From contig NZ_JAJTUT010000001.1 in assembly GCF_022399565.1 (NCBI RefSeq), positions 310,001 to 374,000 of the forward strand: a stretch of 64,000 nt of DNA, in the 5' to 3' direction. Each line of letters begins with the position of its first letter. Within the stretch, counting starts at the first letter, position 1. The translations under genes and the position numbers were made by a program. A model generated the notes under the pieces. That model saw nothing but the letters and a program-made list of their open reading frames with translations, was not told where the DNA came from and made no database searches. Of the stretch, positions 1 through 64,000 are shown one piece after another. Origin of the DNA: Flavobacterium algicola. GTDB taxonomy: Bacteria > Bacteroidota > Bacteroidia > Flavobacteriales > Flavobacteriaceae.

Positions 1-154
1 TTTGCACTGCTTCCAAATATTCCTCATTTTCTTCTTTCATTAGATTATAACGAAGAATTTTCTTTTCCTGAGAAAGATTAGCAATCGGGAATTCACTGTG
101 TCCTATTTTGAAAGCGGTATGAAATTCTTTAACTGACTCTAACTGTTTTTGCAT
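1..154 (-). CDS. MazG-like nucleotide pyrophosphohydrolase family protein (partial)
   Basis: This is the N-terminal end of a minus-strand gene; the rest lies left of the window. Its ATG is the complement of 152-154. The 51 visible residues begin MQKQLESVKEFHTAF and include KIGHSEFP and LMKEENEEYLEA. The combination of an early V-x-x-F-H-x-x-F segment with an E-E-N-x-E-Y-x-E-A helix is what I know from the small all-alpha NTP pyrophosphohydrolase (MazG/HisE-like) proteins of flavobacteria, where the acidic helix binds Mg2+. The family call rests on this short stretch and on memory of the family. Catalysis cannot be judged from the fragment. Confidence 0.55.
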   Translation of the reverse strand, partial: MQKQLESVKEFHTAFKIGHSEFPIANLSQEKKILRYNLMKEENEEYLEAVQ

Positions 155-233
155 AATATTTAACTAAGAATTGAATAAGCAAATTAGCAACAAATTCTAT
201 ACAATTGCGTACTTTTACAAAAAAATTACAACT

Positions 234-422
234 ATGTTTAGTTCAGGACAATTAGTATTTGCCGTTTGTTTTTTTGTTGCTTTTGTAATCGCAGCGATCT
301 ACTCTTACCGAAAAGATTTAGCATTGCATAAAATTTACTATAAAGGTAATTACAAAGTACTTATTGGTTTTCTTACCTTTATCGGACTACTTTTTGTTAT
401 AAAAGTATATTTTAAAAGGTAA
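234..422 (+). CDS. small two-helix membrane protein, unknown function
   Basis: A 62-residue protein starting MFSSGQLVF. A longer reading from a TTG at 171 is possible, but the ATG at 234 puts the first hydrophobic helix right at the N-terminus and gives a compact protein. Residues 6-23 (LVFAVCFFVAFVIAAIYS) form one membrane segment and about 43-58 (VLIGFLTFIGLLFVIKVY) a second. A basic loop (YRKDLALHKIYYKGNYK) lies between them, so both termini should face the same side. I do not recognise a named family. A strong hairpin follows it, so it is probably a single-gene unit. Confidence 0.6.
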   Translation: MFSSGQLVFAVCFFVAFVIAAIYSYRKDLALHKIYYKGNYKVLIGFLTFIGLLFVIKVYFKR

Positions 423-452
423 AATCTTTATTCTAAAATCTTTTACGCATCA

Positions 453-509
453 TTAAATCAATAGCCTGCATATTTTAAATTAAAAATATGCAGGCTATCG
501 TTTGATTTA
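453..509. terminator. bidirectional terminator hairpin
   Basis: Near-perfect inverted repeat: a 16-bp core 461-476 / 483-498 (ATAGCCTGCATATTTT and its complement), extended by TTAAATCA / TGATTTAA outside it. It lies between the ends of two convergent genes, so it can end transcription from both sides. Confidence 0.8.
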
Positions 510-520
510 AAACCCTTATC

Positions 521-1396
521 TTATCCTTTTAGTTGTTCTCGGTACATTGCAAAATTCATTTTTACTTTGTCATCAAGTTCTGGCTCTTTTATATCAGTGT
601 ACTTTTTCATCTCTTCCCAAATAATTTTTGCCACAATATAACGAGCCATATCTTTATCATCAGAAGGTATTATGTACCAGGGTGCATCTTCTTTCGCAGT
701 CTTATTAATCGCTTCCTCATAAAACTGCATGTATTCTTCCCAATGTTCTCTTTCCTTTAAATCTCCTGGCGAAAATTTCCAGTGATGCTCTTCGTTTTCT
801 AATCTTCGTAGTAAACGTTTTCTTTGCTCCTCTTTGCTCATGTGAAAAAAGAATTTTAAGACAATTGTTCCATTCTGGACGATGTGTTTTTCAAAGTTAT
901 TAATTTGCGTCATTCGATCTTCCCAAAATTGTGGCGTTATATCATCGACACTTTCGATTCCTGGTAAATTTTCATTTAAGATGTATTCTGGATGCACACG
1001 AGTTACCAATACATTTTCATAATGTGTTCTATTAAAAATAGCAAACTTACCTTTCTCTGGTAGTGCAATATAATGGCGCCATAAGTAATCGTGCTCCAAT
1101 TCAGTCGAATTGGGCGTTTTAAAACTATGCACCACCACTCCTCTAGCATTAAATTCTTTGAAAACCTCTCTTATCAAACTATCCTTTCCACTGGTATCCA
1201 TTCCTTGCAAGCAAATCAATACTCCGTAGCGATTGTGTGCATACATAATATCCTGCAGCTCACTTAGCTTCTCCCGTACATCATCTAACTTATCTTCCTT
1301 ATCATCTTCACTCGCTTTATTGTTTAGATCGGTAGGTAGCTCTTGCAATCGTATTGGGGCGGTAACTTTAAAGTCTTTTGGGTCTATTGATTTCAT
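521..1396 (-). CDS. polyphosphate kinase 2 family (PPK2)
   Basis: A 291-residue protein of the PPK2 family, which moves phosphate between inorganic polyphosphate and nucleotides. The Walker A-like loop is GMDTSGKDS (about residues 65-73). The family's Walker B/lid segment appears as FNRTHYENVLVTRVHPE (about 121-137), next to the basic lid KEEQRKRLLRRLENEEHHWKFS. Its length matches the one-domain class (about 270-300 residues), not the duplicated two-domain class. The pair-specific preference (ADP/GDP or AMP as acceptor) cannot be read safely from the sequence. It stands alone between a hairpin on its 3' side and a hairpin following yajC on the other. Confidence 0.9.
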   Translation of the reverse strand: MKSIDPKDFKVTAPIRLQELPTDLNNKASEDDKEDKLDDVREKLSELQDIMYAHNRYGVLICLQGMDTSGKDSLIREVFKEFNARGVVVHSFKTPNSTELEHDYLWRHYIALPEKGKFAIFNRTHYENVLVTRVHPEYILNENLPGIESVDDITPQFWEDRMTQINNFEKHIVQNGTIVLKFFFHMSKEEQRKRLLRRLENEEHHWKFSPGDLKEREHWEEYMQFYEEAINKTAKEDAPWYIIPSDDKDMARYIVAKIIWEEMKKYTDIKEPELDDKVKMNFAMYREQLKG

Positions 1397-1498
1397 TCTA
1401 TATAATTTATTGATTCTAGTAAATATAATAATTTTTCAGGAGTACAATTTTACGACTTATTAATTATTGTAAAATTATAGTCAATAAAGCTAAAACAA

Positions 1499-1531
1499 AA
1501 AAGAGGCTGTCCTATTAAGAACAGCCTCTTT
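1499..1531 (-). terminator. terminator after yajC
   Basis: Inverted repeat AAAGAGGCTGT / ACAGCCTCTTT with a 10-nt loop. Read on the minus strand it is followed by a T-run, just after the yajC stop. Confidence 0.8.
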
Positions 1532-1552
1532 GCTTGACCTCAGTAGTAGAGA

Positions 1553-1828
1553 TTATTTTTTTGCTAATGATGCACTCATTTCCATAGAAATAGCAGAACG
1601 CTCCATTTTCAATTTACCAGACATTGTTTCAACCACAACAGTAGTTTCTCCAAGTTCTGATACTCTTCCGTGTAGACCGCTTTTAGTGATGATTTTATCA
1701 CCTACTTTTAAAGTACTTTCAAATGCTTTTTCTTGTTTAGCTTTCTTTTGTTGTGGTCTAATCATAAAGAAATAGATTACCACAAACATTAATAAAAAAG
1801 GAGCAAATTGATTCAATTGTTGTAACAT
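1553..1828 (-). CDS. yajC: preprotein translocase subunit YajC
   Basis: A 91-residue single-pass inner-membrane protein that associates with SecDF and the SecYEG translocon. The pattern is diagnostic: a hydrophobic helix (APFLLMFVVIYFFMIRPQQKKAK, about residues 9-31) ending in the YajC signature FMIRPQQKK. After it comes a small cytoplasmic beta-domain with KVGDKIITKSGLHGRV, where the family has GDxVxTxGGxxGxV. It lies 28 nt downstream of nusB on the same strand, a pairing common in Bacteroidota, so the two are probably cotranscribed and end at the hairpin at 1499-1531. Confidence 0.95.
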   Translation of the reverse strand: MLQQLNQFAPFLLMFVVIYFFMIRPQQKKAKQEKAFESTLKVGDKIITKSGLHGRVSELGETTVVVETMSGKLKMERSAISMEMSASLAKK

Positions 1829-1856
1829 GATTTTTATTTTTAAAAATTAATATAAA

Positions 1857-2801
1857 TTACATTAAACCGCGACCGGTTTTCATTAACGTTTTATTTGTCG
1901 TCATTTCTTTTACCAAGTTATCAAGAATACCATTGATAAACAAACTACTTTTTGGTGTAGAATATTCCTTTGCTAATTCTAAATACTCATTCAAAGTTAC
2001 CTTTACAGGAATAGAAGGGAATTTCATAAACTCGCAGATTGCCATTTTCAAAATTATGGTATCCAATTCTGCAATTCGATCACTATCCCAATTTGGTGTT
2101 TTATCAGCAAATTGTTTTGCAAGTTCTTTTTCATTTAAGACTGTTTTTCTAAACAAATCCTTTGCAAAATCCTTATCCTCCGTATCTTTATATACTTTAG
2201 GCACTCTAAAGTTATCATCTTCGATTGGCTGCAATCCTTTCAATTGCTTACTAATTAAAGTATTTACCAAAGGAATATCGTCAATCCATGTCAATTTATC
2301 ATCTTCTAGATGCTCATATAATTTCTCGTTAGGAGCAATTACATTTACAAATAAATCAACAATAAGTTGTTTATCTTCCTCAAAAGATTGTTTTGGGTTA
2401 TTCATATAATCGATATAATATTGACTTGCTTTTACAGCTGTCAGCAATAACGTTATATAATCACCGTTTAAATACCAAGAATCAATTTTACGCGTTTCCA
2501 TACCAATACTTAGCGAATTATTTTCTGCTAAGATTTGAAAAACAGCATTATTGATAAATTTATTGTTGGGATTTCTTTCGGCAGAAGTTGCCAAGTGTTT
2601 CAAACTTGATTTATGCAAAAATTCAGATTCTTTTTTACAAATTTCCATTAATGAGGAAACCATGGTAAGATATAAATCCTGAATACTGTCTATACTGAAA
2701 AAAAGAAATTTCTCTTCTTTCTCTAGATTATCAGAACCATTTTGATGCATCGCATAAATGGATTGCATTACTTTGACGCGAATGTGCCTTCTGTTTACCA
2801 C
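1857..2801 (-). CDS. nusB: transcription antitermination factor NusB
   Basis: A 314-residue NusB-type protein. NusB binds boxA RNA with NusE (S10) in antitermination of rRNA transcription. The N-terminus MVNRRHIRVKVMQSIYAM matches the family's RRxxRxxAxQxLY start. The C-terminal NusB core carries DRIAELDTIILKMAICEFMKFPSIPVKVTLNEYLELAKEYSTPKSSLFINGILDNL (about 240-297), with the conserved NEYxELAKxY...FxNGxLD pattern. It is about twice the length of E. coli NusB because of a middle insertion, which is normal in Bacteroidota. A TACTTTTG -7 box lies just upstream; yajC follows in the same unit. Confidence 0.92.
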   Translation of the reverse strand: MVNRRHIRVKVMQSIYAMHQNGSDNLEKEEKFLFFSIDSIQDLYLTMVSSLMEICKKESEFLHKSSLKHLATSAERNPNNKFINNAVFQILAENNSLSIGMETRKIDSWYLNGDYITLLLTAVKASQYYIDYMNNPKQSFEEDKQLIVDLFVNVIAPNEKLYEHLEDDKLTWIDDIPLVNTLISKQLKGLQPIEDDNFRVPKVYKDTEDKDFAKDLFRKTVLNEKELAKQFADKTPNWDSDRIAELDTIILKMAICEFMKFPSIPVKVTLNEYLELAKEYSTPKSSLFINGILDNLVKEMTTNKTLMKTGRGLM

Positions 2802-2829
2802 CTTGTAAGAACTTTTAATTATTAGACCG

Positions 2830-2837
2830 CAAAAGTA
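2830..2837 (-). promoter_or_regulatory. candidate -7 box for nusB-yajC
   Basis: Read on the minus strand the bases are TACTTTTG, a match to the Bacteroidota -7 element TAnnTTTG, 29 nt before the nusB ATG. No clear TTG sits at the ideal -33 spacing, so this is a half-site call. Confidence 0.4.
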
Positions 2838-3241
2838 GTTATTCCTTTTTTAAAATAAAATTTAAATCTCAAAAAAGTAGCAAAACAGTAATTTCAAGAT
2901 AAAGATCTGGAGCACAGTATATAAATTTAACAACTCTCCTCCTGCTCTACACAGTATCTTTTTTTATTATATATCGTTACTCTCCACAAATAAAAGGATA
3001 TTTGCTGCGATCAGGACTAGGTGAGAAAAAATTAGAATACAAGGTACTATTTCAGAAAAAAACTGTAGCATATCTACGCAGATATATTCAAATTAAAATA
3101 TGAAAATTCGAAGACATTGATAATTAATCACTTTTATAATAATAAAAGTAACTGTATTTTCTTACCATATCATATTATTTAGTAAGTTTAATTATTATTT
3201 AACCGAATTAAAATTAAACCTATTTACAAAAAATCACATCC
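2838..3241. other. intergenic region without recognised content
   Basis: About 400 nt between divergent genes, very AT-rich. I see no ORF with family features, no tRNA and no strong hairpin. It presumably carries the promoter of the lipoprotein gene at 3242, but no TAnnTTTG box stands out close to that gene. Confidence 0.5.
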
Positions 3242-3667
3242 ATGTCAAAACAATTATTACTTGCTCTTACAGTGGCATCGGCAATCTCGAGTTGTTCCTC
3301 CAAATTAAATCAAATAAAAAATGATAAGAGAGAAGGAAAATGGATTACGACAGACACTTTTGCGACTATTTATACTTCAAAAGGCCGATTTCAAAACGGA
3401 ACCGAAAAAGGCAAATGGAAATACTATGATGATGATAAGCTGGTCAAGATGGAAAAGTATCGTAAAGATATATGCAAAACCACCTATTATTATCCTAACG
3501 GTAAAATTCGAAAAGAAGGCAAAACTAAGTTTGAAAGTGATTCTATCGAAAACCACTGGTACTATATCGGAAAATGGTCTTTTTACAAAGAAAATGGTAA
3601 ACTGGACTCCATAGCTATTTATAAAAAAGAAAATACAACCGATATTCCGATAAATTCAACCGATTAA
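3242..3667 (+). CDS. MORN-variant repeat lipoprotein
   Basis: A 141-residue predicted lipoprotein. The signal sequence MSKQLLLALTVASAISSC ends in a lipobox-like ISSC at residue 18, so it should be lipidated and exported. The mature part has three repeats of the G-K-W/x-x-Y-Y/F-x-x-x-G/K-K type: GKWKYYDDDKLVKMEKY, TTYYYPNGKIRKEGK and GKWSFYKENGKLDSIAIY. These resemble the MORN-2/YwqK-type repeats common in Bacteroidota surface and antitoxin-like proteins. It is flanked by a divergent nusB and a convergent sulfurtransferase, so it is probably monocistronic. No specific function can be assigned. Confidence 0.7.
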   Translation: MSKQLLLALTVASAISSCSSKLNQIKNDKREGKWITTDTFATIYTSKGRFQNGTEKGKWKYYDDDKLVKMEKYRKDICKTTYYYPNGKIRKEGKTKFESDSIENHWYYIGKWSFYKENGKLDSIAIYKKENTTDIPINSTD

Positions 3668-3690
3668 AAAAAGATTTTAATTTTGCGTTA

Positions 3691-4542
3691 TTATAACTCA
3701 GTACCAATAATTTTATCATTGCGAGACCATTCACTCCAGGAACCCACATACAAATTAGGTATTGTCAGACCCGCATAATCCATAGCTAATAAAGTGTGGC
3801 AGGCTGTAACACCCGATCCGCAGTGAACAGTGACATTTTCAGGCTTTCTATTCCCTATTAAATCTTGGTATTTTTCTTTTAACTGGCTTGGTGGCAAAAA
3901 TAAATTGTCCTCATTTAAATTCATCGAAAAAGGCACATTAACTGCACCTGGAATATGTCCAGCAATTAGATCGATTGGTTCGCTTTCTCCTCGATAACGG
4001 TAATTTTCGCGAACGTCAATAACTAGGTAATTTTCATCTTCTGAGTTTTTCGCTATATCATCAATCGCTACTGTTCCTAGTTGCCAATTTGTGAAAGGAT
4101 AGTTACTTACTCGTACCGGCTGGACGATTTCATTATTAGCTGAAAATCCAATTTTTTCTGCCGCCTGCATTCCCCCATCTAACACTTGCACTTTTTGATG
4201 TCCTATCGCTCTAAGCATCCACCAAAATCTCGCTGCTGCATTCGCTCCATTTTTGTCGTCATAAACAATAACTTGAGTACTAGGAGTTATACCTATCGTC
4301 CCTAGTAATCTAGCAAAATCTTCAATTTCAGGCAAGGGATGCCTGCCTCCGTTTGCAAAATCTTCCTTAATCTCGGATAATTGACTATTTAGATCTAGAA
4401 ACAATGCATTATCCAAATGCTTTTCATCATACAAGGTTTTTGCATTAGGGCCTGTAGTCACAGCAACCAATACGAAGTTTTCATGATTATGTAGTGCTAA
4501 TAATTCAGAAGCCTGAATCAAGGGTACAATTCTATTTTCCAT
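3691..4542 (-). CDS. rhodanese-type sulfurtransferase (thiosulfate/3-mercaptopyruvate)
   Basis: A 283-residue, two-domain rhodanese. The N-terminal inactive domain contains YDDKNGANAARFWWMLRAIGH and LDGGMQAA, typical of the 3-mercaptopyruvate/thiosulfate sulfurtransferase group. The C-terminal domain carries the active loop HCGSGVTACHTLLAM (about residues 239-253), with the catalytic Cys in CGSGVTA, the version typical of 3-mercaptopyruvate sulfurtransferases. DVRENYRYRGESEPID and GHIPGAVNVPF are the usual second-domain landmarks. No signal peptide is visible, so it is probably cytoplasmic. The real donor substrate needs biochemistry. Confidence 0.9.
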   Translation of the reverse strand: MENRIVPLIQASELLALHNHENFVLVAVTTGPNAKTLYDEKHLDNALFLDLNSQLSEIKEDFANGGRHPLPEIEDFARLLGTIGITPSTQVIVYDDKNGANAAARFWWMLRAIGHQKVQVLDGGMQAAEKIGFSANNEIVQPVRVSNYPFTNWQLGTVAIDDIAKNSEDENYLVIDVRENYRYRGESEPIDLIAGHIPGAVNVPFSMNLNEDNLFLPPSQLKEKYQDLIGNRKPENVTVHCGSGVTACHTLLAMDYAGLTIPNLYVGSWSEWSRNDKIIGTEL

Positions 4543-4830
4543 GTAGATGTTTTGTTTTAAAATCTAATATACAAAATAGAAGGTTTAAAAAAGGAATGAA
4601 AAGAAAAAAGTATTAACATCAATTGCAGTGACTATTTCGAGTTAAAAAAAGAAATTTTGAAGGAAAGATTGACAGAAGTGAACATATAAAAATTAGTATT
4701 ACATATTATCTACAACACTTTTATCTACTAATTATACTGCATTTACCTGCGAGCTGAAAGAAGCCCTTTATAAAGTCAATTTTACAAAGGAATACAACTT
4801 TAGTTTAACAAATATTTGTCTTTAATCTTT

Positions 4831-4838
4831 TATCTTTG
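4831..4838 (+). promoter_or_regulatory. candidate -7 box upstream of ABC exporter
   Basis: TATCTTTG matches TAnnTTTG exactly and lies 64 nt before the chosen ATG at 4903. The nearest TTTG upstream (4815-4818) is only 12 nt away, so the -33 element is unclear. The rest of the 360-nt gap 4543-4902 shows nothing recognisable. Confidence 0.4.
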
Positions 4839-4902
4839 CTAATTGAATCGGTTTTATTGTAAACCCATTTATATAGTAAAACCCTTTAGCTGTCGCTTAA
4901 CC

Positions 4903-6663
4903 ATGAAAGAATTAGGTTATTTAAATAAATATTTTTCTAAATACAAATACCGTTTTTTATTGGGTATTTTGTTCACCATAGTCGCTCAAATTTTCATGCT
5001 GTTTACACCCAAATTAATTAGTCAATCATTTGAGGCAATTGAAAATTTTTCAAAAGACAAATCAATATCAAACGAAATGATTCAAAGTGAGTTAATCAAT
5101 AACATCTTATTGATTATCGGTACTACAATTATTGCTGGATTTTTGACTTTTTTAATGCGCCAAACATTAATTGTAATGTCGCGTCATGTTGAATTCGACT
5201 TAAAGAATGAAGTTTTTAAACAATATGAGAATCTCTCTCAGAACTTTTATAAAAAAAACAGGACTGGGGATTTAATGAACCGCATTAGCGAGGATGTATC
5301 GAAAGTACGCATGTATGTAGGCCCAGCCGTAATGTACACGATTAATACCCTTATTCGTTTTGCAATCGTAATACTGTATATGTATAATGTATCACCCTTA
5401 CTTACATTATATACGTTACTACCGCTGCCCCTACTTTCCTATGCTATTTTTAAGTTGAGCTCAGAGATTAACAAACGCAGTACCACTTTTCAGCAATATT
5501 TATCAAAAGTTTCGAGTTTTACACAAGAAATATTCTCAGGTTTAAGAGTTATAAAGGCCTATTCTTTAGAAAACCAGCACCAAGATAATATGGTGGGCTT
5601 GGCGCATGAAAGTAAAAGTAAAAGTTTGGATTTAGCACGAGTACAGTCATTGTTTGGACCATTAATGATGGCCTTAATTGGAATAAGTAACTTAGTAGTT
5701 ATTTATTTTGGAGGACTAATGTATATAGAAGGTACTATAAAAAGTATTGGTACCATAGCAGAGTTTATCTTGTATGTAAATATGTTGACTTGGCCAGTCG
5801 CTTCCTTAGGATGGGTTTCATCTATGGTACAGGAAGCAGAAGCTTCTCAAAAAAGATTAAATGAATTTTTGAAAATTGAACCAGAAATAACAAATACAAA
5901 CCCTGAGCATTCCAAAGTAGACGGAACTATTGTATTTGATAATGTGAGCTATACTTATGAGGATACTAAAATTAAAGCTCTTAAAAACATCAGCTTTACA
6001 ATCAAAAAAGGAGAAACTCTAGCGATATTAGGGAAAACAGGTTCTGGAAAATCCACGATATTATCTCTGATATCGAGAATTTACGATGTTAGCTCAGGTA
6101 CTATAATAGTTGACGGACAAGAAATCAGCCGATTAAATTTATATGATCTGCGAAATAGTATTGGAATCGTACCCCAAGATGCTTTCTTATTTTCAGATTC
6201 GATAAAAAATAATATCAAATTTGGTAAAGAAGATGCTACTGATGAGGAAGTAATTCAAGCTGCAAAAAATGCTGTAGTACACAAAAATATTATAGGCTTT
6301 AAAAAGCAGTATGAAACTGTTTTGGGTGAACGCGGAATTACATTATCTGGAGGACAAAAACAGCGTGTTTCCATTGCGAGAGCCATTATAAAAAATCCAC
6401 CAATTTTACTTTTTGATGACTGTCTTTCAGCTGTTGACACAGAAACTGAAGAAGCTATTCTAAACAATCTTTTTGAAGTTTGCAAAGACAAGACTACTAT
6501 AATTGTAAGTCACAGAATTTCTTCTGCCAAAAATGCCGACCGAATCATTATTATAGATGAAGGTAAAATAATACAACAAGGTTCTCATAACCAGCTTATA
6601 AATGAGGAAGGATATTATGCTTCGCTGTATTTAAAGCAACTTTCAGAAAAAGAATTGCTTTAA
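4903..6663 (+). CDS. ABC transporter, fused membrane and ATPase domains (MsbA-like exporter)
   Basis: A 586-residue half-transporter starting MKELGYLNKYFSKYKYRF. A longer reading starts at TTG 4843, but it would run over the promoter-proximal DNA, so the ATG at 4903 is preferred. Residues 1-320 hold about six membrane helices of the type 1 exporter fold. The ATPase domain (about 345-575) has Walker A LGKTGSGKST, the Q-loop PQDAF, signature LSGGQKQR, Walker B ILLFDDC and the H-loop SHR. Walker B ends in FDDC: the usual catalytic Glu after the Asp is Asp here. It must work as a dimer. Substrate is unknown; lipid, peptide or drug export are all possible. Confidence 0.9.
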   Translation: MKELGYLNKYFSKYKYRFLLGILFTIVAQIFMLFTPKLISQSFEAIENFSKDKSISNEMIQSELINNILLIIGTTIIAGFLTFLMRQTLIVMSRHVEFDLKNEVFKQYENLSQNFYKKNRTGDLMNRISEDVSKVRMYVGPAVMYTINTLIRFAIVILYMYNVSPLLTLYTLLPLPLLSYAIFKLSSEINKRSTTFQQYLSKVSSFTQEIFSGLRVIKAYSLENQHQDNMVGLAHESKSKSLDLARVQSLFGPLMMALIGISNLVVIYFGGLMYIEGTIKSIGTIAEFILYVNMLTWPVASLGWVSSMVQEAEASQKRLNEFLKIEPEITNTNPEHSKVDGTIVFDNVSYTYEDTKIKALKNISFTIKKGETLAILGKTGSGKSTILSLISRIYDVSSGTIIVDGQEISRLNLYDLRNSIGIVPQDAFLFSDSIKNNIKFGKEDATDEEVIQAAKNAVVHKNIIGFKKQYETVLGERGITLSGGQKQRVSIARAIIKNPPILLFDDCLSAVDTETEEAILNNLFEVCKDKTTIIVSHRISSAKNADRIIIIDEGKIIQQGSHNQLINEEGYYASLYLKQLSEKELL

Positions 6664-6734
6664 TTGTTGTTTAATAACTATTTTTTTAAGATTTTTGATT
6701 ACGATTTAATAACCATAAATTGTTAGAAAGGATT

Positions 6735-7121
6735 ATGAGAGAAAATGATATACTAGAAAAAGAAGAAATTTTTTCTAAAGTTTTACGTGCGGGAAGAAGG
6801 ACTTATTTTTTTGATGTGAGAGCTACCAAAGCAGATGATTACTATATAACAATTACTGAGAGTAAAAAGTTTACAGAAGAAGATGGCTCATTTCACTTCA
6901 AAAAACATAAAATCTACTTATATAAAGAAGACTTTACCGCTTTCTCTGAAATTCTGGAAGAAATGACATCCTACGTACTGAACCACAAAGGCGAAGAAGT
7001 TATCTCTGAAAGACACCAAAAAGATTTTAAAAAAGAATATAGTACAGAAAGAGTCGTAATGAGCGAAGCCGCTATACCACACACTTCTAGTTTTACAAAT
7101 ATTGAATTTGATGATATTTAA
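6735..7121 (+). CDS. DUF3276 / PUR-family nucleic-acid-binding protein
   Basis: A 128-residue protein starting MRENDILEKEEIFSKV; a TTG 15 nt earlier is an unlikely alternative start. The core RAGRRTYFFDVRATKADDYYITITESKK followed by HKIYLYKEDFTAFSEIL is the PUR-repeat pattern (DUF3276) found across Bacteroidota and in the Borrelia nucleic-acid-binding protein BpuR. The protein is expected to bind single-stranded DNA or RNA in the cytoplasm; no target is known from the sequence. The tail (residues 85-128) is polar and probably disordered. It follows the ABC exporter by 71 nt and ends at a clear terminator. Confidence 0.85.
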   Translation: MRENDILEKEEIFSKVLRAGRRTYFFDVRATKADDYYITITESKKFTEEDGSFHFKKHKIYLYKEDFTAFSEILEEMTSYVLNHKGEEVISERHQKDFKKEYSTERVVMSEAAIPHTSSFTNIEFDDI

Positions 7122-7155
7122 TCATTTTCGACTATAGTAGAATTATCATAAAAAT

Positions 7156-7185
7156 GAGCTCGATATTGTATCGGGCTCTTTTTGT
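7156..7185 (+). terminator. terminator after the PUR-family gene
   Basis: Stem GAGCTCGATA / TATCGGGCTC with a 3-nt loop (one G-T pair), followed by TTTTTG. Confidence 0.85.
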
Positions 7186-7370
7186 TTTTACTAGTTCCAT
7201 TTGAATAACATATTTATTCAACTTAAAAATTTTAGAAATAGCAGCATACCACTTATCAATTGTGCACTGCCTAGCCCTATTTTAACATAATAACAACAAA
7301 GGTAATTGTGTGAAACAGTCAAAAACTTTTAAATTGCAAAAAATTAAAAATTTCATATAAAAACAACACT

Positions 7371-8255
7371 ATGAACACAGATTTCTTCTACAAAATCGTA
7401 CATAAGTACGGAGATTTATATGCCGAAAAAATCATCGCTTGGCTAATGTCGAGCGGTATCAAGGTGCTATTTATTATAATTGTATCTATTATCATTCATA
7501 AAGTACTCACCAGTTTTATCGCAAAAGCTGTTCGTATTGCCATTCGACCTGAAAAGCATCAATCAAAAGATTCTGAAGAGAAAAGAGAAAATACGTTAAT
7601 TCAGATTTTCACCACTACATCCAAAATTGCCATTATAACTATTAGTTTGTTAATGATCTTAAGTGAATTTGGAATCGAAATTGCACCAATTATCGCTGCA
7701 GCAGGAATCGTAGGTTTGGCTTTTGGTTTTGGAGGACAATACCTTATACGAGATGTAATTACAGGTCTTTTTATCATTCTAGAGAACCAATATCGCATTG
7801 GTGATGTTGTAAAATTTGACACATTGAGTGGCGCTGTTGAAGACATAAGCTTACGAAAAACAACTTTAAGAGATATGGACGGAACTGTACATCATATTCC
7901 ACATGGAGAAATTAAAACGGTGTCTAATCTATCAAAAGACTTTTCCAAAGTTAATCTTGATATGGGCGTAGGATATAGTACTAATTTAGACCACCTTATT
8001 AAGGTTATTAATGAAGTTGGAGAAGAACTTGCTCAAACTTCTCCTTTTAAAGAGTCAATTTTGAAAGCGCCACAATTCTTGCGCGTAAATGATTTTGCAG
8101 ACTCTTCAATCGTCGTTAAAATAGTAGGTGAAACATTAGCTAGTAAACAGTGGGAAGTTACCGGTGAGCTTAGAAAAAGACTTAAAATCGCATTTGATAA
8201 GGAAGGAATTGAAATTCCATTTCCACAACTAGTCGTTCATCAACCAGAAAAATAA
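7371..8255 (+). CDS. small-conductance mechanosensitive channel (MscS family)
   Basis: A 294-residue MscS-type channel, which opens under membrane tension to release solutes on hypo-osmotic shock. There are three membrane helices: about 23-47 (AWLMSSGIKVLFIIIVSIIIHKV), 80-98 (IAIITISLLMILSEFGIEI) and the pore helix in IIAAAGIVGLAFGFGGQYLIRDVITGLFIILENQ. The glycine/alanine-rich AGIVGLAFGFGGQ is the family's pore-helix signature. After it come the beta domain (YRIGDVVKFDTLSGAVEDISLRKTTLRDMDG...HHIPHGEI) and an alpha/beta vestibule domain. It lies between two hairpins, so it is its own unit. Confidence 0.93.
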   Translation: MNTDFFYKIVHKYGDLYAEKIIAWLMSSGIKVLFIIIVSIIIHKVLTSFIAKAVRIAIRPEKHQSKDSEEKRENTLIQIFTTTSKIAIITISLLMILSEFGIEIAPIIAAAGIVGLAFGFGGQYLIRDVITGLFIILENQYRIGDVVKFDTLSGAVEDISLRKTTLRDMDGTVHHIPHGEIKTVSNLSKDFSKVNLDMGVGYSTNLDHLIKVINEVGEELAQTSPFKESILKAPQFLRVNDFADSSIVVKIVGETLASKQWEVTGELRKRLKIAFDKEGIEIPFPQLVVHQPEK

Positions 8256-8259
8256 TATC

Positions 8260-8294
8260 AAAGCTTTGTTCTTATCGGACAAAGCTTTTTTTTT
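8260..8294 (+). terminator. terminator after mscS-like gene
   Basis: Stem AAAGCTTTGT / ACAAAGCTTT around a 9-nt loop, followed by six more T, 5 nt after the stop codon. Confidence 0.88.
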
Positions 8295-8377
8295 GCCTTG
8301 TATGCTAGTTGTCCAAAATTAACAAAGACTTGAATTCACTTTATAATTAAATCATGAAATGGTAGGTTAGTATTTCT

Positions 8378-8385
8378 TATTTTTG
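8378..8385 (+). promoter_or_regulatory. candidate -7 box for hydrolase gene
   Basis: TATTTTTG fits TAnnTTTG, 28 nt before the ATG at 8414. No clear -33 TTG at ideal spacing. Confidence 0.35.
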
Positions 8386-8413
8386 TTAAAAATGTATTTT
8401 TAATTATCACTTT

Positions 8414-8986
8414 ATGATGACTACAGAACGTAATGACCGACCAAATTTATTAATAGTTCCAGGATTGGGCGGTTCAGGAGCTGAACATTGGCAGCAATTG
8501 TGGCACAACGATAACAGTAATTCAATAATTATCAACCAAAGCGATTGGGACAAACCTATACTAAAGGATTGGCTCGATAATCTAAATCAAACTATTGAAT
8601 CACTCACTCAACCTACTTTACTCATTGGTCATAGTTTAGGCTCAATCTTGATCACTATCTGGGCAAATCAACATTATAACGACAATATTATTGGTGCATT
8701 AATTGTTGCGCCTGCAGATGTTGACTCTGCAGAACATACTCCAGATATCATTAGGGATTTTGCTCCAATACCTCTTCAAAAACTAAAATTCCCTTCGCTT
8801 GTAATAACCAGTACCAATGACCCGTACGTAAGTGTAGAGCGAGCGACTTTCTTTTCTGAAAAATGGGGAAGCGACTTTGTGTCTATTGGTCTGAGGGGAC
8901 ACATTAATACACTGTCAAATCTTGGACAGTGGGACGAGGGGAAAGAGCTATTATCTTCTTTCATAAATAAATTAAAATCTAACTAA
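8414..8986 (+). CDS. RBBP9/YdeN-type alpha/beta hydrolase
   Basis: A 190-residue serine hydrolase of the small RBBP9/YdeN group. It opens with the group's PGLGGSGAEHWQQLW loop (about residues 17-31). The nucleophile elbow is GHSLGS. The Asp of the triad should be in STNDPYV, and the His in LRGHINTLSNLGQW near the C-terminus, so the triad looks complete. No signal peptide is present. The start could equally be the second ATG at 8417. The substrate is unknown; members of this group are esterase-like with few defined substrates. Confidence 0.85.
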   Translation: MMTTERNDRPNLLIVPGLGGSGAEHWQQLWHNDNSNSIIINQSDWDKPILKDWLDNLNQTIESLTQPTLLIGHSLGSILITIWANQHYNDNIIGALIVAPADVDSAEHTPDIIRDFAPIPLQKLKFPSLVITSTNDPYVSVERATFFSEKWGSDFVSIGLRGHINTLSNLGQWDEGKELLSSFINKLKSN

Positions 8987-9089
8987 ACCATCCACTTACT
9001 AATTTCAATTTATAATTACTAAATAAATTCAGGTTTTACCCACTATTAAGGTAGCTTTTTCATAACTTTAAGAATTAAATTATAAAGTC

Positions 9090-9650
9090 ATGTCTAGAAC
9101 AGAATCCAATATGCTTAGTCTAGGAACTAAGGCACCCGATTTTTTATTGTATGATGCGGCAACCCGAACTTCAAACATTTCGTTCAATGATTGTCGCGGT
9201 GAAAAAGGAACACTAGTTATTTTTATCTGCAATCACTGCCCCTTTGTGCATCACGTTATGGAAGAAATTCTAATGATTGCTAATGATTATAGAGTACAAG
9301 GTATAGGCATAGTTGCTATATCGAGCAACGATGCACTTAGTTTTCCTCAAGATGGACCTAGATATATGACTGAGTTTGCCTTTGAGAATAGTTTTGAATT
9401 TTTCTATCTGTACGACGAAAGTCAAGAAGTTGCCAATGCATACCAAGCAGCATGTACGCCTGATTTTTTTCTATTCGATGCTCAGGACAAATTAGTATAT
9501 CGCGGTCAATTAGACGATAGTCGCCCTGGAAACAGAATTCCGGTAAGTGGTAGCGATTTGCGCGGAGCAATTGATGCTGTCCTTTATAACAGAACGATGA
9601 ATCCTGTTCAAAAACCAAGTATAGGCTGTGCAATAAAGTGGAAGCAGTAA
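9090..9650 (+). CDS. thioredoxin-fold redoxin (AhpC/TSA-like)
   Basis: A 186-residue thioredoxin-fold protein. The opening SNMLSLGTKAPDFLLYDAAT matches the AhpC/TSA-type redoxins. The motif CNHCPFVHHV (about residues 49-58) supplies a C-x-x-C pair in the redox-site position. TPDFFLFDAQDKLVYRGQLDDSRPGN is the usual second half, with the cis-Pro at TPD. The ending PSIGCAIKWKQ is a conserved tail of this subgroup. It is predicted to act as a cytoplasmic thiol oxidoreductase or peroxiredoxin-like protein; its partner is unknown. Confidence 0.88.
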   Translation: MSRTESNMLSLGTKAPDFLLYDAATRTSNISFNDCRGEKGTLVIFICNHCPFVHHVMEEILMIANDYRVQGIGIVAISSNDALSFPQDGPRYMTEFAFENSFEFFYLYDESQEVANAYQAACTPDFFLFDAQDKLVYRGQLDDSRPGNRIPVSGSDLRGAIDAVLYNRTMNPVQKPSIGCAIKWKQ

Positions 9651-9691
9651 AACTGGTACCTAAATATAATTGTTTCCATCTGAAAGATTTC

Positions 9692-10348
9692 CTACTTTTT
9701 CAAAATTAATTCGGGTAAATTAGCATTCAACCACTTGTATTTACTTAATATTAAGATATGTGTTGCCCCCTTTAATACGATACAATCTTTTATATTTTTG
9801 ATTGGAAAAACGTCATCTGCATCCCCGTGAATATGAATAATTCCCTCTACAGGTTTAACTCTATTCCACAAAACCACTTGTTCTACTGCCCACTCCAAAT
9901 AATATATATCTCGAACAGAAAGGAACTTTTCATAAAGTTTTAATCGCTGATTTATCTTTTCTCCAAAAGAAAAACGGGCAAGGTTTTCTAGGTTAAGTAT
10001 TAAGTTCATCGGAATGAGTTTGTAAGCCTTTGTCGATTTTGCAAGTTTCATTCTCGTAGGAAATTCCAAACTACTTTTGACACTAGATATTATAATAATT
10101 TTTCTAACAGGGATGTGCAGTGCCATCTCTTGAACTAAAATTCCACCAAATGATACCCCTATCAAAACTGGATTAGGGTGTTTAATTTTCTTTGTTATAC
10201 GAAGAGCATAATCCGATAATGATTCTTTTAATAGGGGGATTTCCCACTCCAGAAAAATTACTTCAAACTCATCAGGGAGCGCAATACGTTCAAAAATTAA
10301 GGTGCTAGCTGCCAAACCAGGCATAAAATAAACAGGGATTTTGCTCAT
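9692..10348 (-). CDS. alpha/beta hydrolase
   Basis: A 218-residue hydrolase. Near the N-terminus is an oxyanion-type PGLAAS loop. The nucleophile elbow is GVSFGG (about residues 78-83), the acid is probably in HGDADDVFP and the His in KGATHILI. The three elements in the usual order support a working serine hydrolase. No signal sequence is present. It faces the redoxin gene tail-to-tail. It is not closely similar to the RBBP9-type hydrolase 700 nt away, so it is not a recent duplicate. Substrate unknown. Confidence 0.78.
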   Translation of the reverse strand: MSKIPVYFMPGLAASTLIFERIALPDEFEVIFLEWEIPLLKESLSDYALRITKKIKHPNPVLIGVSFGGILVQEMALHIPVRKIIIISSVKSSLEFPTRMKLAKSTKAYKLIPMNLILNLENLARFSFGEKINQRLKLYEKFLSVRDIYYLEWAVEQVVLWNRVKPVEGIIHIHGDADDVFPIKNIKDCIVLKGATHILILSKYKWLNANLPELILKK

Positions 10349-10534
10349 AATGGTAAGTACTATAAAAATGTCGTTGTATTATATAAATTTAGCGCTTTAA
10401 TAGTCAATACCAATCTATTCACAGCTGTTTTTATGAATACTTTCTGTTTCATTTATAAATCTTCATATTTATTTGGAACGGAAATTTAGTTTCAAATGAA
10501 CAAACCAAGCACTTTGTTAAATCAGCCACAAACG

Positions 10535-10565
10535 TTGCTCTTTGATAATCAAATCACTAACTTTG
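10535..10565 (+). promoter_or_regulatory. candidate promoter for GNAT-like gene
   Basis: TTG (10535-10537), 20 nt, TAACTTTG (10558-10565): a good match to the Bacteroidota consensus. It would leave an untranslated leader of about 140 nt before the ATG at 10710. The rest of the 361-nt gap 10349-10709 shows no gene. Confidence 0.5.
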
Positions 10566-10709
10566 TTACACTGCCTTCATTAATTTTTACATTCTATTAT
10601 CTAGAGTAAAAAATTTAGATCATCCTGCAATTAAATTATACTTTGATCATGAAGCGATTATAAAGTTCAATTACATTTTGAAATATTAACCGTTATATTT
10701 AAATTATAA

Positions 10710-11012
10710 ATGGAACATTTAAGTACCTTAGAAATTAAAGACAATGCTTTCGCGAGACAATTCGAAACTATTACTACGGAAGGATTAGTAACTATTGAAT
10801 ATTCATTTCAAGAGCGAAAAATATTCTTAACTAAAGTCAATACTCCCGAAGGATTTGAAAATAAAGAATTCATTTACCGCTTCTTAACAGACATCATGGC
10901 AATCGCCATTGAACGAAAATTAAAAGTGGTTCCCATCTTACCTGAAATTGTTGTTTTCTTCAAGAAAAATCCAGAGTACAAAGAATTATTACCTCCAGGA
11001 ATTCGACTATAA
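10710..11012 (+). CDS. short GCN5-related N-acetyltransferase (YidJ/CG-type)
   Basis: A 100-residue protein of the short GNAT group. Features of the group are the N-terminal FETITTEGLVTIEYSFQERKIFLTKVNTPEGFENKEFIYRFL, where a beta-hairpin precedes the acetyl-CoA loop, and the end KVVPILPEIVVFFKKNPEYKELL, which matches the family's V-P-x-C/L-P-x-x-x-x-x-F-x-K-x-P-E-Y tail. The usual Cys near this tail is Leu here. The acceptor substrate of this group is generally unknown. It stands alone and ends convergently with the ABC-F gene at a shared hairpin. Confidence 0.75.
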   Translation: MEHLSTLEIKDNAFARQFETITTEGLVTIEYSFQERKIFLTKVNTPEGFENKEFIYRFLTDIMAIAIERKLKVVPILPEIVVFFKKNPEYKELLPPGIRL

Positions 11013-11020
11013 AAAAATAA

Positions 11021-11067
11021 CCGCCAATCAAGCCGATTCATATCTTATAAATCATTTTTATTGGCGG
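11021..11067. terminator. shared terminator between convergent genes
   Basis: Inverted repeat CCGCCAAT (11021-11028) / ATTGGCGG (11060-11067), extended by ATA/TAT outside, with a 31-nt loop. It lies between two convergent stop codons. Confidence 0.6.
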
Positions 11068-11103
11068 CTATAATTTTAGGATGTACCTAAGACAGGTATT
11101 CTT

Positions 11104-12738
11104 TTATTTTTCAATTTCTCTCATACTTTCCATTTTCTTATTTGCTAAGAATCCAGTGATGTCCTCAAAATGTTCAATAACTCGCTTGTTTTTAAATTCA
11201 AATACTTTAGTAGCCAAACCATCCAAGAAATCCCTATCGTGAGACACTAAAATAAGTGTACCATCAAAATCACGCAGTGCATCTTTGATAATGTCCTTGG
11301 TTTTCATATCTAAGTGATTCGAGGGTTCATCCAGAATCAATAAGTTTACAGGTTCAAGTAGCAATTTGATCATTGCTAAACGCGTCTTTTCACCTCCAGA
11401 AAGCACTTTTACTTTCTTGGTAATATCATCTCCTTGAAACATAAATGCTCCTAAAATATTTTTGATTTGTGTTCTTACATCGCCAACCGCGATATCGTCA
11501 ATAGTCTCAAAAATAGTTGCATTCTCGTTTAATAAAGAAGCTTGGTTTTGAGCAAAATATCCAATTTGAGCATTGTGACCAATTTCTAGCACACCGCCGT
11601 CGATTTCTAGCTCTTTCATGATTGCTTTAATCATAGTCGATTTACCTTCACCATTCTTCCCTACAAATGCAACTTTTTCTCCTCTTTCGATAACAATATT
11701 TGCATTTTTAAACACAACATGATCTCCGTACGCTTTGTCTAATTCTTTTACAATAACTGGATATTGCCCAGAACGTGCAGCTGCAGGAAATTTCAGTTTT
11801 AAGGCGGAGTTATCCACTTCATCAACTTGTACTATAACTAACTTCTCTAACATTTTGACACGCGATTGAACTGCATCTGTTTTAGAGAAAGTTCCTTTAA
11901 AACGATCTATAAAAGTTCTGTTGTCAGCAATCATTCTTTGTTGCTCGTCATACGCTTTTTGTTGGTGTACGCGACGGTCTTTTCGCAATTCTAAATAATG
12001 AGAGTACTTTGCCTTATAATCATATATACGTCCCATCGTTACTTCGATTGTACGATTGGTAATATTATCTACAAAAGCTCTATCGTGGGAAATCACTACA
12101 ACTGCTTTGGCTTCATTGATTAAAAATTCTTCTAACCATTGAATACTTTCAATATCCATGTGATTGGTAGGCTCATCTAGTAAAATTAAGTCTGGCTTTT
12201 GCAAAAGTATTTTAGCCAATTCGATTCGCATTCTCCAACCTCCAGAGAATTCAGAAGTTTGGCGTGTAAAATCTTCGCGTTCAAATCCTAAACCAGTTAA
12301 TATTTTCTCTACTTCAGCTTCATAATTCACCTCTTCGATCGCATAATATTTCTCACTTAAGTCAGAAACTCTTTCGATCAATTTCATATATGCATCACTT
12401 TCATAATCAGTACGAATGGTCAATTGCTCATTAATTTCATCAATCTCGGCTTTCATACCCAAAATTTCGCCAAAAGCTTTCGATGTTTCCTCCATTACGG
12501 TAGTGCCATCTGTTGTCAACAAATGCTGAGGCAAATAAGCTACAACTGCCTCTTTGGGAGCTGAAACACTACCCGTAGATGGCTTACTTTGACCAGCAAT
12601 AATTTTTAACAATGTTGATTTCCCCGCACCATTTTTACCCATTAAGGCTATTTTATCATTTTCATTTATGGCAAAAGAAACATCACTAAAAAGAGTGGTT
12701 CCTCCAAATTGTACCGAAATATCATTTACTGTAATCAT
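11104..12738 (-). CDS. ABC-F family ATPase
   Basis: A 544-residue soluble protein with two ATPase domains and no membrane segment, the layout of ABC-F translation factors (EttA/Uup/YbiT group), which act at the ribosomal E site. Domain 1 has Walker A GKNGAGKST, signature SGGWRMR and Walker B LILLDEPTNHMD. Domain 2 has GKNGEGKST, SGGEKTR and LLILDEPSNHLD. Between the domains is the charged linker (YSHYLELRKDRRVHQQKAYDEQQRM...), the P-site-tRNA-interaction motif region. The exact subgroup, including whether it affects antibiotic sensitivity, cannot be told from the sequence alone. Confidence 0.93.
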   Translation of the reverse strand: MITVNDISVQFGGTTLFSDVSFAINENDKIALMGKNGAGKSTLLKIIAGQSKPSTGSVSAPKEAVVAYLPQHLLTTDGTTVMEETSKAFGEILGMKAEIDEINEQLTIRTDYESDAYMKLIERVSDLSEKYYAIEEVNYEAEVEKILTGLGFEREDFTRQTSEFSGGWRMRIELAKILLQKPDLILLDEPTNHMDIESIQWLEEFLINEAKAVVVISHDRAFVDNITNRTIEVTMGRIYDYKAKYSHYLELRKDRRVHQQKAYDEQQRMIADNRTFIDRFKGTFSKTDAVQSRVKMLEKLVIVQVDEVDNSALKLKFPAAARSGQYPVIVKELDKAYGDHVVFKNANIVIERGEKVAFVGKNGEGKSTMIKAIMKELEIDGGVLEIGHNAQIGYFAQNQASLLNENATIFETIDDIAVGDVRTQIKNILGAFMFQGDDITKKVKVLSGGEKTRLAMIKLLLEPVNLLILDEPSNHLDMKTKDIIKDALRDFDGTLILVSHDRDFLDGLATKVFEFKNKRVIEHFEDITGFLANKKMESMREIEK

Positions 12739-12776
12739 GCTATATTTATAAAGAGTTGTAACGTTTTTTGAAGCGG

Positions 12777-12808
12777 CAAAGATAACAGATTTAATCTTCG
12801 AAATCCAA
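12777..12808 (-). promoter_or_regulatory. candidate promoter for ABC-F gene
   Basis: On the minus strand: TTG (12808-12806), 21 nt, TATCTTTG (12784-12777), 39 nt before the ATG. Confidence 0.5.
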
Positions 12809-12816
12809 TAAAAACA

Positions 12817-12858
12817 AAAGCTTCTCTAATCAAAATAAAACTGATACAGAGAAGCTTT
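12817..12858 (-). terminator. terminator after the AGCS symporter gene
   Basis: AAAGCTTCTCT / AGAGAAGCTTT with a 20-nt loop; on the minus strand it is followed by TGTTTTTAT. Confidence 0.78.
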
Positions 12859-12884
12859 GTAAGTAGACTATCTAAAAAACGAAC

Positions 12885-14342
12885 CTATTGTTTTTTATTT
12901 ATTGTATGCCAAATATGGGCATTTGAAACACCAATATCATCTGGATCAAATACGGGATCTTTACCTTCTTTTAATTGTTTTTCGTAATCTTTCAATGAAT
13001 CTAAAGCTGGTTTTTGCAATAAAATAATTGCGATGATATTAAACCAAGCCATAAGACCAACTCCGATGTCTCCTAATCCCCAAGCCAGTGAGGCTTGACT
13101 TATTGACCCATACATAATGACAAGCATCATTACTACTTTTAAAATATGCGAATAAATAGGCGATTCAAATTTTCTAGTTAAATATGAAACATTAGAATCA
13201 GCTATATAGTAATACGCTAGAATAGTTGTAAAAGCAAAGAAAAACAATGCAACAGCTACAAAATACCCACCAAAACCTGGAAATACTGTATCCATGGCGC
13301 TCTGTGTAAAGGCAGGACCTACGGCCACATTTGGTAATCCTTCGTATAAAAATTCAGGTGCGCCTGCTGCACCAAAATTAGGATTTTGAACATTATACAT
13401 TCCGGTAATTAACAACATAAAACCGGTAGCCGTACAAACAAATAAAGTATCGATGTAAACCGAAAATGATTGCACCAAACCTTGTTTTGCTGGATGTGAA
13501 ATTGCTGCGGCAGCAGCAATATGAGGTGCAGTACCTTGTCCTGCCTCATTTGAATATACTCCTCTTTTAACACCATACTGAATAGCCATTCCGAAAACGG
13601 CACCAAAACCAGCCTCCATATTAAAAGCACTTTTAAAAACTAATGCTATCAAAGATGGTATTTGTTGAAAATCAACAATTAAAATAATTAGTGCCAAAAT
13701 AATATACCCGACAGCCATAAAGGGAACCACATACTCTGTGAATTTGGCTATACGTTTAACTCCACCAAAAACAATGGTTGCAAATATTATAACCACTAAT
13801 AAACCTGTTTTCCAAGTATCAATTTGAAATGAATTTTCGATTCCAACAACGACCGAATTAGCTTGTACTCCAGGTAAAAATAGCCCTGCGGAGATTACCG
13901 AAACGAATGCAAATAAAATTGCAAACCACTTTACGTCCAAACCTCTCTCTATGTAGTATGCTGGACCTCCACGAAACTCTCCTAAATGCTTTTCTTTATA
14001 AATTTGCGCCAAAGCCGCTTCGACATAGGCCGTACTAGCACCTAAAAATGCTACTACCCACATCCAGAATAAAGCTCCTGGCCCACCGAAAGCGATAGCT
14101 GTTGCTACTCCTGCAATATTCCCAGTACCTACTCTACCAGCAAGAGACATTGCCAAGGCTTGAAAAGAAGAAACACCAGACTCGGTACTTTTTCCGTCGA
14201 ATAATAATCGAACCATTTCTTTTAACTTTCGTACTTGCACAAAGCGTGTTCGAACCGAGAAATAAAGCCCCGTACCCAAGCACAAAACGATTAAAGCATT
14301 ACTCCAAATAATATCATTCAACAAACCTACAACTTCTTCCAT
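12885..14342 (-). CDS. alanine/glycine:cation symporter family protein (AGCS)
   Basis: A 485-residue inner-membrane transporter of the AGCS family, which takes up alanine or glycine with Na+ or H+. The most telling segment is AMSLAGRVGTGNIAGVATAIAFGGPGALFWMWVVAFLGASTAYVEA (about 65-110), which contains the family's G-x-G-N-I-x-G-V-A motif. FRGGPAYYIERGL, KRGVYSNEAGQGTAPHIAAAA and a string of about ten hydrophobic helices complete the picture. The C-terminal 40 residues are polar and cytoplasmic. It is likely monocistronic, with a hairpin downstream. Confidence 0.92.
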   Translation of the reverse strand: MEEVVGLLNDIIWSNALIVLCLGTGLYFSVRTRFVQVRKLKEMVRLLFDGKSTESGVSSFQALAMSLAGRVGTGNIAGVATAIAFGGPGALFWMWVVAFLGASTAYVEAALAQIYKEKHLGEFRGGPAYYIERGLDVKWFAILFAFVSVISAGLFLPGVQANSVVVGIENSFQIDTWKTGLLVVIIFATIVFGGVKRIAKFTEYVVPFMAVGYIILALIILIVDFQQIPSLIALVFKSAFNMEAGFGAVFGMAIQYGVKRGVYSNEAGQGTAPHIAAAAAISHPAKQGLVQSFSVYIDTLFVCTATGFMLLITGMYNVQNPNFGAAGAPEFLYEGLPNVAVGPAFTQSAMDTVFPGFGGYFVAVALFFFAFTTILAYYYIADSNVSYLTRKFESPIYSHILKVVMMLVIMYGSISQASLAWGLGDIGVGLMAWFNIIAIILLQKPALDSLKDYEKQLKEGKDPVFDPDDIGVSNAHIWHTINKKQ

Positions 14343-14564
14343 ATAGTAAATATTTATTCTTCATCAAAAAAACAACAAAACATCGGTTTTTCAAATAATT
14401 TTTCAATCTAATTACTTCAAATCTTTATTTTATTAGAGTTATATAATTTTTTACTGCATAAATAGCAATAGCATTAAGATTTTAACAAAATTAAATATCA
14501 GTTCTCTACTTTTTAGCTTTAGTAAATTTTGAGATTTATGTTGCTATCAGTCATATGAAATGAA

Positions 14565-14607
14565 AAAGCCATAAACTAATTGATATTAAATCTTAGTTTA
14601 TGGCTTT
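14565..14607 (-). terminator. terminator after the GlmU-like gene
   Basis: AAAGCCATAAACTAA (14565-14579) / TTAGTTTATGGCTTT (14593-14607), 15-bp perfect stem. On the minus strand it is followed by TTCATTTCAT. Confidence 0.78.
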
Positions 14608-14627
14608 ATATATTTATATTTTAGAAA

Positions 14628-15803
14628 TTAGTCTTTTCTCCACTTTTTAGTTTCTTCAAAAACATGCTCTAATATAGCAGCTTCTTGCTCATTAAATTCC
14701 AAACCTCGGCGTCCCATTACGATTCTTGCTGTTTCAAATGCTTTTTTGGTCATGTAAGTTGTAAATCCTGAAGCACCACCCCAAGAAAAACTAGGAACAA
14801 AATTTCGAGGAAATCCAGTTCCAAAAATATTGGCGCTTACTCCTACTACTGTTCCTGTATTAAACATTGTATTGATTCCGCATTTACTGTGATCTCCCAT
14901 CATTAAGCCGCAAAATTGCAAACCTGTTTTGGTGAAACTTTCAGTTTGGTAATTCCAAAGTTTCACTTCATCATAGTTGTTTTTCAAGTTAGAATTGTTG
15001 CTATCTGCCCCAATATTACACCATTCTCCTAAAACAGAATCACCCAAAAAGCCTTCATGTCCTTTATTTGAATTTGCAAAAATGACAGAATTCTTAACTT
15101 CTCCCCCTATACGAGAAGCTGGACCAACAGTTGTTGCGCCATATATTTTTGATCCCATTTTAACTATTCCTTTTTCTCCTAAAGCAAAAGGACCACGAAT
15201 AACCGTATTCTCCATTATTTCTGAATCCTTACCAATATAAATCGGACCGCTAGAGGCATTAAGAGTTACGAACTCAAGAACAGCTCCTTCTTCTATAAAT
15301 ACATTTTCTGGTGCGATAACATTGACACTTTTAGGAATAGGTTGCGATTTTCTATCTTCGGTTAAAAGTTCAAAATCAGCACGAATGGCAGCATCATTTT
15401 TCGAAAAAATATCCCAAGGATTATTTACTGAAAGGATATCGTATTCAAATTCTATAATTTCATAGTCATCAAAATCAATTTGCTCTTGATTTTCGCCATA
15501 ATAAAAAGCAACTACTTCTTCTCCTTTAAAAATAGCTTGATTAACTCCTAGATCACTAATTAATTCTACCAACTCAAAATTTGGCAAAAAGGAAGCATTA
15601 ATCATTACATTCTCCTCTAATTCTACCATGGGATATTTATCAGCCAAATATTCCTCTGTCAAGGTCGTCGTGGTAGATCCTAAATACATTTCCCATTTTT
15701 GACGAATAGTTAGAATTCCGATTAAAATATCAGCCACGGGACGGGTAAAAGTAAAAGGCAATAAAGCATTTCTAGAAGGACCGTCAAAAAGGATATAGTT
15801 CAT
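14628..15803 (-). CDS. GlmU-like putative sugar nucleotidyltransferase / acetyltransferase
   Basis: A 391-residue protein of the alternative GlmU-like family seen in Bacteroidota. The N-terminus MNYILFDGPSRNALLPFTFTRPVADILIG matches that group's start. The second half is a left-handed beta-helix made of hexapeptide repeats (for example IYIGKDSEIMENTVIRGPFALGEKGIVKMGSKIYGATTVGPASRIGGEV). It carries the GlmU-like run GHEGFLGDSVLGEWCNIGADSNNSNLKNNY. Its expected role is making UDP-N-acetylglucosamine for cell wall and LPS, but the catalytic residues of the nucleotidyl half are not clear to me. It precedes rpmE2 on the chromosome but is separately terminated. Confidence 0.82.
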   Translation of the reverse strand: MNYILFDGPSRNALLPFTFTRPVADILIGILTIRQKWEMYLGSTTTTLTEEYLADKYPMVELEENVMINASFLPNFELVELISDLGVNQAIFKGEEVVAFYYGENQEQIDFDDYEIIEFEYDILSVNNPWDIFSKNDAAIRADFELLTEDRKSQPIPKSVNVIAPENVFIEEGAVLEFVTLNASSGPIYIGKDSEIMENTVIRGPFALGEKGIVKMGSKIYGATTVGPASRIGGEVKNSVIFANSNKGHEGFLGDSVLGEWCNIGADSNNSNLKNNYDEVKLWNYQTESFTKTGLQFCGLMMGDHSKCGINTMFNTGTVVGVSANIFGTGFPRNFVPSFSWGGASGFTTYMTKKAFETARIVMGRRGLEFNEQEAAILEHVFEETKKWRKD

Positions 15804-15815
15804 TTTATAGAGTTA

Positions 15816-15843
15816 CAAAGTTATAAGGAACCAAAGTTACAAA
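15816..15843 (-). promoter_or_regulatory. candidate promoter for GlmU-like gene
   Basis: On the minus strand TAACTTTG (15823-15816) with TTTG 16 nt upstream (15843-15840). The same TAACTTTG occurs again at 15839-15832, so either box could be used. Confidence 0.4.
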
Positions 15844-15959
15844 GTTTTTGGTTTAATTATCTCCTGATTTCTGGATTAACGATAAATTGACATCAAAAAA
15901 TCGATAAGAAAAGAGAGAATAAAAATTACAAAATTAATTTATTATAGTCCATAAAAAAA

Positions 15960-15978
15960 GCCCCGCAAATTGCGAGGC
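15960..15978 (-). terminator. terminator after rpmE2
   Basis: Hairpin GCC-CCGCA-AAT-TGCG-AGGC, with a poly-T on the minus strand immediately after (A-run at 15952-15959). Confidence 0.75.
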
Positions 15979-16004
15979 TTCTTATATTTTGAAAACAAAT
16001 TAAA

Positions 16005-16256
16005 TTATTTAATATGTTTTGCGTATTTAGTTTTAAATTTATCAATACGTCCAGCAGTATCAATAAGTTTGTTTTTACCTGTGTAAAAAGGGTGAGAAGT
16101 TCTAGAAATCTCCAATTTTACAACTGGGTATTCAACACCTTCGTGTGTAATTGTCTCTCTAGTATCTGCAGTTGATTTTGTAATAAAAACTTCTTCGTTA
16201 GACATGTCTTTAAAAGCAACTAATCTGTAATTTTCTGGGTGTACACCTTTTTTCAT
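16005..16256 (-). CDS. rpmE2: 50S ribosomal protein L31 type B
   Basis: An 83-residue L31 of the zinc-free (type B, C-minus) form. It begins [20 protein letters not shown], has [30 protein letters not shown] as its conserved end, and contains no cysteine. The zinc-free form is the usual or zinc-limitation form of L31. It is a single gene with a promoter at 16370-16399 and its own terminator. Confidence 0.97.
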
Positions 16257-16369
16257 CTTGTAAATCTTTTATTTGTTTTGATTATAATTGCTTTGCGGCT
16301 TTTCTTTTTTACAGAAAAGGTATAAACAGCTTACAACCTTTTATTTTATATTGTATTAATTTGAGGATG

Positions 16370-16399
16370 CAAAAGTACAATTATTTTTCAATAAACAAA
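16370..16399 (-). promoter_or_regulatory. promoter for rpmE2
   Basis: Minus strand: TTTG (16399-16396), 18 nt, TACTTTTG (16377-16370). Good consensus fit. The leader would be about 105 nt and includes a GAAAAG-rich stretch resembling a short hairpin around 16295-16320 (GGCTTTTCTTTTTTACAG then AAAAGGT). Confidence 0.6.
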
Positions 16400-16467
16400 T
16401 CTTTATTTGTTTATTTTTTATTCAACGCCAAAAATAGAAATATACTCCTTCATAAATAGGGATTTGT

Positions 16468-16475
16468 TATATTTG
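16468..16475 (+). promoter_or_regulatory. candidate -7 box for DUF4199-glycosyltransferase unit
   Basis: TATATTTG, a perfect TAnnTTTG, 25 nt before the ATG at 16501. The -33 region lacks a TTG. Confidence 0.5.
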
Positions 16476-16500
16476 CAATCTAAACAAAAGATATCGTTAA

Positions 16501-17028
16501 ATGGTTAATGAAATAATTAAAAAAAATAGCATCACCTATGGTGTTATAACAGGAATCACTTTATCATTCATTACTACTATAATGTATGCTGTTAACTTAG
16601 AATTATTTATCGCATGGTGGACTACACTCTTAAGTTTTTCGGTTTTCATAATAATCCCAGCTATTATGTTGGTTAAGACCAAAAATGATCTAAATAATAT
16701 TTTCCCTTTTAAAGAGGCATTTACAGCTTATTTTATCACAGCACTAATTGGCTTAATTATTTCGGTAGGTTTTAAGATGGTACTTTTCAACATAATTGAC
16801 CCTACTATTAAAAGCTCACTTTTAGAACTAACAATCAATTACCTAAAGAGTACATCTACAAAATTCGGTGTTCCAGAATCTTCTTTAAACGAAATGATAG
16901 CTAATTTAAGAAAAACAGATCCATTTTCCATTGTTGAACAACTTAAAGGATCAGTGGTCAATCTCTTTTTCTGTGCGATATTGGGTTTAATAATGGCAGC
17001 TTTTTTCAAATCAAAAACTACATCATAA
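16501..17028 (+). CDS. DUF4199 membrane protein
   Basis: A 175-residue inner-membrane protein with four hydrophobic helices: about 13-28 (YGVITGITLSFITTIMY), 33-57 (LFIAWWTTLLSFSVFIIIPAIMLVK), 70-95 (AFTAYFITALIGLIISVGFKMVLFNI) and 151-170 (VVNLFFCAILGLIMAAFF). Layout and the GxxFKEAFxxYF-like region match DUF4199, a Bacteroidota family of unknown function. Its gene lies 8 nt before the glycosyltransferase gene, the usual arrangement in flavobacteria, which suggests a role around the same lipid-linked sugar step. Confidence 0.8.
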   Translation: MVNEIIKKNSITYGVITGITLSFITTIMYAVNLELFIAWWTTLLSFSVFIIIPAIMLVKTKNDLNNIFPFKEAFTAYFITALIGLIISVGFKMVLFNIIDPTIKSSLLELTINYLKSTSTKFGVPESSLNEMIANLRKTDPFSIVEQLKGSVVNLFFCAILGLIMAAFFKSKTTS

Positions 17029-17036
17029 GATAACTA

Positions 17037-17993
17037 ATGAATTTATCTATCCTCATTCCTCTTTTAAACGAAGAAGAATCTCTTAAAGAATTATACCATT
17101 GGATCATAAAAGTGATGCAAGCTAATCAATATACCTATGAGGTAATTTTCTTGGACGACGGTAGTACCGATAATTCTTGGTCGATTATCGAAGGTTTTTC
17201 TCAAGTGAACCCAAATATCAAGGGAATTCGTTTCATGAAGAACTTTGGTAAATCACAGGCATTGCACGCCGGCTTTGCACAAGCAAAAGGTGATGTTATC
17301 ATAACTATGGATGCTGACTTACAAGATAGTCCAGATGAAATTCCAGGATTGTATGAAATGATTACAAAACAAAATTTTGATTTGGTTTCGGGATGGAAAA
17401 AGAAACGCTATGATTCGGTCGTTGCAAAAAACATTCCATCAAAACTATTTAATTGGGCTGCTCGTAAAACGTCGGGGGTACAATTGAACGATTTTAACTG
17501 TGGCTTGAAAGCGTATAAAAACATAGTAGTCAAAAATGTAGAAGTTTCGGGAGAAATGCACCGCTACATTCCCGTTTTGGCAAAGAATGCTGGATTTGGA
17601 AAAATCGGAGAAAAGGTAGTTATTCACCAAGCTAGAAAATACGGAGAGACAAAATTTGGAATGGAACGTTTCATTAATGGCTTTTTAGACTTGATTACCA
17701 TTTGGTTTTTGTCTAAATTTGGCAAACGACCTATGCATTTATTTGGTGCAATGGGTTCTATTATGTTCCTAATCGGATTGTTGTCGACGACTTATATTGG
17801 TTTTTTAAAACTTTACCATGTCTATAATGGCATGAAATATAGTTTGGTTACTAGCAACCCGTGGTTTTATATTGCATTGACAACTATGATACTTGGTACA
17901 CAATTGTTCCTCGCTGGTTTCCTAGGTGAAATTATATTAAGGACGAAAAATAACGAAGAAAGATATAAGGTTGCAACAATGGTTAATTTATAA
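17037..17993 (+). CDS. family 2 glycosyltransferase (polyprenyl-phosphate sugar transferase type)
   Basis: A 318-residue GT-A glycosyltransferase of the DPM1/ArnC/GtrB group, which loads a sugar onto a polyprenyl-phosphate. The catalytic domain has FLDDGSTDNSW (about 37-47), MKNFGKSQALHAGFAQAKGDVI and the metal-binding MDADLQDSPDEIP (about 91-103), then DFNCGLKAYK. Two C-terminal membrane helices follow (about 232-255 and 278-300), as in GtrB-like enzymes. Start and 8-nt spacing indicate cotranscription with the DUF4199 gene. The sugar is not identifiable. Confidence 0.9.
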   Translation: MNLSILIPLLNEEESLKELYHWIIKVMQANQYTYEVIFLDDGSTDNSWSIIEGFSQVNPNIKGIRFMKNFGKSQALHAGFAQAKGDVIITMDADLQDSPDEIPGLYEMITKQNFDLVSGWKKKRYDSVVAKNIPSKLFNWAARKTSGVQLNDFNCGLKAYKNIVVKNVEVSGEMHRYIPVLAKNAGFGKIGEKVVIHQARKYGETKFGMERFINGFLDLITIWFLSKFGKRPMHLFGAMGSIMFLIGLLSTTYIGFLKLYHVYNGMKYSLVTSNPWFYIALTTMILGTQLFLAGFLGEIILRTKNNEERYKVATMVNL

Positions 17994-18018
17994 CTATTGT
18001 CCTAGTCCTAAATAATCA

Positions 18019-18091
18019 CGAAGCGTCGGGAGAAATCGTTTTACAGCTTTTTTCTGCTAGAAAATGATCGAACTTACCGAAGCGTTAGGAG
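18019..18091. repeat. intergenic pair of 14-nt direct repeats
   Basis: CGAAGCGTCGGGAG (18019-18032) and CGAAGCGTTAGGAG (18078-18091) differ at two positions and are 59 nt apart, in the 146-nt gap between the glycosyltransferase and phosphohexomutase genes. Between them, CAGCTTTTTTCTGCTAG can form a small hairpin. It may be part of a flavobacterial intergenic repeat; I cannot confirm this. Confidence 0.4.
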
Positions 18092-18139
18092 CAGGATAAA
18101 TGCCTAAAAAAGATACTAACAACTAAAAACATACAATAA

Positions 18140-19867
18140 ATGGAAATCAAACAAAACATTTTGGATGCTGCCAACGAGTGGTTGAGCCCTGTTTTTGACG
18201 CAAAAACACAAGAAGAAGTACAAGCTTTGATTGCTAATTCTCCAAAAGAACTGGAAGAGAGTTTTTACAAAAGTTTGGAATTTGGGACGGGTGGAATGCG
18301 CGGAACAATGGGTGCTGGAGACAACAGAATCAACAAATACACGCTTGGGAAAAGCACTCAAGGTCTTGCTGATTATTTGCATATTGCCTTTCCAAACCAA
18401 CCCTTAAAAGCTGTAATTGCTTTTGACTGTCGTCACAATAGTGATACTTTGGCAAAAGTCGTAGCAGATGTATTTTCGGCAAATGGTGTTGAAGTTTATT
18501 TATTCTCTTCTTTACGCCCTACTCCAGAATTGTCATTTGCAGTAAAACATTTGGGATGTCAGTGCGGAATTGTTTTAACAGCTTCTCACAACCCTCCAGA
18601 ATATAATGGTTACAAGGTGTACTGGCAAGATGGTGGACAAATTGTTCCTCCAGAAGATGGTACTATTATTGATGTAATCGAAAACTTAAAATACAACCAA
18701 ATCAAGTTTGAAGCTAATGAAAGCTTGATACATTATATCGACAAGGATATTGACAAAGCATTTATTGACTCTACAGTTGAAAACGCTAGTTTTGATACTC
18801 CTGCTGCTGCAAAAGACGATTTAAAAATTGTTTTTACTTCTTTGCACGGAACATCAATAACAGTTACTCCTCAAACCTTGGAGCAAGCTGGGTATAAAAA
18901 CGTAAATATTGTTGAAGAGCAAGCGGTACCAAATGGTGATTTCCCAACAGTAAAATCTCCAAACCCAGAAGAACCAGAAGCTTTGAAGATGGCAACAGAA
19001 TTGGCCGATAAAATTAATGCTGATATTGTAATTGGTACTGACCCGGACTGTGACCGTCTTGGAGTTGCAGTGCGCAACAACGAAGGTGCAATGACTTTAT
19101 TGAATGGTAACCAATCGATGATTTTAATGACTGCTTTTCTTTTAGAAAAGTGGAAAAACGCAGGTAAATTAGACGGTAAGCAATTTGTTGCTTCTACGAT
19201 TGTTTCTACTCCTATGGTGATGGAATTAGCTTCTGCTTACGGTGTAGAATATAAAAGTGGCTTGACTGGTTTTAAATGGATTGCCAAAATGGTAAAAGAT
19301 TTCCCAGAATCGAAATTTATTGGTGGTGGTGAAGAGAGTTTTGGCTATATGGTTGGTGACGCTGTACGTGATAAAGATGCAGTTGCTGCTACTTTATTGA
19401 TTTGCGAGGTTGCTGCCCAAGCAAAAGCAAAAGGAAGCTCTGCTTACAAAGAATTAATTCAGCATTATGTTGATTTTGGATTTTACAAAGAACATTTGAT
19501 TTCGCTTACAAAAAAAGGACTGGATGGTTTGGCTGAAATCAATAAAATGATGGTTGATCTACGTGAAAATCCAATAAAGGAAATCAGCGGTCAAAGAGTT
19601 ATCATGGTCGAAGATTACAAAGCTTCGACAGCAAAAAATCTTTTAACGGGAGAAGTAGAAAAACTTACTATGCCTAAAGCAGATGTATTAATTTACTATA
19701 CTGAAGACGGATCGAAAATTTGCGCTAGACCAAGTGGAACAGAGCCAAAAATAAAATTCTACATCAGTGTGAATACGGAATTGGAATCGGTTGATAAATT
19801 CACTGAGACAGATGCTTATTTGAATGAGAAAATACAAAATATAATAACTGGAATGCAATTGAACTAG
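18140..19867 (+). CDS. phospho-sugar mutase (phosphoglucomutase/phosphomannomutase)
   Basis: A 575-residue alpha-D-phosphohexomutase, interconverting sugar 1- and 6-phosphates. All four signature loops are present: the phosphoserine loop TASHNPPEYNGYKVYW (active Ser in ASHNP, about residue 149), the metal-binding loop DPDCDRLG (about 300-307), the sugar-recognition loop GGGEESFGYMVG and the phosphate-binding loop RPSGTEPKIKFY near the C-terminus. Length and the N-terminal EFGTGGMRGTMGAG fit the large PgcA-type mutases. It supplies sugar phosphates for glycan or glycogen-type pathways. A strong hairpin closes the unit. Confidence 0.95.
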   Translation: MEIKQNILDAANEWLSPVFDAKTQEEVQALIANSPKELEESFYKSLEFGTGGMRGTMGAGDNRINKYTLGKSTQGLADYLHIAFPNQPLKAVIAFDCRHNSDTLAKVVADVFSANGVEVYLFSSLRPTPELSFAVKHLGCQCGIVLTASHNPPEYNGYKVYWQDGGQIVPPEDGTIIDVIENLKYNQIKFEANESLIHYIDKDIDKAFIDSTVENASFDTPAAAKDDLKIVFTSLHGTSITVTPQTLEQAGYKNVNIVEEQAVPNGDFPTVKSPNPEEPEALKMATELADKINADIVIGTDPDCDRLGVAVRNNEGAMTLLNGNQSMILMTAFLLEKWKNAGKLDGKQFVASTIVSTPMVMELASAYGVEYKSGLTGFKWIAKMVKDFPESKFIGGGEESFGYMVGDAVRDKDAVAATLLICEVAAQAKAKGSSAYKELIQHYVDFGFYKEHLISLTKKGLDGLAEINKMMVDLRENPIKEISGQRVIMVEDYKASTAKNLLTGEVEKLTMPKADVLIYYTEDGSKICARPSGTEPKIKFYISVNTELESVDKFTETDAYLNEKIQNIITGMQLN

Positions 19868-19894
19868 GGTTCACAACTTTTCGGTAAAATACAT

Positions 19895-19933
19895 AGACCC
19901 GACTGTAAATTCACTAAATTTGCAGTCGGGTCT
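19895..19933 (+). terminator. terminator after the phosphohexomutase gene
   Basis: AGACCCGACTG (19895-19905) / CAGTCGGGTCT (19923-19933), 11-bp perfect stem followed by TAATTTG. Confidence 0.8.
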
Positions 19934-20007
19934 TAATTTGACCACTAACGATTTGAATTACTTTTAAATCTGTTATAAAGTCCACAAAATAACAATACAC
20001 TATCTGA

Positions 20008-21837
20008 ATGGATAATTTTAAAAAAATCTTCTCTTTTATAATTCCTTATAAAAAATACGCCTACTTAAACATCTTTTTTAATGTTTTATATGCTCTTTTC
20101 AGCACGCTTTCCTTTATGTCATTAATTCCGATGATGCAGGTATTATTTGATCAAACGAAAAAAAATACGATTGTTCCTACCTATACGGGTATATGGGAAT
20201 TTAAAACTTATGCAGAAGATTATTTAAGTTATTTCATTACAAACACTACAGCGACATATGGTGTAAGCCAAACGTTGAGTATAATGGTAGCTGTCATTAT
20301 CAGTATCTTTCTATTAAAAAACTTGTCTGATTATTTGGCTTTGTTTTTTATTACTTTTCTAAGAAATGGAATTCTTAGAGATATGCGTAATGCTATGTAT
20401 AAAAAAACTTTAGAGCTTCCGTTGGCTTTCTTTTCAGAAAAGAGAAAAGGAGATGTAATTGCACGAATTTCAGCCGATGTAAATGAGGTTCAAACTTCTT
20501 TTTTATCAATACTTGAATTGATTGTAAAAGAGCCTTTGACAATCGTATTTACCATCATAGCCATGCTCACAATAAGCACTCAGCTTACATTGTTTGTTTT
20601 TATATTTATTCCAGTTTCTGGTTATGTAATTTCGCTTATTGGTAAGCAATTAAAGAAAAAATCAACCAAAGCGCAAGAAGAACAAGGTATATTTCTATCA
20701 ACCATTGAGGAAACTTTGGGCGGACTTAAAGTTGTAAAGGGATACAACTCAGAACAATACTTCAATCGTATTTTTCAAGAGTCAACACAACGTTTTTTTA
20801 CTTTATCTAATAGCATCGGAAACAGACAAAACTTAGCGTCACCAGCAAGTGAATTTATGGGGATTATGGTGATTACCATTCTACTTTGGTATGGTGGTCA
20901 AATGGTTCTAATTGACAAAACATTGAATGGTGCTTCTTTCATCGCTTACATGGGACTTGCCTATAACATCCTTACACCTGCCAAGTCTATATCTAAAGCT
21001 TCTTACAGTGTTAAGAAGGGAAATGCTGCAGCAGAACGTGTTTTGGAAATTCTTGACCAAGAAAACCCTATACAATCTAAAGAAAATGCCGTTTTAAAAA
21101 CATCCTTTGAATCGGTGATCAGTATTAAAAATATTAATTTTAAATACGAAGACGAAACTGTATTAAAAGATTTTTCGCTAGAAGTTAAAAAAGGACAAAC
21201 TATCGCTCTAGTAGGTCAGTCTGGAAGCGGAAAAAGTACCATCGCCAATTTATTGACTCGTTTTTATGATGTTAATGAAGGTACCATCGAAATTGATGGT
21301 ACAAATGTCAAAGACTTTAACATTCAATCACTGCGTTCTATGATGGGGCTAGTAACACAAGACAGTATTCTATTTAACGATACAATCAAAGCAAATATCT
21401 CGCTAGGAAAACTTGACGCTTCTGACGAAGAAATTATAGAAGCGCTAAAAATTGCTAATGCATATGAGTTTGTAAATGCATTGCCCCTTGGCATTCATAC
21501 TAACATTGGAGATAGTGGAAACAAGCTTTCTGGTGGGCAAAAACAACGCTTATCAATTGCTAGAGCAGTTCTAAAAAATCCTCCAATAATGATCTTAGAT
21601 GAAGCCACATCTGCCCTAGATACCGAAAGTGAAAAATTTGTACAAGTCGCTCTTGAGAACATGATGCAAAACAGAACTTCAATAGTCATTGCGCATCGTC
21701 TATCTACCATTCAAAAAGCAGATGTCATAATTGTAATGCAAAAAGGAAAAATCGTTGAACAAGGAAGTCATGAACAACTTATTCAATTCAACGGAACATA
21801 TAACAAATTGGTAACGATGCAGTCATTAGAATCATAA
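20008..21837 (+). CDS. ABC transporter, fused membrane and ATPase domains (MsbA-like)
   Basis: A 609-residue half-exporter. Six membrane helices fall in residues 1-330. The ATPase domain has Walker A VGQSGSGKST, Q-loop VTQDSILF, signature LSGGQKQR, Walker B MILDEATSALD and H-loop AHR, all intact. Compared with the exporter at 4903, which has FDD in place of the DE in Walker B, this one is canonical. It is the better candidate for an MsbA-type lipid A-core flippase because of its LPS-linked neighbours, but the substrate cannot be proven here. Single gene after a terminator. Confidence 0.92.
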   Translation: MDNFKKIFSFIIPYKKYAYLNIFFNVLYALFSTLSFMSLIPMMQVLFDQTKKNTIVPTYTGIWEFKTYAEDYLSYFITNTTATYGVSQTLSIMVAVIISIFLLKNLSDYLALFFITFLRNGILRDMRNAMYKKTLELPLAFFSEKRKGDVIARISADVNEVQTSFLSILELIVKEPLTIVFTIIAMLTISTQLTLFVFIFIPVSGYVISLIGKQLKKKSTKAQEEQGIFLSTIEETLGGLKVVKGYNSEQYFNRIFQESTQRFFTLSNSIGNRQNLASPASEFMGIMVITILLWYGGQMVLIDKTLNGASFIAYMGLAYNILTPAKSISKASYSVKKGNAAAERVLEILDQENPIQSKENAVLKTSFESVISIKNINFKYEDETVLKDFSLEVKKGQTIALVGQSGSGKSTIANLLTRFYDVNEGTIEIDGTNVKDFNIQSLRSMMGLVTQDSILFNDTIKANISLGKLDASDEEIIEALKIANAYEFVNALPLGIHTNIGDSGNKLSGGQKQRLSIARAVLKNPPIMILDEATSALDTESEKFVQVALENMMQNRTSIVIAHRLSTIQKADVIIVMQKGKIVEQGSHEQLIQFNGTYNKLVTMQSLES

Positions 21838-21990
21838 GTTAGTTATTTAACTTTGACTATATTTCCTGTTATGTTGATTTAATCATATAGCATTGCATTT
21901 ACAAATTTACTTTGCTTTGAATGATCATGACTCTTTACAATTTTGACAATATGATTAAATCACAGTAATTAACTGTTTAGCAAAAGAAAA

Positions 21991-22692
21991 ATGTATATCC
22001 ACAATCCCAATATTAAGTTACCTTCCGATAACGATACTGTAGTTTGGAAATATTTAGACCTGTCCAAATTTTTAGAATTATTACTTTCTAAAAAGCTATT
22101 TATGTCTCGTTCGGATAAATTTGAAGATCAGTATGAAGGTACTTTTAGCGAACCTACCTACGAAGAAATTAAAAGACTATCAACTGATAATCCTGACTTT
22201 TTAAAATATTACAAAACGCATAGAGAAAAAGTAGCCATTAGTAGCTGGCATATTAATGAGTACGAATCATTTGCAATGTGGCAAATATTTACTCAAAATA
22301 GTGAAGGTTTAGCCATACAGTCCACCATCGGAAGATTACAAGAATGCTTAGTCCAAGAGAAAAATTTCACACAACATATTGGCGAAGTAAATTACATCGA
22401 TTACAAAAAAGAATACATTCCGTTTGACGATATGTTCTTCCCATTTCTATTCAAGAGAAAAAGTTTTCAGTACGAGAGAGAGGTACGTATCCTTACAGAT
22501 GTAACAGAAAACAATTTAAAATTGAATGACGGCTTAAAAATAAATGTAGACATCAACCAATTGATCGAAACCATCTACATTCATCCCAAGTCTGAAAACT
22601 GGTATAAAAATTTAGTAATTCAATTAGTAAAAGAATTAGGATTTGATTTTAATATTGAAAAATCAGATTTAGAAAGCGATATTTTAATTTAA
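21991..22692 (+). CDS. DUF2971 family protein
   Basis: A 233-residue cytoplasmic protein. The pattern VWKYLDLSKFLELLLSKKLFMSRSDKFEDQYEGTF near the start, then ISSWHINEYESFAMWQIFTQNSEGLAIQSTIGRL, and FKRKSFQYEREVRIL matches DUF2971, a widespread family of unknown biochemical activity often found in accessory DNA. The order of conserved W, F-E-D-x-x-E-G and E-x-E-x-R motifs is intact. It has no operon partner, and its stop codon overlaps the stop of the convergent lipoprotein gene. Confidence 0.8.
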   Translation: MYIHNPNIKLPSDNDTVVWKYLDLSKFLELLLSKKLFMSRSDKFEDQYEGTFSEPTYEEIKRLSTDNPDFLKYYKTHREKVAISSWHINEYESFAMWQIFTQNSEGLAIQSTIGRLQECLVQEKNFTQHIGEVNYIDYKKEYIPFDDMFFPFLFKRKSFQYEREVRILTDVTENNLKLNDGLKINVDINQLIETIYIHPKSENWYKNLVIQLVKELGFDFNIEKSDLESDILI

Positions 22693-23411
22693 ATAGGCTT
22701 ATAACTTTTAACCTCCCAAGAACTACTAGACAAATCTATATAATTATAATGTAGCACGTCATTTTTATCAAATTGACCATTTTTATTAGTATCCTCAACA
22801 GTTCTAAAATACAGACGGTTTTGAGATTCTATCAGGCTCCAATCGATTAACTCTTCTAAGTCAACTGAAATTTTAGTAAAATTTGAACCACTAATATCAC
22901 TTAAATACAAACTTTTGATATCGCTTGTGTCTAACTTTCCATCTCTATTAGAATCCATGTCAAACAACGTATAAACCAAAATTTTATTTTTAGTTTTATC
23001 TGCTATACCACTTAAATAAGATGCAGTTTGAATCAAAATTGCTTTATCTGTTAAAGGTCTGATTGAATCTGAACTAACTTTTTGAAATTTCAAATTTTGA
23101 AGATAACCTGTGATTTCATCTTCTCCAAAATTAGAAATGGTGAAACTCAAATCTATAACACTAGAAGATCCATAGCGAGATTTAGTACCTTTTTCATATA
23201 CTCTCAAATCTCCAACTGGATGAATCAAATAGTCTGTCCCTTCCATCTGTATAGGTAAGTCTGCGATCGCCACTTGAGTTGAATCTAATTTTGTGTACGG
23301 TTTGTTTTTATTAGCACCGTCGTAAATTACTTTTGGCTTCTCCACCTCTTCTTTACAACTTGCTACTAATAAAACTAAAACGGCTAAAACAACTATTTTT
23401 ATATCCTTCAT
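22689..23411 (-). CDS. lipoprotein with EF-hand-like loops
   Basis: A 240-residue lipoprotein: MKDIKIVVLAVLVLLVASC has a clear lipobox (VASC, Cys19). Two calcium-loop-like motifs are visible: DMDSNRDGKLDTSDI (about 151-165) and DTNKNGQFDKNDV (about 209-221), both with the D-x-D/N-x-D/N-G-x-x-D spacing. It is probably a periplasm-facing or surface calcium-binding protein. It is the third gene of a minus-strand run after an M23 peptidase and a TonB-dependent receptor, with a 95-nt gap to the receptor gene. Confidence 0.7.
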   Translation of the reverse strand: MKDIKIVVLAVLVLLVASCKEEVEKPKVIYDGANKNKPYTKLDSTQVAIADLPIQMEGTDYLIHPVGDLRVYEKGTKSRYGSSSVIDLSFTISNFGEDEITGYLQNLKFQKVSSDSIRPLTDKAILIQTASYLSGIADKTKNKILVYTLFDMDSNRDGKLDTSDIKSLYLSDISGSNFTKISVDLEELIDWSLIESQNRLYFRTVEDTNKNGQFDKNDVLHYNYIDLSSSSWEVKSYKPI

Positions 23412-23506
23412 AATATCCTACCTATTAAAACAAAATCAAATGTAAACAATTTAAAAAATGAAATTCTGTTTATTGTTCCTTTTTATAAATAAATTAAACT
23501 TTTAAG

Positions 23507-25972
23507 CTACAATTTCATTGTCATTTTTATATTAAATACACGAGTAGTCATATAGTTTGGTATTCCGTATTCTGACTTTGTATATACATCTCGCACCCAA
23601 GTATTGGTTATCGCATTTTGATTATTAAAAATATTAAAAATCTCAAAACCAAGCGCTAGTTCTTTAAAATCTTTAAACAAACCACTGGTTGGTCTAGGCT
23701 TAGTACTGTTTATAAATTCCTTGAAGAATCCAACATCTGCCCTTCTATAATCATTTAAACGATTTTGATATAGATAGGGGTCTGCATAGGCAGGAGATCC
23801 GCCCGGCAGTCCTGTATTATAAACTAAATTGAGATATAATTTTACTGATGGAATGTTTGGCATGTAATCTTGAAATAGCAAAGCAAACTTTAAACGTTGA
23901 TCTGTAGGTCTAGCAATATATCCTTTATCAGCACTATTTTCTTCTGTTTTTAAATAACCAAAACTAATCCAAGATTCAGTTCCTGGTACAAATTCACCAT
24001 TTAAACGCAAATCTAATCCTTGCGCGTAAGCCACAGCATCATTAGCAGCAGCGTAACGAATACGTACATTATCTACAGTGTAAGTATTAACATTTGACAA
24101 CGATTTGTAATATACCTCTGAAACCAGCTTAAACGGGCGGTCCCACATTTTAAAACTATAATCATTACTTAAAACCAAATGAACTGATTTTTGAGCTTCA
24201 ACATCGGCTTGCACTTCACCATTTGCATTACGCAGTTCTCTATAAAAAGGTGGCTGATGATAGATACCACCCGAGACTCTAAAGACCATATCTTTCTCCC
24301 ACTGCGGCTTAATCGCCAATTGCCCTCTAGGACTCACTACTGTTTGTGCCTCCCCACTAGCATTAGTCCCTGCAACCGACCAATTATGAATACGAACTCC
24401 TGCGTTATACCATACATCTGCATTTCCTAATTTATCTTTTCTACTCCATTGTAGATACCCAGAAAAGCGATTGATAGAATTATTATTAATAGCCCTAACT
24501 GCATTATAAGGAACCAAAGGGCCTGCATAAGATGTGTAAGGCTGATCGTTTGTAGGCAAAAATTTATCAGGAGGATTTATAGCAAACCCAGCAGAATCAA
24601 TAACTTCCCACTCAATCACTCTATCTCTTATAGATTCGCGAGTGTATTTTGCTCCCCACTCTATTAAATTTTGTTTCCAGTCATGAAACCCTTTGATTTC
24701 GGTGTTGCTTATTAAGGCATCCAAATCATTTCGAGCATGATTTAACTGTGAGCCTATACCTCTTGTAAAACTAACATTGCCATAAGTATCAGACCCTATT
24801 GAAGTATCTACTTCTCCTAAACGGTATTGTGCTAGAATATCAAAATGCTCCTGCTCTGTAGTATGAAAAAGTGAACTTATAAACTTTAGAGTAAATGTAT
24901 CTGAAGCTTTAAAAGTAGTTTTAAAAGCTCCAAAATAAGTAGCATATTTATCCTTCTCCTGTCCTTCGTAATATACGGTAAGCGCCATTGGTTTGTCTAT
25001 CGTACCAAATTTTGTTTCACGCGATAATGGCTGATAATTATAGTTGTTTTGCGATATATTACCCAAAAAGTTAAAGTTCCATTTATCAGATGCATTGTAA
25101 TTCACATTTGTTTGCACATCGACAAATGTGGGCTTATAATTGGTTTGAGTGTCTTGACTATTGACCAATAAACTATTGTTGCGATAGCGAACACCTGTAA
25201 CTGCTGTCCATTTTTTATTTTTCGAAATAGCATCCAAAGAGGCGCTACCTCCTAAAAAACTAGCTTCAAAAGTCCCTCTTACTTCCGTAGGTTTTCGATA
25301 TGTAATATCTAATACTGAAGACAATTTATCTCCAAATTTTGCTTGAAATCCACCTGCAGAAAAATCAACATTTTGAACCAGATCGGTATTGGTAAAACTC
25401 AACCCTTCCTGCTGACCCGAGCGGATCAAGAAAGGACGATAAATTTCGATTTCATTTACATAAACTAAATTCTCATCATAATTACCTCCTCGTACAGCAT
25501 ATTGCGTACTTAGCTCGTTATTCGAATTTACTCCTGGCAACGTTTTTAGAATATTTTCGATTCCAGCATTAGCTCCGGCCATTTTTCGAATTAGTTCAGG
25601 CTCTATAGTCACTACACCTTGCACTTGTCTTCGATTGTTTGTAACAACAATCTCACCCATTTGTTCTTGTTGATCACTTATGACCACATTAAAATTATAA
25701 ACTTCAGAAGCTTTTAAACTCAATGTGACTACCGTTTTCTTAAAAGAAATATGTGTAAAGGAAAGCGTTACTTTTTGGTTTGATGGAATTTTTATCGAAT
25801 AAAATCCATCCGATTTAGAATTGGCATTATAATTTAAATAAGAAATATTTACATTGCTTACTGGCCGATTCTCTTTGTCCAAAATAAAACCTTGTACAAT
25901 AGCCGATTGAGCGAAAGTATTTAAACTCATTGCAAAGGCAATACAACCAAAAATTATGTTACGAATACTCAA
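23507..25972 (-). CDS. TonB-dependent outer-membrane receptor with CarboxypepD-reg-like domain
   Basis: An 821-residue outer-membrane receptor. Signal peptide about 1-21 (MSIRNIIFGCIAFAMSLNTFA). Residues 22-110 form a CarboxypepD-reg-like domain (VQGFILDKENRPVSNVNISYLNY...). A plug domain follows (IENILKTLPGVNSNNELSTQYAVRGGNYDENLVYVNEIEIYRPF). The barrel extends to the end, whose last residue Leu follows MTMK in the usual outer-membrane strand style. There is no SusD partner next to it, so it is not a SusC/D glycan locus; peptide, siderophore or other cargo is possible. It begins 11 nt after the M23 peptidase gene, so they are probably cotranscribed. Confidence 0.9.
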   Translation of the reverse strand: MSIRNIIFGCIAFAMSLNTFAQSAIVQGFILDKENRPVSNVNISYLNYNANSKSDGFYSIKIPSNQKVTLSFTHISFKKTVVTLSLKASEVYNFNVVISDQQEQMGEIVVTNNRRQVQGVVTIEPELIRKMAGANAGIENILKTLPGVNSNNELSTQYAVRGGNYDENLVYVNEIEIYRPFLIRSGQQEGLSFTNTDLVQNVDFSAGGFQAKFGDKLSSVLDITYRKPTEVRGTFEASFLGGSASLDAISKNKKWTAVTGVRYRNNSLLVNSQDTQTNYKPTFVDVQTNVNYNASDKWNFNFLGNISQNNYNYQPLSRETKFGTIDKPMALTVYYEGQEKDKYATYFGAFKTTFKASDTFTLKFISSLFHTTEQEHFDILAQYRLGEVDTSIGSDTYGNVSFTRGIGSQLNHARNDLDALISNTEIKGFHDWKQNLIEWGAKYTRESIRDRVIEWEVIDSAGFAINPPDKFLPTNDQPYTSYAGPLVPYNAVRAINNNSINRFSGYLQWSRKDKLGNADVWYNAGVRIHNWSVAGTNASGEAQTVVSPRGQLAIKPQWEKDMVFRVSGGIYHQPPFYRELRNANGEVQADVEAQKSVHLVLSNDYSFKMWDRPFKLVSEVYYKSLSNVNTYTVDNVRIRYAAANDAVAYAQGLDLRLNGEFVPGTESWISFGYLKTEENSADKGYIARPTDQRLKFALLFQDYMPNIPSVKLYLNLVYNTGLPGGSPAYADPYLYQNRLNDYRRADVGFFKEFINSTKPRPTSGLFKDFKELALGFEIFNIFNNQNAITNTWVRDVYTKSEYGIPNYMTTRVFNIKMTMKL

Positions 25973-25983
25973 ACTATAGTTAT

Positions 25984-27681
25984 TTATTTTTGACTTCTAA
26001 AAAAATGAGTTTCAAAGGTAGTCGAATTCCCAACGTTATCAACAACTACCACCTTTAATTCGTTTGCCCCTTCTGCTACAATTCCTTCACTGAAATTATG
26101 TGTTATTGTTCTAGTTTTATAATCATATTCAAACAAAGCCCAAACACCATTAAGGTAACCATTGTATGATTTAATTCCAGAACCTGAATCACTAATTGTT
26201 AAATCTAATGATTTTTGAGAACTTATCCATTTGCCTTCGATTGACCTTCCTAATGAAATAGTAGGATTTGAAGTATCTCTTGCCAACGTATATCTGCCCA
26301 GCGATTTTACTTTTGCAGTATAAATATTTCCTTTCTTAGTAGTATAGTTAAAACCTAACCTTCCTCTCGAATCAACATCTGCAATATACACCTGCTCCTT
26401 TTCCGCATCGGTATATTTGTCGTCTTCAACTACAACTGTAAAACTTGAATGCACAGGTGTCATCTCGTCATGTAAATACAAATTATCTCCACGAACATCA
26501 AAATTCATATTGAAATTATCATAAAAGGTTCCCGGGGGAAATGTAACAGTCCAGTTGTCTTTCGTAAATATGTTTTCACGTTTTACTTTAACAAAATAAT
26601 TTCCTTCTACCACTTCTTTTTCGATCACAGCATTAACCATATCATAACTAATAGGTACAGTGATTGTGGTCGTATTTCCAAAAAAATCAGCAACATCAAT
26701 TTTGTAAACATTGGATAAATTAGGTTTTACATCTACTACACCATTATCACTATCTGCAGTGATTATGCTGAGGGGAAATGGAGTTGTCATGAATAATTTT
26801 TGTACACGTTGTCCCGTCTTTCTGTATTTGGGATAATCAATCAATGCATTGATGTATCGCATTTCGTCAAAAGAATACGTATCCATTTGAAATCCAAAAC
26901 TTGGTTTTCCATTTAGGTATGATTGAATTTTATAAACACCATTCTTACTATAGGATGCGGCATCGTAATCTTCGGCTGTAACTCCAAAACCAATTTTACC
27001 ATTAGCAACTACTTTATTAGCCAGATAAGAACCGTCTTTTTGTAAAGATAAATTAAGTAATAGCGGCCTTTTCGAATTATTAACTGTTGTATTATCATCA
27101 ATTGGATATACATATAAAGCGGCAACAGTTGGTTTACGAGTATCATTCAAAACAGAATCGTAACCAAATAATAATGGATTAATAATTTTCTCCGTCTTAG
27201 TATCTCTAAATTCAAAATGCAAATGAGGCCCCTGAGACGAGCCCGTATTTCCGGTTAAAGCTATCAAGTCACCTTTTGTTACAGGCAACACATCTGATTT
27301 TAAAAAAAGTTCAATTTCAAAAGAATTTTCTTTGTACTGTGTTTTTCTAATATAATCTGCTATTGGGCCCTTTGCTTGTTGCAAATGGCAATAAACAGAA
27401 GTATAACCGTTGGGATGATCGATATAGATAGCGCTTCCATTTCCATAAGGAGAAATTTTTATTCTAGAAACAAAACCATCTGCAACTGAGTGTACTTCTA
27501 CCCCTTCTCTACCCTTCGTCTTTATATCAAACCCCGCATGGAAGTGATTGGGACGTAGCTCTGCAAAATTTCCGGACAGATAAATAGGGATATCGACGGG
27601 TAGTCCGAAATAGTTTTTGGGATATTCAGTTTGAGCAATTAAAATAGTGGAAAACAGGAGTAATAAATTATAAAATCTCAT
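25984..27681 (-). CDS. M23 family metallopeptidase (LytM domain)
   Basis: A 565-residue exported protein with a signal peptide (MRFYNLLLLFSTILIAQ). The LytM/M23 domain is near the N-terminus: PNHFHAGFDIKTKG (zinc ligands in HAGFDI) and, later, SSQGPHLHFEFRD (H-x-H). Both halves of the zinc site, H-x(3)-D and H-x-H, are present, so it may be an active endopeptidase on peptidoglycan cross-links. The remaining 400 residues are beta-rich and unclassified. The TonB-receptor gene follows 11 nt downstream. Confidence 0.88.
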   Translation of the reverse strand: MRFYNLLLLFSTILIAQTEYPKNYFGLPVDIPIYLSGNFAELRPNHFHAGFDIKTKGREGVEVHSVADGFVSRIKISPYGNGSAIYIDHPNGYTSVYCHLQQAKGPIADYIRKTQYKENSFEIELFLKSDVLPVTKGDLIALTGNTGSSQGPHLHFEFRDTKTEKIINPLLFGYDSVLNDTRKPTVAALYVYPIDDNTTVNNSKRPLLLNLSLQKDGSYLANKVVANGKIGFGVTAEDYDAASYSKNGVYKIQSYLNGKPSFGFQMDTYSFDEMRYINALIDYPKYRKTGQRVQKLFMTTPFPLSIITADSDNGVVDVKPNLSNVYKIDVADFFGNTTTITVPISYDMVNAVIEKEVVEGNYFVKVKRENIFTKDNWTVTFPPGTFYDNFNMNFDVRGDNLYLHDEMTPVHSSFTVVVEDDKYTDAEKEQVYIADVDSRGRLGFNYTTKKGNIYTAKVKSLGRYTLARDTSNPTISLGRSIEGKWISSQKSLDLTISDSGSGIKSYNGYLNGVWALFEYDYKTRTITHNFSEGIVAEGANELKVVVVDNVGNSTTFETHFFRSQK

Positions 27682-27802
27682 TCTTTACATTTTTGCTAAG
27701 ATAAAAAAAGTAATTCGGATTGCTAAATAAAAAAAAACATAAATCGTAACCAATTACATTACAACAATTTGCCTTTTTTACAATAAAAAAACCAATAAAA
27801 TA

Positions 27803-27832
27803 TTGTAATAATAAAAACTAATACTAAATTTG
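27803..27832 (+). promoter_or_regulatory. promoter for the coiled-coil/zapA unit
   Basis: TTG (27803-27805), 19 nt, TAAATTTG (27825-27832): a near-perfect Bacteroidota promoter, 30 nt before the ATG at 27862. Confidence 0.65.
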
Positions 27833-27861
27833 TAATATTAAGTAATGAATTAGGAAATAGA

Positions 27862-28152
27862 ATGAGTGTAATTGCAGCAATAATTGATACTCTTGAAAAT
27901 AAAGTTGAAAAACTGATTCTAAAAATAAAAAATTTAGAAAAAAACACTCAAGAATTACATATCCAATTGACAAAGTCTGCACAAACCATTCAAACTCAGA
28001 ATACTGAGATTGAAGCGTTAAAAGCGCAAAATGAAACACTCAGGATGGCAAACTCATTACTGGGCAGCGATGAAAACAAAAGAGATACAAAGCTTAAAAT
28101 AAATTCATTAATTCGCGAAATTGATTATTGCATAGCGCAGCTAGCAGACTAA
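27862..28152 (+). CDS. short coiled-coil protein upstream of ZapA
   Basis: A 96-residue protein, mostly a single coiled coil: about residues 8-75 show heptad-like spacing of hydrophobics (DTLENKVEKLILKIKNLEKNTQELH... and IQTQNTEIEALKAQNETLRMA). Short coiled coils in this spot suggest a ZapB-like partner for division, but homology to ZapB cannot be claimed from the sequence. It ends 5 nt before the zapA start and shares its promoter. Confidence 0.65.
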   Translation: MSVIAAIIDTLENKVEKLILKIKNLEKNTQELHIQLTKSAQTIQTQNTEIEALKAQNETLRMANSLLGSDENKRDTKLKINSLIREIDYCIAQLAD

Positions 28153-28157
28153 TAAAT

Positions 28158-28502
28158 ATGGACGAAAAGCTTAAAATAAAAATATCGATTGCAGACAGAG
28201 TCTATCCATTAACGGTAGAGTTCTCTCAAGAAGAAGGACTTAGAAGTGCTTCAAAAAAAATTGATACAATGATTAAGCAGTTTGAAGAAAATTATGCTGT
28301 TCGCGATAAGCAAGATGTATTAGCCATGTGCGCTTTACAATTTGCTTCTCAAGTCGAACAGAAACAAATTGACAATGCTATCAACGGAGACGAAACCATG
28401 GATAGATTAAATAAAATCAATGCGTTACTAGACGAATATCTCGATAAAAACACGTTCTTTACATTAACTAAGATACTGCCTACATTAGTTCACAATTGGT
28501 AA
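28158..28502 (+). CDS. zapA: cell division protein ZapA
   Basis: A 114-residue protein starting MDEKLKIKISIADRVYPL at the ATG at 28158; the longer reading from 28128 would overlap the previous gene. The N-terminal beta-structure (IKISIADRVYPLTVEFSQEEGLRSASKKIDTMIKQFEENY) followed by helices with DKQDVLAMCALQFASQ is the ZapA pattern. ZapA crosslinks FtsZ filaments at the division ring. It is followed by the probable 6S RNA and then by rny, an order seen in other Bacteroidota. Confidence 0.88.
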   Translation: MDEKLKIKISIADRVYPLTVEFSQEEGLRSASKKIDTMIKQFEENYAVRDKQDVLAMCALQFASQVEQKQIDNAINGDETMDRLNKINALLDEYLDKNTFFTLTKILPTLVHNW

Positions 28503-28510
28503 ACTCAACA

Positions 28511-28640
28511 CTAACAAATTAGAATGAGCAAGTCATCGCTACTAGAGTACGTCCCGATTCGTCAGGAAAACTTGAACAGTGAGTTAGCTCAAAACTTGTC
28601 ATACTCGAGTTTATACAAGCAATTAATGTAGGCTTTTTTT
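28511..28640 (+). ncRNA. ssrS: probable 6S RNA (6S-Flavo type)
   Basis: There is no ORF between zapA and rny, but the 160-nt gap folds. The closing stem is CTAACAAATT (28511-28520) with AATTAATGTAG (28621-28631), with small bulges. Inside is a large asymmetric bubble, about 20 nt on the 5' side and 10 nt on the 3' side. Then a 9-bp stem ACTAGAGTA (28541-28549) / TACTCGAGT (28602-28610) has one A-G mismatch, and a small hairpin GAG-TTAG-CTC lies in the tip. A T-run follows (28633-28640). A long rod with a central bubble next to zapA is the known 6S RNA layout. Sequence-level confirmation needs a covariance model. Confidence 0.55.
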
Positions 28641-28662
28641 TATATATAAATTTTAAACAAAC

Positions 28663-30225
28663 ATGGACATAGTAACAATCGTCATCTCAGGGATTATAGG
28701 TATTGCAATAGGTTTTAGCATAGCCAAATTGATAGAAAAAAGCAACATCTCTAATCTAATCAAAAACGCTAAAAAAGAAGCTTCTTCGATACTAAAAGAC
28801 GCTAATTTAGAGGCTGAAAATATAAAGAAAGATAAAATACTTCAAGCAAAAGAGAAGTTTATCGAATTAAAATCAGAACACGAACAGGTTATTTTATCGA
28901 GAGATAAAAAAGTAGCTGAAGTAGAAAAAAGAACGAGAGATAAAGAATCTCAAATCTCAAATGAATTATCAAAAGCTAAAAAAATCAACGATGATTTTGA
29001 AAGCAAAACAACAGAATTAAGTTCAAAAATTGAAATCTTAGAGAAAAAACAGGTTGAAGTTGAAAAACTACACAAAAGTCAACTACAACAACTAGAAGTA
29101 ATTTCAGGTTTGTCTGCCGATGATGCAAAAAACCAATTAGTAGAAGGCTTAAAAGCTGAAGCAAAATCAAAAGCAATGTCTCATATTCAAGACACTATTG
29201 AGGAAGCTAAATTAACTGCACAACAAGAAGCTAAGAAAATCATAATTAATACGATCCAAAGAGTTGGAACAGAAGAAGCAGTTGAAAATTGTGTATCTGT
29301 TTTCAACATTGAGTCTGACGATGTAAAAGGTAGAATTATTGGTCGTGAAGGTAGAAACATTCGCGCACTAGAAGCCGCTACAGGAGTTGAAATCATTGTT
29401 GATGATACACCTGAAGCGATTATTTTATCTTGTTTTGATCCAGTGCGTAGAGAAATTGCTCGATTGGCTCTTCACAAATTGGTTACAGATGGTCGTATTC
29501 ACCCGGCACGTATTGAAGAAGTAGTTGCGAAAACTGCGAAACAAATTGACGACGAAATTATCGAAGTTGGTAAACGTACCGTAATCGATCTTGGAATTCA
29601 CGGTTTACACCCAGAGTTAATTAAGGTAGTGGGACGTATGAAATACCGTTCTTCTTATGGTCAAAACTTACTACAACACTCTAGAGAAGTATCTAAACTT
29701 TGTGGTATTATGGCAGCGGAATTAGGTCTGAATGTTAAATTGGCCAAAAGAGCTGGTTTACTTCATGATATTGGTAAAGTGCCAGATGCAGAAAGTGATT
29801 TACCTCACGCTTTATTGGGAATGCAATGGGCTGAGAAATATGGTGAAAAAGAAGAGGTTTGTAATGCAATTGGAGCGCATCACGATGAGATCGAAATGAA
29901 ATCTTTGCTTTCTCCTATCATCCAAGTGTGTGATGCTATATCAGGCGCAAGACCAGGTGCGAGAAGACAAGTATTAGACTCTTACATCCAACGTTTAAAA
30001 GATCTTGAAGAAGTGGCTTACGGATTTAATGGTGTAAAAAATGCCTACGCTATTCAAGCCGGTAGAGAATTACGTGTTATTGTAGAAAGTGAAAAAGTAT
30101 CTGATGACAATGCAGCTACGTTATCTTTTGAGATTTCGCAAAAAATTCAGACAGAAATGACTTATCCTGGTCAAGTTAAAGTCACAGTTATTAGAGAAAC
30201 TAGAGCGGTAAATATCGCGAAGTAA
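28663..30225 (+). CDS. rny: ribonuclease Y
   Basis: A 520-residue membrane-anchored endoribonuclease that starts mRNA decay. Domain order is classic: an N-terminal helix ([24 protein letters not shown]), a long coiled coil (about 25-180), a KH domain with [19 protein letters not shown] (about 225-243), and an HD domain with the metal-binding [13 protein letters not shown] and [10 protein letters not shown] (about 338-373). All key residues are present. It follows zapA and the 6S candidate, and ends at a strong terminator. Confidence 0.97.
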
Positions 30226-30267
30226 TCGATACGGTTAAATATAACTACCAACAATAAAAGTATCAAA

Positions 30268-30303
30268 CACCTGCTAAATCTATATTTAGCAGGTGTTTTT
30301 TTA
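30268..30303 (+). terminator. terminator after rny
   Basis: CACCTGCTAAA / TTTAGCAGGTG with a 6-nt loop, followed by eight T. Confidence 0.9.
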
Positions 30304-30336
30304 TGGGATAAAAGGCAGTATAACTTTCAGTTTTAA

Positions 30337-31239
30337 CTATTCTTTTTTTCTAGGATGATAGGTATTCATAACCTCAGCCAAGAAGCTCCTATCCAAGTGC
30401 AGATAAACCTCTGTAGTTGTAATTGATTCATGACCAAGCATTAATTGAATAGACCGTAGATCAGCACCATTTTCTAATAAATGAGTTGCAAAAGAATGTC
30501 GGAATGTGTGTGGACTAATTTTTTTACGAAGTCCGACCTGGGTTGCTAGGTTTTTTATAATTGTAAAGATCATTGCTCGAGTTAACTGCCCTCCTCTTCT
30601 ATTTAAAAACAAAGTATCCTCAAAACCTTTTTTAATCGTGATATGAGATCGAATAGCATCTCTATATATCTGGATGTATTTCTGTGCTAATTCTCCAATT
30701 GGAACGAATCGTTGCTTATTCCCTTTTCCCGTCACTTTAATAAAGCCTTCATCAAAAAACAAGTCAGAGATTTTGAGAGAGACCAATTCAGAAACACGCA
30801 AACCACAGCCGTACAATACCTCTAACATAGCACGATTGCGCTCGCCTTCATTAGTGCTTAAATCAATAGCCGCAATCAATGCGTCAATCTCTTCGATAGC
30901 CAACGTGTCCGGAAGTTTTCGACCCGTCTTGGGGCTTTCAATTAATTCTAAAGGATTATCTGTGCGGTAATCTTCAAATATCAGGTAACTAAAAAAACTC
31001 TTAAGTCCCGAAATAATTCGTGCTTGTGAACGCGCATTTACTTGTGTAGCTACGTCATATACAAATTGCTGAAGAGTTTCTTCTTTGATTTTTATAGGAG
31101 AAACTACAATACCGTTTGCCTGCAAAAATTGACACAAACGTTCGATATCAAAAGAGTAATTAGCTACAGTGTTTTTTGACAAACCTCGTTCTATCTTGAG
31201 ATACGATTGATAGTTTTTAATATAAGAAGTCCAATCCAT
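30337..31239 (-). CDS. xerD: site-specific tyrosine recombinase XerD
   Basis: A 300-residue recombinase starting MDWTSYIKNYQSYLKIERG; a start six codons earlier is possible. Arg of the first box is in YGCGLRVSELVSL, the second box is HTFRHSFATHLLENGADLRSIQLMLGHESITTTEVY, with H-x-x-R, the second His, and the nucleophile Tyr in TTEVYLHLD. Length and the N-terminal core-binding domain fit chromosomal XerD, which with XerC resolves chromosome dimers at dif. No integrase-like arm-binding domain is present, so it is housekeeping rather than mobile. aroQ, often next to xerD in this group, is 5.5 kb away here. Confidence 0.9.
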   Translation of the reverse strand: MDWTSYIKNYQSYLKIERGLSKNTVANYSFDIERLCQFLQANGIVVSPIKIKEETLQQFVYDVATQVNARSQARIISGLKSFFSYLIFEDYRTDNPLELIESPKTGRKLPDTLAIEEIDALIAAIDLSTNEGERNRAMLEVLYGCGLRVSELVSLKISDLFFDEGFIKVTGKGNKQRFVPIGELAQKYIQIYRDAIRSHITIKKGFEDTLFLNRRGGQLTRAMIFTIIKNLATQVGLRKKISPHTFRHSFATHLLENGADLRSIQLMLGHESITTTEVYLHLDRSFLAEVMNTYHPRKKE

Positions 31240-31270
31240 CTTGCAAATAAACAACATTTTTAGTCATAAA

Positions 31271-31295
31271 AAAACCTCTCCAATGGAGAGGTTTT
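31271..31295 (-). terminator. terminator between OM-barrel gene and xerD
   Basis: AAAACCTCTCC / GGAGAGGTTTT around a 3-nt loop. Read on the minus strand it continues into a run of seven T, so it ends the barrel gene transcript. xerD must then have its own promoter or depend on read-through. Confidence 0.8.
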
Positions 31296-31316
31296 GTATT
31301 TCAAAGTGGTTTTTTG

Positions 31317-31943
31317 CTAGAAAACGTATCCTACACCAAAACTACCTGAAGCGAAAGGATTAGCAACGTTTCCGTTTAAATCAAAGCCAAAGCTTGATAC
31401 ACTTTTAGCTCCTGGAGCATCTACTTTTGCAGTACTATAGCTCAATATATTTCTCAAAGCAAAATTTAAAACTACGCGCTGTGTAACGAAATAGTTCAAA
31501 CCTAGACCGACACCTGCTGAAACGCCATTTGCTTTCACCTCAGCAGCTCCTATTCCTGCTTTAGAACTTCCGAAATCAACACCTGCATCTGCATACGTTT
31601 TAAATCTTTGTCCTAAATCTAAGAAATAGTAACGACCAAAAACACCCGCAGAAAAGTCAGTTCCTTTAGAAGTATCAACGCCAGCTGTTTCAGTTGTACT
31701 AGAACCAACACCAACTTGAGCTCCTACAGCGAACTTGTCTGTTAAAAAATAAGCCGCTTTTGGTGAGAAAATAAAAGAATTTGTCTTTACATCAGTATTG
31801 TTATTGTTTGTAGAGTTGAAACCTAAATTACCTTCAACCAAAACGTTTCCTTCTGTAAAACCATACTCTTTTGCACTACTGTCTTGTGCATTCGCGAACG
31901 TAATTGCCAATAATGCAATTGCAGATAAAATTACTTTTTTCAT
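31317..31943 (-). CDS. outer-membrane beta-barrel protein
   Basis: A 208-residue exported protein. The start MKKVILSAIALLAITFANAQD, at ATG 31943, gives a proper signal peptide cleaved after ANA; the longer reading from 31985 would mask it. The mature part alternates short beta-strands with Gly/Asn turns (EGNLGFNSTNNNN, FSPKAAYFLTDKFAVGAQVGVG, FAGVFGRYYFL-like, GVSAGVGLGLNYFVTQRVVLNFALRN) and ends in SFGVGYVF with terminal Phe, the signal recognised by the BAM machinery. It is predicted to be an 8-strand porin-like barrel of the PF13505/PF13568 type. Function unknown. Confidence 0.85.
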   Translation of the reverse strand: MKKVILSAIALLAITFANAQDSSAKEYGFTEGNVLVEGNLGFNSTNNNNTDVKTNSFIFSPKAAYFLTDKFAVGAQVGVGSSTTETAGVDTSKGTDFSAGVFGRYYFLDLGQRFKTYADAGVDFGSSKAGIGAAEVKANGVSAGVGLGLNYFVTQRVVLNFALRNILSYSTAKVDAPGAKSVSSFGFDLNGNVANPFASGSFGVGYVF

Positions 31944-32326
31944 GTTATTATTTGTTTTTTTTCCCAAATTTAGATAATTAAACAAAGGTAAAAGACTACA
32001 TTTTTTTTATTAAACACTTATTTAACATTAGGAAAATTACCTCACATTACTAAGTTATTTAAAATCAATAATTTCATTCAAAAACTTAAAAAAACCTTAA
32101 CAAAATGATAACACAAAATATATACTTCAAAAATACACGTTACTGACTCTGTAATTCATAATCGGAATAGTAATATAATAAGAATATGACATAATTTGTA
32201 TCTTCAGCAATTACATAACTTTTTTCCTTTCTTGTCTATAGTTCATATTGACACATAGTACCATTACTTTTGTCGTTATGAGTGTATAGTGAATATATAG
32301 AAATTTTATTAATAAATGGCATAAAA
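31944..32326. other. intergenic region with weak promoter candidates
   Basis: AT-rich and without an ORF. On the minus strand TAAATTTG (31972-31965) and TACCTTTG (31990-31983) both fit TAnnTTTG and could serve the barrel gene at 31943. Neither has an obvious -33 TTG. Nothing else stands out up to the hairpin at 32327. Confidence 0.4.
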
Positions 32327-32351
32327 AAAACCTCTCGTAACGAGAGGTTTT
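32327..32351 (-). terminator. terminator after OmpA-family operon
   Basis: AAAACCTCTCG / CGAGAGGTTTT with a 3-nt TAA loop; poly-T on the minus strand. Its stem is close to the one at 31271-31295. Confidence 0.85.
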
Positions 32352-32378
32352 ACTTTAATTGTAGACGTATTTTGAAAG

Positions 32379-33377
32379 CTATTGTAAAATGATAGACATG
32401 TCTACACGTCTAGCATGCTGTGCTGATGAGCTTTTGTCTTCTCCTTTAAAAGAAGATAAAATTCTTGCAGCATCAATCCTATTGTTTACAAAAGCATTTT
32501 TAACTGCATCTGCTCTTCGCATAGAAAGTTGTTTGTTGTAAGCCGAATTTCCAACTGGGCTAGCCCAACCTTCTAACATAATGTTTGCCTCTGGATATTC
32601 GATCAAGATTTGAGTTAAATCTTGAATATATTTAAGGTACTCATCATTTAAAGTTTCTGAATTATTATCGAAATAAACTTGCTGCTTCAAATAAGTTTTA
32701 TTGCTATTTGACGCGGCACCCACTGGAGCTTTATTTTCAGAAGCTTTAATTTTAGCTTGCAAATCATCCATTTGTCTCTTTACTTTTGACAATTGATTTT
32801 TCATTGCAGCTAAGCTATCATTAGCCATTCCATTTCCATTAAAATTACTTACTAATGGTTTAGCATTTCTCAAAGAGTCAATCTTTGCTTCTAATTCTTT
32901 TATCTTAGAATTATTACCTGGCACTATGGTCTGTGTACCCACAGTACCCTGAGTATAAGCAGGACTAGCACTAGATCCGCTAGGCAATACGAATGTTGAA
33001 TTATTTCTACCTGCTCCTAGTGAGCTGTTGTTACCATAAGTAAGATTATCAATTCTTTGATTTAGATAATTTAATTCTCTTAACAACTGCTGGTTTGAAA
33101 TAGAATTATTACTATAAGTATCAACTTGATTGGCTTGTTGGTATTTTAACCTTAAATCTGCCAAATCTTGCTTAACTTGTCTACTTTCTCTTTCTTGCAA
33201 TTGAGTTCGTCTCGCCTCAGCAACCGTACTCAAAAATGAGTTCAGTTCTGCTTTTGTCATAACAATGGTACTTTTTTCTGAAGTCTCTTCGCTTTGCGCT
33301 AGAAGACTACCTGAAAATAAGATGCACATGCATGGTACCAGTATTTTCATTTTTACTACTATGCTTGATTTCATCAT
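32379..33377 (-). CDS. OmpA-domain envelope protein with coiled coil
   Basis: A 332-residue exported protein. Signal peptide about 1-28 (ending SGSLLAQ). The middle has coiled-coil segments (KIKELEAKIDSLRNAK and LAAMKNQLSKVKRQMDDLQAKIKASEN). The C-terminal 100 residues form an OmpA-like domain: QQVYFDNNSETLNDEYLKYIQDLTQIL, then ANIMLEGWASPVGNSAYNKQLSMRRADAVKNAFV and HARRVDMSI. The usual Asp of the peptidoglycan (DAP)-binding pair may be in the SPVGNSAYN region; I cannot place it firmly. It lies 4 nt after the barrel gene at 33382-35679, so the two are cotranscribed. Confidence 0.85.
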   Translation of the reverse strand: MMKSSIVVKMKILVPCMCILFSGSLLAQSEETSEKSTIVMTKAELNSFLSTVAEARRTQLQERESRQVKQDLADLRLKYQQANQVDTYSNNSISNQQLLRELNYLNQRIDNLTYGNNSSLGAGRNNSTFVLPSGSSASPAYTQGTVGTQTIVPGNNSKIKELEAKIDSLRNAKPLVSNFNGNGMANDSLAAMKNQLSKVKRQMDDLQAKIKASENKAPVGAASNSNKTYLKQQVYFDNNSETLNDEYLKYIQDLTQILIEYPEANIMLEGWASPVGNSAYNKQLSMRRADAVKNAFVNNRIDAARILSSFKGEDKSSSAQHARRVDMSIILQ

Positions 33378-33381
33378 CTTA

Positions 33382-35679
33382 TTAAAAGTTTAATTTATAC
33401 CCTAAAGATATTTGGTGAATAGAGATAAAGTTGTGTGCTGTGTAATCTGCGTATAACTTACCTCCAAGTACATTAAAAGTTGTGCCTAAAATTACGTTTG
33501 GACTAAAAGTACTTTCTCCTACTGCGTCATTATATCCTAAACCCAATCCTACATATGGCTCACCAATGATTCCTTGATTTACTGCAAATGGCATAGCTAC
33601 ATTGGCATTAATACCAAATCCTGTGTCTTTACCTGGAGCAATATATAAGTCTGGCATAAATCTAAAGTTTGAATTAGTAAAATTATAATTTCCTCTAATA
33701 CCTACGATCATAGACACATCCTCTGCAACAACTACACCTGTGAACAATGACATTCCTTCATTAACAACCAATCCAGTAACGACACCTTGCTTACTATTAT
33801 CAGAGGTAACTTTTGTGTTACCATCACTATCAGTTTGCACTGTAGTTGGAGCTTGTTGCAAAGTTTGAGGTAATGCAGGTGATTGTTGACCAGAAGAGAT
33901 TACAACTGTTTTATCTTGACTTTGGTTTTGTGTATCACCAAGGTTGTTGATTTTATCGCTATTGCGATCAACTTTGCTGTTAAGTTCATTCAACTTATCT
34001 AGAATTTTTTGAGAAGCATCATCTTGCACTGCAGGAGATAGGTTTTGTCTGTATGTTCCTGTATTAATCTCTAGCAATAATTTCTCTAGACGATCCATAC
34101 GTTGGTCTGTTGTTTGTACTTTGCGAGAATCTTCATCAACACCTTGAATTACTTTGTCAATCATACTCTCTAATTCTTTCGGCGTCATTTCAACTCTAGA
34201 CTCATTTACTCTTTTATCTTCGTTGTAAGATTTAGAATCTTTCATATCAGTTCTACGTTTCTCAACTTCGATTGATCTTTCAAGCTCTTTCTTCTCCTCA
34301 ATAATTTCTACCGCTTTTTGCGTATCATTATTTTTGTAAGCTTTTGCTAATTCAGATTCAAGATCATCTATTCGGTCTTCATAAACTTTCGTTTCAGCTT
34401 TAACTTTTTGATCAATTTCATTTTGTAAAATTTGATCCGTATCGTCTGCTTTCTTTCCTAATTGGAAACGTATTCCGGCTGTATACAATACGTGTTGCTT
34501 CAATTCGTCTGGAGATACAGTATTTTGTAAATCATCATCAGCACGGTCAGATGTAAACATGAAACTAGCATCACCAAATAATTCAACATTTCTACCTACT
34601 GGAATGTTCAATCCTGCACCACCTTTTGCAAAGTATCCAGAAGAAGCACCCGTTAAATTATCTTTACCAACATAACTATCATTTACATTTAAGTATCCTC
34701 CACCAACAGTTAGGTAAGGTACTAGACCACGAGAAACATTTAGCTTAGCAATAAAATCACCACCATACATAGCTACATCATCAAAATCAAATGATAACTG
34801 CTCATTATTTGTTGCTCTGTAGTAATACCCTCTAATACCTACATATTGATTCAAATCAAATCCAACTTTACCTCCTAAAAGATAAGTATCTCTTAAATTA
34901 GTATCATTATCGAAATTAATATAAGCACCAGCAGGTTCAAAAATTAATTTAAAGCCTCCTAATCCTCCTGAATATTTATTACGATAAGCTCTGTCTAGTG
35001 GGCTCAATTCTTCTGGAGCACGACCACCTAAATAAAGTTGTAAACCTGCTAAAGCAGACCAGTTAGACATTCTTGAATTATTATCACTTCCTAACAAGCC
35101 TTCAAATTCACTTTGATTTGGCCCATCTTGATATAAGATAGAATTGGGATTTAAATTAAAGACCGTATTTTTAACCTCTAAATTTAAAAATAATCTTGTC
35201 CCTAGTTTAATTTGAGTTCCTAAACCTAAGTTTACATAAGTCTGTTCCGACTTCAACTCTGTTTGCGGAGCATCGTCTGCATTAATGTCAACAGTTAATT
35301 TTTGTACACCGGCACCTAATGTAAAATAAGGTACAAATGTTCCACGTGTTGGAATATTTGCCTTTATCTCTCCACCAAAACGCTCAATATCTACAGAACG
35401 TGCATTAAAATTATTGACAAAATCATCTGTAAAAATGTCAAAATTACTAACTGTATTCTTCAAGTCAGCCGATTTTTCATAAAGTCCTCTAAGCTCTACA
35501 GACTCTCCAAATCCAAATCCTAGTCTTCCACCATACATAACACCATCTTCGATCGCTGCGTTTTTGTCAAACCAGTTGTAACTTGCAGTTGGCTGCAATG
35601 TAACCGTTACATCTTTCATCTGAGCATTTGCGTCAATTCCAAGATATGCCAACGCGCAAATAGTAATAATTTTCTTCAT
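33382..35679 (-). CDS. large outer-membrane beta-barrel protein, three barrel-like regions and a coiled coil
   Basis: A 765-residue exported protein; start MKKIITICALAYLGIDANAQ at ATG 35679 gives a clean signal peptide. Residues 20-210 read as a small outer-membrane barrel (VTVTLQPTASYNWFDKNAAIEDGVMYGGRLGFGFGESVELRGLYE...). Residues 235-405 repeat the same style (GFKLIFEPAGAYINFDNDTNLRDTYLLGGKVGFDLNQYVGIRGYYY). From about 410 to 610 is a charged coiled coil (EIDQKVKAETKVYEDRIDDLESELAKAYK). A third barrel-like segment ends in HQISLGYKLNF with terminal Phe. The two N-terminal barrels look like a tandem duplication. It is cotranscribed with the OmpA-domain gene. Confidence 0.8.
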   Translation of the reverse strand: MKKIITICALAYLGIDANAQMKDVTVTLQPTASYNWFDKNAAIEDGVMYGGRLGFGFGESVELRGLYEKSADLKNTVSNFDIFTDDFVNNFNARSVDIERFGGEIKANIPTRGTFVPYFTLGAGVQKLTVDINADDAPQTELKSEQTYVNLGLGTQIKLGTRLFLNLEVKNTVFNLNPNSILYQDGPNQSEFEGLLGSDNNSRMSNWSALAGLQLYLGGRAPEELSPLDRAYRNKYSGGLGGFKLIFEPAGAYINFDNDTNLRDTYLLGGKVGFDLNQYVGIRGYYYRATNNEQLSFDFDDVAMYGGDFIAKLNVSRGLVPYLTVGGGYLNVNDSYVGKDNLTGASSGYFAKGGAGLNIPVGRNVELFGDASFMFTSDRADDDLQNTVSPDELKQHVLYTAGIRFQLGKKADDTDQILQNEIDQKVKAETKVYEDRIDDLESELAKAYKNNDTQKAVEIIEEKKELERSIEVEKRRTDMKDSKSYNEDKRVNESRVEMTPKELESMIDKVIQGVDEDSRKVQTTDQRMDRLEKLLLEINTGTYRQNLSPAVQDDASQKILDKLNELNSKVDRNSDKINNLGDTQNQSQDKTVVISSGQQSPALPQTLQQAPTTVQTDSDGNTKVTSDNSKQGVVTGLVVNEGMSLFTGVVVAEDVSMIVGIRGNYNFTNSNFRFMPDLYIAPGKDTGFGINANVAMPFAVNQGIIGEPYVGLGLGYNDAVGESTFSPNVILGTTFNVLGGKLYADYTAHNFISIHQISLGYKLNF

Positions 35680-36084
35680 GTTGTTGAATTTAATTTTTAT
35701 TAAATATTTTTGTCTGTTTTTTATTATAGAAAAAATCATGTTCATTTATCAAAATGCTACCTATTAGTATGATTTTAGAGTGGTAAAATCTTGACATCAA
35801 TTGTTAATGTTTTCTATAAATAAATTGTTCTACAAAAATAAGCTACAAGGGATTGTTGCATCTTACATAATTACTTTTGAATCTTACATAAGTTTAATGT
35901 GTGCTTGACAAATGCTTAATTCCAGGTTATTAAAAGTGAACTAAACCTTAATTATTCTAAAATAATAACATAATATTTAAAAAGTATCCAAATGGGGATT
36001 GTATAATATATTTGAATAATTACACAACAAATTTGCGATTTAAGAGTTTTACCTTGCATCGAAATTAACTTCAAATTTAAATTT
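35680..36084. other. intergenic region between divergent envelope genes
   Basis: About 400 nt, AT-rich. TATATTTG (36007-36014, plus strand) fits a -7 box for the barrel gene at 36085. A second possible site is TACCTTGC near 36050, with TTTG 17 nt upstream. No clear promoter for the minus-strand operon and no ORF is visible. Confidence 0.45.
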
Positions 36085-36651
36085 ATGAAAAAGACAATTC
36101 TATTCGCTGCATTATTACTTGGTACAACAATGATCTCTCAGGCACAATCGATTCGATTTGGTGTAAAAGGGGGTATCAACTATGCCAACCAAAACGGAAC
36201 AGATATTACTTTAAATTCTGATAATTATGATACAGAAGAAGCAATAACAAGCTATCACGCTGGTTTAGTTGCTGAAGTTAAATTATTTGAAAACTTTGCT
36301 ATTCAGCCTGAGCTTTTATACTCTACACAGGGAGCAACGTATAAAAACGCTACAGAAGAATTTAAAAATGAATTGGGATATATTTCGATTCCTGTTCTTG
36401 CAAAAATTTATTTAAATAACAGCCTTTCATTAGAAGTTGGTCCTCAAGCGTCGTTCCTATTAAGCGAGAGAAACAAATTTGACTACAAAGAATCTGAAAC
36501 TTTTGAATTTGCTGGTGTAGTTGGTTTAGGATTAAACGTAACAAACAATTTATTTTTACAAGCTAGATACGGTCTAGGACTTACAGAAGCGAGTAAAGAT
36601 GCACAAACAAAAAATTCAACATTTCAAATTTCTGCTGGAATTCTTTTCTAA
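36085..36651 (+). CDS. porin-family outer-membrane beta-barrel protein
   Basis: A 188-residue exported barrel. Signal peptide MKKTILFAALLLGTTMISQAQ, cut after SQA. The mature sequence IRFGVKGGINYANQNG, SYHAGLVAEVKLFENFAIQPELLYSTQGA, GYISIPVLAKIYLNNSLSLEVGPQASFLL and AGVVGLGLNVTNNLFLQARYGLGLTE is the PF13568 porin-like family, and it ends ISAGILF with terminal Phe. Single gene with a hairpin behind it; no specific function can be assigned. Confidence 0.9.
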   Translation: MKKTILFAALLLGTTMISQAQSIRFGVKGGINYANQNGTDITLNSDNYDTEEAITSYHAGLVAEVKLFENFAIQPELLYSTQGATYKNATEEFKNELGYISIPVLAKIYLNNSLSLEVGPQASFLLSERNKFDYKESETFEFAGVVGLGLNVTNNLFLQARYGLGLTEASKDAQTKNSTFQISAGILF

Positions 36652-36674
36652 GAAAATCCCAGACAAAATAATAC

Positions 36675-36707
36675 AAAACCGTTCTTTAATTGGAACGGTT
36701 TTTTTAT
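36675..36707 (+). terminator. terminator after porin-family gene
   Basis: AAAACCGTTC / GAACGGTTTT with an 8-nt loop, followed by TTTTT. The aroQ ATG is only 20 nt further. Confidence 0.85.
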
Positions 36708-36726
36708 TTTTACAAAAATATCAAAT

Positions 36727-37140
36727 ATGAAAATTTGCATTATTAACGGGCCTAACTTAAACCTGCTAGGCAAAAGAGAACCAGAAATATATGGTAGCCT
36801 TACCTTTGAAGAATATTTTACTAGCTTACAAATTAAATACCCCAACGTAAGTTTTGTGTATTACCAAAGTAATATTGAAGGCGAATTAATAGACAAAATT
36901 CAAGAGTTTGGTTTTACATACGATGGCATTATCTTGAATGCAGGAGCCTATACACATACCTCAATCGGAATTGGAGATGCTGTAAAAGGAATTACTACTC
37001 CAGTCATTGAAGTACATATTTCTAACACTTTTTCTAGAGAAAGCTTTCGCCATCAATCCTATATTTCCGGAAATGCAAAAGGAGTAGTTTTAGGATTTGG
37101 ATTAAAAAGTTATGATTTAGCCATCCAATCTTTTTTATAA
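36727..37140 (+). CDS. aroQ: 3-dehydroquinate dehydratase type II
   Basis: A 137-residue type II dehydroquinase, the third step of the shikimate pathway. NGPNLNLLGKREPEIYG at the start carries the catalytic loop with the Arg and Tyr. NAGAYTHTSIGIGDAV binds substrate, and VIEVHISNTFSRESFRHQSYIS holds the His. Length fits the dodecameric type II enzymes. Its start lies directly after the previous gene's terminator, so it needs its own promoter, which must overlap the hairpin. Confidence 0.96.
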   Translation: MKICIINGPNLNLLGKREPEIYGSLTFEEYFTSLQIKYPNVSFVYYQSNIEGELIDKIQEFGFTYDGIILNAGAYTHTSIGIGDAVKGITTPVIEVHISNTFSRESFRHQSYISGNAKGVVLGFGLKSYDLAIQSFL

Positions 37141-37158
37141 GAAATAGCATAGTAGCAG

Positions 37159-37193
37159 AACGAGTTTGAATCCATTTTCTAGCTCGTTTTTTT
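37159..37193 (+). terminator. probable terminator after aroQ
   Basis: AACGAG (37159-37164) / CTCGTT (37183-37188) followed by a T-run; the loop is 18 nt, so this is a weaker call. Confidence 0.5.
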
Positions 37194-37200
37194 GTACCTC

Positions 37201-37330
37201 ATCCTGCTATCCGTTTTAGCCCTTTTTCAAAAGTATTTTTTACTAGGTCATTATAGGAGCTTCCGTTGGTCGCTCTATACTTCCCGTAAAAATAAACTTT
37301 TTCAGTCGGGGCTATCACTTCTATCAGGGG
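37201..37330 (+). repeat. flavobacterial-type intergenic repeat, copy A
   Basis: The stretch holds CCTGCTATCCG, a hairpin-like TATAGGAGC...GCTCTATA (37253-37278) and, near the end, CGGGGCTATCACTTCTATC. Sequences of this style (TATAGGAGCTTCCxTTGGTCGC) recur between genes in Flavobacterium genomes, as far as I remember. Copy B at 39127-39238, read on the minus strand, shares the GGATGCCGCTTCCATCC-like end. The 296-nt gap after aroQ is explained mainly by this element and the terminator. Confidence 0.5.
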
Positions 37331-37436
37331 TATTAAATTGAGATAACACTACTTATTATTACAGCATTATCAGTATTTATTTCAGTTTAATTAAAATCTT
37401 TATCCTACAGACACCTCCAATAATCTTCATTACGAT

Positions 37437-39002
37437 ATGCCGTTTATAAATAAAATAGTAGCAAGCGTTTTTATTATATTATTCTTTGTTCAATGCAATT
37501 CGGTCAAGAGGTATAACGAACACTTGCAAGAACTCGTTACTGTTCAACAATTGCATTCAGATATTGACTACACCTATAAGAAGCTCCAACAATTACATCC
37601 TAATTTGTACGGATATGTTGATAAGAAAACTTTGGATTTCAAATTTGACAGTCTTAAAAAGACAATCACCATACCTTTAAAACCAGTTGATTTTTACAAA
37701 AAATTAAGCCCTATAGTTGCTAGCGTTCATCAAGGACATACGCAATTATACGGCCCCACTGTTGCATTTACAAAAAAAGAGACGAAAGAGCTACTAAAGA
37801 AAGGCCGAGGACCACTTTCTCAATTTGAATTTGACTACATTGATAATAAGTTGTACGTAACTAAAAACAAATCATCAAACAAATCCGTATTAGCTGGAAC
37901 GGAAGTGCTCGCTATAAATGATATAAATCCAAGTGATTTAATTGCACAGTACACTAATTATTATAGTTCTGACGGGTACAATACAACTTTTAAAAAATTA
38001 CAAGCAGCCAAACGGTTCCCGGGTTTTTTCACGATAGAAAATGGTATAAAAGATAGTTTAGAATATCAATTTAAATACAAAGATTCTATCTATTCTACAA
38101 TTATAAGGAGAGCCGAAGCAGATACTACGAAGAAAGAGAAAACTAAAATTGTAAAAACTGAAAATCAAAAAGAAAATTTAAAAATTTTTAAGAAGAAGAA
38201 AAAAACAAATGGTTATAATGAAGAGGATAAAAATTTCAATCGCAATTTAGATTTTATGCAGCAAGATAGTAGTGTTGCTCTCATGAAAATTAGAAAATTT
38301 ACAAATGGAAACTACAAACGGTTCTATAAACAAAGTTTTAAATCGCTTCAAGATCATAAAACAAAAACTTTAATTCTTGACTTACGTAACAACGGCGGCG
38401 GAAGGCTTAGCGAAATCACCTATCTCTATACTTACTTGTCCAAAACTAATTTTAGGTTCTTACAAAAAACAGAGGTAGTCTCTAGCAAAAGTTTGCTTAA
38501 AGGAGCTTACTGGAATGGAGGATCTATTCCAGTAAAAATTCTGAAAACAATCTTTGCTCCTTTTGCTTATACCTATTTATTACTCACAGTACACAAAGAC
38601 GATAAAGGAAAAAATTATTACACAACCGAGACAAGACAACGCAGTTTAAAAAATAATGTGTTCAAAGGCGATATTTATGTACTTATCAACGGCGGTAGCT
38701 TTTCGGCATCAAGTCTTTTATCGTCAAATTTGAAGGGATCAAATAGAGCAACATTTGTAGGTGAGGAAACTGGCGGTGCTTACAATGGTACGGTAGCTGG
38801 TTTTATGCCCGTATATCGATTACCCAATTCGCATTTAAAAATTAGAATAGGTATTATGAATATGAAGCCTTATTATTTGACAACCATTGATGGATACGGT
38901 ATTTTCCCTGATCAAGAAATTGATCCTACTTTAGAAGACCTACTTACTGGCAGAGATCCTGAGTTAGAGTGGATTTTGGAAGATACTAAAAACGACAATT
39001 AG
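37437..39002 (+). CDS. S41 family peptidase lipoprotein
   Basis: A 521-residue exported protein. The signal MPFINKIVASVFIILFFVQC has a lipobox-like FVQC with Cys20, so it is probably a lipoprotein. The catalytic S41 (tail-specific protease) part is from about 270 on: LILDLRNNGGGRLSEITYLYTYL, then YVLINGGSFSASSLLSSNLKG, where the Ser in GGSFSAS is the likely nucleophile, and VGEETGGAYNGTVAGF. No PDZ motif is obvious. Members cleave peptides or protein tails in the periplasm; the target is unknown. It is flanked by two repeat copies of opposite orientation. Confidence 0.85.
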   Translation: MPFINKIVASVFIILFFVQCNSVKRYNEHLQELVTVQQLHSDIDYTYKKLQQLHPNLYGYVDKKTLDFKFDSLKKTITIPLKPVDFYKKLSPIVASVHQGHTQLYGPTVAFTKKETKELLKKGRGPLSQFEFDYIDNKLYVTKNKSSNKSVLAGTEVLAINDINPSDLIAQYTNYYSSDGYNTTFKKLQAAKRFPGFFTIENGIKDSLEYQFKYKDSIYSTIIRRAEADTTKKEKTKIVKTENQKENLKIFKKKKKTNGYNEEDKNFNRNLDFMQQDSSVALMKIRKFTNGNYKRFYKQSFKSLQDHKTKTLILDLRNNGGGRLSEITYLYTYLSKTNFRFLQKTEVVSSKSLLKGAYWNGGSIPVKILKTIFAPFAYTYLLLTVHKDDKGKNYYTTETRQRSLKNNVFKGDIYVLINGGSFSASSLLSSNLKGSNRATFVGEETGGAYNGTVAGFMPVYRLPNSHLKIRIGIMNMKPYYLTTIDGYGIFPDQEIDPTLEDLLTGRDPELEWILEDTKNDN

Positions 39003-39126
39003 CACCTTATCAAAACTTGTATACATTGTAGAATTTAATTTATTTTGCAGAAATATGCAGTCATTACATCTATACTTTTAAGAACTAGTTCCCCTAGAAT
39101 AGTAAAGTAGTCTATAATGCTTTTTG

Positions 39127-39238
39127 TTGCGTAAAGGATGGAAGCGGCATCCTTTTTTGAGGCTTTTTCTGCCGAAAAAAAGATACAGCGTACAGCCTGA
39201 CCCGCTCTCAAGACATCGGCATTTAGCGGGTTACGCCC
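39127..39238 (-). repeat. flavobacterial-type intergenic repeat, copy B
   Basis: Runs from TTGCGTAAAGGATGG to GGTTACGCCC. It holds a small hairpin GGATG-gaagcgg-CATCC and a larger stem ACCCGCT...AGCGGGT. The general sequence (AAAGGATGCCGCTTCCATCC on the minus strand, with an AGCGGGT/ACCCGCT stem) is the kind of element I know to recur between flavobacterial genes. It is oriented opposite to copy A. Confidence 0.5.
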
Positions 39239-39255
39239 AAAATAATTTGGCACTA

Positions 39256-40122
39256 TTAATCTGGTTCAATATGAATCAAGATACTTCCAAGCTTTGGAAT
39301 TTTTAATTTTAAATGGTCTTGCAATTTATGTGCTAGCTCATGCCCTTCTCTTACGGTAATTTCTGAGTTTACTCTTGCATGCAGATCCACATGATACACC
39401 ATTCCTGCCTTGCGTATGAAGCATTTTTCGGTTCCCATAATGCCATCCACATCCTTAGCAATATCTCTAATTTCGATTACCAAATCATCATAAAAATGTT
39501 CATCCATAATCTCTCCTAGTGCAGGTCTAAAGATCATGTAACTATTATAAACTATGAATCCTGAGGCAAGCAATGCCGCCCAATCATCTGCCGCTTCATA
39601 ACCTTTACCTAAAATTACAGCAATTGAAATTCCGATAAATGCTGCTATCGATGTGATAGCATCGCTACGGTGGTGCCAAGCATCTGCCTTTAATGACGAA
39701 CTATTTATTTGTATGGCCTTTTTCATGACCAATCGAAAAGAATATTCTTTCCAGATGATGATGATTCCCAAAACAATTAAAGTCCACGGTTTTGGTAATT
39801 GGTGTGGCGTATTAATATTGATAATGCTCTCATATGCAATTACGACCGCAGATGCAATAAGAAAACCGACTACCAAGAAAGTAATTAATGGTTCTGCTCT
39901 CCCGTGTCCATAAGGATGGTTGTCATCTGCTGGTCTACTAGCATATTTGATCCCTAGCAAAACTAAAAAAGATGCAAAAATATCTGTGGTAGATTCTATA
40001 GCATCTGCAATTAGGGCATAGGAATTTCCGAAAACACCTGCCAGTCCCTTGAGGATAGACAATATTGTATTTCCTATAATACTGAAGTAAGTAGCTTGTA
40101 TGGCTTGGGTTTGGTTTGACAT
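39256..40122 (-). CDS. cation diffusion facilitator (CDF) transporter
   Basis: A 288-residue metal/H+ antiporter of the CDF family, exporting Zn2+, Fe2+ or similar ions. The six-helix region has the metal-site patterns SYALIADAIESTTDIFAS (D-x(3)-D on helix 2) and LKADAWHHRSDAITS (H-x(3)-D on helix 5), joined by the NHPYGHGRAEPLITF loop. The C-terminal cytoplasmic domain (about 205-288) has VHLDLHARV-like strands and ends ILIHIEPD. All four site residues (D/D/H/D) are in place, suggesting zinc or a similar divalent ion. Downstream of murA on the same strand but separated by its terminator. Confidence 0.93.
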   Translation of the reverse strand: MSNQTQAIQATYFSIIGNTILSILKGLAGVFGNSYALIADAIESTTDIFASFLVLLGIKYASRPADDNHPYGHGRAEPLITFLVVGFLIASAVVIAYESIININTPHQLPKPWTLIVLGIIIIWKEYSFRLVMKKAIQINSSSLKADAWHHRSDAITSIAAFIGISIAVILGKGYEAADDWAALLASGFIVYNSYMIFRPALGEIMDEHFYDDLVIEIRDIAKDVDGIMGTEKCFIRKAGMVYHVDLHARVNSEITVREGHELAHKLQDHLKLKIPKLGSILIHIEPD

Positions 40123-40137
40123 CTATATTCAAAAAAA

Positions 40138-40186
40138 AATCGTTTAAATAACCTCTTTGAAATTCATAAAGATTATTTAAACGATT
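40138..40186 (-). terminator. terminator after murA
   Basis: AATCGTTTAAATAA (40138-40151) / TTATTTAAACGATT (40173-40186), 14-bp perfect stem with a poly-T on the minus strand. Confidence 0.8.
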
Positions 40187-40205
40187 GTATACTCTATTAA
40201 TTTTA

Positions 40206-41519
40206 TTATTCTTCTCTAATAATGTTTGCTCCAATGGCTCTCAATCTTTCGTCTATATTTTCATATCCACGATCGATTTGTTCGATATTTTGAATTGTAC
40301 TAGTTCCTTTTGCAGAAAGTGCAGCAATTAATAAAGAGATTCCAGCTCTAATATCTGGCGACGACATTGTTGTTGCCTTAAGAGTAGATTTGAAGTCATG
40401 TCCCATAACCACTGCTCTATGCGGATCACACAACATAATTTTTGCCCCCATATCAATTAGTTTGTCGACAAAGAAAAGACGGCTTTCAAACATTTTTTGG
40501 TGTATCAAAACATCTCCTTTGGCTTGTGTTGCAACAACGAGAATGATACTCAATAAATCGGGTGTAAATCCTGGCCATGGTGCATCTGCAATGGTAAGAA
40601 TAGAACCGTCAATATCTGTTTTTACTTCATACCCATCTACATGCGACGGAATGTAAATATCATCTCCTCTACGCTCGATAGTAATTCCTAATTTTCTAAA
40701 GGTGTTCGGAATTAAACCTAAATTATCCCAGCTTACATTTTTGATGGTAATTTCGCTTCTTGTCATGGCAGCAAGTCCAATCCAAGAACCAATTTCGATC
40801 ATATCTGGTAAAATTCTGTGGGTACATCCTCCCAAACTTTCGACACCTTCGATAGTCAATAAGTTTGAACCTACTCCAGTAATCTTCGCTCCCATTGAGT
40901 TCAACATTTTACAAAGCTGCTGCAAGTAAGGCTCACAAGCTGCATTATAAATTGTTGTTTTCCCTTTTGCTAGAACACCAGCCATTACAATATTTGCAGT
41001 TCCTGTTACCGATGCTTCGTCTAATAACATATCTGTTCCTACCAAACCATCTGTAGCCTCTACACCATAAAAATGATCTTCTCTATTGTAACGGAATTTT
41101 GCTCCTAGGTTGATAAAACCTTCAAAGTGTGTATCCAATCTTCTTCTACCAATTTTATCTCCTCCTGGTTTAGGAATATAACCTTTACCAAAACGAGCCA
41201 ATAATGGTCCAACAATCATAATCGAACCTCTTAACGCTCCACCTTCTTTTTTGAAAGCTTCCGTTTCTAGGTAACCAACATTTACTTCATCAGCTTGAAA
41301 ATCATAAGAACCATGACCATTCTTGTGAATTTTAACTCCTAAATTCCCTAAGAGTTTTATCAATTTATTGATATCAATAATATCAGGAATATTGTTTATC
41401 GTTACTTTTTCTGAAGTTAACAAAACAGCACATAATATTTGCAATGCTTCATTTTTTGCTCCTTGTGGCGTAATTTCACCTTTTAGACGAATGCCTCCTT
41501 CAATTTTGAATACTCCCAT
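40206..41519 (-). CDS. murA: UDP-N-acetylglucosamine 1-carboxyvinyltransferase MurA
   Basis: A 437-residue enolpyruvyl transferase, the first committed step of peptidoglycan synthesis. The start MGVFKIEGGIRLKGEITPQGAKNEALQILCA matches the MurA substrate-binding LxGxxxxxGAKNAAL. The segment GGDKIGRRRLDTHFEGFINLGA is the family's GG-x-x-I-G-x-R-P-x-D-x-H motif, with R in place of P. DPHRAVVMGHDFKSTLKATTMSSPDIRAG carries the second conserved loop. The loop that normally holds the fosfomycin-target Cys (about 120) reads KGYIPKPGGDKIG with no Cys there; it may be naturally insensitive. DUF4290 is directly upstream. Confidence 0.95.
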   Translation of the reverse strand: MGVFKIEGGIRLKGEITPQGAKNEALQILCAVLLTSEKVTINNIPDIIDINKLIKLLGNLGVKIHKNGHGSYDFQADEVNVGYLETEAFKKEGGALRGSIMIVGPLLARFGKGYIPKPGGDKIGRRRLDTHFEGFINLGAKFRYNREDHFYGVEATDGLVGTDMLLDEASVTGTANIVMAGVLAKGKTTIYNAACEPYLQQLCKMLNSMGAKITGVGSNLLTIEGVESLGGCTHRILPDMIEIGSWIGLAAMTRSEITIKNVSWDNLGLIPNTFRKLGITIERRGDDIYIPSHVDGYEVKTDIDGSILTIADAPWPGFTPDLLSIILVVATQAKGDVLIHQKMFESRLFFVDKLIDMGAKIMLCDPHRAVVMGHDFKSTLKATTMSSPDIRAGISLLIAALSAKGTSTIQNIEQIDRGYENIDERLRAIGANIIREE

Positions 41520-41590
41520 TGTAGTATGAGTTAAATTTATTGTTTTGTTTTTAGTTCTATTATCACATCAAAAATGACAAGATCACGCTC

Positions 41591-42313
41591 TTATTTTTGA
41601 TTATTGTTGTTGTTTTTGGTATAGCTCTTTTTTATATTTTGATTCTTTTTATTTACTTGAATCTTTGGAGCTGTACTTGTACTTATTTTATTTGAAATCC
41701 TCTTGTTGGTACGCAACAAATCTGTTGTATTAATCAACTCTTCATCACTTTGCGTCAAGTTTAATTTACCATCGGATAACTCATATAAATGTTCAAAAAT
41801 TACATCGTCTTTTACGGTGTCTTTGTTCCAACTCAAATACGATTTCTTCATGTGATTGGCAATTACCTTTACTAAGGCACTTTTCATATCACCGTCTTCC
41901 CATTTATTGGCTACATCAATCATGTATTTGATATTATTACCATAATACCTGTACTTTGGGTAGTTTTGAGGATATTCTAAAATATCGGGTCTCAATTGCA
42001 AAACCTCTCTAGAAGGTATTGGATATGGTGATTCTACATCCAATTTAAAATCGGACATAATAAACAATTGATCCCATAATTTATGCTGAAAATCCAATAC
42101 ATCACGTAAATGAGGATTTAGAGTTCCCATTACTTGAATTATATATTTTGCTGCTTTATTGCGCTCCTCCACATCTTCTATAGCCGTTGCTTGGTCTATT
42201 AATTTTTGTAGATGACGACCATATTCTGGAATGATCAAATGCGTTCTCTCTGCATTGTACTCTAAATGGTACACTACATCATTAGCATTCTCTTTTTGGT
42301 ATTTTGAATTCAT
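41591..42313 (-). CDS. DUF4290 family protein
   Basis: A 240-residue cytoplasmic protein: YHLEYNAERTHLIIPEYGRHLQKLIDQA, YIIQVMGTLNPHLRDVLDFQHKLWDQLFIMSDF and YPKYRYYGNNIKYMIDVA match DUF4290, a Bacteroidota family of unknown function that regularly precedes murA. The last 50 residues are Lys/Asn-rich and unstructured, ending in an N-run. It lies 71 nt upstream of murA on the same strand, so cotranscription is likely and a link to cell-wall control is plausible but unproven. Confidence 0.85.
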   Translation of the reverse strand: MNSKYQKENANDVVYHLEYNAERTHLIIPEYGRHLQKLIDQATAIEDVEERNKAAKYIIQVMGTLNPHLRDVLDFQHKLWDQLFIMSDFKLDVESPYPIPSREVLQLRPDILEYPQNYPKYRYYGNNIKYMIDVANKWEDGDMKSALVKVIANHMKKSYLSWNKDTVKDDVIFEHLYELSDGKLNLTQSDEELINTTDLLRTNKRISNKISTSTAPKIQVNKKNQNIKKSYTKNNNNNQK

Positions 42314-42401
42314 AAGTGAATTGTATTTTGAATCTAAGCGCGAGCTTTAATTGGTATAATCAGATAATTTTGTAGCGCAACCCAATATGTTATTTCGCAA
42401 T

Positions 42402-42686
42402 TTACAGTGAAATAATCCCCTCAATTGTAGATAATTCGATGTATTTTTCAATGATTTCTTGAGGGTTCTTCATTTGTACATCTACAGAAACGCTAGTAAA
42501 TTTAGCTGTTTTCGATTGTTTCGTTTTGATTACTGCTCCCATACAGTCAAATGCATCTTCAATTTGTTTGATTTTGCTAGCATCTGTAGGAACGATAAAT
42601 TTGAATAAGTATAAGTCAGGCCAAGAATTACTTCTTTCTAGCTCTGCTTTTAATCTTTCATAGAATTCTTCCGTGTTATTATCCAT
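42402..42686 (-). CDS. DUF493 (YbeD-like) family protein
   Basis: A 94-residue protein with the ACT-like YbeD fold: YLFKFIVPTDASKIKQIEDAFDC and TKQSKTAKFTSVSVDVQMKNPQEIIEKYIELSTIEGIISL. The ...VSVxVxxxxxxEIIxxYxxLxxIxGI... ending is characteristic of DUF493. Function unknown; the fold suggests small-ligand sensing. It begins the minus-strand group with DUF4290 and murA, 88 nt upstream of DUF4290. Confidence 0.85.
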   Translation of the reverse strand: MDNNTEEFYERLKAELERSNSWPDLYLFKFIVPTDASKIKQIEDAFDCMGAVIKTKQSKTAKFTSVSVDVQMKNPQEIIEKYIELSTIEGIISL

Positions 42687-42706
42687 CCTCGTTTTATAAA
42701 TAAAAG

Positions 42707-42714
42707 CAAATATA
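42707..42714 (-). promoter_or_regulatory. candidate -7 box for DUF493-murA group
   Basis: TATATTTG on the minus strand, 21 nt before the DUF493 ATG. No -33 TTG at ideal spacing. Confidence 0.4.
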
Positions 42715-42812
42715 CGTTTTCAAATGGTAAATAATGACTATGAGATATGATTTTTTGTCAAAACAACAATAATTAGGCACCTCATTATTTTTAAAATACC
42801 AAATAGTTTCCT

Positions 42813-42820
42813 TAATTTTG
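42813..42820 (+). promoter_or_regulatory. candidate -7 box for the AAA/recQ/fmt operon
   Basis: TAATTTTG, 18 nt before the GTG at 42838. The box is a good TAnnTTTG match, and the leader would be only about 10 nt. Confidence 0.4.
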
Positions 42821-42837
42821 AACCTTATTTCAAAACT

Positions 42838-43383
42838 GTGCAAAAAAACATCATCTTACTCATAGGAGGACCTGGAACAGGGAAATCATCCATTCTTAAC
42901 GAATTGAAAGACAAAGGCTTTTGTTGTTATCCCGAAATTTCGAGAGAAATAACTTTGGAAGCTCAAAAAAACGGAATTGACCAACTCTTTTTAGAACAAC
43001 CTCTTCTTTTTAGTCAGCTGCTACTAGAAGGACGTCAAAAACAACATCAAGAAGCTACTCAAGAAGCAGATAAAACTGTTTTTATAGATCGCGGTCTGCC
43101 TGATATTCTTGCTTATATGCATTTTGCCAAACAAGATTACCCAGAACATTTCACGACGTCTTGCCAAGATCATAGGTATACCAAAATTTTTATGTTGGCA
43201 CCATGGGAAGAAATTTATGTAATTGACGATGCCCGCTATGAAACTTATGAGCAGGCACTAGATGTGCACCAACATATTGTAGACACTTATAAAAGTTTTG
43301 GCTACGACCCTATTGAAGTTCCTAGAGATACAATAGAAAATCGTACTGCTTATATTTTAAATGCGATTCAAAACGAACTTTAA
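42838..43383 (+). CDS. AAA_28-type ATP/GTP-binding protein
   Basis: A 181-residue P-loop NTPase beginning at a GTG. Walker A is LLIGGPGTGKSSIL (about 6-19), and the Walker B-like strand is TVFIDRGLPDILAYM (about 80-94). The layout, including the ILNELKDKGFCCYPEISREI segment, matches the AAA_28 family (PF13521), related to the kinase part of NadR. Its substrate is unknown; a small-molecule kinase role is possible. It lies 12 nt before recQ. Confidence 0.8.
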   Translation: MQKNIILLIGGPGTGKSSILNELKDKGFCCYPEISREITLEAQKNGIDQLFLEQPLLFSQLLLEGRQKQHQEATQEADKTVFIDRGLPDILAYMHFAKQDYPEHFTTSCQDHRYTKIFMLAPWEEIYVIDDARYETYEQALDVHQHIVDTYKSFGYDPIEVPRDTIENRTAYILNAIQNEL

Positions 43384-43395
43384 TACATTTCGGAT

Positions 43396-45291
43396 ATGTC
43401 TGAAGCATTAGAAATTCTTAAAAAATATTGGAAACACGATAATTTCAGACCGCTTCAAAATGATATCATCGATACTGTTTTAAGCGGAAAAGATGCTTTT
43501 GCTTTACTACCGACTGGTGGTGGAAAATCAATTTGTTTTCAGGTTCCCGCCATGATAAACAAAGGAATGTGTTTGGTTGTTTCTCCACTTGTTGCTTTGA
43601 TGAAGGACCAAGTGGCCAATTTGCAAAGTCGCGATATTAAAGCGATTGCGTTGACAGGGGGAATCAAATCAAACGAAATGATAGATCTCCTTGACAATTG
43701 CCAGTTTGGAAATTATAAATTTTTATACCTTTCTCCTGAGCGTTTGCAATCTGATTGGATTATGGAGCGCATCAAGAATCTCGATATAAATTTAATCGCT
43801 ATCGACGAAGCACATTGTGTATCCCAATGGGGACATGACTTTAGACCTGCTTATTTAAAAATTTCGAAACTAAAAACCCACTTCCCTACTGTTCCTTTTT
43901 TGGCATTAACGGCATCTGCAACTCCACGCGTGAGAGAAGATATTATCAATGATTTGGCATTGGAAAAACCTGTTTTATACCAACAGTCTTTTTCGAGAAA
44001 AAACATTGCTTACATGGTTTTTGAAGCAGAGGACAAACTTTTTAAGATTGAACAAATTTTAAAGAAAAACCCGCAGCCTTCTATTATTTATGTTCGAAAT
44101 AGAAAATCATGTTTGGAAATTTCCTCTCATTTACAATCATTAGGATTTAAGTCCACTTTTTATCATGGAGGACTTACTACAAAAGTAAAGGACAAAAACA
44201 TGCAACTGTGGATGGAGGAGAAAGCGCAAGTAATAGTCGCTACCAATGCGTTTGGAATGGGGATCGACAAAGCAAATGTAAAAACTGTCATACACATACA
44301 GCTCCCTGAGAACATGGAGAATTACTATCAAGAAGCAGGTAGAGCAGGTCGAAATGGAGAGAAAGCTTTTGCTGTGCTGCTCTCAAGCCCATCGGACAGT
44401 ATTCAAGCAGAGAATCAATTTGTAAAAAATTTGGCAGACAAAGATTTCTTGAACGCTGTCTATCGCAAATTAAACACCTATTTTCAAATAGCATATGGCG
44501 AAGGAATTGATGAGAAGTTCAGCTTTAATCTAAATCACTTTTGCATCAAATATAATTTTCCCGTTCTTAAAACCTATAATGCTATCCAATTTCTAGACCG
44601 CCAAGGAATTTTGACGATGACTCAAGAATTCTCGGCAAAGATAAGCTTACAGTTTATCATTACATCCAAGGAAGTACTGCGTTATTTGAGTTTAAATCCA
44701 CATGATGAAGAAATTATGCTTGCCATTTTACGCACCTATCCGGGCGTATACGAAATGGAAACAGCGTTTAACAGCGCATTGATTGCCAAAAAATCAAATA
44801 AAACTGAAAAGCAAGTATTGAATGTTCTCGATAAACTGCATGAAAAGCAAATAATTGATTTTCATTCGAAAAATAATGATGCCTCCTTAACATTTAACGA
44901 AATTAGAGAGGATGAACGCACTATAAGCCGCGTTTCGAAATACCTGGAAAAGCAAAACGACTTAAAAAGGGCACAATTAAAATCGGTTTTGCATTATGTA
45001 AAGGAAGACAACACTTGCAAGAGCAAATTAATTTTAGCTTATTTTGGTGAAAAAGATTCTGATAACTGTGGTATCTGCTCTTATTGCATCGCCAAAAAAC
45101 CAAAATCAAAAGACTTAAAATCTCTTTCGAATAAAATCATTGCACTTTTAGAGAATGAAGAATTATCCTCAAGAGATTTGCAAAACAGACTAAATACTAG
45201 CTCGGACACTCTTATCTTTGTATTACAAGAACTGCTAGCCAATGAGCAAATAGCCGTACAAGCAAACAATACCTATATCTTAAAATCATAA
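43396..45291 (+). CDS. recQ: ATP-dependent DNA helicase RecQ
   Basis: A 631-residue superfamily-2 helicase. Motif I is LPTGGGKSICF (about 39-49), motif II DEAHCVSQWGHDFRPAYL (DEAH), motif III LTASATPRV, motif V VATNAFGMGIDKANVKTVIHIQLPENMENYYQEAGRAGRNG. The RQC zinc part has Cys at CKSKL...DNCGICSYCIAKK (about 536-560), four Cys in the right spacing. Downstream winged-helix and a helical C-terminus (SSRDLQNRLNTSSDTLIF) follow; no clear HRDC domain. It unwinds DNA 3'-5' in recombination and repair. The last base of its stop codon is the first base of the fmt start. Confidence 0.95.
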   Translation: MSEALEILKKYWKHDNFRPLQNDIIDTVLSGKDAFALLPTGGGKSICFQVPAMINKGMCLVVSPLVALMKDQVANLQSRDIKAIALTGGIKSNEMIDLLDNCQFGNYKFLYLSPERLQSDWIMERIKNLDINLIAIDEAHCVSQWGHDFRPAYLKISKLKTHFPTVPFLALTASATPRVREDIINDLALEKPVLYQQSFSRKNIAYMVFEAEDKLFKIEQILKKNPQPSIIYVRNRKSCLEISSHLQSLGFKSTFYHGGLTTKVKDKNMQLWMEEKAQVIVATNAFGMGIDKANVKTVIHIQLPENMENYYQEAGRAGRNGEKAFAVLLSSPSDSIQAENQFVKNLADKDFLNAVYRKLNTYFQIAYGEGIDEKFSFNLNHFCIKYNFPVLKTYNAIQFLDRQGILTMTQEFSAKISLQFIITSKEVLRYLSLNPHDEEIMLAILRTYPGVYEMETAFNSALIAKKSNKTEKQVLNVLDKLHEKQIIDFHSKNNDASLTFNEIREDERTISRVSKYLEKQNDLKRAQLKSVLHYVKEDNTCKSKLILAYFGEKDSDNCGICSYCIAKKPKSKDLKSLSNKIIALLENEELSSRDLQNRLNTSSDTLIFVLQELLANEQIAVQANNTYILKS

Positions 45292-46238
45292 TGGAAAAAT
45301 TACGAATTGTCTTTATGGGAACTCCTGAATTTGCAGTAGGGATCCTTGATACTATTATACAAAACAACTATACCGTGGTGGGCGTTATTACAGCCGCAGA
45401 TAAACCTGCTGGCCGCGGACAAAAAATAAAATATTCTGCTGTAAAAGAATATGCTTTAAAACATGATCTTAAATTGTTACAGCCCACCAATTTGAAAGAC
45501 GAGGTATTTTTATCCGAATTAAAGAGTCTTGATGCTAACCTACAAATGGTAGTCGCTTTTAGAATGTTGCCAAAAGTAGTTTGGGAGATGCCCGCTTTCG
45601 GTACCTTTAATCTACATGCTTCACTCCTACCTAATTATCGTGGTGCTGCACCCATAAACTGGGCTATTATTAATGGCGAACAAAAAACGGGAGTAACAAC
45701 CTTTTTTATTGATGACAAAATCGATACCGGAGCGATGATTATCAATGCAGAAACTACCATAGATCCAAATGAGAATGCAGGTCAACTGCACGACCGTTTG
45801 ATGCACATAGGTAGTACAACTGTAATCGATACTTTAGCTTTGATCGAAAAAGGAAATGTAACAACTACCATACAAGAAGATTCTACTGAAACAAAAACAG
45901 CTTATAAACTGAATAAAGAAAATTGCAAGATAGATTGGTCCAAACCGGCAAGAGCCATACACGATCACATTAGAGGATTAAGTCCTTATCCCGCAGCATG
46001 GAGTATATTATCTGACAAAAATGAAGAGTGGAATGTAAAAATTTATGAGTCCAATTTAATTGAAGAGGCGCATGAATTGAAAACTGGCAGCATTATTTGT
46101 ACTAAAAAATCAATAAGGGTCGCTGTCAAAGGCGGTTACATAGAGATCGTAAGCTTGCAATTCCCTGGAAAGAAGCGAATGTCTAGCGCAGACCTTCTTA
46201 ACGGAATAAGCTTTTCAGGTGAAGCAAGAGCCTTATAA
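45291..46238 (+). CDS. fmt: methionyl-tRNA formyltransferase
   Basis: A 315-residue enzyme that formylates initiator Met-tRNA. IVFMGTPEFAVGIL near the N-terminus, the folate/catalytic FNLHASLLPNYRGAAPINWAIINGEQKTGVTTFFIDDKIDTGAMI with the HxSLLP-x-x-R-G-A-A-P signature, and the C-terminal RNA-binding beta domain (IRVAVKGGYIEIVSLQFPGKKRMSSADLLNG) are all present. It starts within TAATG, the recQ stop, so the two are translationally coupled. Confidence 0.96.
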   Translation: MEKLRIVFMGTPEFAVGILDTIIQNNYTVVGVITAADKPAGRGQKIKYSAVKEYALKHDLKLLQPTNLKDEVFLSELKSLDANLQMVVAFRMLPKVVWEMPAFGTFNLHASLLPNYRGAAPINWAIINGEQKTGVTTFFIDDKIDTGAMIINAETTIDPNENAGQLHDRLMHIGSTTVIDTLALIEKGNVTTTIQEDSTETKTAYKLNKENCKIDWSKPARAIHDHIRGLSPYPAAWSILSDKNEEWNVKIYESNLIEEAHELKTGSIICTKKSIRVAVKGGYIEIVSLQFPGKKRMSSADLLNGISFSGEARAL

Positions 46239-46342
46239 CCCGCAAAAACACTGAACACTACACCTTTCCCAATAAAAACAAGCTTATTTATAAACAAAAA
46301 AGTTAAGTTATTAACAAATGGCTCTGAAATTATCCAAAACGC

Positions 46343-46372
46343 TTGCATGCTAGGTATTTCCTGCTAAATTTG
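46343..46372 (+). promoter_or_regulatory. promoter for HU gene
   Basis: TTG (46343-46345), 19 nt, TAAATTTG (46365-46372), 42 nt before the HU ATG. Excellent consensus fit, in keeping with high expression. Confidence 0.7.
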
Positions 46373-46414
46373 TATAGAAAGAATTCATTAACCAACAATT
46401 AATAACTTCATATT

Positions 46415-46687
46415 ATGAACAAGTCAGAATTAATCGATGCTATCGCTGCAGACGCAGGAATTACTAAAGCAGCTGCAAAATTAGCTTTAGAATCATTTTT
46501 AGGTAACGTAAGTGGTACGTTAAAAAAAGGAGGTAAAGTATCTCTAGTAGGTTTTGGATCATGGTCAGTATCAGCGAGAGCTGCAAGAGATGGAAGAAAT
46601 CCTCAAACAGGAAAAACTATCCAAATTGCTGCTAAAAATGTTGTAAAATTTAAAGCTGGTGCAGAATTAGAAGGAGCTGTAAACTAA
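46415..46687 (+). CDS. HU family DNA-binding protein
   Basis: A 90-residue nucleoid protein. It begins MNKSELIDAIAADAGITKAAAKLALESF, then KGGKVSLVGFGSWSVSARAARDGRNPQTGKTIQIAAKNVVKFKAGAELEGAVN, a full HU/IHF chain with the beta-arm RDGRNPQTGKTI and the conserved Pro at its tip. It bends DNA and compacts the nucleoid. It is monocistronic with a strong promoter and terminator. Confidence 0.96.
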   Translation: MNKSELIDAIAADAGITKAAAKLALESFLGNVSGTLKKGGKVSLVGFGSWSVSARAARDGRNPQTGKTIQIAAKNVVKFKAGAELEGAVN

Positions 46688-46711
46688 TCAAGTTTTCACA
46701 CTTATAGAAAC

Positions 46712-46740
46712 AAAACCTTCCGTATGGAGGGTTTTTTTTT
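46712..46740 (+). terminator. terminator after HU gene
   Basis: AAAACCTTCC / GGAGGGTTTT with a 4-nt loop (one T-G pair), followed by a T-run. Confidence 0.88.
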
Positions 46741-46809
46741 TACATTTAGATAAGAAAATTTGGTTTTTTTTTATTTTTTTTCTTAAATTTAATAAAAAAT
46801 TACAGTAAT

Positions 46810-47370
46810 ATGATTTCAGAAAAATTAATAAAAGGACAACTACTTATATCTGAGCCTTCTATAATTGGAGATTTATCATTCAATAGATCTGTAATATTAT
46901 TAGCAGATCACGACAAAGAAGGATCAGTAGGATTTATCATCAATAAACCGCTGAAATATACAATTAATGACCTTGTACCAGATATTGACTCCAAATTTAA
47001 GATTTACAATGGTGGTCCAGTAGAGCAAGACAATCTGTATTTCATCCACAACATTCCAGAATTAATTCCAAATAGTGTCGAAATTTCAAATGGTATTTAT
47101 TGGGGAGGCGATTTTGAATCTGCCAAGCATTTAATTAACCAAGGAACCATCACAAAAGAAAACATTCGTTTTTTTCTTGGATATTCAGGCTGGCATGAAA
47201 ACCAATTGGAAACAGAAATGAATGCAAATTCATGGATTGTTACTCGAAATATCTATAAAAATAAGATCATTGGTAAATCTTCTACACATTTTTGGAAAGA
47301 TCAAATCAAAGAATTAGGTGGTGATTACCTAATTTGGTCTAATGCACCTGAAAACCCTTATTTGAATTAA
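46810..47370 (+). CDS. YqgE/AlgH family protein
   Basis: A 186-residue cytoplasmic protein of the YqgE/AlgH family. Landmarks are KGQLLISEPSIIGDLSFNRSVILLADHDKEGSVGFIINKPL at the start, the YNGGPVEQDNLYFIH block, and FFLGYSGWHENQLETEMNANSWIV. The conserved G-Y-S-G-W motif is intact. Its biochemical role is unknown; links to alginate regulation are specific to Pseudomonas. Single gene. Confidence 0.93.
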   Translation: MISEKLIKGQLLISEPSIIGDLSFNRSVILLADHDKEGSVGFIINKPLKYTINDLVPDIDSKFKIYNGGPVEQDNLYFIHNIPELIPNSVEISNGIYWGGDFESAKHLINQGTITKENIRFFLGYSGWHENQLETEMNANSWIVTRNIYKNKIIGKSSTHFWKDQIKELGGDYLIWSNAPENPYLN

Positions 47371-47389
47371 AGTATCACTTCTAAAAACA

Positions 47390-47432
47390 AAAGGTCAAAC
47401 AGAATTATTTTGATAATTGCTGTTTCACCTTT
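47390..47432. terminator. shared terminator between yqgE-like and aminotransferase genes
   Basis: Hairpin with AAAGGT (47390-47395) and ACCTTT (47427-47432) at its base, AAACAG/CTGTTT and AATTAT/ATAATT further in, and small internal mismatches. It sits between convergent stops. Confidence 0.6.
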
Positions 47433-47491
47433 GTATGTTATAATTCTCTATTCTCAGAAATGCAATTAGTATTACTTCACTCTAACTTTGC

Positions 47492-48343
47492 TTATTTTAC
47501 CACATAGTTCGGCAAAATTTGCTCATTCAATCTTTCTACCAATTCATTGGCCAAATCAGAATTAAAATTCTTCTTCCTATATTTTGTGATTGGCTGAATT
47601 CCTTTAATGACATTTGTAATAAATATTTCATCTGCCTTTTGAAGATCAAATGGTGAAATAACTTCTTCTACCATTTCTATAGTAGCAGTTTTTTTCGCTA
47701 ATGCTAGTATTTGCTTGCGCATAACACCGTTTAAACAGCCTTCTGAAACTGGTGGCGTGATTAACTTAGTCCCAATACGCATAAAGATATTTCCCTGTAT
47801 TGCTTCAACAACATTTTTACTATCATTTAATAGCAGACAATTGTCTAATGCATTTTCGAAAGCAAAAATACTAGCCGTCGTATTAAGGATTCTGTTGGTT
47901 GTTTTAATCGAAGACAGTAATTGTTTCGTAATGTAAAAATCTTTGAACAGATCTACTTCATATGCATCTGAACTTACACTATATTGTTGTTGCTCTAGAG
48001 CCGTTGCATGAATTAAATAAGAAACATCATTTGTAGTTGGTAAATAATAACCTCCATCATTTCGATAAACGGTTATTCTCACTCTCGCCGAATCTAGAAT
48101 ATTGTTTGCATCTGCAACGGAAAGCAACAATTCCTCTAAATATTCCATGGTAAAATTCATCGGAATCTCCATACGCACGACACGCATAGATGACATTAAT
48201 CGAAAATAATGATCTTCTAAAAAGAGAATGCTTCCCTTTACTATTTTTACTGTTTCAAAAACTGCATCTCCGTATAAAAAACCGCGGTTTTGCGTTAAGA
48301 TATTGGCATCATCTGCCACCATTGTACCATTAAAATTAATCAT
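47492..48343 (-). CDS. class IV aminotransferase (PabC/IlvE-like)
   Basis: A 283-residue fold-type IV PLP enzyme. Landmarks are NRGFLYGDAVFETVKIVKGSILFLEDHYFRL at the start, a Lys in SSIKTTNRI as the PLP lysine (about 146), the E in NVVEA that contacts the pyridine nitrogen, and EGCLNGVMRKQILALA. Length and motifs match aminodeoxychorismate lyase (PabC) as well as branched-chain or D-amino acid aminotransferases; I favour PabC for size, without certainty. A hairpin and T-run end directly at its start codon. Confidence 0.8.
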   Translation of the reverse strand: MINFNGTMVADDANILTQNRGFLYGDAVFETVKIVKGSILFLEDHYFRLMSSMRVVRMEIPMNFTMEYLEELLLSVADANNILDSARVRITVYRNDGGYYLPTTNDVSYLIHATALEQQQYSVSSDAYEVDLFKDFYITKQLLSSIKTTNRILNTTASIFAFENALDNCLLLNDSKNVVEAIQGNIFMRIGTKLITPPVSEGCLNGVMRKQILALAKKTATIEMVEEVISPFDLQKADEIFITNVIKGIQPITKYRKKNFNSDLANELVERLNEQILPNYVVK

Positions 48344-48371
48344 AAAAAAAGCCCTGAATTTTGTTCAGGGC
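48344..48371 (-). terminator. terminator directly 5' of the aminotransferase start codon
   Basis: Read on the minus strand: GCCCTGAA-CAAAA-TTCAGGGC (48371-48351), an 8-bp perfect stem, then seven T and the ATG at once. It should end the transcript of the START-like gene; it also covers the place where a ribosome-binding site would be. Confidence 0.8.
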
Positions 48372-48378
48372 AAATATA
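48371..48378 (-). promoter_or_regulatory. candidate -7 box abutting the hairpin
   Basis: TATATTTG on the minus strand. A start about 5-8 nt downstream would fall inside the hairpin, so a transcript from here would carry only its 3' half and a leader of about 20 nt. No good -33 TTG. Confidence 0.35.
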
Positions 48379-48398
48379 AGTTATAATATACTATTATA

Positions 48399-48791
48399 CT
48401 AGACAGAACCTAGTAGATGTTTTAAATCAGAGATTTGATTTTCCCATAGTAACTTTGCTTCATCAATTTCGTCTTCCTCAGCAAAATCTACTACCATAAG
48501 AGAAACATCTTTAGTCAACTCATCAACCAAAATATGAATTTCAAAAAAAGTATCAGTGTCTTTATTGTTGTCATCAACCCACTTGAACTTCACTTTTTCT
48601 CCTGATTTCTTAGATGCCAATCTTGCTTTTTCTTCTGAATCATTCCAGATAAACGTAAAATACTCACCACGAGAATTCACATTGTCTGCAAACCACTCAG
48701 ACAAACCAGAAGGCGTCGAGATATATTGGTACAATAACTGTGGAGATGAATTAATTGGAAACTCAATTTCGTAACGTACTTTCTGATCCAT
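48399..48791 (-). CDS. START-like / SRPBCC domain protein
   Basis: A 130-residue protein starting MDQKVRYEIEFPINSSPQLLYQY at ATG 48791; an earlier start at 48851 would run into the tRNA promoter side and adds no domain. The pattern PINSSPQLLYQYISTPSGLSEWFADNVNSRGEYFTFIWNDSEEKARLASKK is the START-like family (AHSA1-related helix-grip fold), which binds hydrophobic ligands or acts as a co-chaperone-like domain. A C-terminal acidic segment (EEDEIDEAKLLWENQISDLKHLL) is the closing helix. Function unknown. Confidence 0.8.
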   Translation of the reverse strand: MDQKVRYEIEFPINSSPQLLYQYISTPSGLSEWFADNVNSRGEYFTFIWNDSEEKARLASKKSGEKVKFKWVDDNNKDTDTFFEIHILVDELTKDVSLMVVDFAEEDEIDEAKLLWENQISDLKHLLGSV

Positions 48792-48878
48792 GAGGTAATT
48801 TAATTTTTTTCGAATATATACATTATATGTTCGAAAAAAAAACGTTTTCAAAAATATTTTTTTTTCTTCACTTTTTGC

Positions 48879-48908
48879 TTGTGTGCTTTAATAAAAGTTT
48901 TATATTTG
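48879..48908 (+). promoter_or_regulatory. promoter for tRNA-Met
   Basis: TTG (48879-48881), 19 nt, TATATTTG (48901-48908), 35 nt before the mature 5' end. Near-ideal Bacteroidota promoter. Confidence 0.75.
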
Positions 48909-48943
48909 CACCCGCAACGAACAACAGCCGATCGTTGCATTTT

Positions 48944-49017
48944 GGCGAGGTAGCTCAGTCGGTTAGAGCGCAGGATTCATAACCCTGAGGTCACGAGTTC
49001 AAATCTCGTTCTCGCTA
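48944..49017 (+). tRNA. tRNA-Met (anticodon CAT)
   Basis: 74 nt. Acceptor GGCGAGG / TCTCGCT (G-T pairs at both ends), D-arm GCTC-AGTCGGTTA-GAGC, anticodon loop TTCATAA, T-arm ACGAG-TTCAAAT-CTCGT, discriminator A. CCA is not encoded. The anticodon stem has one A-C pair next to the loop. It lacks the three consecutive G-C pairs beside the loop typical of initiator tRNA, so it is elongator Met or, less likely, the lysidine-modified Ile tRNA. The gene is the likely integration site for the region to the right. Confidence 0.95.
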
Positions 49018-49027
49018 CAAAAACAAA

Positions 49028-49058
49028 CCCTTAATCATCAATTGATTAAGGGTTTTTT
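49028..49058 (+). terminator. terminator after tRNA-Met
   Basis: CCCTTAATCA / TGATTAAGGG with a 5-nt loop followed by six T. Confidence 0.88.
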
Positions 49059-49125
49059 ATTGGTGTAAAGTCTGCTTGGAATTTGAAATATTCTAAGTTT
49101 TGAAAATAAACGTACTAGCTGAATG

Positions 49126-49195
49126 GGTCACGAGTTTATTCGCCGCGTTAAAATTGCTACAAAAACAAATCCTTAATTATCAATTGACTGAGGGT
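49126..49195 (+). repeat. degenerate second copy of the tRNA-Met 3' end and terminator
   Basis: GGTCACGAGTT (49126-49136) repeats 48989-48999 of the tRNA exactly. GCTACAAAAACAAA (49156-49169) repeats 49014-49027 exactly. Then TCCTTAATTATCAATTGA matches the terminator stem with few changes, but the stem and T-run are broken. The copies are 137-142 nt apart. This is what is left when an element inserts into a tRNA 3' end and duplicates it. Confidence 0.75.
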
Positions 49196-49820
49196 GATTA
49201 ATCGGAATAAAGTTTTAACGAATTACCGATATTTCAGTCATGTAAATATTTATAATTGCCTCGACGGACAAGAATTCACCAACCTCAGCGAACTCGCTAA
49301 GAAATTAAAATTCTAAAAATTAATGATTAGGGAAAACAATCCTTTTTCTATGCCTAAACTTTTAATGCTTTTTTAAACGTACACGATTTGCCTATGAAAT
49401 CTAATTATTCTGGACCTTATATTTACACTAGAAATGTGGATATAAAAAGATGGTCTACTCTGTCCAAATTAGAAACAGAAGAAGCTTTATAGAAAGAATG
49501 GAATCTTGATGAGATTCACAGGACATCAAATTATTAAAATCTTAGAAAACACCTTTTTGATATTGATGCGAAGCTAACCGATGATTATTCGAGTTTACTG
49601 CGATAAAATCCCATATCATGATTTGGTTTTTATGCCCTCTATCATCATCTATACATTTTATTCGAAATAAAATCCGTAAATACGTATTACCGTAATGTTA
49701 TTCATATAATTTTCATTATTATTGTTTTCGAAAGAATTTTAGTGCTTTCACAGCCATTAAAGAAGAAATTTACCTGTAAATTAATATCTTTAGTGCTGAT
49801 TAATCGGCTAATGTAATTAA
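49196..49820. other. decayed region between tRNA-Met copy and hsdR
   Basis: AT-rich with many stops and no intact gene. It contains the integrase remnant at 49394-49492 and unassigned broken reading frames on both sides of it. The hsdR promoter is presumably near the end; no clear TAnnTTTG is visible close to 49821. Confidence 0.5.
49394..49492 (+). pseudogene. remnant of a phage-type tyrosine integrase N-terminus
   Basis: A short frame starting MKSNYSGPYIYTRNVD and continuing IKRWSTLSKLETEEAL, ending in TAG, after which the frame reads on with KEW before further stops. The pattern NYS-P-IYT-x-VD-IKxWSxLS...EAL-x-KxW is, from memory, the first segment of arm-domain tyrosine recombinases carried by flavobacterial mobile elements. 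The catalytic part is missing. The call is a guess supported by its position right after a duplicated tRNA end. Confidence 0.45.
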
Positions 49821-52616
49821 ATGCTTAACCAAAATCCCGAACAAATAGCACGTGATAACATTGACAAGCAGATCATTGCTTGTGGATGGGTTATTCAAGA
49901 CAAGAAGAGATTCAATCTTGCGGCTGGCTTGGGTGTTGCTATTCGGGAATATCAAACGGATATTGGACCAGCTGATTACGTTTTATTTATAGATAAAAAA
50001 CCTATTGGTATAATCGAAGCCAAACGGGAAGAAGAAGGTTTACGGTTAACAACTGTTGAAGAACAGTCTTCGCAATATGCCAATGCTAAACTGCGTTTAT
50101 TAAATAACGACCCTTTGCCTTTTGTGTATGAAAGTACAGGTGAGGTGACTCGTTTTACGGATTATAGAGACCCTAAACCACGCTCTAGAAATGTATTTAC
50201 CTTTCACCGTCCAGAAACTTTTTTACAATGGTTGAGCCAAAACGAAACATTACGTGCTCGTTTGCATCATTTACCGACTTTACCTGAGGATGGTTTGCGA
50301 GATTGTCAAGTAACAGCCATTACTAATGTAGAAAAATCGTTTAAAGACCAACGACCAAAAGCCTTGATACAAATGGCAACAGGTTCTGGAAAAACCTTTA
50401 CGGCAATTACTTTTATCTACCGCCTGCTTAAATATGCCAAAGCCAAACGTATTTTATTTTTGGTAGACACCAAAAACTTAGGTGAACAAGCCGAAAGTGA
50501 ATTTCGTGCTTTTACCGCCAATGAAGACAATAGATTATTTACCGAATTATATGGGGTTACCCGTTTAAACAGTTCGTTTATTCCTAATGATTCCCAAGTT
50601 TATATTAGTACCATTCAAAGGATGTATTCTATATTAAAAGAAACAGACTTGGATGAAAGTGCCGAAGAAGAAAACCCAAATGAAAGTCAATTTATTCCAA
50701 AAGACCCCGTTCCAGTTGGGTACAATGAAAAAGTGCCGATTGAGTTTTTTGATTTTGTAGTTATTGACGAATGTCATCGTAGTATTTACAATCTTTGGAA
50801 ACAAGTATTGGATTATTTTGATGTGTTTCAAATTGGATTGACGGCAACTCCTGACAACCGAACCTTTGGTTATTTTAATCAAAATCTAGTTTGTGATTAC
50901 GGTTATGAAAAAGCCGTTATTGATGGGGTTCTTGTTCCTTATAATGTATTTACCATTGAAACCGAAATCACCAAAAACGGTAGCGTGATTAAAATGGGGG
51001 AAAAAGTAGACAAACGAGAACGATTGACCCGAAAAAAGTTTTGGGAAGCGCTCGATGAAGACGAAGTTTATAGTGGTAAAAAGTTGGATAGCGATATTGT
51101 CAACCCTAGTACAATTCGAACGATTATCAAAGCTACCAAAGATAATTTACCCGCTATGTTTCCTGATCGTTTTGCAGGGACTTGTCGGGACTTGTCGGAC
51201 TTTGAAGTTCCAAAGATGTTGATTTTTGCCAAAACCGATAGCCATGCTGAAGACATTATTGATATTGTTCGCGAGGAATTTGGCGAAGAAAATAAATTTT
51301 GCAAAAAAATAACCTATCGTTCTGAGGAAGACCCCAAAAGCGTTTTGCAACAATTTCGAAATGATTACTACCCACGTATTGCGGTAACGGTAGATATGAT
51401 TGCCACTGGAACAGACATCAGACCTTTGGAAATATTGTTGTTCATGCGTGACGTAAAAAGTCGCAGCTACTATGAACAAATGAAAGGACGTGGTACACGC
51501 ACCTGCTCTGTTGAGGAATTGAAAGCCAAAGGAACGCCGACCGCCAAATTCAGCAAAGACCATTTTGTGATTATTGATGCTATTGGCGTGGAGCAATCTC
51601 AAAAAACAGATAGCCGACCTTTGGAAAAAGCACCAGGCGTTTCTCTAAAAGATGTAATTACAAGCGTGGCTATGGGTAACACCTCCGAAGAGATGTTGAG
51701 TACGCTTGCCAACCGTTTGATTCGCTTAGAGAAACAGCTGCAAGACAAACATAAAATAGAATTCACCGAAAAAGCCAATGATTTAACCATCAACCAAGTG
51801 GTGAAAAAGTTATTAAACGCTCATGATCCAGATATTGTTGAAAGTCATACCACAAAAGTCAAAGGAGAAATGCGTGGTTTCCCTCCAATTGAAATTGAAA
51901 AAGCGATTGAAAAAGCAACCCAACAAATGATTGATGATGCTGTAGCGGTTTTTAACAATCCCGACCTACGTGATTTTGTGATTGATATTCGTAAAAAACT
52001 GGATCAAATTATAGATGTTGTCAATATTGATACGATTACCAATATTGGCTGGGTAAAAGACCACGATGTGGCAAGTTCCGCAATACTAGAAGATTTTAAA
52101 ACGTGGATCGAAAACCACAAAGACGAAATCACGGCTTTGCAAATTTTCTATGCCCAAGACTACCGCCACCGTACTTTTACCTACAAAATGATAAAAGACC
52201 TAAGCGAAAAACTAAAAACCGAGAAACCATTATTAGCCCCCTTAGCCGTTTGGCGTGCTTATGAACAATTAGAAAAAACAAATGGTTCGACCAAAAGTGA
52301 ACTGATTGCCTTGGTTTCCCTAATACGCCGTGTGGTGGGAATTGATGCTACTTTAACTAGCTACGACAAAACGGTAGACAAAAATTTCCAAGATTGGGTG
52401 TTCAAGAAACAAGCGGGAAATTTGAAATTTAGCGAACCTCAAATGCAATGGTTGCGGATGATGAAAGACTATGTAGCCAATAGTTTCTGTATAGACCGTG
52501 ACGATTTTGACCTAAGCCCTTTTAATGCCGAAGGCGGTTTGAGTAAAATGTGGCAGTTGTTTGGCGAAGAAACAGATGCGATTATTAATGAATTAAATGC
52601 GGTTTTAGCTGCTTAA
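49821..52616 (+). CDS. hsdR: type I restriction endonuclease subunit R
   Basis: A 931-residue HsdR. The N-terminal nuclease domain has the PD-(D/E)xK core: D52 in GPADYVLF and E66-A-K68 in IGIIEAKREEEG. The motor has Walker A MATGSGKTF (about 186-193), DECH at 316-319 (VIDECHRSIYN), GLTATPDNRTFGYF, and motif VI RSYYEQMKGRGTRTC. The C-terminal part (from about 700) fits the HsdR helical region of the EcoEI type. All catalytic elements are intact. It cuts unmethylated DNA after ATP-driven translocation, with HsdM and HsdS. Here it is the first gene of the locus and lies far from hsdM. Confidence 0.95.
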   Translation: MLNQNPEQIARDNIDKQIIACGWVIQDKKRFNLAAGLGVAIREYQTDIGPADYVLFIDKKPIGIIEAKREEEGLRLTTVEEQSSQYANAKLRLLNNDPLPFVYESTGEVTRFTDYRDPKPRSRNVFTFHRPETFLQWLSQNETLRARLHHLPTLPEDGLRDCQVTAITNVEKSFKDQRPKALIQMATGSGKTFTAITFIYRLLKYAKAKRILFLVDTKNLGEQAESEFRAFTANEDNRLFTELYGVTRLNSSFIPNDSQVYISTIQRMYSILKETDLDESAEEENPNESQFIPKDPVPVGYNEKVPIEFFDFVVIDECHRSIYNLWKQVLDYFDVFQIGLTATPDNRTFGYFNQNLVCDYGYEKAVIDGVLVPYNVFTIETEITKNGSVIKMGEKVDKRERLTRKKFWEALDEDEVYSGKKLDSDIVNPSTIRTIIKATKDNLPAMFPDRFAGTCRDLSDFEVPKMLIFAKTDSHAEDIIDIVREEFGEENKFCKKITYRSEEDPKSVLQQFRNDYYPRIAVTVDMIATGTDIRPLEILLFMRDVKSRSYYEQMKGRGTRTCSVEELKAKGTPTAKFSKDHFVIIDAIGVEQSQKTDSRPLEKAPGVSLKDVITSVAMGNTSEEMLSTLANRLIRLEKQLQDKHKIEFTEKANDLTINQVVKKLLNAHDPDIVESHTTKVKGEMRGFPPIEIEKAIEKATQQMIDDAVAVFNNPDLRDFVIDIRKKLDQIIDVVNIDTITNIGWVKDHDVASSAILEDFKTWIENHKDEITALQIFYAQDYRHRTFTYKMIKDLSEKLKTEKPLLAPLAVWRAYEQLEKTNGSTKSELIALVSLIRRVVGIDATLTSYDKTVDKNFQDWVFKKQAGNLKFSEPQMQWLRMMKDYVANSFCIDRDDFDLSPFNAEGGLSKMWQLFGEETDAIINELNAVLAA

Positions 52617-52625
52617 AAAAGTATA

Positions 52626-52910
52626 ATGATGAAGTTAGAAAAACCAACTGCCAAGATAAAATTTGGGATCGATTATTTTATTCAAGAACAATGTGATGTG
52701 CTAAATATGACCAATGTTTCATTCTTAGATAAATTAGCTATTTCAAATGAACAGTATCATACAATCATAGAAAGTAAAGAAGTAATAACAGAAGAATTTG
52801 CTACAAAATTAGCTACGCTTTTTACAACTTCTACCCATTACTGGATAAATATTGATCAGAATTACAAAGATTGGCTTAAAAAAAGAATTGATAATTGCTT
52901 AACTAATTAA
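52626..52910 (+). CDS. HigA-like antitoxin / XRE-type HTH protein, orphan
   Basis: A 94-residue protein. The C-terminal half, VITEEFATKLATLFTTSTHYWINIDQNYKDWL, matches the HigA group's ...[27 protein letters not shown] pattern closely. The N-terminal HTH part (FIQEQCDVLNMTNVSFLDKLAISNEQYHTIIESKE) fits but is less typical. No HigB toxin gene lies next to it. It starts 9 nt after hsdR stops and ends 2 nt before the transposase gene starts, so it is cotranscribed with hsdR. It may regulate the locus or be what remains of a toxin-antitoxin pair. Confidence 0.7.
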   Translation: MMKLEKPTAKIKFGIDYFIQEQCDVLNMTNVSFLDKLAISNEQYHTIIESKEVITEEFATKLATLFTTSTHYWINIDQNYKDWLKKRIDNCLTN

Positions 52911-52912
52911 AA

Positions 52913-53374
52913 ATGGCAAATACCTATCATCAACTATACGTTCAAGCAGTTTTTGCAGTCAAATACCGTGATGCGGTAATAAACAAAGAATGGAAAACAA
53001 CTCTCATGGGAGTTATTGGAACTTTAATAAATGAAACAGGTTGTAAAACCATAATTGTCAACGGAGTTGAAGACCACGTACATTGTTTAATAGGATTAAA
53101 ACCAGTAGTTTCAATATCTGAATTGATGAAAACAGTAAAAGCAAAATCATCTAAATATATAAACGACCATAATTTAACAAAAAACAGATTTGAATGGCAA
53201 GAAGGATATGGCGTGTTTTCATATAGTCATTCCCAAATTGATAATGTGTATAAATACATTGTGAATCAAGAAAACCACCATAAAAAACAATCATTTAAAG
53301 AAGAATATTTAGCTTTTTTGAATAAGTTTGAAGTCCCTTATGATGAAAGGTATATTTTTGAGGATTTAAAATGA
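52913..53374 (+). CDS. IS200-like / REP-associated tyrosine transposase (RAYT)
   Basis: A 153-residue Y1 transposase. The HUH motif is H55-V-H57 (GVEDHVHCLIGL), and the catalytic Tyr is Y115 in VYKYIVNQENHH, with conserved downstream histidines. GYGVFSYSHSQI is typical of this group. The protein is full length (IS200/RAYT about 140-160). No IS200 ends are obvious, but a palindrome array follows directly (53425-53747), as is usual for RAYTs, which mobilise REP sequences by single-strand steps. It starts 3 nt after the HigA-like gene stops and lies inside the type I locus. Confidence 0.88.
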   Translation: MANTYHQLYVQAVFAVKYRDAVINKEWKTTLMGVIGTLINETGCKTIIVNGVEDHVHCLIGLKPVVSISELMKTVKAKSSKYINDHNLTKNRFEWQEGYGVFSYSHSQIDNVYKYIVNQENHHKKQSFKEEYLAFLNKFEVPYDERYIFEDLK

Positions 53375-53424
53375 GTATTTGATTTTAGCTTTATGCTAAT
53401 GACTTTAATACTAAACAAAATGCA

Positions 53425-53747
53425 CCGAGCCTACGGCTCTTTTTTGATGATGGATTTTCGATATTCCAACTGGACTAAAGTCCAGCCCTACAAGATGTTC
53501 CGAGCCGATGGCTCTTATTTATACTGAAAAAATCCTTTAGGCATGAAACATTTTGTAACAGCGTCCCGAAGCATCGGGATTAATTCGTTGAAAATAGATA
53601 AACTAAAAGGAAGCCCAGTATTAGAAAATAAACCGAGCCAATGGCTGATAAACACAATGAATAAATCCCGTAGGGATGAACCATTTTGTAACAACGGATT
53701 TTAATCCGTTGAAAATAGATAAACTAAAAATAAAGTTCCGTAGGAAC
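53425..53747 (+). repeat. REP-type palindrome array next to the RAYT gene
   Basis: At least eight short palindromes: GAGCC-TAC-GGCTC (53427-53439), CTGGACT-AA-AGTCCAG (53470-53485), GAGCC-GAT-GGCTC (53502-53514), TCCCGA-AGCA-TCGGGA (53564-53579), AGCC-AAT-GGCT (53636-53646), ATCCC-GTA-GGGAT (53665-53677), CAACGGATT/AATCCGTTG (53692-53711), GTTCC-GTA-GGAAC (53735-53747). A 23-nt direct repeat, CGTTGAAAATAGATAAAC plus five bases, recurs at 53586-53608 and 53707-53729, so there is a unit of about 121 nt. The gap 53375-53906 has no gene. Confidence 0.85.
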
Positions 53748-53906
53748 GATACATATAAGATAATAAATTTTAAAATAAGGACTAGGTTTTATTTGACAGC
53801 ATACTATTTTTTTAATACAAAATTAGCCGTAAACCCCAGTATTATTGAGATTTCTTATTTGACGGTTATTTGACTATAACCCAAACTTATTAACAATTTG
53901 ACTTTA

Positions 53907-55109
53907 ATGACACATAATAAATTACCGAAGGATTGGAAATTGTTCAATTTAATAGAAATAATGAACAATCATGACGGAAAAAGAAAACCAATTAGTAAAG
54001 TAGTTAGATCAAAAAGAAAGGGAGAATATAGATATTATGGCGCAACTGAAATTGTAGACTATATTGATGATTATCTATTTGACGGTGAATATCTCTTAAT
54101 AGGCGAAGATGGTGCAAATTTATTAACCAAGAATAAGGATTTAGCTTTTATTGTGTCAGGTAAGTTTTGGGTAAACAATCATGCCCATGTTTTATCATCA
54201 AAAGAAATTACAACAAATAAATATGTTTGTAATTATTTTAATTCACTAAATATATCACAGTTTGTAACAGGTACAGCGCAACCAAAACTTACTCAAGGAA
54301 ATTTAAATAAAATTAAAATTCCTCTCCCCCCACTAGAAACCCAACACGTTATAGTCTCCAAAATAGAAGAACTATTTAGCGAGTTAGACAAAGGCATCGA
54401 GGATTTAAAAACCGCGCAACTGCAACTCAAAACCTATAGACAAAGTGTGTTGAAATATGCTTTTGAAGGGAAGTTGACGAATGAGAATGTGAAGGATGGA
54501 GTTTTGCCGAAGGGGTGGGAAATAGTTACTATTGGAGATGTGTGTCATAATGTTGAATATGGATCAGGAACTAAATCAAAAAAAGAAGGTAAAATTCCTG
54601 TTCTAAGAATGGGAAACATCCAAAATGGAATATTTGATTGGAGTGATTTAGTTTATTCGGATGATGACTTAGAAATTGAAAAGTACTTATTAAAAAAAAA
54701 TGATGTGCTCTTTAATAGAACAAATAGCGCTGAATTAGTTGGTAAAACTGCAATTTACAAAGGAGAAAGACCTGCAATATTTGCTGGATATTTAATTAGA
54801 TTAAACAGAAAAGAGGAACTGATTGATTCAGCATTTATCACATATTATTTAAATTCTAAAGAAGCTAAAAAATATGGAAATTCGGTTAGGAGTTTTGGTG
54901 TTAATCAATCAAATATAAATGGTACAAAATTAAAAAGCTATCCATTATCACTACCACCAATCAAAGAACAACACCAAATCGTTCAAGAAATCGAAAGCCG
55001 TTTGAGTGTTGCGGATAAAATGGAGGAAAGTATTGTGCAAAGTTTGCTACAAGCAGAGTCGTTGAGACAGAGTATATTGAAAAAGTCGTTTAGTGGGGAG
55101 TTGGTTTAA
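53907..55109 (+). CDS. hsdS: type I restriction enzyme specificity subunit S
   Basis: A 400-residue HsdS from ATG 53907 (a TTG 9 nt earlier opens the frame). The two target-recognition domains and both conserved spacers are present. TRD1 covers about 1-145 and ends in IPLPPLETQHVIVSKIEELFSELDKGIEDLKTAQLQLKTYRQSVLKYAFEGKLT. TRD2 (about 205-355) ends in LPPIKEQHQIVQEIESRLSVADKMEESIVQSLLQAESLRQSILKKSFSGELV. The paired coiled-coil spacers set the distance between the half-sites. It is complete, so a bipartite target is expected. No second inverted hsdS nearby. Confidence 0.93.
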   Translation: MTHNKLPKDWKLFNLIEIMNNHDGKRKPISKVVRSKRKGEYRYYGATEIVDYIDDYLFDGEYLLIGEDGANLLTKNKDLAFIVSGKFWVNNHAHVLSSKEITTNKYVCNYFNSLNISQFVTGTAQPKLTQGNLNKIKIPLPPLETQHVIVSKIEELFSELDKGIEDLKTAQLQLKTYRQSVLKYAFEGKLTNENVKDGVLPKGWEIVTIGDVCHNVEYGSGTKSKKEGKIPVLRMGNIQNGIFDWSDLVYSDDDLEIEKYLLKKNDVLFNRTNSAELVGKTAIYKGERPAIFAGYLIRLNRKEELIDSAFITYYLNSKEAKKYGNSVRSFGVNQSNINGTKLKSYPLSLPPIKEQHQIVQEIESRLSVADKMEESIVQSLLQAESLRQSILKKSFSGELV

Positions 55110-55126
55110 AGTAAAAAAACAAAATT

Positions 55127-55884
55127 ATGATAGATAAAATGATTCGTTGCAAAAACATTGATAATATCAATAAAATAGAAAGTATTCGAGATTGGTTTTA
55201 TGAGTGTCCTCCCAAAGCGAACTTAAAGCATTGGAGAGATGGACGAAGTGCAAAAGAAACAGCTAAACATTGGTTGCATACAATACCACAACCTTTTAAA
55301 GATATACTTAAAGCGCAACAACTAAAATATAAATTTTGTTTTCCTGAATATGAATCAGATTTGACTCCTATCGAAATGGTAGAAATCATGATTTATTGTT
55401 ATTGGCTGAAGATAAAGATTTGAATAAAATTGTTATTTCAATTGAATCAAAAGTTGATGAGTCATTTGGAGAAACAGTATCAAAACAAATAGCTGCGGCA
55501 GAAAAAAAGAAATTAGAAAAACCAACCTCAAAAGCAGTTAACAGAATTAATGAATTGAGAATTGTTCTTTTTGGAGAATTAAATGATAATCAACTTGATT
55601 TAAGATATCAATTGCTAACTGCTGTAGCGGGTACAATAGCCGAAGCTAAAAAGCAAGGAGCAAAATCTGCTTATTTCTTAGTTCAAACCTTTATTGAAAA
55701 AGTAAATAATAAACATATAAAGAATCAAGATGATTTAAATAAATTTTTGAGTGTTTTTACTAAAGGAAAAGATGCTAATATTGAAAATAATGAGCTATTA
55801 GGACCTTTTAAAATAGAAACTAATAATGAGTATTTATCCAGTGACATTGATTTGTGGATTGGAAAATATGAGATTGAGATATAA
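55127..55884 (+). pseudogene. frameshifted nuclease-like gene (DUF6946-like)
   Basis: Two overlapping frames make up one family. The first (55127-55423) begins SIRDWFYECPPKANLKHWRDGRSAKETAKHWL; the second, from about 55380 to 55884, contains the expected continuation RNHDLLLLAEDKD, IVISIESKVDESFGETV and LRYQLLTAVAGTIAEAKKQGAKSAYFLVQTF, ending LGPFKIETNN. Joining needs one missing base near 55375-55380. The E-x-K with a nearby D resembles a PD-(D/E)xK nuclease core; the family name is from memory. If the shift is real, the protein is broken. Confidence 0.65.
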
Positions 55885-55888
55885 ATCT

Positions 55889-56389
55889 ATGGAATATACA
55901 TTTGAAAAATATGATTTAAAACTCATTGATAATGAAGACAACACTTGCAAAACAGCATTATTACCAAATAATGGAATTGCACTACTAAAAGAACGCCGTA
56001 AACTATATATTATTCATTTTGAAAATGATTTTTTATATGTTGGAGAAGCATATACTTCAATTAAAACTAGATTTCAGAGAGGATGCACTTCTTTTAATTA
56101 TTTCATAAGGAATAAAAAGACTCGTGGCGGTTATAAAGGTTACAAATGGTTAGACAAAGTAAATAATCTAAAACGAAATTTGACTGTTAGCGTCGTTGTC
56201 TTTAATGAAGAATATGATTCTAAAAGACATTTCATAGAAGCTATTGAAGGAGAATTGGTTTATTTAATTCGCCAAAAGTCTGGCTATTGGCCAAAGTTTC
56301 AGAATGAGATTCATTTTAGTAATTGTGATGGAGCAAAGGAGATTGCAGAAGATATAAGGAAAAAGGTTTTTAATAATGAGTTGGTTTAA
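55889..56389 (+). CDS. GIY-YIG-like nuclease domain protein
   Basis: A 166-residue protein from ATG 55889, just 4 nt after the previous stop. KLYIIHFENDFLYVGEAYTSIKTRFQRG (about 40-67) has the spacing of a GIY-YIG domain: I-Y-x...x-Y-V-G, then a Lys/Arg (KTRF). The later IEAIEGELVYLIRQKSGYWPKFQNEIHF gives the Glu expected for the metal. GIY is LYI here and YIG is YVG, both tolerated in this superfamily. A single small nuclease domain without partner domains suggests an accessory of the surrounding restriction locus. The identification is moderate. Confidence 0.55.
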   Translation: MEYTFEKYDLKLIDNEDNTCKTALLPNNGIALLKERRKLYIIHFENDFLYVGEAYTSIKTRFQRGCTSFNYFIRNKKTRGGYKGYKWLDKVNNLKRNLTVSVVVFNEEYDSKRHFIEAIEGELVYLIRQKSGYWPKFQNEIHFSNCDGAKEIAEDIRKKVFNNELV

Positions 56390-56400
56390 AAATTATACAA

Positions 56401-57672
56401 ATGAATAATAAAAAACTAAATGAAGTTATAGAAGAAGTTATAAGAAAATCTAAATACAATTTAGATATACAACAAATCCATAATATCATTACAACCAAAA
56501 ATCATAAGACTACATTTGCTGATAATTTAGAACCAACAACAAATCAAATACTTGCTATAATAAAAAAAAACTCTGATATTTTCGGAATTGAAAAAAATCT
56601 TATATTCTTAAATAAAAAGGAAAAGAGATTATTACGAATAACTTCCAATAAAAATGATTGGGAAACTCCTAGCGGGCATCGATGGTCATTAAAAAGACAA
56701 GGTGACTCTAATACAGCTTATGAAAATCAATATGGTTTTGGAGCTGAAGAATGGTTGTTTAACTTAAGATATAATATTGATGGATTTCAGTATGGATATA
56801 TTAAAGGGTTATCCGAAGTAAATAATATAAAATTTATTGATTTAGCATATCTTTTTACTATTGACTCTCATACAAAAGAACGCAAATTAATTGCTGAAAT
56901 TAAAGATATTGAGTTATTAAATAAAGACCATTTAGAACCTAAAGTAATTGAAGTTTTTAAAAATTTCAAAAATGAAATGACTAATGAATTGTTAGATGTA
57001 AATGCTGATGTGGCAAATTTCAATCTAATGGAATTCTATCCAATAGTTAGATTCAGAATGGAAGATGCTGAAATATTTGACACTCCACATCTAATAAATG
57101 AATTAAAAAACGGTAACAAATATAATAGATTCAAGGCTTATATAATAGATGACAATCTTGAATCATTAATTCAAGATAAATTACTAAAAAGACCTTTTAT
57201 ATTTGAACCTGGCAAAAGGAAAAACATTAATAGCGCTCATACACGAAGTACGAAATCAAGGAAATGTATTATTGAAGGCTTACATGCTAAGATAATTGAT
57301 GATTTAGAAGTACATCTGAAACCTGATTTTAGCATACGAAAAGGTAATATTTCTATCGAAAAAACACTTTTTGGCGATAGTATTGCCGATCTAGTTGTTA
57401 AAAACAGTGATTTATCTTTCACTATTTTTGAAGTTAAAACTTCTCATAATACTCGAAATAATGTTCGAGAAGCAATAGGACAACTTTTAGATTATTCTTT
57501 GTGGTACGATAATTTTAAAATAAAAGAACTGGTCATTGTTGCTCCAAGTGTAATTACAAATGAGCAATTAGAATATATAAAACGATTAAAATCAAATTTA
57601 AAATTAAAGATTAAATATATACAATACTGTGCTTTTAATAAAGAAGCCAAATTTATAGAAATAATAAAATGA
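56401..57672 (+). CDS. HTH + central domain + PD-(D/E)xK-type nuclease, candidate restriction component
   Basis: A 423-residue protein, cytoplasmic. Residues 1-70 look like a HARE-HTH/winged-helix domain (LNEVIEEVIRKSKYNLDIQQIHNIITT). Residues 88-180 hold WETPSGHRWSL, YGFGAEEWLF (111-120) and IDGFQYGYI (126-134), a conserved-looking motif I cannot name. The end is a PD-(D/E)xK-type core: D330 in GDSIAD, E344-V-K346 in TIFEVKTSH, and REAIGQLLDYSLW (356-368), the helix-plus-Gln frequent in restriction nucleases. It starts 11 nt after the GIY-YIG gene and its stop overlaps hsdM (ATGA). A base-modification-dependent or type IV-like nuclease is plausible, unproven. Confidence 0.6.
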   Translation: MNNKKLNEVIEEVIRKSKYNLDIQQIHNIITTKNHKTTFADNLEPTTNQILAIIKKNSDIFGIEKNLIFLNKKEKRLLRITSNKNDWETPSGHRWSLKRQGDSNTAYENQYGFGAEEWLFNLRYNIDGFQYGYIKGLSEVNNIKFIDLAYLFTIDSHTKERKLIAEIKDIELLNKDHLEPKVIEVFKNFKNEMTNELLDVNADVANFNLMEFYPIVRFRMEDAEIFDTPHLINELKNGNKYNRFKAYIIDDNLESLIQDKLLKRPFIFEPGKRKNINSAHTRSTKSRKCIIEGLHAKIIDDLEVHLKPDFSIRKGNISIEKTLFGDSIADLVVKNSDLSFTIFEVKTSHNTRNNVREAIGQLLDYSLWYDNFKIKELVIVAPSVITNEQLEYIKRLKSNLKLKIKYIQYCAFNKEAKFIEIIK

Positions 57673-59162
57673 GCAAAGATAATTCAGCAAACACATCTAG
57701 TATAGTTAGTAAAGTATGGGCATTTTGTCAAACCCTAAGAGACGATGGTGTGGGCTATGGTGACTATTTAGAGCAATTAACCTATTTGTTATTCCTGAAA
57801 ATGGCAGACGAATACAGCAAACCGCCACACAATAGACCCATGGCAATCCCTACGGACTTCGCTTGGGACACCTTGATAACCAAAAGTGGTACAGAGCTAG
57901 AGTCGCATTACAACATCATGCTACGAGAACTCGCCAAAGAAAAAGGCATCTTGGGGCAAATATTTGTCAAAAGCCAAAACAAAATACAAGATCCCGCCAA
58001 GTTATATAAACTGATTGCGCTTATCAATGCCGAGAACTGGATTCTGATGGGCGTGAAAGACAAAGGCGATATTTACGAAGGCTTACTAGAAAAAAATGCC
58101 GAGGATACTAAAAGTGGAGCTGGTCAGTACTTCACCCCTCGCCCATTAATCAAGGCGATGGTAGAATGTTTGCGTCCAGAACCTTTAAAAACTATTGCCG
58201 ATCCTGCTTGTGGTACGGGAGGTTTTTTCCTTGCGGCTTATGATTGGCTGGTAGATAATCGAGATTTAGACAAAGAAGCCAAGCAATTCTTGAAATACGA
58301 AACCTTTTTTGGTAACGAGATTGTGGCAAGCACCAGACGACTGGCGTTGATGAATTTGTTTTTGCATAACATAGGAGATATCGATTCGGATAATTTTATT
58401 TCGCCTAATGACTCCTTGATTACGGATGCAGGAACACGCTTCGATTATATCTTGGCCAATCCGCCTTTTGGTAAAAAAAGCAGCATGACCTTCACCAATG
58501 AAGCAGGTGAACAAGAAAAAGAAGAGTTGACCTATAACCGTCAGGATTTTTGGGTAACAACGAGCAACAAACAGTTGAACTTTGTGCAACACATTCGCAC
58601 GATGCTAAAAACCACAGGTCAAGCTGCGGTTGTATTGCCTGATAATGTTTTGTTTGAAGGTGGTGTGGGTGAAACCGTGCGTAAAAAACTATTAGAAACT
58701 ATGGATTTACATACCATTTTACGTTTACCAACAGGTATTTTCTATGCCAATGGAGTAAAAGCCAACGTTTTGTTCTTTGATGGAAAACCATCCAGTAAAG
58801 AAGCTTGGACCAAAGAAACTTGGGTATATGATTATAGAACGAATGTGCATCACACGTTAAAGAAAAATCCATTAAAACTAAGTGATTTAAACGATTTTAT
58901 ACAACTGTATAATCCAGAGAACCGACACAAACGAAAAGAAACTTATAATGCCGAAAGCAATCCAGAAGGTCGTTGGAGAACATTTACCTACGATGAAATC
59001 ATGGCTCGCGACAAAACGAGTTTAGACATCACTTGGTTAAAAGATAAATCCTTAGCCGATTTGGATAACCTACCCGATCCTGATGTTTTGGCATTGGAAA
59101 TTGTAGAAAATATAGAAGCTAGTTTAGCTAGTTTTAGGGCGATTATTGCTAGTTTAAAGTAG
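57669..59162 (+). CDS. hsdM: type I restriction-modification N6-adenine methyltransferase subunit M
   Basis: A 497-residue HsdM. The N-terminal HsdM_N part (SSIVSKVWAFCQTLRDDGVGYGDYLEQLTYLLFLKMADEYS) is typical. The SAM motif is ADPACGTGGFF (177-187) and the catalytic N-P-P-F is N254-P-P-F257 (ILANPPFGKK), class of N6-adenine methylases. The C-terminal region follows with no break. It methylates the target of HsdS and is required for self-protection. Its start codon overlaps the stop of the upstream nuclease gene (ATGA), so both are translated together. M is last in the order, unusual for this kind of locus. Confidence 0.95.
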   Translation: MSKDNSANTSSIVSKVWAFCQTLRDDGVGYGDYLEQLTYLLFLKMADEYSKPPHNRPMAIPTDFAWDTLITKSGTELESHYNIMLRELAKEKGILGQIFVKSQNKIQDPAKLYKLIALINAENWILMGVKDKGDIYEGLLEKNAEDTKSGAGQYFTPRPLIKAMVECLRPEPLKTIADPACGTGGFFLAAYDWLVDNRDLDKEAKQFLKYETFFGNEIVASTRRLALMNLFLHNIGDIDSDNFISPNDSLITDAGTRFDYILANPPFGKKSSMTFTNEAGEQEKEELTYNRQDFWVTTSNKQLNFVQHIRTMLKTTGQAAVVLPDNVLFEGGVGETVRKKLLETMDLHTILRLPTGIFYANGVKANVLFFDGKPSSKEAWTKETWVYDYRTNVHHTLKKNPLKLSDLNDFIQLYNPENRHKRKETYNAESNPEGRWRTFTYDEIMARDKTSLDITWLKDKSLADLDNLPDPDVLALEIVENIEASLASFRAIIASLK

Positions 59163-59356
59163 ATAAATACAATATCAATTTGACAGCATTATTTTAAATT
59201 AAAATAATTTTGATACTTCAGATAGAAGAAAACAATCCCTGAGAATATTAACTTTATCTGAAACTTTGAGTTTTTGAGTAAAGAGATTTGTATTGTAAAA
59301 TCACATTACTGTTTTATGAAACCAATCAAGAAATTTCCTAGATTGGTAAAAATTTA

Positions 59357-59387
59357 AAAACCTTCTCAGTATTGGCGAGAAGGTTTT
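59357..59387 (+). terminator. terminator behind the restriction locus
   Basis: AAAACCTTCTC / GAGAAGGTTTT with a 9-nt loop, about 200 nt after hsdM. It is palindromic, so it may also serve the minus-strand gene beginning at 60710. Confidence 0.75.
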
Positions 59388-59459
59388 CAAATTTCAACTA
59401 GACTCTTTTACTAATGAGCCTTAACTGAATAAAACTTTTTTATTTACAAATAGAAAACT

Positions 59460-60710
59460 CTAATCAGTAGTAACCGTAAACCCCTTTGCAATTAAGGCAT
59501 TCTTATCTATAATACCCTGACCAGTAGGCGGAGCTTTGGGAATTTGACCAGTCAAATAAATACTTTTTGAGCCTGTAAAAGTCACTTTAGTTATGAAAAG
59601 GTTCAATAACTTGTTAACTTCTGTACTTGATAATGAATTGTAGTACAAAATAGCATCGCCAGGTACTGATATCAATTTTGGCATATTTATACTGATTAAT
59701 TTTTTATTGTTAATTACGTAAAAAGAATAGCTACCATATATCCCTTTGGTTGCAGTATTGAGTAATGGTAAATCCAAAGTAATTAATGATGTGCCTGAAA
59801 TGTTTAAGCTACCTGTAGTAAGTGAGGATAAATTTAATGAAGTTAATGACTCTCCTGACAAACTTACATCACCTGTAGTAAGCGATGATAAACTTAATGA
59901 AGCTAATGATGCTCCAGTCACACTTACATTACCAGTAGCAAGTAAAGGCAAACTTAATGAGGTTAACGGCGATCCAGATACGGTTATATTACCCGATTTA
60001 AGTGATGGTAAACTTAATGAACTCAATAGGGTTCCAGATAAAGTTACATTACCGGCCGTAATTAATGGTAAGATTAATGAGTTCAAAGACACACCTGAAA
60101 CGATTATATTACCAGTAGTATGTAGTGGCAAACTCAATGAGGTTAATTGTCCACTATACGCGCTTACATTTCCGATTGTAAGCAATGGTGCATTTAACGA
60201 GGTTAAATAATTTGAACTAAAAATATTAATTGAACCAAATTTTAAAAGAGGTAAATTTAAAGATGTAATGGAACAACTATTTAAACTTATTGAACTTGCA
60301 CTAGTAAGGCTATCGAGAGAAACAGACTTGAGTTTATTGTCATTATATATATTGAGACTTGATATACTTTTTAAATCATTTAGATTTACAGTAGTTAAAT
60401 CCAAATTATCATTAATAAATATTTCCCAGACTGACGTTAAACCACTTAAATCTAAAGTTGTTAATCCTGTTGTATTTGAGATGCTTATATGAGTAGTATT
60501 AGCCCCTAATTCCTGAGCAATTTGAGCAGCGGCTTGAGCATTTGTGATGTTTCCCGTTATGAAAATATGTGTTTTCCCTTGGCTGAGTGTAACGGCATTT
60601 GTGCCATTTTTTCCATCAATACCATTGACACCATCTTTCCCTGGTTCTCCATCTTGAGTACAGGATACTATGCTAATTGTAAGTATTAATCCTAATATTA
60701 TTTTTTTCAT
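59460..60710 (-). CDS. lipoprotein with collagen-like start and 20-residue repeats
   Basis: A 416-residue lipoprotein; MKKIILGLILTISIVSC is a clear lipoprotein signal (Cys17). It is followed by six G-x-y triplets (GEPGKDGVNGIDGKNGTNA). Residues 75-150 are LRR-like (LTTLDLSGLTSV, DLTTVNLNDLKS). From about 150 to 330 come nine 20-residue repeats of the type LTSLSLPLLxTGNVxVSGxx, probably one coil each of a beta-helix. The ending INMPKLISVPGDAIL... fits an LRR-like cap. A surface-exposed adhesin-like protein is likely. No operon partner on its 5' side. Confidence 0.75.
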   Translation of the reverse strand: MKKIILGLILTISIVSCTQDGEPGKDGVNGIDGKNGTNAVTLSQGKTHIFITGNITNAQAAAQIAQELGANTTHISISNTTGLTTLDLSGLTSVWEIFINDNLDLTTVNLNDLKSISSLNIYNDNKLKSVSLDSLTSASSISLNSCSITSLNLPLLKFGSINIFSSNYLTSLNAPLLTIGNVSAYSGQLTSLSLPLHTTGNIIVSGVSLNSLILPLITAGNVTLSGTLLSSLSLPSLKSGNITVSGSPLTSLSLPLLATGNVSVTGASLASLSLSSLTTGDVSLSGESLTSLNLSSLTTGSLNISGTSLITLDLPLLNTATKGIYGSYSFYVINNKKLISINMPKLISVPGDAILYYNSLSSTEVNKLLNLFITKVTFTGSKSIYLTGQIPKAPPTGQGIIDKNALIAKGFTVTTD

Positions 60711-60818
60711 TATTAAACTTTTAAAATTTACCTACTCTGTTTTCGGTTTTCGACTGTCGTGCATGCTGTGCTTTTTGTTATACATAAATTTGTAAAGCCA
60801 CTAATTAAATAAACCTAA

Positions 60819-61781
60819 TTACCACCAGCCATAAACTCGATAGACAGTTTTGGGCTGACCTTTACCATAAGCTATTCCAATATCCCGGGCTGCCCTAATT
60901 GTCTGTTTTCTCAAGTCTAAATCATCTTGATACTCCTTCATTTTAAAATCCCACTCTTTTTTCTCGTTTTCAAAAATTCTTTTAGCAATTTTATTTGAAA
61001 ATGCTTGAGCTTCCTTAAAGCAGCTTGCATTAGGATCAATTTGAGCTAGATATTCACTTGCTTCTAATGCCCCTGAAGCATTCTGATTTGAATTCCAAGA
61101 ATTTGTAGCATCAGCTAAACTAACCCTACATGCTTTATCTATTTGTAATTTGTATATTGGTGCAACAGCATCTATGCATTTGTCATAGCAAACTTTACAA
61201 ACTTCAGGCACACTTGACAGCTTATAAATAGCTTCATCATATTGGCTTTGGCTACCCAATGATTGCGCATCTTTAATTATAAAATCGCATTTACTGTTGT
61301 AGTATTCAACTATCTTGCTCTTACCTCTTTCAATAAAAGCTTGATACCTTGGATCATTGGTTTTCAAGGTTTTTAGAGCAGAAATATAGGCTTTTGTTTC
61401 ATTTTCACCTGCTCCCTTAACAGTTGTTGAAAAACTTGCAAACTTCGTTCCTTCGATACCGTCTCCAATATATAAAGATATACCTAATTCAAGTGCTTGC
61501 ATTGGTGGTGCAGTAGGCGTTATATCTTTTGACAAAACAATAATATTTGCAGTTAAAATAAACCGCTCATTAATATCACTACTCCCCATTCCATTTTGCG
61601 TCACAATTTGACTTAATTTATTCTCCAACATACTTCGAGCTGCTGCTGGCATATTGTCCATCTGTTGAGAAACATATGAGGTAAGGACAACATTAGCTAC
61701 CTCTTTACTTTTTTCAGCTGTGATTTGCGCGTAATTACTAAAACCTAATATAATTAAAATAGTCAGAAATATTGATTTCAT
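60819..61781 (-). CDS. exported protein of unknown function, cysteine-rich middle
   Basis: A 320-residue exported protein, start MKSIFLTILIILGFSNYAQ at ATG 61781 (the longer reading from 61835 overlaps the upstream gene and hides the signal). Residues 20-160 resemble small beta-rich domains (ANVVLTSYVSQQ, FASFSTTVKGAGENETKAYISALKTLK). The middle has several cysteines in CDFIIKDA, VCKVCYDKCID and DKACRVS, which may form disulphides. The C-terminus (KEWDFKMKEYQDDLDLRKQTIRAARDIGIAYGKG) is helical. Last gene of a four-gene unit; not recognised beyond that. Confidence 0.65.
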   Translation of the reverse strand: MKSIFLTILIILGFSNYAQITAEKSKEVANVVLTSYVSQQMDNMPAAARSMLENKLSQIVTQNGMGSSDINERFILTANIIVLSKDITPTAPPMQALELGISLYIGDGIEGTKFASFSTTVKGAGENETKAYISALKTLKTNDPRYQAFIERGKSKIVEYYNSKCDFIIKDAQSLGSQSQYDEAIYKLSSVPEVCKVCYDKCIDAVAPIYKLQIDKACRVSLADATNSWNSNQNASGALEASEYLAQIDPNASCFKEAQAFSNKIAKRIFENEKKEWDFKMKEYQDDLDLRKQTIRAARDIGIAYGKGQPKTVYRVYGWW

Positions 61782-61818
61782 AGTTTCAGTTTTTGTGTTT
61801 TTTTTATCTAAAATGCCC

Positions 61819-62766
61819 TTATCTTTTCCCTCCAATTACAACTTCTGATTTCCCTAGACCAATTGCACTAGACTCTGCTGGCAATTTATATGTTTTTCTT
61901 AGATGCTTTCTAAGATTTGTTGCAAATGCATCTGCGTCAAAAGCGGTTGTTCCATCTTCAGCATAAATTGGAATTCTTACTTCTTTAAATGTCATCATAT
62001 TAGGAGAAGAATTGATTAATTTATTTCTTCCTTTTACCGTATTAGTTGTTACCCATTTTTTGATATCATCCTTAAGTTCATCTCCATCTTCATTAATTTC
62101 ATCATTAAGTTTTTTTGGAGAATCATCCCACACTTTAATATCAAGCGATATTTCCCGTCCATTTTCAAACATATCATCAAAATGGGTCATTAATTGACCA
62201 TTAAAATTATCGATATGCGATAACACAGCAGTCTCCAACATAATAGGAAGTATTGCGCCCATCAATTGATTACCCGTACCCCCAGCCGATGCAATGTTTT
62301 TGTTTGTCCCTGCATCAAGACCTTTCAAATCAAATGTTACTGATTTTTTCGGCCCTAATGTATTTACAGACCACGTTATTTCTAAAACAATATCAGGCCT
62401 TGCTGTTGCTAATAGCATATCTCGTGGCGAACTGGCAATATTGCTTCCATTAGAATTTGCATCCATATTGTTTAAAGCTTTTTTATCTACAAGATCTTTT
62501 AATGAAGAAGCTAGATTCTCCAAAGGGAAACCTCTTTCTTTCATCATATTCTCAATTTTATTGACTACTGAATAAAGATCTGCATTATTATCAAAAGCTT
62601 TTTGATAGTCCATTACTTGTACTTTGCTACCCTGATTATCTATTTCAGAAACATATCCGTTGGATACCATCCAGACGTTTGCTGGGAATATCATTATGCT
62701 TGGTTTTTTTGCTTGTGAATAAAGCATAACCGTTGAACATAAAAAAGCTATTATTATTCTTTTCAT
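61819..62766 (-). CDS. DUF6175-like exported protein
   Basis: A 315-residue exported protein: MKRIIIAFLCSTVMLYSQA is a signal peptide. KPSIMIFPANVWMVSNGYVSEIDNQGSKVQVMDYQKAFDNNADLYSVVNKIENMMKERGFPLENL is the most conserved part and matches the Bacteroidota family I know as DUF6175. There is no enzyme motif. Its place in a minus-strand unit with three other small exported proteins suggests a shared envelope complex. Its stop lies 38 nt before the next gene's ATG. Confidence 0.7.
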   Translation of the reverse strand: MKRIIIAFLCSTVMLYSQAKKPSIMIFPANVWMVSNGYVSEIDNQGSKVQVMDYQKAFDNNADLYSVVNKIENMMKERGFPLENLASSLKDLVDKKALNNMDANSNGSNIASSPRDMLLATARPDIVLEITWSVNTLGPKKSVTFDLKGLDAGTNKNIASAGGTGNQLMGAILPIMLETAVLSHIDNFNGQLMTHFDDMFENGREISLDIKVWDDSPKKLNDEINEDGDELKDDIKKWVTTNTVKGRNKLINSSPNMMTFKEVRIPIYAEDGTTAFDADAFATNLRKHLRKTYKLPAESSAIGLGKSEVVIGGKR

Positions 62767-62776
62767 TGTTTTACTA

Positions 62777-63262
62777 TTAAATTATTATTTTTATTCCGTC
62801 AGTAATCATTTTTTTCTCTAAATCTGATTTTAGCACTTTCGCAACAATTCCAACTGTTACTCCATTTCTAGCAGGTTTAACATCAGTTTTATTTTGCTTT
62901 GTTTCAGCACTTATAAAAGCAGAGTAATCTCCTTTATCTGAAAAAAAAACATTAAAATAAGTTTCCTGTTTCTTTTGAATATTAACTTCTGCTAATAACG
63001 GTTTGTTGTCACATTCAGATTTTCCGTCTGTTATTACAGTGAATAAAACAGATTCAAGAGCATTTTTTTTAGCTTGTTTTATAGCTTCTTTTTTATTTAC
63101 CCCATTTCCCCAAGCTTTCAAGATAATGGTTCCATCCAAATTATTCCCTAAACATTCGGTTTTATAAATGTAATTCCCTGCTATATTTACAGAAGGAGTC
63201 TTACATCCAAAAAATATTAAAGAGCAAAAAACAAAAAAAACAATCCTATTTTTTTTTTTCAT
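62777..63262 (-). CDS. small lipoprotein, paralogue of the next upstream gene
   Basis: A 161-residue lipoprotein; MKKKNRIVFFVFCSLIFFGC gives a lipobox (Cys20). The core GTIILKAWGNGVNKKEAIKQAKKNALESVLFTVI and the later ETYFNVFFSDKGDYSAFI align with GTYLIKVWSYSKKPEVAIEQSKKNAVHGIVFKGF and ...FFADGGKYMKFV in the neighbour at 63275-63793. The alternation resembles FlgT/LPP20-type domains; not proven. It ends 10 nt before the DUF6175-like gene, so it is part of the same unit. Confidence 0.65.
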   Translation of the reverse strand: MKKKNRIVFFVFCSLIFFGCKTPSVNIAGNYIYKTECLGNNLDGTIILKAWGNGVNKKEAIKQAKKNALESVLFTVITDGKSECDNKPLLAEVNIQKKQETYFNVFFSDKGDYSAFISAETKQNKTDVKPARNGVTVGIVAKVLKSDLEKKMITDGIKIII

Positions 63263-63274
63263 AACATACCTTTT

Positions 63275-63793
63275 TTAAAACCCCTTTGAAAGTGATTTAA
63301 TTATACTTGCATTTTCTAAATCCTTTCTTAATTCAGCAACATTAACCGAAACTATAACCCCTACTTTATATTCTTTCCCAATCTTCATTCTATCTTCGGC
63401 TGCAACAGCACCATCCGTTGAAGTAGAAACAAACTTCATATATTTACCTCCATCTGCAAAAAACGGTTTGAAAAAACCTGATTTTTCTTCTTCTAAATTC
63501 ACATTATTTGCTAACGGATTTTGTCCTGGCACACCCGATTTTCCTGTAAATCCTTTAAAAACTATTCCGTGAACAGCATTTTTCTTAGATTGTTCGATAG
63601 CAACCTCAGGCTTCTTTGAGTATGACCACACTTTGATTAAATAGGTCCCTGTTACACCCGTTTGCATAGCCTCAATTTCATACCTCCAAATTTCTGTATC
63701 CTTATCAGCCTTCTTCCTTTCTTGAGCAACAACGTTAATTGATAAAGTGATTAAAAGTAAAAAGGTGAAAATTAATTTTGTTTTTGATTTCAT
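63275..63793 (-). CDS. small exported protein, paralogue of the gene after it
   Basis: A 172-residue protein starting MKSKTKLIFTFLLLITLSINVVAQ, at the ATG at 63793 (11 codons after the first possible start). The signal ends in VVA. The core aligns with the lipoprotein at 62777-63262 (GTYLIKVWSYSKKPEVAIEQSKKNAVHGIVF). The last half, GKYMKFVSTS...KEYKVGVIVSVNVAELRKDLE, also matches its partner's VGIVAKVLKSDLEKKM. It lies 12 nt upstream of the next gene, so it opens a four-gene operon. Confidence 0.65.
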   Translation of the reverse strand: MKSKTKLIFTFLLLITLSINVVAQERKKADKDTEIWRYEIEAMQTGVTGTYLIKVWSYSKKPEVAIEQSKKNAVHGIVFKGFTGKSGVPGQNPLANNVNLEEEKSGFFKPFFADGGKYMKFVSTSTDGAVAAEDRMKIGKEYKVGVIVSVNVAELRKDLENASIIKSLSKGF

Positions 63794-63822
63794 AAGTACA
63801 CTTTTATTTTTATAAATAAAAT

Positions 63823-63873
63823 GCAATATGCTTGTTTAAATAAATTTTCATTTACCTTAAACAGGTATATTGC
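63823..63873 (-). terminator. terminator of the partial gene at the window end
   Basis: 17-bp stem GCAATATGCTTGTTTAA (63823-63839) / TTAAACAGGTATATTGC (63857-63873), complete when two G-T pairs are allowed, followed on the minus strand by ATTTTATTTAT. It separates the last gene from the four-gene unit. Confidence 0.7.
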
Positions 63874-63899
63874 ACAATATTTTTATTTCAAGAATTATC

Positions 63900-64000
63900 C
63901 TAATTTATTTGTCTAATTAACATTCCGGAATAAAATTTATCTCCTCCTTCAAATGTGGTGACATCAATTGCAGGTTTATCTTCTATTTCAGAACCATCCA
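63900..64000 (-). CDS. unknown protein, C-terminal end only (partial)
   Basis: The only open frame across this end on the minus strand gives 32 residues, DGSEIEDKPAIDVTTFEGGDK followed by FYSGMLIRQIN, then a stop (complement of 63900-63902). The rest of the gene is beyond the window. No family is recognised. The hairpin 30 nt downstream supports it being a real gene end. Confidence 0.45.
   Translation of the reverse strand, partial: DGSEIEDKPAIDVTTFEGGDKFYSGMLIRQIN

Follow-up and report, generated by a model that had tools for sequence, protein, structure and literature searches.

A candidate modification-dependent nuclease with a PUA-like central domain in a type I restriction operon of Flavobacterium algicola

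Restriction systems that act on modified DNA can be found inside type I operons, as described for TgvAB, a type IV system of the GmrSD family that lies inside a type I operon on Vibrio cholerae VPI-2 (PMC11411939). According to that report, TgvAB protected against phages with hypermodified cytosines, HsdR activity was not needed for this protection, and its authors suggest that TgvAB and the type I system provide complementary cover against modified and unmodified phages. Other modification-dependent nucleases, including VcaM4I and further EVE-HNH and EVE-PD(D/E)XK proteins, are described in two sources, in which the swapping of the sensor among nuclease types appears as the pattern of EVE-type modification-dependent enzymes (PMC7897488, PMC7641849). 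In one of these sources, the N-terminal reader of Thermococcus gammatolerans McrB (6p0f) is YTH-like and reads m6A in DNA (PMC7641849). Finally, DarTG2 is embedded in a type I operon together with RptR, at a site which the authors regard as a potential recombination hotspot (PMC12255303).

The present analysis concerns a protein encoded in the window, i.e., the whole stretch of 64,000 nucleotides of Flavobacterium algicola DNA that was analysed, and this protein is on balance probably a type IV-like, modification-dependent DNA nuclease that is carried as defence cargo in a type I operon, a reading drawn from sequence, structural models, and analogy. By analogy, TgvAB would be its nearest tested precedent: both place modification-dependent restriction genes, predicted ones in the case of the candidate, inside an hsd operon. 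TgvAB consists of two proteins with DUF262 and DUF1524, whereas the candidate is a single protein in which an unrelated putative reader is joined to a PD-(D/E)xK domain. DarTG2 likewise represents defence genes inside an hsd operon but is a toxin-antitoxin cargo located between hsdS and hsdR, whereas the candidate lies between hsdS and hsdM.

The operon in the window comprises, in order, hsdR, a small ORF with a Y1 transposase gene, hsdS, a split DUF6946 gene, a GIY-YIG-like ORF, the candidate gene, and hsdM (Table 1). The candidate ORF is intact and starts with ATG (ORF list), and a whole-genome search located the gene at a single place in its own genome, with no internal stop. Several features read from the letters in a preliminary description were recovered, including the motifs YGFGAEEWLF (residues 111-120) and IDGFQYGYI (126-134), the nuclease residues D330 and E344-V-K346 followed by REAIGQLLDY (356-365), and the overlap of the candidate TGA with the hsdM ATG as ATGA at 57669-57672. 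The hsd genes and the candidate cargo would be expressed from one transcript. The protein had no match in Pfam, PADLOC, or NCBIfam, and comparison with the sequences of solved structures in the PDB returned a single chance-level row (E 0.22).

Table 1. Coordinates in the window of the operon genes, the cargo slot, and the domains of the candidate protein.
Feature	Coordinates	Strand	Basis
hsdR	49821-52616	+	EcoEI_R_C 9.7e-40, HSDR_N 5.5e-7
hsdS	53898-55109	+	Methylase_S 1.6e-46
Cargo slot hsdS-hsdM	55110-57668		composition profile; other contents in related operons
DUF6946 cargo gene, split over two frames	55127-55884	+	PF22187 5e-7 and 6.3e-19 in two overlapping ORFs
GIY-YIG-like ORF, next cargo gene upstream of candidate	55826-56389	+	ORF; motif by eye
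Candidate modification-dependent nuclease, 423 aa	56401-57672	+	ORF; AF2 model, 82 aligned relatives
N-terminal helical part, residues 1-73	56401-56619	+	helices in model
Putative central reader domain, residues 70-254, PUA-superfamily-like (EVE/YTH/ASCH-type) fold	56608-57162	+	model alone; VIA-align
Predicted PD-(D/E)xK nuclease domain, about residues 263-423; D330, E344, K346, Q361, Y365	57187-57669	+	invariant residues; VIA-align
hsdM, overlaps candidate by ATGA	57669-59162	+	N6_Mtase 2.3e-66, HsdM_N 5.6e-13

Some of the neighbouring genes deserve mention in their own right. The region between hsdR and hsdS (52626-53374) holds the small ORF, which perhaps encodes an HTH protein, and the transposase gene, which is of the Y1/IS200 type. 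The DUF6946 gene is read as two pieces in overlapping frames (55127-55423 and 55396-55884), probably reflecting a one-base shift or a sequencing error, and unbroken DUF6946 homologues were found between hsdS and the candidate's relative at two other loci (L018 and L011). Read by eye, these homologues display an E-x-K motif after H-D-L, and DUF6946 may therefore be a PD-(D/E)xK nuclease itself. The GIY-YIG-like ORF had no family match in Pfam or NCBIfam; elsewhere, the candidate's relative at L077 is followed by a DUF4357 protein that weakly matches GIY-YIG, and an annotated GIY-YIG protein is encoded near another relative (L006).

Scanning of one genome per species confirmed 92 loci coding for relatives of the candidate, in hosts belonging to Bacteroidota, Pseudomonadota, Myxococcota, Chloroflexota, Planctomycetota, and others, and 5 further loci were found in a viral collection; the scan finds only sequences with the conserved motif and the best 80 of the 92 loci were kept, so that the prevalence is a lower bound. 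Of the 299 genomes in the window's family, 5 matched the full protein (E <= 0.001), the window's own genome among them and one of the matches being weak and confined to the C-terminus, and the central domain was matched in 4 of the 395 genomes of the phylum, again its own included; the candidate gene is sparse across family and phylum. The INPHARED phage records contained no match to the window protein (E up to 0.1) or to the centre of the relative at L035 (E up to 0.001). Alignment of 83 rows (the window protein and 82 relatives), from which three loci coding for the centre without a PD-(D/E)xK nuclease were excluded (L088, L090, and L095, also left out of the tree), revealed ten invariant columns, i.e., N83, P90, G114, E116, W118, D330, E344, K346, Q361, and Y365, and the presence of catalytic-type residues and part of the EEW motif among these ten positions is beyond chance. 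The tree of the relatives was a quick one with many open forks, and several of its rows are near-copies (e.g., L061/L064 and L019/L072).

The full-length model of the candidate (AF2) had a mean pLDDT of 89.1, and its C-terminal part displays the alpha-beta-beta-beta-alpha-beta order of the PD-(D/E)xK core (DSSP: H294-309, E317-319, E331-334, E339-345, H351-368, and E373-381), with D330 adjoining one strand and E344-x-K346 ending the next. Residues D330, E344, K346, Q361, and Y365 were invariant in 83/83 rows. Comparison of residues 262-423 by VIA-align gave Can2 as the best among the 50 rows listed (Z 10.1, rmsd 3.7, 136 aligned), with further nuclease matches to Card1 (Z 9.1), the Pyrococcus repair endonuclease 2vld (Z 8.9), PaqCI (Z 8.6), and EndoMS (Z 8.0), where a Z near 8 can mean merely a common arrangement. 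Because the fold scores and the invariant D, E-x-K, and Q-x3-Y come together, the C-terminus can firmly be predicted to be a PD-(D/E)xK nuclease domain, which bears out the core assigned to this part in the preliminary description. Weak nuclease-family matches to SfsA (3/83 rows) and pPIWI_RE_REase (2/83) fit this fold and were kept out of the evidence.

The centre of the protein (residues 70-254) was modelled alone, since Foldseek with the full-length model was filled by nuclease matches, and with 86 aligned rows this model reached a pLDDT of 94.0 and a pTM of 0.88. Foldseek with the centre model yielded a best E of 0.51, which is non-significant, the first three matches being 2p5d, a YTH domain, and THYN1. 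VIA-align was applied to the 843 chains ranked top by Foldseek, 116 of which had a Z of 2 or more, and all of the 50 rows listed were PUA-superfamily proteins with Z 4.4-5.9 (46 of them assigned by title or papers), the best match among those listed having a Z of 5.9 (rmsd 3.6, 118 aligned). They include YTH domains, ASCH domains, EVE/DUF55 proteins with THYN1, the T. gammatolerans McrB reader, and the EVE-HNH enzyme VcaM4I (6yex, Z 4.5); 2p5d, 2hd9, 1wmm, and 2ar1, the titles of which do not name the family, are the four entries which we take to be EVE proteins. The weight of this assignment lies in the uniformity of the list, as each Z alone is low, and the centre is best described as having a PUA-superfamily-like fold with modest scores, a Z below 8 leaving it open to doubt. 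The model and fold comparison that the preliminary description had proposed for this then unnamed domain thus listed exclusively EVE/YTH/ASCH-type matches, and the centre did not fold as an unrelated enzyme.

By sequence, the centre falls outside the named reader families. None of the 86 members searched matched the Pfam families EVE, YTH, ASCH, SRA, or DCD (0/86, E up to 0.1), which argues that the centre is not one of these by sequence; the 20 Pfam families that the members did match contain no such reader, the centre belongs to no Pfam family, and the profile of the EVE domain proper (PF01878) was unmatched. Alignment of the centre with EVE and with ASCH by hhalign gave no signal, as did the positive control of EVE with ASCH, so that this comparison lacks power. 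Conserved in the centre are N83, W87, W118, and Y131, together with a motif of its own, G-x-G-x-E-E-W. VcaM4I and the other EVE nucleases resemble the candidate in the fusion of a PUA-superfamily reader, or in the candidate a PUA-like one, to a nuclease, but the candidate differs from them in its own motif and in a reader that Pfam does not recognise. The McrB reader of T. gammatolerans likewise resembles the centre (Z 4.7, rmsd 4.2, 130 aligned) and acts as the restriction specificity module of McrB, where it is fused to a GTP-driven motor, whereas the candidate comes without a motor domain.

Residues 1-70 form helices only in the model (block pLDDT 56-82), and residues 1-73 had no match to an HTH family in Pfam (E up to 5). 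Consequently, of the type IV-like layout envisaged in the preliminary description, the reader and nuclease domains hold in view of the invariant residues and the fold matches, while its N-terminal HTH is unsupported. Relatives have other N-terminal parts, or none, in place of that of the candidate. The N-termini of the relatives at L016, L035, L008, and L009 display a second unnamed domain with a motif like GGxxEFQFNI ... RxGLAF, which is common to long relatives and to proteins that have no central reader and is perhaps another reader module.

The modules of the candidate also appear in other combinations. In a Vibrio gigantis plasmid protein the centre precedes an HNH_2 nuclease domain, on a contig of the viral collection it precedes an HNH nuclease domain (PF01844 9.1e-5), and a Mesorhizobium plasmid protein annotated as an HNH endonuclease starts with a segment that resembles the centre more weakly (31.6% identity over 62% of the L095 centre, E 3e-4). 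Conversely, the PD-(D/E)xK nuclease occurs with a different N-terminal domain at L008 and L009. At L090 a gene of 200 aa encodes the centre by itself; it is flanked by hsdS and by a gene of 613 aa with a DGQQR motif, to which a DUF262 protein and SspE are the closest among solved structures. The order over L090:3156-7424 is hsdS, the free-standing reader gene, the DUF262/SspE-like gene, and hsdM, and in this operon the reader may be a subunit of its own. As judged from these sequences, the centre is not tied to the PD-(D/E)xK nuclease and is joined to HNH nucleases in three proteins, a reader-plus-nuclease layout with an exchangeable reader by which type IV enzymes are recognised.

These combinations bear on the possibility that the candidate is an RNA-directed or abortive-infection nuclease, of which the PUA-like centre would read RNA and the nuclease would kill the infected cell. 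RNA is a further ligand of PUA-like domains, YTH domains (m6A RNA readers) and ASCH domains make up many of the centre's fold matches, and some of the best matches of the nuclease domain are Can2 and Card1, which act broadly on nucleic acids; moreover, PrrC is an example of an anticodon nuclease that is embedded in an hsd operon. The pairing of the centre with HNH nucleases and its position next to a DUF262-type gene are nevertheless typical of DNA restriction, and the nuclease domain also resembles the DNA enzymes EndoMS and PaqCI, so that we consider an RNA target unlikely.

The slot between hsdS and hsdM differs in composition from most of the operon, its core having a GC content of about 26-29%, compared with about 36-40% for most of hsdR and hsdM, 30-32% for hsdS, and 32-34% outside the operon (composition profile). 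Close relatives of the window's hsdM (E <= 1e-100, 58-72% identical) were found six times besides the window in 249 family genomes, and one of the six operons carries the candidate (G049). In the other five the slot holds nothing (L147), a GmrSD type IV enzyme, i.e., a member of the family to which TgvAB belongs, with a 195-aa gene (L148; GmrSD_N 2.6e-35, GmrSD_C 7.2e-16), a Y1 transposase (L149), a 480-aa NOV_C protein that is another cargo candidate (L146:2683-4125), or an AAA ATPase with a 293-aa gene, which is Septu-like by size and order only (L150). Because of the low GC content of the slot and its varied contents in related operons, the candidate gene looks like exchangeable cargo, and an accepted family of type IV enzymes can stand in its place.

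Further cargo accompanies the relatives of the candidate. Two Septu-size genes lie between hsdS and the relative, with hsdM downstream, at L041, L043, L049, L061, L064, L086, and L089, and with hsdM upstream at L050 and L077. Four of these nine pairs (L041, L049, L061, and L077) were compared with PADLOC, by which those of L041 and L049 are clear Septu pairs (PtuA 4.6e-165 and 4.7e-163; PtuB 1.3e-67 and 1.1e-62). The other two have PtuA-like ATPases (2.4e-50 for L061 and 6.9e-38 for L077), and their partner genes matched first the candidate-system models PDC-M01B and PDC-M62B, and PtuB weakly (1.1e-8 and 9.5e-5). At L020:2973-6433, AAA ATPase and subtilase genes are located 12 nt upstream of the relative (IetAS-type defence, IetS 3.5e-38).

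Counted over all 80 genome loci, short flanks included, hsdM is located within 100 nt downstream on the same strand in 17 (in L042 as a broken gene), and 24 have at least one hsd gene on the same strand. The window's genome holds 4 N6-methylase genes, so that, by estimate, roughly one gene in a thousand would have such a neighbour by chance. At L042:4233-7636 the start of hsdM is duplicated, with an 87-aa hsdM piece, a 535-aa ORF, and further hsdM pieces, as if an insertion had interrupted the gene. On the tree, hsd linkage remained uncalled for the 18 of 83 rows with under 3 kb of flank on a side, and 41 of the 65 callable rows (window included) had no hsd gene nearby on the same strand, as sought with profiles from this operon type by which very diverged hsd genes may be missed. 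The linkage is most simply explained by 10 changes, at least 6 when judged by well-supported branches, and 0 of 500 shuffles gave a number as low; hence, hsd linkage is clustered on the tree and yet arose or disappeared several times. For the 41 unlinked loci, 144 proteins encoded close by were compared with Pfam (proteins under 90 aa were skipped, and 4 of the remaining 148 were dropped by length or edge filters). The commonest family was GmrSD_N (3 proteins), and of the 25 of 92 families shown no methylase family accounted for more than 2 proteins, a result that speaks against a fixed methylase partner.

A balance between modification by the adjacent methylase and cutting by the candidate, which the preliminary description had suggested on the basis of the overlapping genes, finds no support in these data: the methylase has its own hsdR and hsdS, most callable rows have no hsd gene nearby, and related hsd slots hold other cargo or nothing. 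The coupling of the candidate to hsdM therefore looks like the result of cargo insertion into the operon and not like a cognate methylase-nuclease pair. The same counts weigh on the alternative of a sequence-specific restriction nuclease, either type II-like or an alternative R subunit, from which the host DNA would be protected by the neighbouring HsdM and HsdS. The start-stop overlap and the recurrence of hsdM directly downstream would suit such an enzyme, but with hsdR already present in the same operon, closely related operons in existence that have no candidate gene, the frequent absence of hsd linkage, and the scarcity of methylase families among the neighbours, we rate it as improbable. 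Finally, the candidate could be a guard that responds to inhibition or hijacking of the type I enzyme by a phage, and would thus sense HsdM/HsdS instead of a modified base. This alternative would agree with the recurrent hsd embedding that was gained or lost several times, but it is very improbable in view of the many unlinked rows and of the PUA-like centre, which would be the simpler sensor.

The preferred reading of the candidate as a modification-dependent DNA nuclease is built on its layout, the invariant residues, the PUA-like matches, module swapping, the recurrent place in hsd operons, and the exchangeable nature of the cargo, as these appear from sequence or models. Against it stand the modest fold scores of the centre, the lack of a Pfam reader match in all 86 members, the RNA binding of PUA-like domains, the many relatives that have no hsd linkage, and the negative result with the INPHARED phage records. 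According to this reading, the central PUA-like domain would bind a modified base in invading DNA, and the C-terminal PD-(D/E)xK domain would then cut the bound DNA. HsdRMS would handle unmodified DNA, and the cargo nuclease would handle the modified DNA that type I enzymes cannot cut, resulting in an anti-phage action of the candidate, for which the defence role is suggested by the context. Because HsdM puts N6-methyladenine on the host DNA, the reader should ignore this mark in HsdM's own sequence context.

An embedded modification-dependent enzyme that combines a PUA-type reader with a nuclease would be of an already known kind, and the new part would be the reader family, which is absent from the libraries searched. 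Literature searches for defence genes embedded in operons and for type IV enzymes with PUA-like domains, which covered few subscription papers and no bioRxiv preprints, gave no description of the candidate or its reader family among the papers listed, and in a search by motif strings the shortest string gave chance matches and the two longer strings were absent among the matches listed. Going further, it is an even call whether the centre represents a new class of modified-base reader, forming a branch of the PUA superfamily outside the named families, that is used as a plug-in with at least three nuclease types and has repeatedly entered a dedicated slot between hsdS and hsdM, together with Septu, DUF6946, and GmrSD-like genes. 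Modified-base readers are useful tools and explain bacterial defence against phages that disguise their DNA, and the candidate is easy to test, given its clear predicted nuclease partner and its defined site in a common operon. Moreover, the slot offers a way to find defence genes, its contents in other species being candidates. If the new reader class and the dedicated slot prove true, a single operon would combine several layers of immunity, against invaders that are unmodified, modified, or of still other kinds.
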